Positions 1 to 64,000 of a stretch of 64,000 nt of DNA are shown piece by piece. Where the stretch lies: contig NC_135358.1 in assembly GCF_051622035.1 (NCBI RefSeq), positions 24,890,501-24,954,500 of the forward strand, read 5' to 3'. The position numbers and the translations under genes were made by a program. Position 1 is the stretch's first letter, and each line of letters opens with the position of its first letter. A model generated the notes under the pieces. It saw nothing but the letters and a program-made list of their open reading frames with translations. It was not told the DNA's origin and did no database searches. Source of the DNA: Arctopsyche grandis. Lineage: Eukaryota; Arthropoda; Insecta; Trichoptera; Hydropsychidae.

Positions 1-247
1 ATATCGTACACATATCCTTTAGTTTAAGTACATATGTACATCACGAGTTGAATCAAAATTCATTTGCACAAGATGAATAATAAATATTTTAATCTGTACC
101 TATAAATCTAATTATCATTACATTATTAAAAGTTATATATTTAAGTAGGTATGTAACAAAAAAAAATCGGATATGAAAAATTTATATATTTGAAAAACAT
201 AATAAGTACATATACAAAAAACAAATTTCGATAATGACATATGTACA

Positions 248-455
248 TATAACCAGCAAATAGACTAGTGGTTAGCATATAATGCTTTGAACAGAGTGGT
301 CCCGGGTTCAAATCCCACTGGTTTCTGCTGGTCAACTCCAGGTCGATCGTTTCCTATCAGAGTTTGCCAATTTATCTGATTTTCATTGAAACGGTTCCAA
401 CAAATTGGCAACCTTACCAATTTTCTCGTAAAATCTCGGGTTTTCAGCAATCTCA
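248..455 (+). mobile_element. tRNA-derived SINE, copy 1
   Basis: The head looks like a tRNA gene: an A-box-like TAGTGGTTAGCA near 266 and a B-box GGTTCAAATCC at 305-315. It is followed by a core (about 340-400: GGTCGATCGTTTCCTATCAG, then a stretch ending GAAACGGTTCC) that recurs at 2790-2860, 27405-27455 and, inverted, at 24640-24715. A shared head plus shared core at unrelated sites is the signature of a SINE rather than of a tRNA gene. Boundaries are approximate. Confidence 0.75.
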
Positions 456-859
456 AATTTCGCTGAATTGTATAAAATGCTGCAAATTTACAAATTTGAA
501 CATAAATACCTATGTCGATGTTTGATATACATATATTTAATGAATTTCGCTGAATTGTTTAAAATGCTGCAAATCTACAAATATGACCATACATGTCTTA
601 GGCATAAAATATCAAAAAAGTCTATGCCTATAATAAATATTATAGGCATAAAAAATCAAAAAAAAATTAAATAATTTGAAAAATTTAAATAAAATAATGA
701 AATGCTGTTTCAATCTTTCATTTTTTTTCATTCTTTTTCAAATATTACTTCCGGTTTACTAGTTCTAACTAAAATATTATCAACTCAAAGTTAGTACTTA
801 AATAACACAAATATAAATTTTTAGCTCGATACGTCACGTCACAACATTTTTGACTTCAC
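456..859. other. AT-rich stretch without a gene
   Basis: Contains two partial direct repeats near 462-580 (each with GAATTTCGCTGAATTGT and AAAATGCTGCAAAT) and a fragment resembling the repeat family seen at 2440 and 7165 (ACTTCCGGT near 747). No coding signal was found. Confidence 0.5.
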
Positions 860-895
860 GTGGGATTTTATCGTCACAAGACGATAAAATCCCAC
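860..895. repeat. Perfect hairpin, 16-bp arms
   Basis: GTGGGATTTTATCGTC at 860-875 and its exact reverse complement at 880-895 are separated by four bases (ACAA). It lies 55 bp before the Helitron start. Arms this long with a 4-nt loop are unlikely by chance in AT-rich DNA; probably a remnant of a foldback element. Confidence 0.85.
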
Positions 896-950
896 TTCCA
901 ATTCGTAAAATTTGCTATTTTTTTTATTTACATGACATTAATACAAGGAA

Positions 951-2253
951 TCTATTATATAATTTGGAGACTTTGTTTGTATCCTGGTAGGTTAGTCGTT
1001 GGGTGGTCGGTCGTTGGTTGGGTGGGAACAACACGTTCGATTTTATTTTCGATTCAAAGGCGCCGATTCGATTTATTTTTATAAGGGCAAAGGCTAAGGG
1101 GGCGCCGAGGGCGAAGCCCTAAACGGCAATTTATCAGGGGGGCGAAGCCCTAAACGGCAATTTATCAGGGGGTGACGCCCTAAAAGGTAAAGACTCAGGA
1201 GTGCGCCGAGGGCGAAGCCCTAGAGGGCAAAGGCTCAGGGGGGCGCCGAGGGAGAAGCCCTACACGGCAATTGCTCAGGGGGGCGAAGCCCTAAACGGCA
1301 ATTTATCAGGGGGGCGACGCCATAGAAGGTAAAGACTCAGGAATGCGCTGAGGGCGAAGCCCTAGAAGGCAAAGGCTCAGGGGGGCGCCGAGGGCGAAGC
1401 CCTAAACGGCAATTGCTCAGGGGGGCAAAGCCCTAGACGGTGAATGCTCAGGAGGGCGCATAGGGACGAAGCCCTAAACGGTAATTTATCAGGGGGGTGA
1501 AGCTCTAGACGGCGAATGCTCAGGGGGTGCCGAGGACGAAGCCCTAAATGGCAATTGATCAGCGGGATGAAGCCCTAGACGGCGATTGCTAAGGGGGCGC
1601 AGAGGGCGAAGCCCTAGAGGGCAAAGGCTCAGGGGGGCGCAGAGGGAGAAGCCCTACACGGCAATTGCTCAGGGGGGCGAAGCCCTAAACGGCAATTTAT
1701 CAGGGGGGCGACGCCATAGAAGGTAAAGACTCAGGAATGCGCTGAGGGCGAAGCCCTAGAAGGTAAAGACTCAGGAATGCGCTGAGGGCGAAGCCCTAGA
1801 AGGCAAAGGCTCAGGGGGGCGCCGAGGGCGAAGCCCTAAACGGCAATTGCTCAGGGGGGCAAAGCCCTAGACGGTGAATGCTCAGGAGGGCGCATAGGGA
1901 CGAAGCCCTAAACGGTAATTTATCAGGGGGGTGAAGCTCTAGACGGCGAATGCTCAGGGGGTGCCGAGGACGAAGCCCTAAATGGCAATTGATCAGCGGG
2001 GTGAAGCCCTAGACGGCGATTGCTAAGGGGGCGCAGAGGGCGAAGCCCTAGAAGGCAAAGACTCAGGGGGGCACCTAGGGCGAAGCCATTGACGGCAAAA
2101 GACTCAGGGGGCACTGAGGGCAAAGCCCTAGAAGGCAAAAAAATAAAAAATAAATATTTTTAATTATTTTTTAATAAAATGTTCACTTTTAGATTAGTCA
2201 TGTTTAAGCGGTTTATATTACAAATACCGAGCGAAGCCGGGTAATACAGCTAG
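951..2253 (+). mobile_element. Non-autonomous Helitron carrying a minisatellite
   Basis: The 5' end is TCTATTATATAATTTGGAG after an A. The 3' end is CTAG before a T, preceded by an imperfect hairpin (TACCGAGC-GAA-GCCGGGTA, 2225-2243). Both termini match the compact element at 8196-8381, including the subterminal GACTTTGT and AAGCGGTTTATATTACAAATA. Insertion between A and T without target duplication, TC start, CTAG end and terminal hairpin are the known Helitron hallmarks. There is no Rep/helicase coding region, so it is non-autonomous. Most of the interior is the GC-rich array annotated separately. Confidence 0.85.
1084..2140. repeat. GC-rich minisatellite array inside the Helitron
   Basis: Degenerate tandem units of roughly 35-50 bp, each containing GGGCGAAGCCCTA followed by A(C/G)GGCAA and a CTCAGGGG or TATCAGGGG spacer. 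There is higher-order structure: a block of about 400 bp starting near 1222 is repeated almost exactly from about 1616, and the second copy carries one extra local duplication of about 47 bp (near 1739-1785). Reading frames across it encode low-complexity protein and are not genes. Confidence 0.9.
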
Positions 2254-2439
2254 TATACTATAATTTTCTCGTGAACAGTACACATATCAAAGGGTCGAAA
2301 AAAATAGTAGCAGAAAAAGCGGAAAAGATCAAACTGCCACTTCCGGTTGACGGATCTTAAATAAATTTTACATGGTTATTTGGTTGATGTATGTAAGTTG
2401 ATACTTCTAGATATAAAATTTATGTTTAATGCGTTGAAA

Positions 2440-3345
2440 GGTTTCCAAGAAAAACAAAAAAGCGTCGACACTCTAGACTCTAGAGTAAAAATAATACTTC
2501 CGGTCGAGTTAAATCTATTTTTCAAATACCACTCTATTTAATTTACCATACCTATTACATGTTAAGAGATAAGTCCCATTTGTTGAGCGGCTTAGGAAAT
2601 AATTGAATCCAAAAATTAAAAAAGAGGAGACCTTTAAGGAGAGGTACCACTTCCGGTCAACCTAAAAATTCTAAAAAAAACTATATCGTATTGATTAGCC
2701 AGCAGTATGACTCAGTGGTAGTCAGCACTGGCTCAAGTAATTATTGGGTTCGAGCCCGCTATACTGTTGGTCAGACTTGGGTGTTTGTGAATCCAAATCG
2801 GTCGTTTCTTATCAGAGTTTGCCAATTTTATCTGATCATTGTTGCAACGGTTCCTTAATATTGGCAAAAAAATCTTCCTACCTATTGTCACAAATCTTCT
2901 GTATTATGTATGTATAATTTGTAAAAATTTATGTACAAGTCTAAAATCCATAGATGTCTCAATGGATTAATTCTTTAACTCATTTAATTCATTGTTAATT
3001 TCGTGATCTTCTGCTTCTCGGAATATTTGCAGTGAATTATGTAATAAAAAAGCCTTCCTGGTATATATGTACATATGTATATATCTATGTAAAATAAAAT
3101 AAATATTTCAGTAATTCATACGTGATTCAGTAATTGAAATCTTAGTGTGATAGAATTAGCGGTGTTCAATTAATCTCCAAAATACACAAATACATATTTT
3201 TTCTAGACCATGAAAACGTGACCAGTGATATATTCCGAGTTTGAATAAGTCAAAATCTCAAAGTCGAATTTTCGCATGATCACAAAACTCCATCTACATA
3301 TTCTTACTACGTAGATACGTATGTGCATACATAGATAAAGTAAAT
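2440..3345 (+). repeat. Interspersed repeat R1, copy 1, interrupted by a SINE
   Basis: The segments 2440-2696 and 3150-3345 match, in order, the uninterrupted copy at 7165-7635: CTCTAGAGTAAAA, ACTTCCGGT, a GAGGTACC block, then AGCGGTGTTCA, ATGAAAACGTGA and TTTTCGCATGATCACAAAAC, ending in TAGATAAAGTAAA. The gap between the halves is filled by the SINE at 2697-3149. I do not recognise the family; the constant 3' tail suggests a retroelement. A reverse-oriented tail fragment occurs at about 44213-44265. Confidence 0.7.
2697..3149 (+). mobile_element. tRNA-derived SINE, copy 2, with long tail
   Basis: A-box-like TCAGTGGTAGTCA near 2711, B-box GGTTCGAGCCC at about 2748, the shared core at 2790-2860, then a 3' body ending near CCTTCCTGGTATATA (3053-3067). 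The 3' body is also found reverse-complemented at 24407-24735, so it belongs to the element. It sits inside repeat R1, so it inserted later. Confidence 0.75.
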
Positions 3346-4182
3346 ATCACAGCTGCTGGTTAACGACACGTCAAAAACTCGCTTCGTTGTGCTCATTAGT
3401 GTGAACATACCCTAATATGCATAAATTTCTTAGTAATAATCTACAAAGACTAAGTACAAAAATAAGCGTAAAACTCATACTTGTATGACTACTACATATG
3501 TACATTGAATTATTAATTGTATGAAATATCGTGTATTGTAAGAGTGGTTTTAAAGCATAGTTTTAATAAATACCACAGAACTTCTTACTATATGTACAAA
3601 AATATTACGGCAGAAGCGTTTTAAGCCGTTTCACGCGCAATAGGGTTGATTCGTAAAATAAACCCGAACTTATTGCATGCTTATGTAAAAATAAATAAAT
3701 AAAAACGAGCGCAATATGTAAATGCAATGAATATTTGTATGAAAAACTCTTTTGAATGTCAATTACGCGGAAAATTTCGCATTCGACACGGTTAACGTAC
3801 ACGCCCCGCGTAACTTACGCCCTAATATAGACCATTAAATTTACGATCCACCCCCATTTCAACACTACCGGGTGGTGAAAAATAAAATCCACACATTCCA
3901 CACAAATTGTACGTAAGCATTCACGCTCTTGATTAATCACACGCAATTTTCAAATGGCAAACAAAACCTCAACGATATAAGCTTGAAAACATCACAATAT
4001 CTCAGGTGTGTGTGTGTGTGTGAGTGTTGTTTTTTTTGCATATTACATTTAAACGTATACGTAGACGTGTATGGCATTGAAATGTTGTTTTCTTTAAATC
4101 TGTGCGCGTAAATTAAATTAGTCGCCAACTGACCGCGAAGCTGCGAGTACGCGGTCTTGTACGAATACGAATTTGCGTGAAA

Positions 4183-7100
4183 ATGAAGTTTTTCGCGCTA
4201 TTTTTCACCTTGGCCCTTGTGGGCGTATCCAGTGGTAATTATAATAAACTAAAAATGAAAATTTTTACTAATGTAACAGAAAATTTTGTGAAGTGAAGTT
4301 AAATTGCGAATTTCGTTTAAATGAACTTCGCGTTTTTGATTTTTAAATGCTTTTTATTATTACTAAATTATGTTCATAATGCATATTGTATCTATTTTAA
4401 TAGCTTTTAATCTACTGATAATTTCCTATTTTACTATTTATTTTATTTTTGTTAGTAATCATACTATTATATTATTCTAATTTTAATGTACAGCATAATT
4501 GGAAAAAGAGCTCAAAAACCTATTTGAACTTCGAGTTTAAAATTTAGTGATAGTATTCATTGTTGAATGTCATTTTTTTCACTATGTTTTTACCTATTTT
4601 CATTTTAATTAAATTAAATTTATCTAATTGCATTGTAACATATGTATGTTAATATATTTTTAGTGCCTTAAAAAATATAAAATGCAACAATAACAGAACT
4701 TGACCTTTGCTTTCATATAAACAAGCATTATTATGGTATTATTTAAAATTACTCTCGTCGAAAATCGCACGAACTGTCCATCACAGTTCGCTTCTTCCTA
4801 TATACACATTTGTATGGATATATGTATGTATGTGAATATTTTAAAAATTAGCAGTTCTCACACGACAACAATCATTGTTTTTTTTCCCGTAAAAAAACGT
4901 AAGGCTACCTTAAAAACAATTTGAATGGTAAATATGTATACACATACAATGTATAAACGACTATTCAATCAAAAACTTCATTAATTATATTTTTACTATT
5001 TTTTTTTTTTTTATTTACATATGAAAAGGTGATGGTTTAATGATTCAAATCAGTGCCAAAACATGTATCGTGTGATTTTTTCACCAAGCATTTACACACA
5101 TATAATATAATACAGTAAACCGGTCGATGTTCTATCAAACCAGTTTCGTCATCCCTGAACTGGATTTTGGCACATTCGATTCAGTCGATTTCAATAAGAT
5201 AAATACCCCAATAGCCTTAACGTCCAGTCCACCAGGCAAAATACACTATAATATGTTTACGACGGTCGTGACATTAGAGTCAATTTGCTCCAACCACTCA
5301 GTAATTGGAACTACTATCGTGCCAGTTTAGTCACAAATGGGCTAAAATGGCCGCCGTATCTCTACTACGAGCTGACCTACCGACACTGGCTTTTATTTTT
5401 TTTTCCTTTTAGATACCATTTAAGTGATAACCCGAAATCGACCCAAATTAATCAATAGTTAAATGAACACTGCACGTATTGACCAAGTCTTATTGTCCCG
5501 TACTGAAGTATTTATGTATAACGATATACTACATATGTACATACTAAGATGAGGAAAAAAATAATAATATCGTAATTTTGGTCGTAGATAATCATAATAA
5601 TGTAAACCAATTGAATAGAGGGACATTTGTGATGGTGATTATAAAAGTTTTGTGTGAGTCTCTTGTTTGAGATGATTAAACTAAAGCGTTGATGGTAATG
5701 AATATTCAAAGACTGACTAGTTTTTTCTGGTCGTATTTTTAATATGTATGTAAGTCTTTTTTATACATTTATGTTTTACCATGTCGCCATTACAGGTTGC
5801 CCCAAAGCGACACCTATGGTTTTAAACTTGTACATCACCATTCACAGCCATTGGCTATCCACTGCTGGATGCAAGCCTCTCCAACATTCATCTTCCATTC
5901 GTCTCTGTTTTGAGCAAGTCTCGTATATCTCATTCCACATATTTTTCTGATTTCATCCACCCATCTCTCTTATGGCCTTCCTTGCACCATTTTTAATTCT
6001 CTCGGTTACCTTTCCAGAGCTTCTTTCGTCCATCTATCATCCGTTATACATACATCTAACCCACGTATTCCATTTCGTATCTCTGCTCGTTATGCCAATC
6101 ATACAGCGTTCTATACTTCTTTGCGTGCACTGAACCTTATGCAGCATTCTGGCGTTCAATGCCCAAGTTTCCATACGTCATCAACTTTTGTACGTTGGAC
6201 CAATATGCTAACTAAAGGAATATGTTTCCAGATTAAAAATGAACAATTGTCATGGCATGACATATTTCATAGAAATTTTACCGCAACAAGTACATATGTA
6301 AGTCTTGATCCATTTTAATGCGTCCAATTTACGCAGAGGTCAACCGGTTAGCAAATCAACAACAATTTACATGTTATCTACTTATGTATGTATGTACTCA
6401 CGTATGTCGGTATTGAAATACAACAAAAAGTAACATGTCGTGTTTTTCCGCGAATTATTATCGCAAAAAGTGACTCAGCACCGATTCTGTTAACAGCTTT
6501 ATAAGCAAAAGGGAAGAGAGGGTTGGTATAAAATATTTTTTTCACATCCACGCGTGCTATTAATCTAGTTTTATCTATGTTTTTCTCACGTTTCACGTGT
6601 AGCCGTACATACCGTTCCGTAAGCGTAAGTGGGGCAAATATATCTTACGTTCGCGAAGCTTATTATATTTCTCTGTGGATTTGGGGAGATGCAGGGGGGG
6701 GGCCAAAAATGAAACAGAATATTAAAATGGCCGTCACGTCTGCTCGGTTGCGATAAATAATAACTTTTTCATTCGCCGCGGACCGAGAAAAATGGTCACG
6801 CGAGTGCGTGAACAAAGAGGCGAAAGCGTCTCTAAAGAAAATATATTTGCTAGAAACGAGTGTGACGCGAAGAATTCGATCAAATTCAAAAGATAGTCGA
6901 AAATAATTTAAAAGTGAACAAAAACGTGCAAGAGGGAATTTTCAAGATGGCGGATAGAAATAATAAAAACAGTTGAAAAGCGATATTTAAATTTTCCACG
7001 GCTAATAATAGTTCATCATCAAAATTATTATATTACATACTTACTGTATATGCATATTAAAAAAAACTACATATAAAATTTCAGTTCAATAAACCAAAAG

Positions 7101-9691
7101 GTTTATTGAACTGAAAACAATAACATAAAATAACATAAAATAAAAACATAAAAATACCTCGATTCTCTAGAGTAAAAGTACTACTTCCGGTTCAGACAAA
7201 AATATTTAAAAAATATAAAGTTATAAAGATTATTATTTCTATCATATGTAAAAAAATTTCAGTCCGATTCAGTTAGTGGCTTGGGAGATAATTGAATTCA
7301 AAAACTTAAAAAAAAGAGGACACCTATAAGGGGAGGTACCTTTCCCGGTCAACTTAAAAATTTGAAAAAAATTTACGTCGTGTCGATAAGAATTTCAGTA
7401 ACCGATACTAAGTTTCAGTTCGATAGGGCTAACGGTGTTCAAAAAATCCCCAAAATACACAGACGCACACACAGCAACACACACACACACACACACATTT
7501 TTTCTAGATCATGAAAACGTGATCAGTGATCGATTCTGAGTTCGAATCAGTCAAAATCTCGAGTTCGAATTTTCGCATGATCACAAAACTTCATCTATTG
7601 TTACTACGTACATAAATAGATAAAGTAAAAATACTTCTTGGTAAAAGATATGAACAATACTAAATACCTAGGTATACATATTGTTATGAACTTTCTCTGA
7701 TAATCATATGTAAATTCCTAGTCATTGTATGCAGTAAAATACGCAATGAATAGTATTTAAAGCTAGAAATATAAAAACGTCTTACTTGATAATAAATAAT
7801 CTTCACGAGTTCTTCTTTTCAAGTTCGAGTCGTCACCTTTGTCTTCAACCACAATTATTTACATTATAAACATTTCATTTAAGTGCTTAGCAACAGGTAC
7901 TGAAAAAGCGTTAAATATGTTGCCAGCATTAAAAAAATCGTGAAGTATTGAATGAAAATATAATAAAATATAAATATTCCATGTTTAGCATTTATTTATT
8001 CATTTAAAAATTACTTAAAATAATACTGTAACGCTGATTAAAAATAATAAATTAATACATCAGTTAGTAGTGGTGAACAGAAGCACTGTCGAGGGCACAA
8101 AAGATATTCAGGAATGTAACAGGGTTATTTTTTAGGTTAAAAATTCAAGTGGCTAATGACTTTAGCACAGGCAACGACTAGATTTTTTTTTACTATCTAT
8201 CTTTACTAATATATAATTTCGAAAGAGACTTTGTATGTATGTTGGGTTGGGGTGGTAGAATCCGTGATGTTAAATTTAATAACAATACAAATGAATATTC
8301 AAATAAAATAAAACTATTAGGTTAGCCATGCTTAAGCGGTTTATATTACAAATACCGAGCGAAGCCGGGTAAAACCACTAGTTTTAAATAAAAAGATAAA
8401 AATTTGTAATCAATTTATTTGTTTGTTTCAGGTATACGCTTGGACGGCTTCAGAGGTAAATATAAATCATTTAAACAAAAGTTATAAATAATATATAATT
8501 TATTAATATAAAAATATATTTTAGTCAAACACGCGTGGTCCAGTGCATTGAAAGACAAGGATTATTTTTTTGATATTCCTCGTAATGTCAGAGATGCCGA
8601 AGCAGCCGGATACAAACCTATAGTGCGACCTGTAGAACATGGACTCGATGTCTCCATGCAATGTTTTGAAGAAGATGTGAGAGTTTGTCCATTGTATGAC
8701 CGCAATGGTTACATAGCCGGTATGCAAATTGCCGTAAGTACTACATTTCCCAAATATTGCAGGTATTTTTATCAGAAAATAATTGATTAAAAAAATAATA
8801 ATACATATGTAGATTCCGTTTGATGATCTTCAACGTCTACCGTATTCAGCCTCTTCAAAAATGATAGTGAAAACAATACAAGGAAAAGACTATTGGACTA
8901 GCACGTCATATTTCACGTCACCAGGTATTTACATGATAAACCTAACAAAAAAGATTATAATTTGTTTCACTCAAATTTGCATGCTGCCAATTTTTGTGTA
9001 GATACAATCAAGGCTGGTGGACGTAAAGGTCCGATCGACGAGACAATCGAAGGTATTTGGGTTCAAAATGGCAATAGTCTAATGCAAATTCCAATGGGAG
9101 AAAGCGAATTGGCAACTCAAACTCTTTTCAAAAAAGAAAATTGTGTTCCAAATATGGGTAAGATAGATGATTATATAAAGAGTGTAATCATATTAAAACT
9201 ATTTCTATCTAATAAATAAATTAATATTTAGGAACGCATTATTATTACAATATGACCACGGAATCGGATTGCGATAGTTTCTTCCCGTACTTCGTATTGG
9301 TGAAAGAAGGCAGAGCTATCGGTATTGGTTGGCAAATAATAGGAAAATCAGAAAAGTTCGGAAGACATTGGTTCGAACAACCACCATCTAGAGCAATCGA
9401 GGTAAGCATTCAAAGAATTTATTATAATTATTTCAGAATCAAATATTAATAGAATTAAATGCATTTCTTTGTTTTTAGATGACAATACCAACAGCACCTC
9501 ACTGTCTCGAAGATTGGGCTGAACAATATGGTATTTTATCACTTCACATGTATTTCATTGACGAACCATGGAAAATTAAATGCGAAGACAGTGACAGTCT
9601 TCAACCCATGTCCGTCGTTAATAAATTCGTTTTGAACACATCTCGATATGCCACCAAATTGCTCGATCACGCCAAGAAAATAATTGGTTAA
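4183..9691 (+). CDS. Secreted protein of unrecognised family, 311 aa, 7 exons
   Basis: Exons: 4183-4234, 8432-8455, 8525-8733, 8813-8924, 9002-9157, 9232-9401, 9479-9691. They sum to 936 nt, 312 codons including stop, with GT-AG at every junction. The first exon encodes a signal peptide (MKFFALFFTLALVGVSSG), so the protein is secreted. The mature part has few cysteines, one N-glycosylation site (NMT, exon 6) and no membrane segment. Conserved-looking stretches are FFDIPRNVRDAEAAGY, IAGMQIAIPFDDL, IEGIWVQNG and VLVKEGRAIGIGWQI. I do not recognise the fold and assign no function. Intron 1 is 4.2 kb and contains a LINE fragment, repeats and a Helitron ending 50 bp before exon 2; the other introns are 69-84 bp. 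A polyadenylation signal AATAAA is at 9691 and another near 9886. Confidence 0.85.
4332..4532 (+). repeat. Interspersed repeat R4, copy 1
   Basis: The reverse complement of 42040-42235 matches this stretch over about 200 bp with scattered differences (shared blocks ATTTTTAAATGCTTTTTATT, TATCTATTTTAATAGCT, TTAGTAATCA, GAAAAAGAGCTCAAAAACCT). No open frame; family unknown. Confidence 0.7.
5790..6190 (-). mobile_element. Decayed LINE fragment (reverse-transcriptase C-terminal region)
   Basis: On the minus strand, three-frame reading gives pieces of the C-terminal part common to RTE/Jockey-like endonuclease-reverse transcriptases: DDVWKLGIE, then QRSIERCMIGITSRD, then RWVDEIRKICGMRYTRLAQ with NRDEWKMNVGEACIQQW just before a stop near 5800. 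The frame is broken by shifts and stops and the element is 5'-truncated, so it is dead. The clade cannot be decided from this fragment. Confidence 0.75.
7079..7116. repeat. Perfect hairpin, 17-bp arms
   Basis: TTTCAGTTCAATAAACC at 7079-7095 and its exact reverse complement at 7100-7116, with loop AAAA. It is near the start of the second R1 repeat copy. Confidence 0.85.
7165..7635 (+). repeat. Interspersed repeat R1, copy 2, uninterrupted
   Basis: Collinear with the split copy at 2440-3345 (ACTTCCGGT, GAGGTACC, AACGGTGTTCA, ATGAAAACGTGATC, TTTTCGCATGATCACAAAAC, TAGATAAAGTAAAA). It contains a short (CA)n run at about 7464-7496. No coding frame. Confidence 0.7.
8196..8381 (+). mobile_element. 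Complete short non-autonomous Helitron, 186 bp
   Basis: Starts TCTATCTTTACTAATATATA after A8195 and ends CTAG before T8382, with the same terminal hairpin (ACCGAGCGAAGCCGGGT) and subterminal sequences as the 951-2253 element. It is only 186 bp, so essentially two termini. It ends 50 bp upstream of exon 2 of the secreted-protein gene, within the intron. Confidence 0.85.
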
Positions 9692-9900
9692 ATAAAATAA
9701 AAACAATTATAAAAATACATTTGTATAGCTTTATGTATTACATAGAATATGGTGAAAGTGTATAATGTTAAGAATCATAATTAAAATTAAGGAAATATAT
9801 GTATATTTTCAGTTTACAATTTATTTCCACTGATATCCCATATATTGTAAAATAACACAAGACAAAAAAATTTTAATATTTTTAAAATAAATAAAACAAA

Positions 9901-10757
9901 CTACATAATTTGCATGTTTTTCTTTGCTTTTTGCGTATTTCGTTTTCTGTGGCTGGTAATGTGTTTTTGTAATTTTCCAGTAGTCTTCAAACTTTCATAT
10001 TGTTCTACCAAACTCATGATTTTTTTGTCAGCTAAAATAACAACAACAAAAAAATTAAAAATAAACAAAGACAATGTTATACAGATAAAATAAATATGAC
10101 AAAACTCACATTTTCTAATATACTCAGGATTTTTTCCTTCTCTCATTGATTTAATGCGTTCTATCTTTTCAATTCTTTCTTTCAAATCCTTTTCTTTATT
10201 TCGAATCTCTTCTCTATTTTGATTCTCCATTCGTTGTATTAAATATTTAATGTGTTCTTGTTGTTCAGGATTAACAGTATTCTTCAGTTCCTTCTTCAAA
10301 GTTTTAAGTTCCTCGACTCTAACATCAGTCAAGAAACCGTAGCTTCTCTTAAATCCTTTCGGATTGTAAGTACCGCAAAGAGAATCAAATCTTCATAAAA
10401 CAAAATTAATATATATCAACTTAGTATTGTGAAAAATTGTGTAAAGAAATAAACAAAACGGGTCTACATCACGGCATCGAAAGGTCGAAAAAGCAAAGAT
10501 CTCAAGTCGAAAGATCAAAAGGAATGTATGCATGGTAAACGGTACTATGTATGTATCTAATATATAATTTGGAAAGAGACTTTGTATATATATATATGTA
10601 TCCTTGGTTCGTTCGTTCGTTGGTCGTCCGTAGATCGTAGCCTTGCTTAGTGTGCGCGGGCAGGCTACAGGAGGAAAAGCCTGTTCCTCTTGTATCCTGC
10701 TCGCGCAAATTAAGTGAGGCTGTACGACAAGGGGAGAGACAGTTTTACCGCACGCCA

Positions 10758-10789
<32 letters not shown>

Positions 10790-11244
10790 CTACCCGCTTT
10801 TCATATGTATTCATGGTAAACAAACATTTTAGATTTTTCGACCTTACAATGCGGTGACGGTCACCGAAACACAACATACCTCGGATCCCTAGGACCATTA
10901 TCCGAAGCTGTAGCAGGAGACTCTTCTATTGTCATCTGAGGCACCGGTTTCTTAGAACTGGCCTCTCTGGGTCGATTTTTATTTTCTCTTTTAAAAACAG
11001 TTTTTCTTTTGCGATTTCTTTTAGACTCTACGCCAAACACGGCTTCATTGTACACTTTGGCACCCAGTTGTTCTTTCAATTTTTGCAACGCCTCAAAGCT
11101 CATATTGGATAACTCCGCACGTATCTCCATCTGGAAATGAAATTATTAATTAACTTATCTAGGAGTTGAGTTTTTTATTTGCATTTTTTTTTTTATTAAT
11201 TAAAAGAAAATAATTACTTTTTGTTCACTCTCGTCGTCACTCAT
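9901..11244 (-). CDS. RRP36: Ribosomal RNA processing protein 36 homolog, 229 aa, 4 exons
   Basis: Exons on the minus strand: 11218-11244, 10880-11130, 10110-10390, 9901-10031; total 690 nt, 230 codons. RRP36 is a nucleolar component of the small-subunit processome needed for early pre-rRNA cleavage. Family features visible: the RDPRFDSLCGTYNPKGFKRS block formed across the exon 2/3 junction, followed by a Lys/Glu-rich coiled-coil segment (exon 3) and the C-terminal LVEQYESLKTTGKLQKHI motif with a basic tail. Length fits the family (about 220-260). The acidic start MSDDESEQK is short but typical. It converges with the upstream secreted-protein gene: the stop codons are about 210 bp apart, and a minus-strand AATAAA lies near 9820-9825. 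Intron 2 carries transposon insertions. Confidence 0.93.
10463..10860. mobile_element. Composite transposon insertion in RRP36 intron 2
   Basis: Imperfect terminal inverted repeats: CATCACGGCATCGAAAGGTC near 10467 and, inverted, GACCTTACAATGCGGTGACG near 10844. Inside is a Helitron-like 5' end (TCTAATATATAATTTGG, 10557) with no recognisable 3' hairpin, and a stretch at about 10650-10760 homologous to the hAT MITE at 42693-42802 (shared TCCTCTTGTATCCTGCTCG and GCACGCCACTG). A (TA)n run of about 27 bp follows. The layering is clear; exact borders are not. Confidence 0.55.
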
Positions 11245-11892
11245 GTTGACAGCAAAATTAAACCTCCAACACTGAAACGTCAACTAAACACGAGGTTGCC
11301 TTGTGTAGTATTGTGACATGTTTGGCCATAAGACGCAATTTATTCAAACTTTAAATGGGTAGCATAATTGGTTGAAAAATAAATATATACGTCTGGGAAA
11401 CAGTTCAGTTGTACGCCAATTGGATTAAAATAAAATATTTTCATAAATTTATACTAAATTAAATGATTGTCTTCAGTCAGTAGTGCATAAGCATCACCAA
11501 CAACCAGAAATATAATCAAAAAGGTCACAAGTTTCTTGTTTTATAACTTTAAAATAACGATTTTAGTGTATATCCAACTACTGTGGTGTTTATTTTACTT
11601 TTAAATTTAAATTTTGAATTAAACAAATGTCCAAAAGTAAATAATTAACAGCCTTCACCCAATAATAAAACATATGTATAATAAAACTTGTTAATGTATG
11701 TTTATTCTAAATGAACAAACTTGTCAAATCAAAATTATATTTTAATTGTGGATTTTCATTTTTATTATTATTCTGATGATAAACTTTAATGTTTATGGCC
11801 ACATAAAAATGAATGGTTTGCCAAATACGTCAGTAGCTTCAAACGATTAGGCGGGAGCTGTCAACTGCGTTGCAAAAATAACAAAGTCGAAG
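11245..11892. promoter_or_regulatory. Divergent promoter region between RRP36 and the BTB-Kelch gene
   Basis: The two start codons face away from each other across 648 bp. No other gene fits between them, so the core promoters of both must lie here. The sequence is AT-rich without an obvious TATA box in the expected position; the ends next to each start codon are less AT-rich (11244-11330 and 11820-11892). Confidence 0.5.
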
Positions 11893-13826
11893 ATGACAGA
11901 AAAAGAAAACACGATAACGCCAGAAGTGAAAGTGGGAGCTGAAGATGAAGTGACAGCCACTGGTGCTGCTCCTCTATCAGTGATTTTGACCACTGGAGAC
12001 GTCAGCTTCACAGTGAGCCGCGCGCTTCTCTGTCGCCGATCGCATTACTTCGAAGCTATGCTCAATGGACATTTTAAAGAAGCAAATCAGCGACAAATAT
12101 TCTTACACGTAAACACTTTTGTCGTATGGCTATCTTAATATTGCACTTTATTTCAAACTTTCATATTTTATCCCTTATTTCAGACTGTCACTCCTGACGC
12201 TATGGAATGCATATTGAACTATCTAAATTTTGACGTTGCCGATGTAGCTAATTTGGATCATGTCAAAGACACATTTCATGCCGCAAACTATTTCGGACTA
12301 GAGTCTTTGTGTCAAAAAATCGAAAATAAATTAATCAGCATGCTCGACAACAATACGTGTTTTCAAATCTACCAAATTGCCAAAGAACACAACCTCTCAA
12401 ATTTAGAACCTAAATCGAAATCCTTCATATTATATTCATTTAATGAAATCAAATCTCAAATTAGTAAAATTGAAAATATTGATACCCTATACTGGTACTT
12501 GTCACATCATAACTTATACGCCGATGATGAGATTGAAATATTCAAAGCCGGTTGTGAATGGTTAACCAATTGTTTCGATAGTAGTGATGATAAAATCCTA
12601 GTTATTTTAAGTTGTATTATTTATCGCAGTATTGAAAAGGCATCACTCGAATTTATGCTTACAAATAAACATGTCATTGAAAATGAAACAGCTCGACGTG
12701 TCATCGAAGGAATTATTCATATTTCCGACACATATTCTATAGACGGTTTTTTCAAAGATGAAAATAAAGAAAGCTTAAATAAATATTTTGACAAGGAAAC
12801 ATATGAAATTATACATAGAATTTTGCTGTCTAAGAAAAATAGAGTTCCCCCGATTCGACCGTGCGTTATGAAAAAATCACCTGAAAATATAGAAATTATG
12901 ACGTTCAATGTGAATGAAAGGAAACTAGTACAATATATACCGATTCCTGGATATTCTTGGTGGGGACAAAACATTGTTTCGTGGAAGGGATACACTATAT
13001 TTGCTCTGTGCGGAAAGATCAAGATCAACGACACGTGGAATTACAAAGTAAGAATGTACAATTGCTTGACGGAGCAGTGGAATACATTACCATCTTCAGT
13101 TCTCACTCCGAGACGCCACGCTACGGCTATAGTAAACGACGACATGATATACGTAATCGGTGGCTTTGGCCAATTTCGTATTATGCTGAGCAGCGTGCAC
13201 GTTTACAACATCAAAACGGACGAATGGTCAGAGCTACCAGACTTTCCCGAATATAGCACATGCTTAGTCGCGTGCTTTCACAAGGGAAACTTATTCGTTT
13301 CAGGCGAGCACTTATACGTGTACCAGTCCAACCAATGGCAATATTTAGGTACGCTTCGAGTGAGACACAGTGCTATTTTATCACATAACAATCGTCTTTA
13401 TTTCACTGAACGATGGATCAACAAGCTATTTTTCTGGGATAGAGATTTCACGAATTGTGCTCAGCAAGAGCCGAAAAAAATTAAAAAATGTCATTTCAAC
13501 GTAGCTGCTATGTGCAAAATTGGTATGTTTGCTTGATTAATTACAGCTAAACATTTTCTATGTAAATACATTTAAAATTGTTTTATTTGATTTCAGAAAA
13601 CACTGCATACATTTTCTCAGAAGGTGACAATATCGATAACTTGATCGGAGTTGAAATGTGTAATTTAGATGAAAATCCATTTGATGAATCTTGTTCTGAA
13701 ACTGAACTTTTGTGGGTAGATACAGAAACTGATGGCATCTATAATAGTCTGTCTGGTTGTTTTTTACTAGCCGATTCTAAAATCGTAGATGATTCAGTAA
13801 ATAAATATGGAGAACGCTGGTTATGA
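11893..13826 (+). CDS. BTB-BACK-Kelch protein, 594 aa, 3 exons
   Basis: Exons 11893-12108, 12184-13522, 13597-13826; total 1785 nt, 595 codons. Residues about 28-135 form a BTB/POZ domain (TGDVSFTVSRALLCRRSHYF, then SHYFEAMLNGHF and a NYLNFD strand), followed by a BACK domain (about 140-240, with YWYLSHHNLYADDEIEIFKA) and a C-terminal beta-propeller with degenerate Kelch repeats (VRMYNCLTEQWNTLP; VIGGFGQ; VHVYNIKTDEWSELP). Such proteins usually serve as substrate adaptors of Cullin-3 ubiquitin ligases. I cannot assign the orthologue: the Kelch repeats are weak and only one double glycine is intact. AATAAA is at 13918. Convergent with the multi-inhibitor gene at 14865. Confidence 0.9.
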
Positions 13827-14864
13827 TCCTTCGAATGCATCGACTCCAGAGGAATTTCATAATTTTAAGTGGCATTTATCCTTTAAGGACCAAACATTAT
13901 TATATGTACTTAGATGTAATAAAACGGTTGATTATTTTTTTAATTTCATTGTATTTAGGAAACAGTATTTTTACATATTAATTGACTTCTTAATTATTAC
14001 TATATATACAGATTTCATTAACCTTTTTAACCTCAACAATTGCGTCATGTACCAATTGCTTATTTATAATCGATGATACTGTGATTAAATGTCATTATAA
14101 AATTAAGCAATTAGTACACAGTTATTTTGAATTGTTATATGAAAAACAATACCTCAATTCTCAATACTCTCAACATGTTTATACATATATAATATTATAT
14201 AAGTTTGAAGACATAAAATTCCATGGAATGTAACAAAGCATATGTGTTTATGCTTTGCTAAATTAAATGTGCATGCATTTTAGTTCAGTAATAAGGAATG
14301 CAAAGGCAAATTATGTACTTTGTATTTAAGTTTTGATTATGCTATATATAAAAAATTTAATTCGTTATGTTTATAATTTTAAGACATGTTTTCTTTTAGA
14401 ATATTTCAACATAAATATAGAATTGTGATATTATCTACATTTAAGACCCATTTGTTGCTTCTTATTTCTTACTTAAATTGTATCATTCTTAAAGCTCGAA
14501 ACTTAAATTCGACAATTCTTTCCAATATAATATTTATATTGGTTATATGTATATCATATAACGAAAACTTCTTTAATATTTACAAAAATAAATATTTTTT
14601 TGAATACTCGACTTTCTTTCATTCTTTCGTGATGTATGATACAAAGAGGTTGAACAATTTTAACAATAAATATTGAAACTTTTATCTATTTATATTACAA
14701 TTTCTTACACATGACAGTTTATGAATATAAGTCACTGGGAATTTTTAAATTTTCTTTACGCTCAACGACATTTTACACATAAATACCATTTCTTCTATGT
14801 CGTCTACTTTATTTATATTTACATTATCGTAAGAAAATGATTATTTATGCAATTCATTTTGATC
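13827..14864. other. Intergenic, between convergent 3' ends
   Basis: AT-rich. Contains the AATAAA of the BTB-Kelch gene (13918-13923) and, on the minus strand, TTTATT (AATAAA reversed) at about 14808-14813, suitable for the next gene. Open frames here have the composition of AT-rich non-coding DNA. Confidence 0.6.
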
Positions 14865-17800
14865 TCATACTTTTTCGGTTTCCAGCGATTTTTCACTAAC
14901 TTTAATCGCTTCGGCTAAATCAACTTCCTTCTCTGACTTTGATAGAACGTAAACTGGTGGCTCGTATGAAAGAAATCTCTCGTTAAAAGCTGTCACTTTG
15001 ATACTGTTGGCTTTGCCCATTGACGAAACTTTCTTCCGATAGAGCATGATCAACACACTCATTGTACTTATTATAAATGCAGATGCTGCAGCTAGCACTA
15101 TGATAGCTGTGTGATATGTTGTAACTACAGAAACCTAATTAAAATAAATATTATATTAAATACATATGTATATAAGCATATTTGAATATAAAATATCAAA
15201 ATTTGTCAAACTATAAGAATGCTTACTGTTGATTCTGACAGTATTTCTCTGTGTTGCAATGCAATTATTTTATTTTCAGCAATATTCTTAGTTTCAGATA
15301 AATCTAACTTGTGTTGGAATCTGGATTTTTTAATATCCGCTACCATTTTAATATCTTGTTCAACAAATTCTTTGTCTAACGTAAGCTCTTCTTGTTTAAC
15401 CTGAAATTTGCATTTATTAAAATATGTTTATCTGGTAATTTATTGTGATGTTAATTGGTTATCCAATGAATACATACCAATTCTTCCAAATGATAAGCAA
15501 CGTCGACCTTATTGTTTCCAATCACGCTGAACGTTATGTATGTAACATCAGGTTCTGTTAGTATGTCAATTTCCTTATTCTTCAAAGTGGCTCCTAATTG
15601 ACTCAAATTGTTTAAGATTTGCATTTTCATTCGTTCTGCTATTTCACTAGAGAAGACTCCAAAAAATCCCAATGTCACATCCACGGCTTCAATTGGTGTC
15701 GGCACTGAATTAAAATAAATCATGAGATGTGCCAGTTATCACAAAAACCACTCAATTTAATAGATATTTCACTCACGACATATGCTATCTCCTTTCGAAA
15801 ACGTTGAAGTACCCGGTAATTGATTACCAGCTTCATCTACGCACCAACATTTGGCATCGTTGGCACTGCTTTCGCATTGGTTCGGTGTAAATCTTCCACT
15901 GGAATCACAACTCACTTCATACGAAGCTGAGGATCCGACCAATTGCTGTTGCGTTGATAGACAACGACTCTTCACAACTCGACTTTCTTGATTCGTTGAA
16001 GACGTCAACTGATTATTGTTCACCGGTTCGACATCGTCAATCGTGTCTAAAATACTGTATGCTGTCATTTGTCGTACTAGTTCTTCCAATACTGAAATAC
16101 ATATTTCATTTTAATCATTTTCAATTTCATATGATGTAATTTCATAACATTAAAATATTTTGTACCGTCATCTGTCGAACTGACCGAATGTGATACATCC
16201 ATTCGTCTTCTAGCTTGTCTAAAGTTACATTCGGGTTGAGATCCTCTTATAATTGATCCTTTGAGAGGCTCTCCTTTGCCATTGACGCACCAACACACAT
16301 CCACATGTGGCATACATTGGACAGATTCCCATTCTCCAGTATCAGGTCTGCATTTAGGTGTGAATGTCTTTTTCTTATATCTAACAGCTGCTTTTTGATT
16401 TTTCTCCCTCAAACGCTCACACTGACTCAACACTGTAATTTTAAAATATCATTAATAGATTTTTATGATTAAAATCTTTGGAAACCACCAAAACCAACAC
16501 AAAAAAATGTCGAGGTCGAATTTTCTAATGATCTAAAAACTTCACCTATTGAGTAATGATTAATATACCTGGGCAAACCATTTGACAAATTTGTTCCGTC
16601 TGGAAATTATTGTGATTTCCAGAACATCCACCATATTTAAACTGTTGACATTGATTTTTCTCAGGATTGAAGTACCATCTAGTAGAGTTACTAGAGCCTG
16701 CTGGTTGATATCCACATACTCCTTCATCCTTTGACTCGAAACATACTGATCCTAAAATCAATCCACCAATTAGTATTTTAATTGTGAATATTCATTTAAA
16801 TTTAATCTACGTCAGCGAATGCAATTACTTGGTTTAGGACAGCAAACTGGTGGATCGTCTGAGGGTCCTGCGAGCGGAGACAAATGACATTTATGCGACG
16901 ATGGACATGGTGGTTCAGAAGGACCACATCGACGAGCTGGACCATCACTTCCTCCACCGCATGCACTTAGTTCACTGCCTCCAACACACATTGCAACTGG
17001 TGGACATGGAGCCGTAACGCACTGTACATCTGTAAAAATTAATTTCATATTAATAAAATTATTTTTAATATATGTAATGTATATATGTATATACCTATAT
17101 ATTTTTTATTTTTTTAAATTACCATTTAATTTGATACTTACTGACAACCTTGCAGATTTCACCTTCGTTGGGGCAAGACATATCGGCACAAGGATCTCGG
17201 CATTCACAAGTATTACATCCATCGTTATCCAGCTCATATCCATGTTCGCACTTTTTGTTACAATTTATTTCAGGACACTCAGCTGGTGCTATAAATATTT
17301 TTTCGACTTTTTAAATTTATGTTATAATGTACTTACATAAATACATTCACTAACCGAATTACTCAGCGAGATTCGTATGAGTGAAAATTGAAAAAAAATT
17401 AATTGTCCGCTAAAGTACCATTAAATGGTATACGTGGTGCGTTTAAATTGAAAACTGTAAATTTGCATAGTGATTGTATTATATATGAAGATTCAATACA
17501 GTTTTGTTTGTATAAATAACATATATAACATTCAAATATATATAACCTTTTAGTCAATAAAAATATAAAATAGATAATCTATAGAATATAACTTAGTATC
17601 TTTTTAGTACAGGAAGAGCTTTTTGTTCATCTTAAATAAGCCAAACTTTAAAAATATATAACTAAAACTCAGTTATATTGGCAGTTTACTTTATACATAT
17701 CTTGGTGGGAAGACTTATAAATTCATTTAATTTTGTTAAGTTACCTTGACATTTTGGTTGTTCTGGTTTCTTAGTGCGAGTTCCCGGCAGTTCAGCTCCT

Positions 17801-20800
17801 CCATCATCTACACACCAACAATAACCAGCTGTGTGATGGCATTGAACTCGCTCGTAACCCCCGTCAGACTCGCGACAAGCCGGTACGTACAATTGTCTAG
17901 CAGGAATACCCGTCTCAGACGCCTTGTGCAGAAGAATAGCCTATCGAAGCATATCAAAACGTTATAATCACACTTCCATCACACGTTTCAAAAGTCAATA
18001 TTTTTGTTTTCAGCTATACCTGCTGATGTTGACAAGCCGTTTTCAATAGAGGTTGGATACATTGAGTGCCGCATCCATTACTGCAACACCTCATAGTGCC
18101 TCCGCATTGAGCATCTGATTGACAAGCATACTCACACGATCCAGCGACACTCGGTACCAAATATGGGCACTGTCCTATCTTTTGTGGTAAACCTAAATAT
18201 AATGATTTAATATTTTTTTCCGTCAAGAAATATATTATTATTTACAAGTGGATTTATACTTACAGGCAGGTACCGGTGGACAGTAATCGTTGTCGCAAGC
18301 GACGTCTACCATTTGACATTCCAAATTGGCTCCACACGTAACGTCTTGACAAGGATTTCGGCATTGACACATCGGACATTGAGTTTCAGGACTTATTACA
18401 AATCCATAATCACAACCCAAGCGGCATGTCAGCTCAAGGCAATCAGATGTTTCTCGTAGTCTTTACATATTGAAAATATAATTTATTGTCAATATTTTAA
18501 TGTTTATGTTGGTTCAGAGTGGTACAAAGTTGACTGATTATAGTTTCCAATTAAAAATAACGTCTATTTGAACTTTTATCTTTTATAAGAGTTATTATGT
18601 ATTAATTACTATGTATGTATATGCACAGCAAGTGAGATTAGTTAGTCTTCATTTAATTTGCTTTCAGCCTTTGTATAATAATCAATTTTAAAACGTATCA
18701 ACCACCTTTGTGTCATAATAAAATAATTATTTTAAAATAATTCCTTACTGTAAACAATCAATCGCTGCAGTTTCATTGCCCCGAGTAGCCGGTATTTCCG
18801 TACCGAAATTATCAACGCACCAACATTGTTTAAATCCTTTATCGTTAGTCAAACATTGCATCGGCACAAAAGATCCATTGCTGAAACAATCTGGTATCAC
18901 TAAAGCTAGCTTCATACCATCATGGGTTCCTTCCATTTTATCGTTGAAATCTCTGAGGTATTCACACACTTAAAACAATAATGATAAGTATTACTATTTT
19001 GTAAAGAAGAAATATCAAAATCAACATATTATAAACACTCACTCGATGGTGCTCGATCCGAATCAAGTTCGTCCATTTCGTTTATTTCAGGCTTTTCAGG
19101 ATCGGCACAAACTGATCCACAATTTGATGTCAAGCAACACTTTTGCTCTCCTTTGCATTCCATATCCGTTTCACAACTCTTAGTTTCGTTTTTGTCACAC
19201 AATTGATTTACACTGAAAGGACAGAACCCGGGCTTAGAGTCATATTCGTCATCTTCGTCTTCTTCTTCCATTGAATCATCCATTGGACAACAGACAGCCT
19301 GCTTTGTCTTTGCAATAGACGTGCACTGATGACCCGTAGGACATTCATCGTCTTCTTTAGTCGGATCACAATTGATGATATCACCTGTCGTTTCATTCGT
19401 TAAAGGTGCATCGCGCATGCACGGATTCATATAAGTTTCTTTTGGTCGACCTAAACATTAAATATTATCTATAAATAACATATAATCATTTTCACCAAAC
19501 ATTACATAAAAAAATAAACTTACAAACTGGAAAGCTTGGGCAAAATTCATCTTGGCAATTTTGCTCCTTTACTGGAATGCACTCTTCGCCGTCCTTGCAA
19601 GTGAATCCTTGACACGGATCGTCGCATTCACATGTCGGACAACCATCCAGATCCACCCGGAATCCATATTCACATATGGAAGCACATATATTTCTATCGC
19701 ACAAAGAGCCAGTCAACGACCTTCCTGCTGCACGTCCTGTGATTTTTAATATAAATTAGTTTTATTAGTTCTAAGTTTTATCCATGCAATGTATATAAAT
19801 ATATGATTCTTGACTTACCTTTATCGCCTACGAATTTGGAGCAATTTATTGTCGCTGCAGGTCCCATCGATCCCTTAGCTTTGTAGCCGGATCGATCGAC
19901 ACACCAACAGACAAGACCATTCCTCGAACATTGTCTCGATTCAAATGTACCGTCTTTTTCTGAACACTGCGGAATGTATCCACGTCCAGCTCTTTCGTTT
20001 ATCGATAAAGCTTCTGCTAAAGCTTTTTGTTGTAGACATTCTATAAATTAATCAATCACCAATTAAAAACATTCCATAAATATATCTCTTTTAGACTCTA
20101 AAAGACATTCTACCTGTTAAATTTTCAGGAAAAACGCAATGCTTTCCACATGCATCACTGTGGCAACATTTCTGCATCGATGGACACTCTAAATCATGAG
20201 CACAAGGTGCATCACATTCGACTTCCATTGTGCTATTTACTTGAGCACTCGCCGGACACATTCCTGGTTTTTGTATTTTCAATGAAGCAGGACAACACAC
20301 GCCATAATCATTACCTTAAAAAATTACAAATAGTCTAAGATTTATATTCAAATGTATCTTTTATAAATCATATATTTATTCTAAAATTACCTCTTTGTAC
20401 CAAACATTGATACAACGGCGGGCATGCTGGCTTTCCAGGATCTGTACCACATAAGAAAGGCCTGTGAGTATCGCTGATCATCAAGGGCTCACCGACAGGA
20501 CATATATTTTCCAAACTACGACCCCTTTTACCTATAATTCAACCATTCAAAGTTATTTCAATAAATATGTACAACAAAAGACAACATTGAAAATTAACAT
20601 AAAATAGCTTACAAGTTGGAACTGGAGGGCACGGCTGTTTCAAACATGCAACTTCTTCCAATTGACAACTCAATGCTTTGGGACATTTAACTTCAGAGCA
20701 AGGATCCCTACACTGGCATATGGGACAACCATCAGAGGTCACTTTGAAACCATATGGACATAACATACGACATGTATGATCCGCACACGGTGCACGTGCT

Positions 20801-21857
20801 GTAAATTATCAATCTATTAAATTTAATTATTAAACACCAAGCATAGAAATTCTGAACGAAATGCTTACCTGAACAATTGACGAGTCCTCTTGCAGGTGCC
20901 CTCATTCCAGGCAATTCAAAACCAGCTTCATCAACACACCAGCAACTGCCAACAATTTCGTTATCGCATTGTATAGGATCAAAATCACCATTATCCATAC
21001 AGCGAGGTATTCTCACTGATCGACCTTCGGGTCCTAAAGTTCGAGCTCGTCTTGTAGCCGCCATTTGTAAATGCTCACATCCTGATGGATTTTCATTTTT
21101 TTTTGGTTACAAATATACATACATACATATATACTAGACAAGAGTACAATACGTATAGTAAATACTCATACCTGTAAATAATTGCTTGGAACAAATATTT
21201 CCGCATGGACTTTCGCAACATTTCATATCATCATTGCAGTCATTATCTTCTGAACATGTTGCCGCTCCTTCTGGACAAATTCCCCATTTGGTCAATGGTG
21301 GACATCGTCCGTTCCTTTCTGCATCTGTAATAATATCGGATATGAAAGTACAATTTTTTTTTTAAATGTATCGAATATAACAAATGAGAATTTATCACTA
21401 AGCCAAATATGTTGGTAGAAAATGTATAAATATGTATATATGAATATGAAAATAAAAACTGATTCGTTCTTGTTAGCATTTCAAAACCTTTTAAATGCTA
21501 ATATGAACGTATCCGGATATAAGATATACGTAAATATTATTGATACAAATATATACATATAAATAACATGTAAAATTAGAATTGTTTATCTTTTCATTTT
21601 GTTGTACATTGTGTATATTGCAAAAACAAACATTAATTATAATATATGAATGTAAGCTATGTATTGCAAAATATTTCAATAAATTTCGATTAAAATTTCA
21701 TGCATTTGAATTAATTTTACACACATACATATGTTGTACATTAACAAATAATACACTAGTTACTAATTAAAAACTTAAAATACTCACTTGAAAATGATAC
21801 GCATATAAATAGTAATGTAAATATTAGCATGGTTGCACGATTATGTTTTCCTTCCAT
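14865..21857 (-). CDS. Type I membrane protein with WAP, thyroglobulin-1, antistasin and Kunitz domains, 1458 aa
   Basis: Twenty-one exons (minus strand): 21788-21857, 21172-21324, 20869-21081, 20613-20798, 20391-20531, 20114-20314, 19819-20040, 19524-19736, 19043-19450, 18749-18968, 18264-18460, 18020-18192, 17745-17940, 17142-17288, 16829-17029, 16569-16751, 16166-16432, 15777-16091, 15478-15704, 15227-15400, 14865-15134; 4377 nt, in frame throughout. Exon 1 is a signal peptide. Then come four rounds of WAP, thyroglobulin-1 (CWCV core) and antistasin-like (C-x-C/CQC) modules, a Kunitz domain (exon 16, F-KYGGCSGN), two more thyroglobulin-1 domains (exons 17, 18), a Cys-poor domain possibly SEA-like (exon 19), a polar segment, one membrane helix (about residues 1375-1399) and a tail of about 58 residues. 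All these module types occur in protease inhibitors (WAP and Kunitz: serine proteases; thyroglobulin-1: mainly cysteine cathepsins). A surface or shed broad-range inhibitor is an inference. An intron interrupts the 5' UTR just upstream (acceptor at 21876). Confidence 0.9.
16500..16568. repeat. Diverged tail fragment resembling repeat R1
   Basis: In the intron after the Kunitz exon, GTCGAATTTTC...TGATC-AAAA-CTTCACCTATTG resembles the 3' tail of R1 (at 3260-3300 and 7565-7600) with several differences. Weak. Confidence 0.35.
17300..17744. other. Intron of the multi-inhibitor gene, no further exon seen
   Basis: Lies between exons 13 and 14. I searched it because the domain pattern could allow another WAP exon here, but there is no cysteine-rich frame with splice sites and the flanking exons are already in phase. 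Confidence 0.6.
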
Positions 21858-21875
21858 CGTTGCATTTGTCTGTAT

Positions 21876-23878
21876 CTGAAATATAAATAATATAAAAATA
21901 TTATTTCATAACAATCAACACAGAAGTATGAGAATCTTAAAACTAAAATAATTTCAACGGGAAAATTCTGATTTAACTTTCACCCTTCTACATATGAGAG
22001 TTCATACATGTACAAATGTACATTCTGTAATTATCATGATGCATAACAAACACATTTCTGTTTCAATTAAAACCATAAGCTCGACGGCACAAGGCAAATG
22101 TCTAAGTGAGCAACAATACATTAGTCCACCTACTGACATAATTATTCACAAGAGCTCATTAGTATTCCATTCAGGCTTTTATCATAACCAGACACCGCGT
22201 GTGTGCCAAACTACTAGCGGATTTTTCGATTTATATGTGTGCCATCTAAACTTGTAAGTAATTTTAATTCACTAAAAAATCATAATACATATGTAAATAC
22301 ATTATGTATACAACTTAACTTTTGAATATTCAACGACAATGAGAAACAAATTCGTCACGCTACAGCGATTTTAAAAATTGAATAAATGGAAAAAATAAGA
22401 TACGTTTCCTGTATTTAAGTATTGTGTGTGTGTGTGTGTGTGTGCACAAAAATGCAATTAAGTTAATTCCACATACTGAAATAGTTATTTAAGTCGCTTA
22501 ACGTTTTGAATGTGTTTATTTTTTCAAAAACATATACATATGTATATTGATACTGAAAAACCAATTATAAATTATTTTATTGTTTTATTATTTAAGAATA
22601 AATACTATACTATAACTTTCAAAATCTAAAACATGCATCAAATGAATTTTTATTAAAAATTCACTAAGAAAAAGACTGCAATAATTATATTCAAATTTAA
22701 TTAGAAATCATTAAATGATGTGGCCAAAATTACCTCTGCTCCTTCTAAGAAGGTATGACAATACTTTCTAATTAAAAAACGATATCGTAGATTATAAAGT
22801 ACATATATAAATATACATATGCAATATATATATATATATAACTCGTTATTAGAATAGAGAAACTTAACATAATCATATTGATGGAAAACAGAGCCAACCA
22901 GTTACGGAGTGAAACTTTTCGTTCCAGTACAACTTACATAGCTTAGGGTCAACCCTACATCTGTTAACTTTTAAGTTGTTATCTCGATTTTACATGCTGG
23001 TTTAATGCTATATGACAACATCTGTGATGCATTTTCACATCGGACTGCTTGAAACTTCTCATTTTATACTTGAGCTAATGCTGCTGTAGACCAACAACGT
23101 TCTTGTGGTATAAATTTGAAAGTGCCTTATATTCGAGTCACGTAATGAATGCTGTCGGATAGACAGACGGACTGAGAGATAGACGCGTGAAAGTATGCGA
23201 CTGTTGAAGAAAACACCATGATTTGGACGAAGACGTAGTACATTGTACGTACAAATATATGTATGTTCTTATGTATAATACATAAAGGTTTCTCCGCACG
23301 TTGGTCGAAAAACGGTTCCGCGAGATGAGATGCGTGCAATGCTGATGTCTCCGATGAGAGAGAAATTAAAATAATCAAAAAAAAATCACATATAATTTAA
23401 ATAGTAATTCGTTTGATCAGGGTTGGCACATGATTTCGATAAAAGATGTGGAAAATTGTCGACTTCCGGTGTCGATCATTCGGTAGTAGTTGTCCATTGT
23501 TAGGTAGCACATTATAAACAATACGATGCGTTACGTTTCGAATGAGTTTTTCCTGGAAAATTACCTAGTCGCAACGACAACGCACCTGGGAATGCTGCAA
23601 TCGATTTTCCACCATTGTCGTCGACGATTTGCACAATGATAATCATTTTTATGTGAAATTAAAAGTGAATAAAATTACAGCAATTATCAAATATATGTAA
23701 TGGGAAAACTCTCACTGTGATTCTTTTATCTTTTAGGTTATAATTGAGGATTAATGAAAGTGTTACTGAAGTCTTGATATTATACTTTGAAGAACAATCG
23801 TAATTAGAGTATAATTTATATATTTTCCGTACTATTTTTTATACAAACTGGAATTTCAACATATTTATGACACTTGAA
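21876..23878. other. Non-coding upstream region
   Basis: Mostly AT-rich with a (TG)n run at about 22424-22443 and TA runs near 22826. 23440-23650 is richer in CG dinucleotides and could be regulatory or a leader exon; no coding frame stands out. Confidence 0.4.
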
Positions 23879-24231
23879 CATAGATATATAATACCATAGA
23901 TACGCCTTCACGCTCTAAACCGGTCACCCTTTTGGACCATGCACAAACAAAGTAGTGCATGGTCCAACTCTCGGTAGCTAGTTAGCTTCTAAGTAGGAAA
24001 GGTCGATTGCATACACATTGCGGAGATCTTGTCGTCACTAACTGAGGGGTGCGGGGGGTTTAACTAGCGGGGAAGTGGTGAAAAAGATGACGACCGCTGC
24101 GTCGTAGGGAAAAAAACCTTTTTTTTCTCAACTTCCCCGCTAGTTAAACCCCCCGCACCCCTCAGTTAGTGACGACAAGATCTCCGACCAAAATCAGGCG
24201 TCAGGGCTCATCTATGTATTATATATCTATG
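23879..24231. mobile_element. Foldback element with perfect 56-bp inverted repeat
   Basis: Three nested or adjacent inverted repeats. The outer arms are CATAGATATATAATACCATAG from 23879 and the inverse ending at 24231, differing by one base. An internal 12-bp perfect pair TGGACCATGCAC (23933-23944) / GTGCATGGTCCA (23955-23966) lies on the left. The main pair is 24021-24076 and 24131-24186: 56 bp each, exact reverse complements by direct comparison, starting CGGAGATCTTGTCGTCACTA, with a 54-bp spacer. The main arms are GC-rich in an AT-rich neighbourhood. No coding frame. Perfect arms mean recent insertion or gene conversion. Confidence 0.85.
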
Positions 24232-24406
24232 CACTTGAATGAAAAAAAGGAAAACAAGAAGATATAGGAGGTTAGAGTAGAGGTCTCGAAACTGGGATAA
24301 ATTGCTTTTAAATATGAAGATAAAAATAAAAGTTTTAGGTATAATAGAGGCTCGTGAGGCTTGGTGTATATATACATACATATTTTATTTTTATTTTATA
24401 TAGATA
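24232..24406. other. AT-rich spacer
   Basis: Between the foldback element and a SINE; nothing recognised. Confidence 0.5.
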
Positions 24407-24735
24407 AATACCAGGAAGGCCTAACAGGTAAACCCCAATGTGCATTAATTAGACAATTAATTACAAACACTGCAGCATTTTTTATTACACAAATCACTGT
24501 GTTTCGAAAGGCTGAAGGACACAAAATTAATAATTAATTAATCCATAGAGAAAACTATGGATTTAGACTTTATACTTTACATATTGTACATAAATCAAAT
24601 TCAGATATTTGTGTCAGCGAGTAGGATGATTTTTTGCCAATATGATGGAGGAACAGTTTCAACAATGAAATCAGATAAATTAGCAGACTCTGATAGGAAA
24701 CGATCGACTTCACAAACGATCGGAGTCACAAACAT
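24407..24735 (-). mobile_element. SINE copy 3, 5'-truncated, minus strand
   Basis: The reverse complement contains the SINE core (GATCGTTTCCTATCAGAGT and TTTCATTGTTGAAAC) and the 3' body up to GCCTTCCTGGTATTTAT, matching copy 2 at 2790-3067. The tRNA-like head is absent at its right end, as expected for 5' truncation. Confidence 0.7.
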
Positions 24736-27294
24736 CCAATATATTATATGTATGTATAATAAATGCTTTTCATATTTATGGCGTTATTTTCCATATAAAT
24801 GGATTCTGAAAACGATGATGAGTTGATTCAATGAGTTTTGTCAAATTTAAAAAAGAAAAATTCTCGATTGATATTAAGAGGGTAATATTGATTAACATAA
24901 TACTTATGCATTTTGGGTAAGTACCAAAAAAAGTTTAAAAACCATTTGGCCAGAGCTCTATGTGTATACCTCTTAATTACGAAATGATTAATATAATCCC
25001 AAGTAAAATGTATCTTAAAAAATAATATTATTTTGATATTCTTTTTAATTTTATATTGAATTTATTATCCAAAAAATCATTCCGATTATCATTATTTCGG
25101 TAAATGAACACAGCTGTTAAAAATTTTATATTTATAATAATCGGTTGATCCCGTTATGGAAATAAACAATGCAAATCAAAGTTTTGCAACTGTCTACACC
25201 AGACCGCCGTATTATTTCGGTAAATTAATTACCCTCATTTAACCGTTCGAGTTAACGATTAAAAATCCGTTTGTTTCCGAAACATCCTCCAGTTTATCAT
25301 ATGAATAATACCGATATATATGTACGAAAGTATCAAACTGGAACGAAAAAAGAAAGTTCGCACCGAGTTTATTGTTTCCTTTTGATAAAAATCACGATGC
25401 AAGGTCTTCTCTTAATCTCTTATCGTTAGTCGATTGCGTGCCAACACATAATATAATACTTTTATTTTTAAAAAAATAATATGTAATTATGATTAAGCGC
25501 AGTACAATTTATATTCGGAAATGTTATCAGTTATAAACATCGGGATACTTCTAAAATTAAGATATTTTTCAGTGACAGTTTCTATAAACATTATAAATAG
25601 AAAATTTTAGTAGACAAAAGATATATAAATACATTCAGAAACTCACTAGTTTTAATTTAAAATACTAATGATATCAGATACAGTAATGATTTCAAAAATT
25701 TAGAGTGAAATCAAAGCTGCTAATGTTGTAATACTTAAAAATTTAAGTGTTACATAAAAATTTTTCCTTTTCATATTTGTTATACGAACAATTAAATCCA
25801 TACAATTAAATCACATTTCATCGAGAATTTTCTAATTGAGAACCATTTCTACGGTTTGGAAACTTATGAATTATTTATTCAACATCAGTTTCGTTTTCGT
25901 GGCGACCGAAGCCGCTCTAATTGGGTTAAGTCAACATTAACTAATTCCGGTTTTTGATAATTAAACGAATAAATTATACAATGACTGCCCACGACGGCTA
26001 TATCCGAAACGTCCTTGGGAAATACGTTGTTATAAGATATATTAGGGGAGAACCAAAATTGCATATTTGAACGAATGGACAAACCATTTGCACAATCCAA
26101 ATTTTCACAATCAATCGCTTAATATTTTGTAGCAAAGATAATACCTGGAATAGTATTATATAATAATCTATGTAGTATCCGATAAATCTAAAAGTGTATG
26201 ATGAAATGAGTATTTTCAGTTCTTATCAAAGATTTAATAAAAATAGATGAGAAATATTCTCTTAAGTAGGATTTTTAAAGAATCTCTCTCATAATAGATC
26301 TTCCAAATCTAATTAGAAACTATTTGAAGAAAATCTTCGAATTTAATAAATCTGGTGAATTAATCCGTGAAATTCTCCACATTGGCCACGGCTGTCTTAT
26401 AGTGCCATATTGCGTAGAAACTCATCGTGCATGACCACTTTCCAATGTTACGTAGAAGAACAACACGTGTACTACATACGGTCTCATTGTACCACCTGGA
26501 TCGAACGTCTTCGACACGATACGACATGGCAGGGTCTTTGTTACAGTGTGGCGAAATCGGTTGCGGAATATGTGTTCGTAAAATTTCGGTGTGAATTCAA
26601 AATCGTTCACCCGAACTGCCGAGCACTTACTGCGTTGCGAAAATGACGGTCGTGTATGGGTCAGTTAACGGAATCGAAAAAGGTTGTCGACTCGCTATCT
26701 GAGACGAATAGATCCGCTCTAACGTTGTCGTCGTTATAACGAAATGCAGTTATTTGACATCCATAATTTATTGCAATAATTTCGTCCGAGTGTATTTTCG
26801 TTCTTTATACCCACACACTTTGTATATTTGGGACAAACATTTTGAAGAATAATCCTAATCCAATAATCTTATATGTAGTTCTCGTTTACATGTATGTACA
26901 TACATGTATATTCAAAGAGCGATTGGACGTATTATAATATTCATGTTTTTATTTAATTTTGCATCGTTTGAAAAATCATTTAAAAAAAGCATTAAGTCAC
27001 AGCTCGTTCTTACTTGCTTTAGATCCATAGCTTTAAATATACATATCTCTAGATCAAACTTTCAAAAATATATTTGCTTTTCTTTAAACTCTTCCAAACA
27101 TGACAACATGGCAAAAAGTAAAACGGGAACATTTAATAATTAAACAAACAATAATATAAGAATTCGATTCATCGACTTTTTCCCGCGCAGTAATACATAC
27201 AAGATTAAATTTGTGGTAACATATTCTGATAAACTTAACGTCAAAATCCTAGATCTATGTACATAGGTAAATCTTGAACTAATTAATAATTAAC
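24736..27294. other. Intergenic or intronic sequence, no assigned gene
   Basis: AT-rich except 26380-26760, where CG dinucleotides are common and both strands are open for short stretches; I could not match either frame to any protein. Minus-strand 25885-26100 is an open frame of 71 codons with reasonable composition but no recognisable motif. Confidence 0.4.
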
Positions 27295-27560
27295 CAATAA
27301 CATAGCTCAGCGGCTAGTATATAATGCTAACAACTAAGGGGTCACGGGTTCGAGGCCTGATCCAGTGGTGCTGGCCAGACCTTGGATATCTGTATGACTC
27401 CAAGTCGATCGTTTTCTACCAGAGTTGGCTGATTTCATTGTTGAAACGGTTCCTACCGAATTGACCATCTACACTCATTTGAACCATTATTTGAGAATAA
27501 TTTCAAATTTAAAATAATATTTTTAATTTGTATAATCGCTTAATGGCACCATGGTAAAAT
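27295..27560 (+). mobile_element. tRNA-derived SINE, copy 4
   Basis: Head with A-box-like TAGCTCAGCGGCTAGTA (27302) and B-box GGTTCGAGGCC (about 27348), followed by AAGTCGATCGTTTTCTACCAG and the GAAACGGTTCCTACC core, then a body ending near TTAATGGCACCATGG. Confidence 0.75.
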
Positions 27561-27825
27561 AAAAAATAAAAAAAACCTCTAGGATAGAAATGAGCAATGA
27601 TAAAAATATGACGATAATGTTTCAAATCTGTTCCATTGATTGTTTTGTTGACTTGAAAATCCTTTGGTAGTACTAATGGTAAAGGAAAAAAATATAAATA
27701 GAAAAACTAAATCTACGCTCATGTTTTGTAAATTCCTACTACCGAGTACATCGTTTAAGCAAGAATTTGTGCATTTATGGGAGTGTGTATGTAATTGTGC
27801 ACATACATATGTAAGTACATACGTA

Positions 27826-28397
27826 TTAGGGATTGCAATACAGGTACAACGGTTCAAAATTTCGCTATCGCTAAAGACCGCTAAATTTTAAAATTTATCG
27901 GTAATTACCGGAAGCTATTTTATGACCAAAATTAAGTGCATTTACTTGCATAATATTACATAAAATCGATGCAAATGGCGTATTGTGGATTAGGTTGTCT
28001 GGAATTTATTTATTATCAGTATTGAATGTAGCAATTTTAAATTGATAAATTCACTGGCAACACAGACCAACCAAATCGTAATAAATGCGATCATACGGTT
28101 GTTTCAACTATGATCGAAACTTTTAAATGGTGCAAACTTTAGATAAATAAACATGATTGGCTAAAATTAAAATTTATTTATTGCTACGAATTTACTTTAA
28201 TGCATTTATATGATATTATTCACTAGAGATTTATTTGCGATTCAATATAAATTGACGTTTTTAGGAAAAGTAACCACGTGCAGTCGTCTAATACATGAAA
28301 AAAACTTTTTCCATAGATATACTGGTATACCGGTTGTGGGATAAATCATTTACCGTTGACCGGTTTATGAAATTTGACGGTAAATTGAAATCCCTAA
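27826..28397. mobile_element. Probable MITE with TTAGGGATT ends
   Basis: Begins TTAGGGATTGCAATA and ends with the inverse AATTGAAATCCCTAA. Subterminal CCGG/ACCGG-rich stretches also mirror each other (ACCGGAAGC on the left, ACCGGTTTATG on the right). The flanks could be a TA duplication. No coding frame. Confidence 0.5.
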
Positions 28398-30470
28398 TAT
28401 GTATAAATAACAACATATAAAAACTAAAAATATACCAATCTATGAAAAGTCCGACAGACAAATGAAACACTTACTAATATGTGGTATCGACGACCATTTT
28501 TGGTAACTCCAAAACCAAAACGTTTCATAACAATTTACGTAATATCTAATAGTGATGGACTCTCATTGCTAAACGATGACTGGTATCGTGTGCAAAATAA
28601 TCCCACTGGATTTTTATTATAATTACATTCTGCACCGTATCATATTACGGTATGTGAATATTGAGCGGTTCCTTATTGTAATGATGCGGGTATATACATA
28701 TAATATAATCACATGAGTAATAAAAATTCGCTTTGTCAGTTATTTTACGCCTAGTTAATTTCTATTATGCTATGCAGTTGCATTCGCCGATATGCAAAGT
28801 CGAATGGATCACGCAAGCCAATACAAACTGCAATTTAACGGCAATGCAAAAAATATAATCACGAAGATTATCAATATCTCGTATCGTACAACAATCTGAC
28901 ATATTCAAATCCGCTATTATTTATGATTTTTTTTGTTGTTGAAAAACAATCTATTATGTAACAGTTATAATATAATTTTGATGCTAATCTGATATACAAC
29001 GTACATTTTTAAAGCTATTGTATTTTTATTCAGATATAAAACGCGAATTATAAATTTTAAATATATAGTAAACAACGGAAGTCACAGACGAGCGAATCTG
29101 GTGAATTTTTAATAAATATTGATACGAATAGGTAATTAATTTATGAATTTTATAATAGTTGATAGTTCCCGATGAAAAATCAAAGTATGAAAGCGGAATA
29201 ATGATGGAAGATAAAATATTGTCTTTCACTTTTATTTGCTATCTTATTATCCATCGCTTTTAATCAATCGATCAAATTTGAAATAATGGGAAATAATTTA
29301 AATGTTCATTCAAAAGCAATAAATTTACATGACAGTTAAAATAATTTGAGAGATTGTGTGAGTTTTTAAATGAAACTACACATCTTTGCTATAAAATGAA
29401 ATAAACACGATAGTTAAAATCTTTGGTGTTTATAAATTCATATTTATTGGTGAAAAATTGTAAGAATTACATATGCGATTTTGTTTTTAAGTAAAAATTT
29501 TAACATTGTGATAAAGTTGTGTCCTTGAAATTATGCATGCATTTTTCGTAATGATATTTTAATATTTCAATAATATATTCATCGATTCACTGATCAATCG
29601 ACGTTTAATATATTATTCATTCTCCCACACGTCTTCTTATAAATGTCAAAATTACGTCATTACATATGAATATTTGACTAATAAATGTAAGAGTATGTAA
29701 GCATGTAGAAAATGCATTTGGTCTAGACATCACTTTACATAACTTTCGATTTACTATTTGCAACAATTGCTCTTCGCCGTGACTAATTTCCACCAGGTTT
29801 CGAACATATCAAGAGCGTCAATCGACTTCTTAATTGACTTTCTCGATTTCGCCTTAAGCTTCGTCGCAAATAAGGCACGTTGCGATTTCTCTTTTTTTAT
29901 TATTTTATATATTTTTGCGTATTATTATTTTAGAAATAATTTTGTGCAAAAAAGCAATTTTTCATCGTGATTCGGTGCACTATATTCGCACCTGCAATTA
30001 TAATAAATTCAATCAAATTACATGCTTTTTTGTTTCATGACACGCACCCGATACACAATAATAATAATTCATCCGATAAAACGTACTTTTATTTATTTCA
30101 TGTTCTTTATATTTTGCGCGTGAAAATATTTCACAATAAGCGTCAAAATTACCGTAAAAGAAATTACCATTGTTTATGGTGACGCTGTTGCTATTTTTTA
30201 GCGGAAAATCACGGTTAAATACGTCATTATGACTTTTCACAACCTTGTTTTAGAAAATTGTATGTGAATTTCGTACGAGAACTGGTATTGTTTCTCAACG
30301 CAACGAAATACATATATTAACTTATTTGCAACATTAAAAAAAAGTACTTGGTTCTTTCTAAAATACAAAAATTACTACGTACATATATACTTATATAGAT
30401 AAAATTTATATATAATGTACATATTTATAAAAAAAAAATATATTCGATATTATATTTGTATGTTAAATTG
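28398..30470. other. AT-rich non-coding stretch
   Basis: Nothing recognised beyond AT-rich sequence; open frames are short and have AT-rich composition. Confidence 0.4.
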
Positions 30471-30629
30471 AAACTGTGTCAGTGAAATTATAATTTATAA
30501 ACCGACCCAAGCAGTGGATACGGATATAATAATAGAACTACAAATTCACTTCTCAATGTCAGTGAATTTGTAATTCGAATTACAACGTAATACCAACCCT
30601 AACAATTCTAATATTAAATAAATAAAACC

Positions 30630-31037
30630 AATTCAACTTAACTTAACCTAACCTAACCTTGAATAAATAAATGTTGACTGCTGATATATTATGATGTGTT
30701 TGCTTCCGCATCCAGTTCCACAAAAAAAAAGCCAAATCTAAACAGATAGTGGACCACGAGGAGAGTGGGCATGGAGAGGAGATGGGGTTGTGAAGTGGGT
30801 TGGCGCGATTCGTATCGGCAACGCACTATCATCCAACTTATCTTAACCTAACCTAATCTTAAATAAATAAATGTTGACTGCTGATATATTATAATGTGTT
30901 TGCTTCCGCATCCAATCCGACAAAAAAAGCCAAATCGATACAGATAGTGAACCATGAGGAGAGTGGGAATGGAGAGGAGATGGGGTTATAAAGTGGGGTG
31001 GCGCGATTCGTATCGGCGACGCACTATCATCCAATTG
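30630..31037. repeat. Tandem duplication, two units of about 200 bp
   Basis: Unit 1 starts at CTTAACCTAACC near 30639 and unit 2 at CTTAACCTAACC near 30843; each continues AATAAATAAATGTTGACTGC, then GTTTGCTTCCGCATCCA, GAGAGTGGG(C/A)ATGGAGAG and GGCGCGATTCGTATCGGC and ends GCACTATCATCCAA. The copies differ at roughly one base in ten, so the duplication is not recent. Each starts with CCTAA repeats, the insect telomere motif, but only two to three units. Confidence 0.85.
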
Positions 31038-31180
31038 TCAAAAATTATAATTTCATTAATAATTTCAATATAATTTCAAAAATTAAAAATTATAGTGTCA
31101 GTGAACATTTAATTGGATATGATTTCAATGAACCATACCCAGTGAAAATGCTGTGAAAAATATAAAACAAAGACCTTTCG

Positions 31181-31181
<1 letters not shown>

Positions 31182-31220
<39 letters not shown>
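31182..31220. repeat. (GT)n microsatellite
   Basis: About 19 uninterrupted GT units. Confidence 0.95.
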
Positions 31221-31223
<3 letters not shown>

Positions 31224-31299
31224 TCGTTTCTGATTGGCTGTCGTTAAATATTCAAATAAATTCGATTCTAACAAATATAATTAAAAAATGAATCTTTAC

Positions 31300-31394
31300 T
31301 ATTATATAAGCCCTGTTTAAGCGAAAGGGGTCGGTGATCTTATTAATAAATACTTATTACAAATACCGTGCAAAGCCGGGTGAAACCAATAGTA
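31300..31394 (+). mobile_element. Degenerate Helitron 3' end
   Basis: TGTTTAAGCGA, then TATTACAAATACCGTGCAAAG and CCGGGT, mirrors the 3' terminus of the Helitrons at 951 and 8196, with the final CTAG decayed to ATAG. The 5' end was not found. Confidence 0.55.
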
Positions 31395-31587
31395 TCCAAT
31401 ACTTCTCAAACACGTACTTAATTATTGGGTGAACCTTATTTGAATTTTGGGGTTTTATAAATCACTTTTAAAATGGTTACGTTACCATTTCCATAAGTCG
31501 TAATGACAATTTCGAAACATAATTATTTGCACACGTAATACTCGTTCGTTATACCATAATGGTTGCACTGAATGCTAAATCGCCGCG

Positions 31588-31664
31588 ATGGCCGCCAAAG
31601 TGAATTCGATTTTGGCTTTAATTTTTATTTGTTTGATTTTTTTACCATTCCAAAAAGGCTCAAA
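31588..31664 (+). CDS. Candidate first coding exon with signal peptide
   Basis: The frame MAAKVNSILALIFICLIFLP and FQKGS is a textbook signal peptide (short charged start, 15 hydrophobic residues), and it stops exactly at a consensus donor, AAA|GTAAGT. The start codon context (CCGCGATGG) is good. The exon ends in phase 2. Two in-phase candidates follow: 32242-32308 then 32530-32763, which would give a 125-residue protein, but their composition is unconvincing; the true next exon may be far downstream. No family is recognised. Confidence 0.45.
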
Positions 31665-33652
31665 GTAAGTATTGGGATCCGTTTGTGAATCGGTAACCTT
31701 TGCTGAAGAATTTCTTACCGGTTCCAAGGCGAACCGGTAAGATCTTGAGAATGCGTCGAATTGTGAAATGTCCGATGTGCAACAGCACGCGCGACAAACG
31801 CCATTATTATTCTTTTGTATGTAAAATTTTCGAATAAACGCAATTAAATTCGTCAGTTTATTATTGCAGTGTCGCCGATCTGTCGAATCATATTATACGG
31901 GCAATCAAAAGCGGAATGTGAGATGCAACAAGTGAAATGAACGAACATTCCCGCATGAAAACATTTTACATTGGGTAAAATTCCTTAGATTTCACAACGT
32001 GACAATTTTCAATATGTTGTTAAAAATATAAAATTTCATTTTAGTTAAAGAATTTAATACTCTGTGCAATATAATGATAGTGCTATGTGATTCAACTATA
32101 ATATTAATAACTTTTACTAATGCTGAAATGATTTATGGATTGTTTTAACCTTCGTATTCTTTGCAAGCGCGCTGATAATGTTATTTTGAAAGTGAAACTG
32201 ACATCTTTAATATATTATATACTATTAAACGTCAAATTTAGTCAAGGGCAAATTGGTGAACTATCAATTTCGCATCCTCTTGAAATTCATGATTTATTTT
32301 TCTTTAAAGTAAATCGTGATCTTACATCGAAAATCACCATTCAAAAAATATTTTCCAATAAACACGACATGATTCTTTAAACTTTCAAATTACACATCTT
32401 TGAACTTTGATTATTAATTTATCAATTTATGACAGATAATTCCCAAAAATTAAATTAAATATTCAAAATATGTGTATCTTATTCAGTATATATATTATTC
32501 ACTATGTGTCTTATTTGAGACTATAATAGGGTATATTGCGTTCTTTCAAATGCCATTCAAATTTTTATGTCTCCGGATTGATTCTGATAATATTTGTGAT
32601 AAAAATAATACAATCTACATCTCTTTTCTCTACAATTTGTACGGTCAAAATTTCCCCAATTATAGTACCCGTACAATACTTGAAAAAATTACTGCATTAC
32701 GACGAAAGCATTCTTTCGCTCGATGATGGATCGCATCCACTGAATAATTCATGCGAGACGTGACACACCTTTCTTTTGAAAAGAAACTACACACTAAAAG
32801 CACTCGTACGACCCATTATAATAATACTATCCTACGACACTGACTATTTTTCACAGACGACGTTGACCGAGTCGACATCATCATAGGTCGCGACGCAAAT
32901 GACACGGTGAAAACCATTACATATTGTACCGGCTTCTAAACGGCCATTGAAATTAAGCCTCGATTGTGAATGTGAACCGTGAAAAGAACACGCCGTGTCA
33001 TTATCATTCACGATTTGAACCATTTTCAATCATAGGCTTTACCCATTGTACATAGAGACATCTCGGACCGGGCTTACGGCTCTGATCCCAAGATTGACTA
33101 CGAAGTATCAGTGCATGAACGGGTATTACATATGTATTGAATTACGATAACGATGCACTCATTACAATGACACAAATGCTGATTTGCATGCATTATAGAT
33201 AATATAATGCATTCGAGTCGGTGTCAATGACTCGCTCGGAAAATGTATTCCGGATAGAAAGCCCCATGAATTAGCGTGTGTACGAAGAAAGTATTGACTC
33301 ATGCGTTTTCTTATTAAAACAAGTCCATTGTGTGCGGCAAATCGAGAAGAGATCGTAACACATGCACGATCGGAAATGCATCAATTAATGTGTCTATTAG
33401 GTATTATATATTATAATAATATCAATGAGTAGTATCAAATTTAATGAGGGACTAACAACTAGCGCCAATTAATCAATACCAGATGAATGTGCAAAAAAAA
33501 CATCACTCAAGTGTTCCAGATATTCTTGATACGTTGCAAAGAGGTAGGCTAGTGAAGCAACGCCTAAGGACAACATATTCTAAGATTCATCAATACTTTC
33601 AACAAACATATAGTATCCGTATTTTAAAAGTATTTAAGATTTTTGATTATAT
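31665..33652. other. Sequence after the signal-peptide exon, no assigned gene
   Basis: AT-rich to 32800, then less so to about 33380. A minus-strand frame at 32844-33029 (61 codons, five cysteines) looks somewhat protein-like but has no recognisable domain or clear splice sites. Confidence 0.35.
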
Positions 33653-33960
33653 TGTTGCGTAGGTGTGGGTTCGGGATCCAAATGAGTTCCACACGTAACC
33701 ACTGCTCATTTCAGAATAATTGATCTAGCGCGTATACCTCCTTATAAAGGACATGTTGCCCAGCATAGCATACCTGATCTGTTGGCGTGTTTATTGTGTA
33801 GGCACGTAGGTCTACCCGCACTCGCCCCGTTCTGTGAGAACCCCAGCGTATGCTTTGTTTGGGCACTTACCGAGTCCCGTTAGCCTAATCCTGGGTTTCT
33901 ATTGTTCATCCACGAATGCACTTAGACATTGGATACTCTCTCCCATGTTCCCACATTACA
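33653..33960. mobile_element. Candidate solo LTR, 308 bp
   Basis: Begins TGTTGCGTAGGTGTGGG and ends CCCACATTACA, flanked on both sides by ATAT (33649-33652 and 33961-33964), which fits a 4-bp target duplication. It contains a TATAAA-like CTTATAAAGG near 33741 and is richer in GC than its surroundings. No internal retroelement genes are nearby, so it would be a solo LTR. Confidence 0.5.
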
Positions 33961-34084
33961 ATATTATTACTATTATTATTATGATTATATTATATTGAAA
34001 GCATGAATATTTACTATAGCATATTAAATACATTTTTCCAAAGAAAATTGATGTGCATATGTCGCAGCTCTCCACACATACATA

Positions 34085-34434
34085 TATGCTACAATCCAAG
34101 TATACATTTCATTAATTCATGAAATGAGTTAAGTACTTAAACTTAAGTATTCTCAATCGTTTATTCCATCATCTATGTAAATATATGCATTAGCTGTTGC
34201 AATATTTCAAATATTAGCGGAAACAGAATTATAGGAAAGATGTAATGCGGTTTCTATTGGGATTTTCGATTTAAAATATTTGGCATTTTAGCATCTCAAA
34301 GATTGCATGCGACACCTGTTGAGTATATTTAAAGATATATTTTGACTATTAGCACTTAAACTAAAGCCCATAGTTCATGTATGAAAAAACTAATATGTTC
34401 ATGAATGAGCTGGAGTGAACACGGACTGTAACAT
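34085..34434. mobile_element. TIR repeat R3, copy 1
   Basis: Ends ATGCTACAATCCAAG and CGGACTGTAACAT are near inverted copies. The interior aligns with 38085-38515 (GCAATATTT, ATTAGYGGAAAC, ATCTCAAAG, TGCGACA, CTGGAGTGAACAC). No coding frame; MITE-like. Confidence 0.65.
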
Positions 34435-36760
34435 ATACACATTAAGAGCATTGAAATATATGCACATATTTATATACAAAATGCTCATAGTGATGCTCTG
34501 GAGTAAATCTTTAATGTCAGTATAGCAAAATTGTAATAAATAAATCAATATGTACATAGAAATGTTAAACATGTAAAAAAAAACAACCTAAAACATTTTT
34601 TTAAATAGAAATTATTATTGAATATTTACTAAATATAATTTAAACACTAAATACAGCACTTAACGGGGCATCATTTTGGTTTAAAATGATACGATGCTTT
34701 CACACACGTGGCTATATTGAACTTATGCAATGAAGAATCGTGTAAATAATAAAAAAATTGCAGTATGTTACGTTGTTGCATTGCATTGAGTTACTCGTGT
34801 GAAAATATTGGTAGTTTGCGATTCCAATTTAATATATAAGTAATTATGGGAAATAGCCGGCGTCTATTATTATTTTAATTTATTTATTTTTCTAATAACT
34901 TGAAATTTGATTTTTTTTATTGGGAACTATGTAGCTTTCACAAGAATTTAAGTATCCGGCTTGGCCCAGTCAATAGTTTTCATATATTCTAATTCCATTT
35001 ATGACAATTTGAAAAGCATCGTTGATATTAACTTGTAAACAATTGAACAACAATAATAAATGTGTTTGCACAATAAATAATATTTCAAATAACAAAAAAA
35101 TTGTGATATGTTTTCTCATACATTAGTAATTCGATATAAAGTCATTAAAGCAATATTTTTTATGTAAACTATCATTTTAATTATATTTACCTTTCGCTCA
35201 ATCATATAGAGTGAAATTATTTAGGAGAGTTTTCTTTCAATCACAATGAATTATAATATCAATACTTGGAGTTAAAATTTCATTTTTAATGAACTATACA
35301 TTTTAAATAAAAGAGAGCAATTCTTAATCATAATTAAACTTAATGTTTTAATTAATAAAATCCATACGTAATCATTATATCCTGTGAGTCTAGTTCCAAT
35401 TAATATGCTTCTTTTGAATTCTTACAAAATATATATTTATTTTGATTTTATTTCAATTGTATAAAATATTACATGCTTTTGTTTCATTTTACTCAATAAT
35501 TTTTCAAATATATTTTCTTTTAATCTGGGCTACGTTCAATAATTAAGTACGTCACCATAAATTTAATGTTCTAGTTATTCAATTTAACGTTGAACGCGGT
35601 CAAAAACATTATGCAATTTACGATAAATTAAATATGAAAAAAAAACTGGTAGTACTTGAAAATGTTACAAAAGTATGAACGACTTTAAAACTATGTCTAT
35701 GTGTATAATCATTAGATAAGCTTTAGAATTCAACATTGCAACGAATTTTACCAAAAGTTTGAGCAACCGCTTGGTTAGAAAGTGTTGTTTAGCTCCGTGT
35801 ACGGTCGTAGAAAGTATGCCGAACGCTTTTTAATACATCGTCTTCGGATTAATTTAATGTGTCGTCAATCAACCATTTTTTCCTCCATCCTATTACATTA
35901 TCCAGGCTATTGTGACCAGATGACAATGATATTCTAAATAATTGATATTAAAAAACATTATATTAACAAAAACCGTTCAATAACAAACAAACCGAATGGT
36001 GGCATTCTGCGAATTTATCGAGTACGTGTTTCACGCTCGAATGAAAAACAGGCATTTTTGTAAGATATGAGAAGTAAACCATTATCAGAAATTGTGAATA
36101 ATATACATACATATATTATACGTAGGTTTACATTATAATATTATAGTATGCCGCTGTTAGGTGGTGCGGAGAAAACGACGCTTAGTAAAATAAGTGGCAC
36201 GCAAAATATGGCGGAATTTGTACATGGTCGCTTTTATCAATTATGTTCGTAATTGTACTATTTGTATTTAAAATATTCCGTTTGCACAATCAAATTTTTA
36301 TTATTTTTTTTAACCTTAATATTCTTTGTATAAATACATATTTTTTTTAAATCAACTCTCAAATCGCGGTCCAAATTTTATTTCGTTTTTATTTTTTATC
36401 TTATTGAGACAATGTTAAATATATGAACGTACTTTACGTAGAAAGGTCAACAACCCAAGATAAGAAGGGGTTGACTCCAAATATATTATAAAATTAGAAT
36501 ACGAAAATCTGAATATTTTCAAATTGATTAGTCATCTAATATAACAACAAAGTATTATGTTTTATCGTTGATTGTTCTAAAAGTACAATAGACATGATCA
36601 TCACTTTTTTGTATGTAAATAAAAAGGTCCAAAGGCTGACTGATTAACTCAGTGACCTCTGCCATAAAACTGCATCACAAATATATTTAAATTACACCTA
36701 CATATGTATTTATGTATGTATTTGAATTTGAAAAATGTAAATTATGTCAGTGGAAAATCG
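34435..36760. other. AT-rich non-coding stretch
   Basis: No coding or repeat structure recognised, apart from simple TACATATG runs. Confidence 0.4.
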
Positions 36761-36817
36761 ATGTCGATATTTTATGCAGTTATCTATAACTATGCCTATG
36801 TATACTTCATTTTCTTT

Positions 36818-36862
36818 CTATTTCTTATATCTACGATATAATATCGTAGATATAAGAAATAG
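36818..36862. repeat. Near-perfect palindrome, 22-bp arms
   Basis: CTATTTCTTATATCTACGAT(AT) at 36818-36839 and its exact reverse complement at 36841-36862, with one base between. The match continues outward imperfectly (TTCTTT / AAAGAA). Such a palindrome forms a cruciform and is typically unstable. Confidence 0.9.
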
Positions 36863-36894
36863 TAAAGAATATTTCTCACTTTTTGAGTAAAGAA

Positions 36895-37165
36895 ATCCAT
36901 ACTGCGATTACTTGTTAGGTACCTTCTAGATTTGAGTGGCATAAGCCCAATTTTCTTCATTTCGAGAAATCTTTTGCAAAACATTATATATAATGTTTTA
37001 CGTTTAACATTATTTAAAAATACTTGTGGCCTGTAAGACGTTTATTCTGCTTTTCCAAGACTCTGGATATATCGAATTAAAAAAGCGATAACAATTTGTG
37101 AATTAAGTCAAACAGAAAAATAGTGTTTTTGGAACTGAAATTTGGACTTGGACTGTCATGAAACA
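36895..37165 (+). repeat. TIR repeat R2, copy 1
   Basis: Collinear with the split copy at 42512-43506 and with the inverted copy at 38921-39177 (shared TTTATTCTGCTTTTCC, AATTTGTGAATTAAGTCAAA, TTTTTGGAACTGAAA). Its terminal repeats are decayed. Confidence 0.65.
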
Positions 37166-37294
37166 TTTTTTTGACCCTGACTATGAATGTACATAACGTT
37201 TTTAGTATATTTTATTTATTTAATCAATATTAATATTGTTCATTTGTTTGATAACAAAAATAAATTCGACTCAATTATGTATGTATGCACTTAC

Positions 37295-37490
37295 CCTAAG
37301 TAAATAGCATTTGGCGTTAATCTCCCAGTCCTCTCATACACACTTAAAATCGACACTCACAAACACAATATATCCACGGTATGCACTGCCAGAATTTCAC
37401 TTGTTTAACAGACGTGCACTGGTTGGGCAGGTCCACTCGAAACTGACGGTAAATAATAAATAAAAAAGAAGACTAGCTGCTCGACTTTCT
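37295..37490 (-). other. Probable 5' UTR exon and promoter on the minus strand
   Basis: On the minus strand the segment ends at a strong donor, TTAGG|GTAAGT (exon edge 37295). The sequence upstream to about 37640 is richer in CG than its surroundings and has an initiator-like TCAGTT near 37445. No long open frame runs through it, which fits a non-coding leader. The nearest minus-strand gene to the left whose coding start is preceded by a splice acceptor is the multi-inhibitor gene (acceptor at 21876); linking them, over a 15.4-kb intron, is inference. Confidence 0.4.
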
Positions 37491-38084
37491 TTCGACTTTC
37501 TCGTGAATGGTGGTGCGCGTGGTTCTGGTACGACAGCTTCTACTTGACAGAGGCTGGTCGCGGATCTGCTCCACCAGCTCTAGTCCACCCCCCGCCACTG
37601 GACGAGGACCTTCAAATATCTGAAAGGTACTCACGCATGGTCACAAATAACTATAGCACATTTAAATTCGTCACACATCAGATGAGGAATGCTATCATCA
37701 GCGACCAATCTTCTATACAACATACTCAATTAAATTACTACTATAGTGACTGAATTGTTGCTATATAACAATAAAATATGTATATTATAGAGTTTCTCAT
37801 ACTAAAATGACAATTTTCTTTGTGAGAAACATTGTAATTGATAACAATTTCATTTATTTTAGTAATTTACAGCATTTTTAGCATAACATACCAACTGATT
37901 ATTGATATATTTAACATTATATTATTCTATGCTGGAGAAATCTTGGATTTATAGCCATTCTAAAGGTGGCATTTAACATGTAGCCTCTTAATAGATGTAG
38001 TTCTACGTCAAAACTGGTTTGGTGATGGTTTTAATATGCAAAATTAGGTACGCGTAGACACACTCTGGTGCTATACATGCTACA

Positions 38085-38515
38085 GTCCAAGTGTACATTT
38101 CGTTCGTTCATGAACAGGCTAGTTTGCTTATACGCGAACCAATCCAGTCAGTTTTTTTGTACATAAAATAACAAGTCGACAAACGAATTAGTTTGTTCAT
38201 GGTATCATGCACAAACTATTAGGCATTATATTAAGTGTATTTGCAATGTATGTATCCTTACCCTGGGTTGCAATATTTAAAATATTAGTGGAAACAACCA
38301 ATTATAGCAATGTTTTAATGCAGTTTTCCCATGTCAAATACTTGTCGCTTTAACATCTCAAAGGTTTTGGTAGCTAACAGTTTCATGCGACAGCTGATGA
38401 GTCTATTTGAAGATAACTTTCGACTGTTGGCTCTTAAACTAAAACTTAAAGTTCGCGTATGAACAAACTAGTATGCTCATGAACGAACTGGAGTGAACAC
38501 TTGGACTATAACATA
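38085..38515. mobile_element. TIR repeat R3, copy 2
   Basis: Starts near CATGCTACAGTCCAAGTGTA and ends with the near-inverse CACTTGGACTATAACAT; subterminal TTCGTTCATGAAC is also mirrored by GTTCATGAACGAAC-like sequence. It is longer than copy 1, with about 80 extra bases near the left end. Confidence 0.7.
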
Positions 38516-38920
38516 CGTGCATATATGCTATTCTCTGCGAATTTATTCGTGAAATTTTAATGTTTATCTTTTCAATCTGTTTCAATCAGTTTCGATCAAT
38601 TGTGTTGTTGACTTTCATGATCTACATATATGAATTGAATTGGATAAATATTTTGATTTTAATGATGTAATGAGTCGATGTGTTTCTTAAACTTTGTCGT
38701 TCATTTTGGCATGGAGAATTTGTGCTTTTATGGTTTACATTATTCGATGATTAACTATAATATAGTACATAATATGTATATGAAATTCAATACAGGAACA
38801 CCTCGATTTGTCGAACTAATAAAAACTATCTTAAATTGAAAATTATACATATGTACATATTCGTAATACAATTGGGGTGTCAAATATATATTTCCAGCTT
38901 TTCCTATTTTTTCTAGGTAT

Positions 38921-39177
38921 GAGCCTCTATATTTGAAAGTGGCAGAAGTCGAATTTTCAGTTCCAAAAATACTATTTCTGTTTGACATAATTCACAAATC
39001 GTTATCACTTAGTTTAATCCAATATTTCCAGAACCCCGGAAAAGCAGAATAAATGTATTACAGGCCACCAGTATTTTTAAATATTGTTAAATGTATAACA
39101 TTATACTTCATGTTTTGCAAAACATTTCTCAAAATGAAGAAAAGTGGACTTTGCCACATTCAAATAATACGGATTAA
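38921..39177. mobile_element. TIR repeat R2, copy 3 (inverted)
   Basis: Starts GAGCCTCTATATTTGAAAGT and ends ACTTTGCCACATTCAAATAA followed by TACGG, forming imperfect terminal inverted repeats. The interior is the reverse complement of 36895-37165. About 257 bp without coding capacity, so MITE-like. Confidence 0.7.
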
Positions 39178-39410
39178 GAACTGTGCATTAAATCCAAAAG
39201 TTCTTAAATTCCAAACAATTTGTTAAATATAGTCTAATGAATGATTTCCAGCGTTTAATTTGTATTTTAAAATCCCAATTCGACAAATTTTCCAACTGGC
39301 AATCAATCAATCATTAAATTTTTGAATTATTATTTACGCAAAACGAATTCGCGTATCATACTCTCAGCAAGAGAACAACAATAAATAACAGGAAAACAAA
39401 TTTAACAGTC

Positions 39411-39481
39411 ATGGCTTTCGATTTAACGCCCGTGTTTTTATTGACCGTGATTTTTTTCCACTCGAATGTGTGCTACGACTG
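39411..39481 (+). CDS. Candidate first coding exon with signal peptide
   Basis: MAFDLTPVFLLTVIFFHSNV, then CYD, is a convincing signal peptide, ending at ACT|GTACGT. It ends in phase 1. An exon at 45187-45372 (acceptor TTTCCCACAG) begins in the matching phase and continues KIGVLFDTTVNPNNIERLKS; together they would start a secreted or receptor protein across a 5.7-kb intron. No family could be named, and the second exon's donor is uncertain. Confidence 0.4.
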
Positions 39482-42039
39482 TACGTACCATTCGCATTAT
39501 ATTCATTATTATTGATTTTTTTTCGGTCGTTTTTGTTGACGATCTTGAGAGACCATTGGGATGTTGGTTCCGAAACAGGAAACGGACATGACCTGGTTTA
39601 AAGAGTGCATTTGGACAAACCCGGCTGCTGTGAATCATCGTGTCCCGTTAATGCTCCGCCAACAACGACAATTTGCATAACACTCTTTCGCCAATACAAC
39701 ACGCGCTGGCGAAATTATTCTACAACGGAAATCCGACACAACATCACTTAAAGAATTGGACCTCTCCAATGAGACAGTATGAATATACATATATCATGCA
39801 TTGTGTATAACAACGACCAGTGAAATTGATGAACCAAGTCACGCATCTAATGAGAGTCATTGTTCGTTGGATTTATTTGGAAAATCCACGTGCCTAATTT
39901 GGATCAATGCTAGGAAAATACGCAGTACGAATGTGCACGATTTTGTGGACCAAGTCCAGTGCGTCATCTGTGCAACTATTGTTTGGAAAGTAAACAGGAC
40001 TTAGTTCGATTCGAGTGGTATGATATCATATAATTTCATCATGATGCGTTCCAAATTTAGAATATCCTGATGTCATGGTTTGCGCAAATTCTATTGACGC
40101 TTTCTTTCAGGTCATTTTGATCGGTTGAAGGTCGTTGCATTTTCCTCTTGTGATGCAAGTGAATTCAAACATATCAACAAAATAATATTTTGAATCATAT
40201 AATATGTGAATTATGTATGTATATTTTTAGTGTACATTTAAAATTTTCATATTTTGTAAACCATAACATAGATAAATATTTTACTAAAATATATTTAAAT
40301 AATATAGATTCTTGCGCTGCAAACGATTGCAAACTAAGTGGGCGCAAGCTTATTTCGCTGCATGCTCATACTTTTGTCTCGGCTTTTGCCATTTTAAACT
40401 TGCCAGAAAGATCCAACTCAATTTTAAGAATTGCCAATCATCAATGTACATCGAAGTGTCATCTGTGCAACCCCATTAATATCTCATCTTTCGTACATGC
40501 TGAAATTCAAACAGATAAAATGCAATCGAAATGAGCATGCAGCTGGGTGGTTTGCAATCATTTGCAGCAAACCCAATATAGATACATATATTGTAGATCC
40601 ACGATTTTTCCGCAAATCATTATATTCTCCAAATCTACATATAATATTTATAAAATGAACATTAACTTAATTTAATTCCATCAATTGTAATATATAATAA
40701 TAGGCTCAATAAGCATACTAATAATACAAACAGATATTTACCACTTTTCGATCAAGAAAATTAATTTTTATGTACAAAGTAGTGAGTTTATTTAATGCGT
40801 ATCTTTTTTCGTGAAGTTTATAGTATATTTTTAAGTTTAAGCATACAATAATTCTAAAAATATATCTCTAAATAAGGAAAAATCTAAGTTTTCCACTCAA
40901 CTGAACTATCTGTTGGATGAGTCCTAACGGTATTTGTAGTATGCATATCTATTTTTATATAACATTAAATAATTTATTTACTCAAGTGATTCACCACATT
41001 CAATTATTGTCCAAGAGGAAATTCGTTTCATAAAACGACCAATAAGAACGCAAATTATTGCGATCAAGTAGAAGCCTATACTTTCAACTGATTCGGTGCC
41101 TCTCAAACTCAACTAAAACGAAAAAATATAAAAATAAATTAATACTAGCACCACAGACGTGGAAAGCAGATGAAAATGAGAGGTACAGAGCGATTATGGA
41201 CGTGTTCGTGTTACGCAGAATAAAGAATTACGTTTAATGACCACATTTCACCCGGGTGGTCATCACGTTGCACCTCATCCGCTTTCTATACACGTACGAG
41301 TACCACTGTGACGTGGCGGCGAACCTGTTAACAGAACATCACAAAAAACATCATATATATATGTACATACATATGGATATTTCTACTATCATACGCCTTT
41401 CTAATGACAACCGTGATTACCTTATGGCGGCCCTCCAATTTTTGAACTTCACAAGTGAATGCTTCGTGGTTCAATCCCCTATGATTTGCTACTAAAGTCT
41501 TTTTGACAAGAAATTTGTTGAAATGATTTTGTATATAATCAGTATATGTATTCTGAAAATACAATGCCTTTTTCTTGCTTTTTTTCTTATTTAATTTCGA
41601 TAGAAAAAATCCTTTTCTTTAGCAATTCGCTGAATATATCATTATAAAAGAAGTTTATTTTTTATTTTTTAAACATACATAGATATGTATCTAAAATGCA
41701 AAGAATAACTTGGAGCTAAAACATTCAGATGATTACCAACTTGAAAATGGTTACACAATTGAAAAGTAAAAATTCAGTAATTTATAAATAAAATTAAAAT
41801 ACATAGAATAGTACTTTCTCACAAAATCATAGTGACTAACCAGTAGATTCTATGACAGAATCACTAATAACCATACTAACACACTTGTGAAGAGTCTCGG
41901 TGATTACAACAAAATGTCTATACCCTTCAGGTATAAACACAGATTACCCTAAACACAATCTGCTTTAGGTCATCGACTTTAGAGAGTCTTTAATTAATAT
42001 TATGTATTAGATGTATTATGAACATTTATAAGGATTGTA
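39482..42039. other. Repeat-bearing stretch, no assigned gene
   Basis: 40315-40480 matches 46870-46985 in inverted orientation (shared GCCAGAAAGATCCAACTCAA). 39840-39980 shares the phrase GTCATCTGTGCAAC with it. The remainder is AT-rich; nothing else recognised. Confidence 0.45.
40315..40480 (+). repeat. Interspersed repeat R5, copy 1
   Basis: The stretch with AAACTTGCCAGAAAGATCCA, ACTCAATTTTAA and ACATCGAAGTGTCATCTGTG is found reverse-complemented at 46870-46985. Family unknown. The open frame of 114 codons that spans it is not supported by anything else. Confidence 0.6.
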
Positions 42040-42235
42040 AATAGGTTTTTGAGCTCTTTTTCCTATTATGCTTTAGATTAACATTAGAATAATATAATAC
42101 TGTGATTACTAACCAAATTAAATTAAAATTGTAAAATAGAAAATGATCAGTAGATCAGTAGCTATTAAAATAGATATAAGATGTATTGTGAACATAATTT
42201 CGTAATAATAAAAAGCATTTAAAAATCAAAAAAAA
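42040..42235 (-). repeat. Interspersed repeat R4, copy 2
   Basis: Reverse complement of 4332-4532; see that entry. Confidence 0.7.
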
Positions 42236-42572
42236 AATAGTGATGGATGAAGGATGGATGAAGGATGTGAATGCAAAAAATGAATTTTCAATGTTTTTTG
42301 CTAAGATTTTATTTTATTTTTAACTTTATTTTATACAGTCAACCATGCACACTCGTCTTAACAGATTGCTCTAATGCGACAAGTGTGCTATACAGATTAA
42401 GAATGAACTAGTTTAAACTAGTAAATGTTTAATTTTCAATTCAAGTGTTCATTTTAGTTTAAATTTACTAATGGTCTAATTGTTTCTGCCCCAGTCTGCA
42501 CAACAACAATTGAGCCGTTATATTTGAAAGTAGCAAACTCAACTTTTCTTCATTTCGAAAATTATTTCGCAA

Positions 42573-43319
42573 AACATATATACATATGTATATAAAAACG
42601 GACGTGATGTACATATATATGTATGTATATATTTGGTGGATGCGTTGACAAGTATGGAGATTTAAAAAAACAAATTTTAGAGTGCCAGGAGTCAGTGCCG
42701 TGCGCTGAAATTCTGAAACAGCCTGCTCCTCTTGTATCCTGCTCGTGCACATTAAGTAAGGCTGCACGACAAAAAGAGAGAGAATTTCAGCGCACGCCAC
42801 TGCCAGGAGTATATGTACATATGTTGTGCCTAGAGATATTTAGTAAAATAAATACACGCGAACGAGGCGCACAGCCAATCAGCGTGAAATGGTCTACGTG
42901 GACGTTTGACCAATTAGAGCAACGACGATACATTCTGACCAATGGGTGTATTTTAAACATCCGCTGTAGGGATGTGGAGTGACGACCGATAGTGTCGAGG
43001 AGACACGGGGAAGCGGGGAAGTGGGGAATTGGGGACCTGAGTGTCTGACATGTGCTCCTTTGAAAACCTGACATAGAACGGGTGACGTCAGCGACAGATG
43101 CGTGGGAGCGTCACCCGTTCTATGGCACATCATTTCGAACGGGTGAACGGGTTGGATCGGCGAGAGTATAATGCGCGCACTTCACATTTTACTATTTATA
43201 TGTGCGCGTGCCTATAAATCACCATACATTATATTTATATACAACATATAATTTTATTTGAAGTCGTGTATCAATACCTTTCCGAAACCACCCGTTGAAA
43301 TCAACGGGCGCAACACTAT
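42573..43319 (+). mobile_element. Helitron-like insertion inside R2, copy 2
   Basis: Inserted in the R2 body. It ends shortly after a perfect hairpin CCCGTTGA-AA-TCAACGGG (43291-43308) followed by GCGCAACACTAT, as expected for a Helitron-type 3' end, although CTAT deviates from CTRR. The 5' side (TATATAAAAACGGACG) loosely resembles a Helitron start. It contains a second perfect 16-bp inverted repeat (CATAGAACGGGTGACG, 43072-43087 and 43109-43124) and the nested hAT MITE. The family call is tentative; the insertion itself is clear. Confidence 0.5.
42693..42802. mobile_element. hAT-type MITE, 110 bp, with 8-bp target duplication
   Basis: Terminal inverted repeats CAGTGCCGTGCGCTGAAATT and, inverted, AATTTCAGCGCACGCCACTG. 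It is flanked by exact 8-bp duplications CCAGGAGT at 42685-42692 and 42803-42810. An 8-bp duplication with CAGTG ends is diagnostic of the hAT superfamily. No transposase. Confidence 0.9.
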
Positions 43320-43509
43320 TTAAATTTAATGTTTTACGTTTAACAATATTTAAAAATACCAGTGGCTAATAATACGTTTATTCTGCTTTTCCGAGATTTT
43401 GGACATGTCGAATTAAAATAAGTGATACCAATTTGTGAATTAAGTCAAATAGAAATAGTTTTTTGGAACTGAAAAATCAACTTTTGCCACTTCCAAATAT
43501 AACGGCTTA

Positions 43510-46500
43510 ATTAAAGACCACAATACTCCATATACTGAATTTTAGCAAAAATTCTTAAATAGCTTTTAAATTCTTTGTTCCACCAAACATTTTCTATTTT
43601 ACTTCGTTTGTAGTCTGTCCAATTCATAGAGAAAAAGAAAACCACTGTAAATTGTTTTTCTCTTAATATTTATCCTAGAAAATGATAAAATAGTCTGAAA
43701 AAATATGATTAACAATATTGAATACGCAAAGTATGGTAAAGATTTACATGATGCGCGAGCAAGAGTAAGATGTAATCATATGTACATATGTACATACATA
43801 TATATGTAGAATTAAATATGCACATACATTACTGATCCCCTTTTCTGAGTTGGAATCAACAGGACGTGACACAGACTATTCAATTTATTTTAAATCGACT
43901 TTCTGGAAGCTTCTATGGACTCTCGTGTTGAGAAGTGTAGGAAATGGCAGAAGCGCGCCAGATCCGGTTGTCGAGCCGTCGTAACAGTTTCTCGGCCACA
44001 CTGACCGACTTTCGCGACGCCACTGCTCTGCTGCACCAATGCAACCGAACTCTTGTATTTAATATTTAATTTCACATGTCCACTGATATCCGCGTCAATT
44101 TCTGTGACAAGAAGCGGCACGTTCCCTTCGCTGATCTTTCGTAATTGGCCCGTGGAATTTAGACTCACTAGTGTCCGCTATCACACTGCATATTTTGTTC
44201 TTAATATTTTACTTTATCTATGTACGTAGTAACAAGTTTTGTGATCATGCGAAAATTTTGACTTTAAAACAATTTCCACAATGTTTATTGAGCTCTGTTA
44301 AAATTTTGTTTTTGCTCTTATGAAGATTGCAGTTTTCTCTTTTTTGCGTGTTTTGACGGATCTTTTCTTAGAAATTATGACGCGTACTACTTCATAATTT
44401 TAATATTAAATCCGCTTTGAATATATATTAACTCTTATTTCTTAGAAAAGAAAGTTTTTTTCTTATTTTTGATCTTCTTATACCACGTTAACCAAACTTG
44501 CAAATATTAAATTAATAACTTTAATTTAAATAGTTCCAACATTACAGAATTTAACGAACACCATTTTAAAAAAGTTTCATCCATTATTACGTCTATTATA
44601 ATTAGAGTATATACATATTACATATGTATGTACTTTTTCAATTGTTTGGATTGCATGGAAAGTATGTGCTGAAATTTACAGTAAACATGTATGTAGACCT
44701 ACTATTATTATACATATATATACATATACGGAACCATTAAACTTTATTATATTAAACATTCTAAATTAACAATACAATCCTAAAATTGTTGTCCAAAATT
44801 GGATTTAGCTCACAAGTCCTTCCATCCAACACTGTTATGGCTTAAATCACTGGTGAAAGGTAAACTTCACATGGTAGCATGCGCATTTACGGATGAATCT
44901 ATTTGATTTTATTGTTATCTTTGCAATCTTATGGTGCCATTCGTGTGAGTTGATCCATACGTCTGTCTTTGTTCATAGCATGTAAAGTCATTATATGTAT
45001 ATGTAAGTATATAGAAAAAATTGTGTGTTGGTCGCATTGCATTTTTCATTCGTTTTGTGGAAAATCCATAGTGACATCAACGCACGGTTGAAAGCGAAAC
45101 CCGACCATAATATGATATAATAATTGCATTGTTATGAAATAATGCACAAATGTTTAAATCATGAAAGAATGTCACTTTTCCCACAGTAAATACACATAAT
45201 TACATGAAAATAGGTGTTTTGTTTGATACAACTGTCAATCCAAACAACATTGAGCGTCTCAAAAGTCTAATTAATGATTTTAACATATCATGCGACAAAA
45301 GAGCGACGTTTTCCGACCCGGATGTCGGCGTTTGTTTAGCTGCTTCTCCAACATTAAGGACGTCGTTCAGATATGTATTTTGGCGACCTTCGATTTGACC
45401 CAATGATGTTGCGATAACACGTCAGCAACTTGCGGATCTGCAATGGCCGACGGAAGTACCAAAGCAGGTCACGGAAGTGTTATAGTCACACTATTTCGTT
45501 GGTTGGGTCACCGACGACACACCAATTTCTGGGCCGCGCTATAGTACGCACTTAAAAATTCAAATCGATTCACGCATGATACCTTCTAAACTCACGGTGA
45601 AACGAAATTATTATCACTCATTTTTAACCGAAAATTATGTAACAGCTCTTGTGTTACTTGGTTGATAATTTTTTGGAAAAATTTCAGAGCTTTTTTTTAA
45701 TTATTTTACTGTATTTTGGTGGTTCAAACTCCTCTCCCGTGGAACCATCACTAATAACTATTAGGTAAAACTGATCTAGATCTATAATCACCATATTAAA
45801 AAAAAAATGTACATACATATTATATAATATGCATGCCTATAATTAAATGTATTAAACGTTGAGTTTTCATCATATCTCTCAGAGAAACTTTGTGAATTTT
45901 TTAATTACCTAAATCAAAAAATAAGATTTCGTTTGGGAAGTGAGTCGTGGGTATTCCATCAATGTAAGGGGGTCTGTTGCCATTTTCACCGAGAGAAAGG
46001 TATTGCGACAAGATTTCACAGATTCCAATCTCCCATAGCACACACGATAAAATTTTAGAAATTGATTTCTAAATTAGCCGAATTGTAATATTAAAATCAC
46101 TTCATTAAATTTACACATGTAAAATACACTAATAGATTGGGTTTTAATTATAATGAAATTACAATTTTAGATTTCATTAATTTAAAAAAAAAATGATTGC
46201 TTAAAATTATTATTAGGTACATTAAAAAAAAATAGTTCAAATCTTTGTAGTAAAGTTTTCTAAGATTTGCATTACATACATACATACGTACAATATATGT
46301 ACATATGTACGTATATAGTCTGATGATGAATTAAGTACCTATTGAAGACCTCAAATTCGCAATCGATGACCTTCTAAATATACAATACAATTGATTAGTC
46401 TCGTCACTCACTTGCTTTAGAACCGTCCGTTCTACTTAACACAACACGATAGCCAATTAGCCTTCAAAAACAATAAACAAAATACTAGTGCGTATATGTA

Positions 46501-46760
46501 GGGTTACACTGAGTCGACTTACATATGTACATGCTCCCTTGTCACATGAGCATGGTTTTTTGATGATCAATGGGCATAGGCGTTGCTCGGCAGTCTCCAG
46601 AAAAGTTTCTTATATATGTACATATGTAGTTATAGGTGCTCCTTAACCTCAGTCTCTGACCATTCCCAAAAACCATTTTGAGTTTAAGTTTTATGAGATT
46701 AGTGTCTGGTGGTTCTAAATTGAAAATTTAAATTTACATAAATAGTCGTATATAAGCATA
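43510..46760. other. Mixed stretch, no confirmed gene
   Basis: Three islands are less AT-rich and open in one or two frames: 43890-44170, 45187-45545 and (further on) 47925-48220. I could not recognise a protein in any. 44213-44265 is a reversed tail of repeat R1. The rest is AT-rich. Confidence 0.35.
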
Positions 46761-46769
46761 GAGGACCAT

Positions 46770-47700
46770 ATTCCACGGGTTTGGTGCAAACGATCGACAA
46801 GCGCCAGACAGACTGAACGACAGATTAACTGGATGGCTGCTTTAAACGCAATTCTCGACTTCACGAATGATAGATTGCACATCAGATGACGAGTAACCTT
46901 TCGATGTGCACAGATGCAATTATTAAAATGTTAATTATTAAAATTGAGTTGGATCTTTCTGGCGAGTTTAATACGGCAAAATTCGGAACTAAAGTATCAG
47001 AAGCACAGAACGTATACAGGGTAGGTATGTCGGGACTTCGGGTAGATTTCGCTTAGTGTAAGTACGAGCAGTGCGCACGCATAAGATACACATGTCGTTA
47101 AGAGGGCTGTACACCCGAAACCTTAATTTTGTTACCGTTCCTTTCTTCGATATATATATTGAGTGTATGCATATATTGAGTGAATGCGACAATATATATC
47201 AATATATATATATTGAGAGAATGCGACAGTTGCGCTTTGACCAGATAAAACGTGTTTTAAATTGACAAAATCGAGGGTTCATATTCTACTATTTTCTCCT
47301 CCAAAACTGGACCAATTTTTAAAAAAAATTCATCATCGGTATGAGAAAGATATTTTCTGTGCATCTATTGGTGTATTTTTTTAAAAATCGACCGTTAAAT
47401 AACCACGCTAGACTCCTTTCGTGGGTGTAAAAAAGAGGCGATTTTATAGATGTTTGGCGGCTCCTAGCTCCTATAAAAAATAATTAATTAAAAAAAATAA
47501 AACGATAGATGCACCCCAATGGTGGATATCCATAGCATATTAAAAAATAATTTCTCTAGTGCCATAATTGAGGTAGGGAGAAGTATAGTACGTTTGTATG
47601 GACAAGGCGCTGCTGTTCAGCCCTCTTAATCTGTGGTTTAGTCTGCCTGGCGCTTGTCGATCGTTTGCACCGCATCGATATTCCACATGTTAGTGTATTT
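46770..47700. mobile_element. Inverted-repeat element holding a TTAA-flanked MITE
   Basis: 46778-46832 and 47627-47690 are inverted copies (shared GTGCAAACGATCGACAAGCG CCAG in opposite orientation). Between them, 46870-46985 is an R5 repeat in reverse orientation. The right arm is directly abutted by the TTAA-flanked element below, so the outer pair is older. Confidence 0.6.
47102..47625. mobile_element. piggyBac-like MITE with TTAA duplication
   Basis: Flanked on both sides by TTAA (47098-47101 and 47626-47629). Ends GAGGGCTGTACA and, inverted, TGTTCAGCCCTC match at 11 of 12 positions. TTAA duplication is the hallmark of piggyBac; the GAGGG end is not the usual CCC, so the superfamily call is tentative. 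No transposase frame. Confidence 0.6.
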
Positions 47701-50045
47701 CTTTTGAAACGTGACAAATTGCTGAAAATAAACTTCATTCCCTGTATCTTCCTGCGGATACATATTTATTTCTTACTACATAGTCATTTGTGTCAATCAC
47801 CATTAAAATGTTTTTACAAAATCGTATCAACTACATTTTCTCCCAGGATAATTATAATCAACGCCATCAGTGACTGCTGGTCGACGACCCAGTTTTCACG
47901 ACCATCATTATCTATCTACTATCCTTATACGGTGAACGAAAAAATCGTCACGAGTGAACAATTGTGCGAATGACAAAGCTCGTCAATATTAACGTGACTA
48001 ACAACTCTCCATTTTATATGTCCTTCAAACTCATCGCCGCCCCAAGACGACAAAAGCAATCTAGGACCAAAGTGGAGGGGACTTTCCACCGACAATGGAC
48101 CGGATCTGTTGGCTTCGATCCCCGGTATTTTCCATAAGCCTTGCACAATTGGAAATTACCGTCGGAGTTGCGACAAATCGATCCGAAACGTAATGCAGCA
48201 ACACCAGAAATGTCAGCCATTTTAGGTTAATCTTTAGCTGGAAACAAAAAAAAATTGAGACAATGGATATGTACAGATTCGTTTTTATCTATTGTAATAT
48301 TACGAAATATACCTAATCCATTCTACCATATTTATAGTTTTTATAGTTTCGCAATGATTCGAGCGTTCTGTGAAATAATTAAGGATTGTCTAAAAAACGA
48401 AATAATACAAATTAAGAACAATGTAAAAAATTCTATTTTCCCCATTTTAAATCTTTCCCCATGTTTTATGGCTTAATACTAATAGTATGATACATATAAT
48501 AGTGTTGTACCCGATGAAATATCATCGCATGGGTGTTAGCATATTAAGTAATTAATTAAAAATAAATAAAATAAATGTATCGGTCCTGTGGTTGATCCAC
48601 ACGCGGTCGTATTTTTTTCAAATACATTTTAAATATATTTAATTCAATATATATTTAATTGTTTATTATGAAAAAAATGGTAAAAACTACCTACCTACCT
48701 ATGTATGTACCTACCCATATATGTATAAACAATATAAAACACCAATAGAAAAATTAATTAACTAAATAAATTTTCAAAAGATGGCGCTAAATGCTCAGAA
48801 ACTTATTTCCCTGGAAGAAACATTGGTAGCAAACAGTATATATAGAAGTTCTTTGTTGAATTTTATTCATACGTTTTGTTGGCAGTGTTTTAACTATGAC
48901 GTACATATGTCGAATCGAAACGACTTTTTTAGTACGGCGAGCGTTATCTTACAAAGACACACAGAATAGCGCTATTATATATGATACCTAAATATAAAGA
49001 TTTTTTGTTTGTATTCAGAATATGAAAAATAATCATATAAAATAAAATAAATTATATACATACATACATATATATGTATTATATATAATCCCTAAAAGAA
49101 CCCTTTTTGATATCGAGATTTTTGTGAGAAATTCAGATTCATTCTTACTAGCTACAGTTGAAAATATTACAAAACACTCATAGAAGTTTCCATCTCTCTT
49201 TACACTAAAACTATAGTTATTGATAACCATAGTTTGTTATGAAAATAGTAAATCAGTTATTGTTTTCCTTGAACATTAAAAGTATTCCAGAGCACAATTT
49301 TGAAATGCCACGTATTACTATCTGTTAATAGTTTAGAAACGCCATCTATGTTGTTTTAAAGAATTATTAAAAAATATACATACATGTATGTTTATGTTAT
49401 ACAAATTTTGAATAAAAGTACACATATTATGCTTGTACCTACTATTTTAATACATGTTAATATAATTATTTTACTTAAAATTCATCAGGCGTAATCAGGT
49501 TTATTAATTCATCAGGTTTAAATAAAAATGAATAAATTGAAATATTCTTAACATTTATTATTCCTTCATACATTTTATGAGCAATACATTTTCTCTATTA
49601 ATTAATACGTTATATTTGGAACACACATGCACTTATGAACATACACACATAGTTATACATATAATATTTATATGTATGGAGTGCAATAAAATATATATGT
49701 ATATATATATGAATTTCTCTGTAGAGGAAAATAACGACACAAACAAAATAAAATAAGTTAAACTGGATATTTTTGATAGAAAAAACATTATTTCACACAA
49801 CCAAAAGCAAATTTGGCATTAGTAAATTTACAAAAATTACAAAATGATTGTACATATGTATGTATGCCAAATCAAAAACATTGTCAAAGTGGCCACCACT
49901 ACATAAAAACCATAAGTATGATTTTACTAGGAAATGAAATCTATGTAATTATATATAAATATATACGTGCGTGAGTGTGCTTAATGCTACATAATTATAA
50001 TTATACTTAATACATTTAATATATTTTGAATTAAACTTGAAGCTT
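47701..50045. other. Non-coding stretch with one possible exon island
   Basis: 47925-48220 is less AT-rich and open on both strands. The minus reading (GPRLLLSSWGGDEFEGHIKW, acceptor-like sites upstream and a GTTAGT donor) looks most protein-like, but I could not name a family or complete a gene. The remainder is AT-rich. Confidence 0.3.
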
Positions 50046-50196
50046 GTTATAACTAGACTTGGGCTATTCGTCAGGGCAATTGTAGTGTAGCACAGGACAG
50101 TGTTCAAAGCAAAAGAGCAAAAAATCCTGTGAAACATGTGTTTCTGAGAAATTAGCAATTGTGCCCTGTAACAACTAGCCGAAGTCTAGTTATAAC
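50046..50196. mobile_element. MITE with GTTATAACTAGACTT ends, 151 bp
   Basis: Starts GTTATAACTAGACTTGGGCT and ends with the inverse AAGTCTAGTTATAAC; the arms continue imperfectly for about 40 bp (GGGCAATTG left, CAATTGTGCCC right). An internal CACAGGA/TCCTGTG pair suggests further fold-back. Confidence 0.75.
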
Positions 50197-51109
50197 ATGC
50201 GTGCATTTTATCAAATACGTAGTTGAGATCAATTGCATTTAGATTTTTATCAATGATGTGCTATTTAAATAAAATATATTTCTTCTTCTATTCATAAGTA
50301 TATATATGTACATACAATTACTAAATACTAGAAATGAGCCAATCAATTGAATAATATATGTACATATATTCACTTCAACAAATCAACTGCTTCTTACTTA
50401 GACATATCCAAACTTTCTCAAAAGCTCAATCTCAATAGCTTTTATTTTCACTCTTTTATTGTAAATTCATAATTTCCATCTAATAAATTCGTTTTGTGTT
50501 AGCTATTTATTAATCAAAAGATTTTTAAACACACCAATCTTTTTCATATTTTTAAGAAATTTTTTGACATTATACTAGAATAATAATAATAATCTTGACT
50601 TCACATTTTAAAAAGCAAAATCTATTTACCAATTGAAGCTTTGGCCCCAGTGTTTAACACTCTTTATGAAAAAATACTGTAAGTGTTAAAAATATCGACA
50701 TGCATACAATATGTTTTAATGAAAAAATACACATGTAGATACATACAACTTGTGTGCAATAATGTAATTAATATTTCAAAGAAGAACCAAACCAAAACTT
50801 AAACTATGAGTATGCTAAAATATTTTTATTCTAAAAATCACTGTCAATATATGTATGTACATATGTACTTCAAGGATTATAATGAATTGCAATAAAAATT
50901 ATTTTAAATTCCAAAAGTGCTTATATTTTATTTTTTATTAATTATTAAAGGTACACCAAACTAACTAACACCAAAAATTACTATTTAATATGTCAGTAGG
51001 ATCAACCGTTAAAATAAGCTATTTTAGAACCCCTGTTAAAATTATGGAATTCATTCACGAATATATGTATGTAAACAAAAACATTTGCAATAAAAATGAC
51101 ACTTATTAC
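50197..51109. other. AT-rich non-coding stretch
   Basis: No feature recognised. Confidence 0.5.
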
Positions 51110-51242
51110 TAGAGCCCGGATAACCAAGGTGCCGTTTATTGTTCAAATGTTGTAAATGCATTGTTAAAGGTTTGCCGAACCTTTTTTACAAAGCATTTAC
51201 AACAATTGAAAAATAGGCGGCACCTTGGCTATCCGTACTCTA
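51110..51242. mobile_element. hAT-type MITE, 133 bp, with 8-bp target duplication
   Basis: Nearly the whole element is a fold-back: about 48-bp arms from TAGAGCCCGGATAACCAAGG on the left and the inverse ending CCTTGGCTATCCGTACTCTA on the right. It is flanked by CTTATTAC at 51102-51109 and 51243-51250, an exact 8-bp duplication. Confidence 0.85.
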
Positions 51243-53800
51243 CTTATTACCATTGTAACTTCACAGATAATGCTTCTTGAGTTTTAAAATTATATTATAT
51301 CTAATATTCTATTATTGGTATACATTTGGGTCATCATAAAATATTCAAAACGAAATACAAAATTTTCATATATCATACCTAATATGTATGTATATGCATA
51401 TAAAACTTTGCAAATTATTTTGCTGGACAAATGGGGAAATGGCGATTTTTTTATTACATTCAATAGAGAGACCGCTAATTACCTTAATACAGTCAGACGA
51501 AATATTTATTTTTTTAAATGAGCATCATCTAATCTTTATGTACATGTAGATGACGCATTTCATTAATAATTTTAGGTATTGGTGATTTAATCTGTTCATA
51601 CGATGAATATACTTAAATGAAGACAGATGGTTGAATGTCACATCCACAGCCTTCCGCTCCATCTTTTGAGGAAACTGTTCCATTTACATATACTACACAT
51701 GGACTACAATTTACAATATGAATAATTTTAAATTACTTTTTTTATGTACATACATTCATTTTTGGCACAATGAAGAACTCACAGCTTGCGTCTGCTCTTA
51801 TGCTAATTATAAGTAGTTTTTAATTAACATTAATATTTAAAAATTTAACAACATTTATATAATATAATAAAACCAAAAAAAAAATGAGACAAAGCTAAAT
51901 TCAAATGATTGCAATCAAAGAACAGCTTTCAATCAATAGACACAACTTATTTATTAATTAAAAGGTATGTAAGTATTGCTTAAATATGAGCAAGAAATTA
52001 GGTATACTGGTATGAATTATAGCTATATTAAAAATCATTACATACATATATACATACAATTATTTGATTAAATTTAAAATGTATTAATGTTTAAATTATA
52101 TTATATTATGAGAATTATTTCTTTCAATCAAAACGCTATCGAGTTTTAAAGTTTAACTCATGTTTTCTATAAATATATTTATGTCAATTTTTGTTCACAA
52201 TTTTTATAATAAAAATAAGCTGTATAGTTTGCGTACATAAAAATATTTAAGTTTTTTATTTCATATTTTTATACACACCAAAAATATATACAAAATATAA
52301 TATTTAAATTTAGAATATACAGAAGATAAAAATGTAAATTACGTACAAAGCACGACAGTCCAGTTTTAAAAAGTATGTAATTTAAGATTTTCCAAAATCA
52401 TGTATATTACGGTGAATTATTTTTCTAGCACATTATTATAATAATACTGAAGGTTTTATTACCGTTTTATGTTCACAGGTCTAAAATCAGTATACAGAAA
52501 TGTTTTGTATAAAAAATAATCTATCATTTTTAAAATCAGCGTTTTTTTCTAAAGTTTCTAAGAGATTTTATTCATGAATTTTTCATTGGGTATATTTATT
52601 CTTTTAAGAAAACATTGAACGCCATCTTATATTTTAATTACATAGTTAAATTTTAGCACTAAGAAATTTTCCAGAAATAGTTTTATATTCCTTAGCACCT
52701 TATTAGATTGACACGATTTAAATTCCATTCATATATAATATTCATAAAAAAACTTTGCTATCGATAAAAACTAAAGAGATAGTATTATATAAAACGCTAC
52801 AGTGCAAGTAATTTCATAGATAATTACGTGAAACAGTCAACATTTAGTATATTTTTTTACTTTTTTTAAATCAATTGTTAAATATTATCATGTGATGTTA
52901 GTCCTTACACACATTTGTACTTATAAGGGGAAAATTTGCACTTGCTAAAAATCGAACTCGAAATGTTCGATACAAATGAAGCAACTTTTATTATACACGA
53001 GACTTGCAATAATTTACATATGTTTATGTATATGCAAATGAGATATGTTACAGTTATAATATATGTACATACATATGTATGAATTTATGTACATTTGGGC
53101 GTTAACTCGGGTGGACGTGATTCATTTTTTTAATGATTGTCCGACTTTAGTATTTTCTTGGATGATACAAGATAACATGCAACAAATTAGTATTCTTAAT
53201 ATTTCGGTACAATAATTTAAGAAAAATTAAATTATACAATATAGTTTTTATATTTATAAGTTTTTTATAAATACCTGTGATTTTGATGTGACGAGACATT
53301 AATGTCAAGATCTTCCGTAATTTGGTAAAGACGATAATCTTTCCTGGCTAATAGAGGATCGCAAATAATTTTTAATCAATTTTGAAAAGGGTCGTTCCTT
53401 TTGAAGCTACAGTGACGGGTAGAGTTAAAAATATTCTGATATCCCAAGATAGGTAAGAGTTCACACGGGTTGTGAATAATGTCTGCTCATGGTAGTCGCC
53501 TACATCCAAATACGGATACAGTACCGAAAGAAGAATATTGTATATACATATGTACATATTTATTATAACTGTAACATAATTATTGTGTTTATTCTTTTAT
53601 TTATATTTTTTTTTTTGCTTTTTGATATCTGAAAATTTTAAAAAAGCAAATCAAGATGGTTAATATTTGAATTAAGTAACTTGTGCTTGCAGTTAGTTTA
53701 TTATTTTTATCGCTCAAAAAATATAGAGGGAAATATTTTCAATTTATGTATGTATGTATATAAATATAAATAAAACGAGTTTCATTTATGTGAATAATAT
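51243..53800. other. AT-rich intergenic stretch
   Basis: Nothing recognised except, near 53697-53702, TTTATT (minus-strand AATAAA) about 100 bp past the stop of the acyltransferase gene. Confidence 0.5.
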
Positions 53801-56502
53801 TTATGCTAACTTCTTTGCTTTCCCTTTTTTGAAGTTTAAATAAATCATTTCTAAATGATGAAAACCTCCTGTGAAATAATTGAGTATTATAAATGAAGTA
53901 CATAAAAAGGCAACAATCCATCTCAACGTTTGAAAATAATACATAGCCAATGGATACAGAATAACTAGGGCAGTCCAAAATATCAAAGCGACTATAAGCC
54001 CTGACTTTTGAGTATGTTGTATATAATTGTGTGCATCAATAAATTTCCCTGGAAATTTTAAATATATTTTTGTAATTCATAATATGTATAAATATTAGTA
54101 AAAAAAAGTATAAACGCAGAATTAATAAACTTACGATGAGTATAAAAATTATCCAATTTCTCTTCTTTGTTTTTCCAAATATCGTTCAACCAATTTCCTA
54201 AAGATATGGGATCGTCCGGTAAGGAATTTATAGAATATCTGCATCAAAAGTTATTAATGATATTTTTTAATTGTTACCTTAAGCATACCTAGTTAATATA
54301 AGTCAATATTATAATATGTGAATAATCACAAACCTTTTAATATAGAAATGTACTCCAGTTGGAAAGCGCCCAGTAATCATATCTTTCAAACAACATGTTT
54401 CCACTAGTTCTGGTGTGGCTTTCTTGAAGTTCTCATAACCAATTGTAATATCATATACAGCTGTCAACTTTGGTTGAAGTAATTGAACCAGACTGGTGAA
54501 ACCTCTAGTTCTCGGGTGCAACACCTGCCTATATGTCTAAAAATATGTATTTTTATTTTTATTTTCTTCATTATCTTATCAACTACACATTTTAAAATGT
54601 AAACTAACCGGTAAGTTGAATTTCTTTGCAAAAGCATCGCTCTTTTTAATACTTTGCTCAGTCAGATCTGTACCTTCAGGGAATATCAAAAGTTGATGAG
54701 TATAATCCATACCGTATAAATAATTTATCACCGATTTGATTTCGGCTTCATCCTGTTCCCAATTTCTTTTTATGTATGTATAGCAGTTCATTTGCATAAC
54801 CCATCCTATAATTAGAATTAATCAAAACCTAGAAAATAAACTTTGTGTAATAGTTATTATTTTAATATAAACATGCATTTACCAGGTCCTGGTATATGTC
54901 GAATCTCATCTTTCAGCACATATTTCATTCGCAGTTTTTGGTTGAAAATATTGTTTAACATATTCAATGGATTCAAACATCGACTTTTATCACAAGACAC
55001 TCCATTTTTCTGTACGCTAAGCCCACCATTCTGATAACGATATTTGCCATTTAGCACCGGTTCAAATTTATCAACACCCTCTTTCAAATATTGAGGTTTT
55101 CTGGTGGCGTGGAACATGCATAACCACAAATAATTCCAATCTACCCTTGTTCTATGATTTACAACCACCATACAAGTTTCTTCGGGGTCCAAATAATCTC
55201 CGTGTACATATATTTTGGTACCAAATAGCATTTGGAGTATAGCCTGAAATCAAATATGTATTTCTAATTAAATATTAAACGATATTTACTTTTAAATTCA
55301 ATTTGTTTTAAAACAAGTGATTTTTTTTATTGTTTATAGCCTCTATATATATGTATAAATTGGTATTTGTTGTCCTATATACGTATCCAATAAAATTAAA
55401 GTAGGAATAAAAATGAGTAAAAATCAACATGTGCCAAAACGAAACAATCAATTTTCAGTAACACCAAAAAAAAAAGTTCGCAAAATTGGCCGGAAAAAAA
55501 TTATACACTGTAAAGCTTGCTGTAAAAACATGGAAAGCATTGTCTACAATATGATCAATCATCTAAGGATTGATAACAACAGTTGTATCAAGAATAGATG
55601 TTGTTCACAAGATTATTTATCATATGAAGCTTGTCAATCTCGATGTTCCGAAGCTACAAAATGCTATCACCATTCAAAAAGTAACGAATCGTCGGATCAT
55701 TATCATCACAGCGATGCCGCAGTGACATCGGTTGTTAAAACAACCAAAAAATCGGAAGAAAACTTAATGCAAAGATACTATAATGAGATGTGCAACATGT
55801 TAAAGCTGGACGGCTCTGTTTTAGTAACGGAATCGCTTAAAAATCCCACTTGTCTACATAATTAGTAAAAATGATGATTAATTGTACTACATTTTACTGA
55901 CTTAATTATATAAAGAACAATAAATTTTTATGCTGTTTAAACTAAATTATGCTGTTTTGTAATTACAAAAATTGTATTGAATAAAATAAATATATATGTA
56001 TGTACATATGTATAATCGTTATGGACCGCTCAACTATATAATAAAGTTCAATTGCTTTTGGAAGCAATATAAATTAAAGTAGGGATTTATTAGTAGAATA
56101 ATTTCAATATATATTTTTAATAATTTTATTATATGTGGAACCGTTTCAACAAAAATGAATTATTGATTTTTGCCAAAATTATACAATATTTCCATCTTGG
56201 TGATTGTTCAAAAACTATATTAAATATTTTAAATATAGAAAATAAAACTCACCGTTGGATATAGTTCCCAAAACGCAAATATTTTATCTGTGATGACACG
56301 AAATGCATGATTACTAAAAAGTAAAACAGGTATCGCTGGACAATAAAATGCAAGGAAACCTAAAAAATATTAACATACGTATAAATATAAAAAATATTTA
56401 AACTGCAAATAAATAAACAACGTAAATTTTCTCACCGAAAAATATACTAAAATACCAAAGAATGCAGAACGTAATTCCTTTGAACAAATTAACTAATTCC
56501 AT
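53801..56502 (-). CDS. Lysocardiolipin / 1-acylglycerol-phosphate acyltransferase-like, 428 aa, 7 exons
   Basis: Exons (minus strand): 56436-56502, 56253-56359, 54883-55243, 54609-54805, 54334-54536, 54135-54238, 53801-54048; 1287 nt, 429 codons. It belongs to the LPLAT/PlsC family that transfers acyl chains from acyl-CoA to lysophospholipids at the ER or mitochondrial-associated membrane. Motif I NHRTRVDW (catalytic HX4D: His88, Asp93), a PGPGWVMQ region, motif III FPEGTD (220-225), and VLHPRTRGFT are diagnostic of the LCLAT1/AGPAT5 group. Membrane helices are near residues 5-25, 25-45 and in the last exon (two). Exon 3 has about 45 extra residues between motif I and the GPG segment compared with vertebrate LCLAT1 as I know it. 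Donor of exon 5 is GTTTGT, a weak but usable site. LCLAT1 versus AGPAT5 is not decided. Confidence 0.92.
55413..55865 (+). CDS. Small Cys/His-rich protein nested in the acyltransferase intron, 150 aa
   Basis: A single-exon frame on the strand opposite to the acyltransferase, wholly inside that gene's intron 2. It has a basic start (residues 19-29, TPKKKVRKIGRKK), then CKACCKNMESIVYNMINHL and a downstream Cys, spaced like a degenerate BED-type zinc finger, a cluster of cysteines (RCCSQDY, CQSRCSEATKCYHH), a His/Ser stretch and a C-terminal part without cysteine spacing (LMQRYYNEMCNMLKLDGSVL). AATAAA follows at 55919-55924. A nuclear, nucleic-acid-binding role or a domesticated transposon fragment are both possible. 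Frame length in AT-rich DNA, amino-acid composition and the poly(A) signal argue it is real; no homolog is recognised. Confidence 0.6.
   Translation: MSKNQHVPKRNNQFSVTPKKKVRKIGRKKIIHCKACCKNMESIVYNMINHLRIDNNSCIKNRCCSQDYLSYEACQSRCSEATKCYHHSKSNESSDHYHHSDAAVTSVVKTTKKSEENLMQRYYNEMCNMLKLDGSVLVTESLKNPTCLHN
56130..56178 (-). repeat. SINE core fragment
   Basis: GGAACCGTTTCAACAAAAAT followed by a TTTTGCCAAAAT-like stretch is the reverse complement of part of the SINE core (GAAACGGTTCC). Too short for more. Confidence 0.4.
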
Positions 56503-57240
56503 TTTAAAATCAAAACTAAGCTGTCACTGAATAATTTAAACAATTCAACTCATATTTCCATTACACACATACTTGCGATGAATAAAATACCTGTGTATAT
56601 TCATAGGAAAACTATTTTTACGGAGATGTTACGACTTGACTTTTCCGTGGGTTTCCACTAATGACACGGGCGGCGATGAAACCCTTCATGAACTACACAC
56701 GCTTAAGTCGACAGAATCACGGCTTAAATTGGATATGGCATAATTCAGAGTTGTGTGGCTTCCTGTGGACGACATTTACCAACGAAACCCAAACCACGAT
56801 AAAAATAAGATAAATGTAATTTTAGAAGATATTAAATAGCAGTCTCGGAACTAACAAAACGAGTGCAGGGTGAACAAAAAGGAACGTGTGTGAGTGATAA
56901 AAAAGCCGGAAATAAAACGCGTGCGTATAATCTTCCAGACCTAACTAAACTCCCGGGATGAAAATTTACTGTGAAACCCTGGAAAATTGTATCCCCGGCT
57001 AAAAATCCTGTATGAGGTTATAGGGGTGTGGGAATTTGAGCTTTATTCGCTCGTACATTAGAATCAATTCAGTTTCCGTTGGCAACTCACTTCATCCCTT
57101 TAACGCACACTTTCCTGCAGAGAAAATCAATACAGCTTCCCCTTTCGGTCCAGCTGGGTTAGGATATGCTGTTTGTCTCGCTCATACGCATCATACACGT
57201 CTGTTCTTTCTCTTTCTATCACTGGGTTGCTATATGTAAT
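56503..57240. promoter_or_regulatory. Upstream region of the acyltransferase gene
   Basis: Contains the 5' UTR and promoter of the minus-strand acyltransferase. 56620-57220 is notably less AT-rich than the surroundings. No TATA box was identified with confidence and no other gene is seen. Confidence 0.4.
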
Positions 57241-60068
57241 AAATGTTCATTTTCCAGATTCAAAATTTTGATAGTATAATATTTTATTTAAATGAAAATA
57301 AACATATGAATTTGATGATACGTAGTTCTTGTTAAAACAAAAGTCGTTATTAATTTACAATAATTGGTCTAAAGAAAGGCATGTACTTTGCATCACAATT
57401 ACAATTACCTTTTCTTATGTAAGTTAAATTACGTACGTCTTATTTTTACAAGGCTTTTTTATTGATCAAAATTTGCACTCAAATCAATTTTTAGCAGTTA
57501 TTCTCATAAAAGAATCCATCTTGTAAAAGAAAAAAATTACTTTTAATAAAATACTACAAGAACAGAACAAATATTTACGTATTTAAAAATAATAATTATT
57601 TTAAATCACATTATAGATAGTATAATATGCTAACTGCAGTATTAATTTTTAAAATCTTTAATGTTTTCTAATCAAAAAAATAACTCATAGTATACAAAAA
57701 GTCAATGAAAATTTTTCTATTGCAAAAATGAAGAGTGAAGTTTTGAAAATTGGGATCATTGGAAAAGTGGAAGTGTGTATATTGGATATGTGGATAAATT
57801 GAAAAACATGAGAACTTAAAAATACACTTTATTAATCCTGTTATCACCATATATGTATGTATATATGCTAAATAAATCTTGATTGAAATTGTTCATAAAT
57901 CTTTGAAATTGCATTTCCTCCAAATTAAAAAAAAATGTATTAACAAACATTAGAATTTTTACAAAATATTTTAAAAACACAAGTACTGTTTGAATTGCAA
58001 TCGCAATTAAAATTTCTTAAATATTTCATAACATATAAAGTATCACAATTTTTGTAAAAACATAAGAGTTACAAAAAAAATAATAATAAACAACATAACG
58101 TAACGGCCATGCCGAATATATGTATACGGATAAACACTGATAACACATTTCAACGTACTACATATAATATATTATTATATGTATATACGACTCACATAAA
58201 TGCTTCAAAATGTACTATAAAGTAAATTGGTAACATGTTTGATTTTTCTATGAAATTAAATTTGTAAAATCGTCACAACTAATATTACACACTGATAGTT
58301 TCGAAGAAATTGGCTCCAGATGGCCGTCAAGCGTGATTTTTATTTAATTTTAACAATGTACAAATCTTAAATTACATATGTATATTATTTACAAAGGTGA
58401 ATGTTACATAGTAAGCTTCCAATAGTCTAACCAGATTTTAATTTGAATGGTGGAATTAAATGAAAAAATAAAAATGGCACAAAGTTAGTACGGTTGTATG
58501 TCAAATTGTACTGATCTTTTAGTACTATTAATTTTTATTATTACCATAATTTAAAATACACAAGCAACGTAAAATTTACTCATCATAGTATTCGCGATTC
58601 AATCGAAAGTTTTAGGGCAACCCTGTACTTCATACTTTGATAGTATAATATATGTATATACCTCTTACATATTTTATGAGACAAATGTATAGATTTATAT
58701 ATTACATATCACATACTAACATATACACATATGTCTCTATGTATTATTTATTATATACTGATATGCAAAAAACAAAGAAAATTCTAAAGGAAAATAATTA
58801 AAAGTACAACAAATATTCAATGTACATACATTTAATTAGCTAAGAATCTATTGTAACATCACATATGTATTTATTTACTTTGGACAAGTAACGACTTAAT
58901 ATCTTTGAAGCTAATTTATTTCATTATACAATACAACCATATGATGAATTCAATTTTTACATAAATTGGAAACAAAAATAATTAAAACAATCCTTAAAAA
59001 ATAAAAATAAACCAAAATGTAATGTTTACAACGATTGAATGGCAACATTAAACTATTATATTTTTAATCATTAAAAAGACAATTTAATAGATTTGTTAAT
59101 TATTTTAATAGCAACAAACTACTAAGATGTTGATAAATTTACAAACAATTCACATCATAACTAAATACAGCCATCTTTTTAATAAACTCTCCACAGTATT
59201 TAAAATCGGCCTTACTACTCAGAATCACAGCCTCGTCACTGGTGATTTTATGACCTCAAACATCAAGTGTCGTAAATAACTTTACACACCAACATAATTA
59301 TAAAATAATATTTAAATATACATAATAAGAAAAGCTCTGACATTAGAAACAAAGCTTATTTTTTTAATAAATTAGCTGCAGTCGAATAGAATAATTAACT
59401 TTATCAAATTTTACTATGGCTTACAAGAATACTATCAAAATAGTACACGCATTTCATGATTCAGAAGATTGGTATTTATTTATACCAAATTCATATTATC
59501 GTTGAATTAAGATTTCTTGATACATAAATGATTTAGAAAAATACTAACACCAGTCAATGTCATCAATATAAACAATTAAATTATAAATATTCTTCATAAC
59601 ATCTTTAACATTATCACAAATGTTTACATGTAATAGAATTGTGCATAACAATTACAATATTACACAAAATTGATTAAGCTTCTTGTTTAAATTATTAGAT
59701 ATTTATTACAGAAGTCACAAGCAAATGGGTGTGTAAGAATGTTTCAATACACAAATTGAATTTAAAAAAAAAAAGTATTCATTAAAGTAAATATAGTCAT
59801 TTATACAGTCATAATCGATCACAAACACCGCAAAATGCTTAAGTAAAAATCACTTTACACACTCATAAAGAATACGCGCCCAATTGAGAACATATGTATT
59901 GACTTTGACTCCTACTCATTCACTACGACGAAATAAATGATTGCTCCCCATATTGGCGATTGCACGAAATGACACGAGCACGAAGGGATTCATAGACATC
60001 ATTCATCTTGAAGAGATCCAGGGTGAACTGGGAAAAGTTCGCCACCCTTGCAGCCCGTGAATTCATTC
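57241..60068. other. Probable long 3' UTR of ERR plus intergenic sequence
   Basis: AT-rich, with many ATTTA and TTTATT (minus AATAAA) strings, e.g. near 57458. Just after the ERR stop (59930-60068) the sequence is less AT-rich and likely transcribed. How far the 3' UTR extends cannot be read from sequence. Confidence 0.4.
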
Positions 60069-62927
<2,859 letters not shown>

Positions 62928-62933
62928 GGAAAC

Positions 62934-64000
62934 CTATAAATAGATAATTAAAGTTTCTTTCATACCAAAGTACACATCACATAATTCGATACGCATAAAA
63001 ATAACTGATATAAGCAACAGAGTTTATCGCTCTCACTTTGACCTTAATGTTGCATCAGGCGTTATCTACAGATGTATATTTGAATTTATTTCATTAGAAG
63101 TGACGAACGCACTAAATCTAACGTATTACAAAAGAGTAAATCAATTCCAAGTTCGGTGATTGCTTCAGGCCTGCCATCATTATGTGCACCTGCCCTTAAA
63201 TGCAACATCCATACATACATATGTATTTACATCTGAAGAAATGCTTCAGGCATTCGAATCACCATCTACATAAAGTGGCCAAGGACAAGAGACGGCCAGG
63301 ATCCAATTCAGATTCGAGTGATGTAATGCCGACATCATGACACATTTATTTATTTAATTTTGCATGTAAGCATGTACATATTGTGAATTAACTTGAAATA
63401 CTAACCTACGCCAATACGATAAGCTGCATTTCCAAAAAAAAGATAAGGTCAACGCCGATAAGCGTGAATAAATATGCCTAAACTAACCTAACCTAAACTA
63501 AACTAATATAACCTGCAACAACACGATAAGCTTCATTTAAAAAATAAGATAAAACAAACAAGAATGAAAATACATATGAATTGTACATTCGTTTCATTTT
63601 CGACATTGGAATATATTGTATTATTTTTTATCTAACTAGAAGATAGATTAATTTTAAATAATTCACATATGATAATATTCAAGATTATGTTGTAGCAAAA
63701 AGAAAAGACGAATAATGCCTGATGAGTCCAACATTTAGTCAGATAAGTCCACTTAACGGTCAAAATATAGTTTTTATTACAAATGCCAATAAAGCAGTAA
63801 TATGCTTGCAGTTAGCAAACATGACATTAATTTTCCGTAAAAAAACGTGAAGAAGAATGGTCGAGATATTAAATGAAATCAAGGGAAATCTTGAACTAGA
63901 TGACACTATACATTAGGTTCAATAAACGTAAATTGCGGAAAATGTTCGAGTTAAAAAACAATAACTCAATTTATTGATTTAGTTATTGTTTTAATGATTT
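62934..64000. other. Upstream intron or 5' region of ERR
   Basis: The ERR coding exon is preceded by a splice acceptor, so at least one leader exon lies further right, possibly outside the window. Near 63405-63460 and 63505-63560 there is a diverged duplication (CGATAAGCTGCATTT / CGATAAGCTTCATTT). 63478-63512 has CTAACCTAACCTAAA-type repeats. No coding frame. Confidence 0.5.

What the first reader, a model, noticed from the sequence alone, without database searches (positions are those of the whole stretch)
14865..21857. A membrane-anchored multi-inhibitor built from four WAP / thyroglobulin-1 / antistasin rounds
The reconstructed 1458-residue protein repeats the same three disulfide-rich inhibitor modules four times, adds a Kunitz domain and two further thyroglobulin-1 domains, and ends in a membrane helix with a cytoplasmic tail. 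Soluble proteins mixing such domains are known; I do not know of a characterised transmembrane one with this order. It could act as a surface shield against both serine and cysteine proteases, or be shed.
Basis: partly seen in the sequence, partly recalled or inferred. Interest (0 to 1): 0.75.

Follow-up and report, generated by a model that had tools for sequence, protein, structure and literature searches.

The report
Membrane-anchored insect mixed protease-inhibitor gene
The gene is real: it codes for a long, cysteine-rich insect protein that strings together four kinds of protease-inhibitor modules and probably ends in a membrane anchor, but a protein with this mix of modules was already described in the silkworm in 2012, so the likely membrane anchor and the small domain in front of it are what is left as possibly new.

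Summary
On the minus strand a 21-exon GT-AG model (21857..14865) gives 1454 residues without an internal stop. Pfam finds 4 WAP, 6 thyroglobulin-1, 4 antistasin and 1 Kunitz domain in the stated order. All 3 antistasin matches in its 476-Mb genome lie here.

The domain mix is not new: silkworm BmSPI56 and diamondback-moth PxSPI44. The anchor is predicted only: exon 21 has standard splice sites, a hydrophobic segment and a basic flank, but its codon composition is no better than non-coding sequence.

The 'shield against everything' reading is weakened. Antistasin 1 and 3 have Arg at the reactive position; the Kunitz loop has Gly and a six-residue insertion; no WAP domain has the elafin loop. 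Most likely it is a membrane-tethered inhibitor of trypsin-like proteases with possible cathepsin-binding modules; no activity was tested.

The parts
21788..21857 (-). Exon 1: start codon and hydrophobic signal peptide (residues 1-23)
   Evidence: ATG at 21857, GT donor; the only other hydropathy peak among the 14 windows listed lies at residues 7-26
21172..21324 (-). Exon 2: WAP 1 (residues 28-70)
   Evidence: PF00095 36.8 bits; 8 Cys
20869..21081 (-). Exon 3: thyroglobulin-1 domain 1 (76-144)
   Evidence: PF00086 61.8 bits
20613..20798 (-). Exon 4: antistasin 1 (150-175, reactive-position Arg156) and a six-Cys 'DPC' segment (to 208)
   Evidence: PF02822 37.7 bits; aligned with the antistasin structure 1SKZ
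20114..20531 (-). Exons 5-6: lustrin-type module 1 (218-263) and WAP 2 (270-317)
   Evidence: PF14625 37.9 bits; PF00095 38.6 bits
19819..20040 (-). Exon 7: thyroglobulin-1 domain 2 (323-388)
   Evidence: 54.6 bits
19524..19736 (-). Exon 8: antistasin 2 (408-433, reactive-position Ala414) and DPC segment
   Evidence: 33.0 bits
19043..19450 (-). Exon 9: lustrin-type module 2 (476-522), acidic linker, WAP 3 (539-584)
   Evidence: 36.1 and 37.6 bits
18749..18968 (-). Exon 10: thyroglobulin-1 domain 3 (604-674)
   Evidence: 48.9 bits
18264..18460 (-). Exon 11: antistasin 3 (683-709, reactive-position Arg689) and DPC segment
   Evidence: 22.4 bits (cut-off 21.2)
18020..18192 (-). Exon 12: WAP 4 (746-789)
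   Evidence: 48.5 bits
17745..17940 (-). Exon 13: thyroglobulin-1 domain 4 (795-863; its first residues lie at the end of exon 12)
   Evidence: 77.6 bits
17142..17282 (-). Exon 14: antistasin 4 (867-892, reactive-position Asn873) and start of DPC segment
   Evidence: 39.8 bits
16829..17029 (-). Exon 15: end of DPC segment and a weak lustrin-type module 3 (940-976)
   Evidence: PF14625 20.2 bits, below the cut-off of 27
16569..16745 (-). Exon 16: Kunitz domain (980-1036), Gly at the reactive position and a six-residue insertion in the loop
   Evidence: PF00014 63 bits; alignment with boophilin
16166..16432 (-). Exon 17: thyroglobulin-1 domain 5 (1042-1106), then a polybasic RQARRR stretch (1109-1114)
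   Evidence: 53.4 bits
15777..16091 (-). Exon 18: thyroglobulin-1 domain 6 (1170-1231)
   Evidence: 48.4 bits
15478..15704 (-). Exon 19: beta-alpha-beta-beta-alpha (ferredoxin-like) juxtamembrane domain, no Pfam family
   Evidence: best model pLDDT 78.9, pTM 0.63; no Pfam match over cut-off
15227..15400 (-). Exon 20: rest of the juxtamembrane segment; reads into a stop if intron 20 is kept
14865..15134 (-). Exon 21: predicted membrane helix (about 1374-1397), basic flank RKK, cytoplasmic tail of about 57 residues with PPVY, stop codon
   Evidence: AATAAA 52 nt after the stop

Best explanation
One insect gene, the only one of its kind found in its genome, encodes a type I membrane protein of the 'mixed-type' inhibitor kind (BmSPI56 / PxSPI44). 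Its extracellular part is built from four copies of a WAP-TG1-antistasin-DPC round, with lustrin-type spacers after rounds 1, 2 and (weakly) 4, then Kunitz-TG1-TG1 and a ferredoxin-like domain next to the membrane. Most likely mechanism: antistasin 1 and 3 insert an Arg-containing canonical loop into trypsin-like proteases at the cell surface, antistasin 2 (Ala) may bind elastase-like ones, and the TG1 domains may bind cysteine cathepsins. The WAP and lustrin modules, and probably the Kunitz module, serve mainly as a disulfide scaffold or adhesion surface. Shown here by sequence: exon structure, domain order, reactive-position residues, no second gene of this kind in the searches. Inferred: membrane anchoring, one transcript, every inhibitory activity, cell-surface site.
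For: Gene model and domains. Rounds 1-4 align along WAP, TG1, antistasin and DPC with 30.4-35.9% identity in all 6 pairs, which fits duplication of a whole round. Antistasin 1 aligns with 1SKZ across the reactive loop with the Arg shared. Reactive-position residues Arg156, Ala414, Arg689, Asn873. All 3 antistasin matches of the genome at E <= 0.001 lie here, and exons 19-21 have no second copy (three overlapping matches in this gene, the next place at E 2.77). Exon 19 folds without an alignment to beta-alpha-beta-beta-alpha, best model pLDDT 78.9. Hydrophobic segment followed by YRKK. Published relatives by domain content: BmSPI56, PxSPI44, and a thyropin group with WAP-antistasin said to be shared by insects, crustaceans and acari.
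Against: No transcript. Exon 21 scores no better than random open frames by codon use (211 of 384 null windows reach it; 150 of 249 with an independent training set). Exon 19 is weakly coding-like (66 of 744; 54 of 558) and exon 20 less so (568 of 1983; 190 of 1641), although exons 2 and 4, whose domains are certain, also score poorly (498 of 2639 and 225 of 1364). Two of the five exon 19 models have a mean pLDDT of only 55-56. The two moth papers do not mention a membrane segment in their main texts. Orthology was not tested by sequence, because no animal sequence collection was available. A 2017 survey lists no WAP protein in two acari genomes, which sits badly with the 2012 statement on acari. 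Inhibition is read from single residues.
Confidence: 0.55

Rival explanations
1. A soluble, secreted inhibitor: the true transcript ends before exon 21 (for example by keeping intron 20, which adds VSILIV and a stop).
For: Reading through intron 20 gives an in-frame stop after six residues; exon 21 lacks coding composition; BmSPI56 and PxSPI44 are catalogued as serine protease inhibitor genes and no membrane segment is mentioned.
Against: Exon 21 has a GT-AG intron before it and an 89-codon open frame in matching phase 0; it holds a hydrophobic segment with a basic flank, and an AATAAA lies 52 nt after the stop. A retained intron is the less usual form (general knowledge).
Confidence: 0.25
2. 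An adhesion or growth-factor-binding surface protein (CRIM1-like) in which the inhibitor folds are structural and little or no protease is inhibited.
For: The Kunitz loop has Gly and a six-residue insertion; no WAP has the elafin loop, and WAP 2 and 4 have the three-residue C2-C3 spacing of anosmin, nawaprin and omwaprin, which I recall as not being elastase inhibitors; lustrin modules, classed as adhesion-associated in one paper; CRIM1 is a type I membrane protein with four antistasin-like domains.
Against: Arg at the reactive position of antistasin 1 and 3, the loop of antistasin 1 aligned to 1SKZ; six TG1 domains with all six cysteines; a Gly P1 is read as elastase-type by the surveys.
Confidence: 0.25
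3. Two neighbouring genes wrongly joined.
For: Introns 1, 10 and 13 are long for this gene (463, 288, 462 nt against a median of 81).
Against: No in-frame stop, matching phases throughout, all on one strand, a signal peptide at the start; moth relatives carry the same domain mix in one protein.
Confidence: 0.05

Closest known systems
Bombyx mori BmSPI56 ('mixed-type' inhibitor; PMC3278429, passages seen)
   Same: One Kunitz with several antistasin and WAP domains plus a 'TSR' unit that the authors call a cysteine protease inhibitor unit, in one insect protein.
   Different: 3 antistasin and 2 WAP domains reported instead of 4 and 4; 'transmembrane' does not occur in the main text; order not seen (figure not held).
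Plutella xylostella PxSPI44 (PMC5309989, passages seen)
   Same: WAP, antistasin, Kunitz, thyroglobulin type I and WR1 domains in one protein. That WR1 and Pfam's lustrin-type module overlap is recalled.
   Different: 3 WAP and 2 antistasin reported; 'transmembrane' does not occur in the main text; sequence not available here.
Arthropod thyropins with WAP and antistasin (I31 group, PMC3407033, passages seen)
   Same: TG1 domains combined with WAP-antistasin, said to be shared by insects, crustaceans and acari.
   Different: Described as a group in a tree of domains; the architecture table is in a supplement that could not be read. PMC5673224 (passages) lists 0 WAP proteins in Ixodes and Tetranychus.
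CRIM1 (PMC11922885, passages seen)
   Same: Type I membrane protein with four antistasin-like domains and a short cytoplasmic tail.
   Different: Has IGFBP and VWC domains; no WAP, TG1 or Kunitz is named.
HAI-1/HAI-2 (titles and abstract starts in the listing; membrane tether and domain facts recalled)
   Same: Kunitz-containing inhibitors of a membrane-anchored trypsin-like protease at epithelia.
   Different: Quite different architecture; their Kunitz domains are active (recalled), this one is doubtful.
Drosophila CG5639 (recalled as a multi-domain WAP/Kunitz protein; passages give the name only)
   Same: Listed as 'serpin' in a grainy-head table, among peptidases or inhibitors in a Tribolium Hedgehog gene set, and as the fly counterpart of Slpi.
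   Different: Its sequence and architecture were not seen here.

Membership tests
Insect mixed-type inhibitor (BmSPI56/PxSPI44 kind) | Kunitz, WAP, antistasin and thyroglobulin domains in one protein | tested here: met
   against the domain lists
Insect mixed-type inhibitor (BmSPI56/PxSPI44 kind) | Sequence orthology to BmSPI56 or PxSPI44 | not testable with these tools
   no insect protein collection available
Thyropin (I31) | Thyroglobulin_1 domain with six cysteines and CWCV core | tested here: met
   6 of 6 domains (alignment)
Thyropin (I31) | Inhibits C1A cysteine proteases | not testable with these tools
   needs an assay; the p41 fragment (1ICF) is a sequence match to TG1 domain 4, E 3e-8
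Antistasin inhibitor | Antistasin domain with a basic residue at the reactive position in C-x-x-x-C | tested here: inconclusive
   domain met in 4 of 4; Arg in 2 of 4, Ala in 1, Asn in 1
Kunitz protease inhibitor | Kunitz domain with its six cysteines | tested here: met
   63 bits; 6 Cys
Kunitz protease inhibitor | Reactive loop of normal length | tested here: not met
   six extra residues against boophilin; C2-C3 gap 21
Kunitz protease inhibitor | Usable P1 residue | tested here: inconclusive
   Gly where boophilin has Lys; surveys read Gly as elastase-type
Elafin/SLPI-type inhibitory WAP | Eight-residue C2-C3 loop as in elafin | tested here: not met
   gaps 6, 3, 7, 3 in the four WAP domains against 8 in elafin (alignment)
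SEA domain protein | SEA Pfam match, SEA-like fold or GSVVV-type self-cleavage site next to the membrane | tested here: inconclusive
   no SEA match listed, no GS[VI]VV motif; fold beta-alpha-beta-beta-alpha is compatible with SEA (recalled), no SEA entry among the 50 rows shown
Type I membrane protein | Signal peptide plus one C-terminal hydrophobic helix with basic cytoplasmic flank | tested here: inconclusive
   met by hydropathy, but no topology program or experiment, and exon 21 lacks coding composition

The most novel reading that the evidence does not exclude
The arthropod mixed-type inhibitors, so far catalogued simply as serine protease inhibitors, are in truth a conserved family of cell-surface proteins: a membrane-tethered stalk of about 140 cysteines with an undescribed ferredoxin-like juxtamembrane domain, which captures trypsin-like proteases and takes them into the cell through its PPxY-bearing tail.
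Probability: 0.15. Interest if true: 0.6.

Novelty: new member of a known kind. Interest (0 to 1): 0.3.

Why it matters
It suggests that the many-domain insect inhibitor reported in moths also exists in a membrane-anchored form, with a full gene structure and a domain next to the membrane that the passages seen do not mention. If the anchor is real, inhibitor surveys that list these proteins without an anchor need amending, and a fly or moth knock-out could test whether insects use tethered inhibitors at epithelia as mammals use HAI-1 and HAI-2.

Tried and rejected
Rejected: two separate genes (phases and signal peptide); tandem of recent duplicates (rounds only 30-36% identical); SEA domain as an established label (no Pfam match and no cleavage motif; the 50 rows show no SEA entry, which excludes nothing); shedding by a strict furin site (no R-x-[KR]-R; looser R-x-x-R stretches exist, among them RQAR at 1109).

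Led nowhere: viral-contig scan with exon 9 (1 stretch matched a pattern, none confirmed); PDB sequence search with exons 19-20 (best E 0.21); Rfam and tRNA scans of the window (0 and 0). Codon-composition tests did not support exon 21. A Foldseek search of the whole PDB and a model of the Kunitz exon were never accepted by the busy machine. The DUF5503 hit in exon 18 (16.9 bits, cut-off 30) was taken as chance.

Paper searches made: in one open-licence library; most subscription journals are missing. 'Transmembrane' was counted in the main texts of PMC5309989, PMC3278429, PMC5691223, PMC10545863 and PMC5673224 (0 in each), not in PMC3407033, and other words for an anchor were not tried. So the absence of the anchor from print is weak. 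I saw passages only of the papers that I cite, and for HAI-1/2 only a search listing.
Full report
Observation. The region was read and a minus-strand gene model made by dynamic programming with splice and codon scores. I then changed it by hand where frame and splice sites called for it: exon 1 was replaced by the signal-peptide exon at 21857, and four exon ends were moved (start of exon 13, end of 17, start of 18, end of 20). The result is 21 exons, 21857 to 14865, 4365 nt, 1454 residues plus stop, all 20 introns GT-AG, 16 of 20 in phase 1.

Domains. Pfam on the whole protein gives five families over their cut-offs; exon-wise scans place them. The order is: signal peptide, WAP1, TG1-1, antistasin 1, lustrin 1, WAP2, TG1-2, antistasin 2, lustrin 2, WAP3, TG1-3, antistasin 3, WAP4, TG1-4, antistasin 4, weak lustrin 3, Kunitz, TG1-5, TG1-6, juxtamembrane domain, membrane helix, tail. 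The third lustrin module is below the cut-off when scanned alone (20.2 against 27 bits). Each antistasin domain is followed by a segment with six further conserved cysteines, 4 of 4 rounds, for which searches list no Pfam family. The four rounds are 30.4-35.9% identical in the six pairs, so the duplication is old. The many phase-1 introns are the usual mark of shuffled extracellular modules (general knowledge).

Genome context. The window lies in a 475.7-Mb assembly of 189 contigs. Six-frame family searches at E <= 0.001 find 11 TG1 places, 6 in this gene; 9 WAP, 4 here; 3 antistasin, all here; 3 lustrin, 2 here. These counts are lower bounds: one antistasin and one lustrin domain of this very gene were missed. 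Outside this gene no contig holds both a TG1 and a WAP match (TG1 on C2, C7, C8, C10; WAP on C4, C9, C11), so no second gene of this kind was seen. Exons 19-21 have no other copy (next place E 2.77). The neighbour at the 3' side is a convergent BACK-kelch gene whose listed open frame ends at 13533.

Reactive sites. Antistasin 1 aligns with the solved antistasin through the reactive loop; the residue at the reactive position is Arg, Ala, Arg, Asn in domains 1-4 (that this residue is P1 is recalled). The Kunitz domain keeps six cysteines, but against boophilin its loop has Gly in place of Lys and six extra residues. The insect surveys read Ala, Val or Gly at P1 as elastase-type, so Gly alone would not rule out activity; the insertion makes it doubtful. 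The WAP domains have C2-C3 gaps of 6, 3, 7, 3; in the alignments elafin has 8 and anosmin, nawaprin and omwaprin have 3. Thus serine-protease inhibition most likely rests on antistasin 1 and 3 and perhaps 2. The TG1 domains keep all six cysteines, and domain 4 matches the p41 fragment (1ICF, E 3e-8), but TG1 domains may or may not inhibit.

What is known. In Bombyx, BmSPI56 is listed as Kunitz/antistasin/WAP 1/3/2 and described as a mixed-type inhibitor that also carries a 'TSR' cysteine-protease-inhibitor unit (passages). In Plutella, PxSPI44 has WAP/antistasin/Kunitz 3/2/1 with thyroglobulin and WR1 domains (passages). A search for the two names found only these two papers. The wasp Pteromalus is said to lack the WAP/antistasin/Kunitz class (passages). 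A 2012 comparative study states that proteins with thyropin domains associated with WAP-antistasin are shared by insects, crustaceans and acari (passages), but a 2017 survey lists no WAP protein in Ixodes and Tetranychus (passages). CG5639, which I recall as the fly member, appears by name in a grainy-head table, a Tribolium Hedgehog gene set and a table that pairs it with Slpi (passages). 'Transmembrane' occurs 0 times in the main texts of PMC5309989, PMC3278429, PMC5691223, PMC10545863 and PMC5673224. CRIM1 is a known type I membrane protein with four antistasin-like domains (passages).

Verdict. A real, well-supported gene of a known insect kind, with no second copy found, a likely but unproven membrane anchor and a small juxtamembrane domain without a Pfam family. 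Interest is modest.

Noticed in passing
11851-13533, +: A BACK-kelch gene (Kelch_1 49.4 bits, BACK 35.1 bits in the frame 12139-13533; BTB below its cut-off there, the upstream exon was not scanned) lies convergent to the inhibitor gene.
   Followed up: partly
61858-62172, -: An open frame that reads like part of a nuclear-receptor DNA-binding domain, resembling estrogen-related receptor (by eye; no profile search was run).
   Followed up: no
54860-55249, -: An exon with an acyltransferase match (PF01553, 25.7 bits).
   Followed up: no
15135-15226, -: Keeping intron 20 would end the protein six residues after exon 20, giving a soluble form: a possible switch between tethered and secreted inhibitor.
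   Followed up: partly
16166-16432, - (residues 1109-1114): A polybasic RQARRR stretch between TG1-5 and TG1-6 could be a processing site.
   Followed up: no
20613-20798, 19524-19736, 18264-18460, 16829-17282, -: A conserved six-cysteine segment follows each antistasin domain in all four rounds and had no Pfam match.
   Followed up: partly
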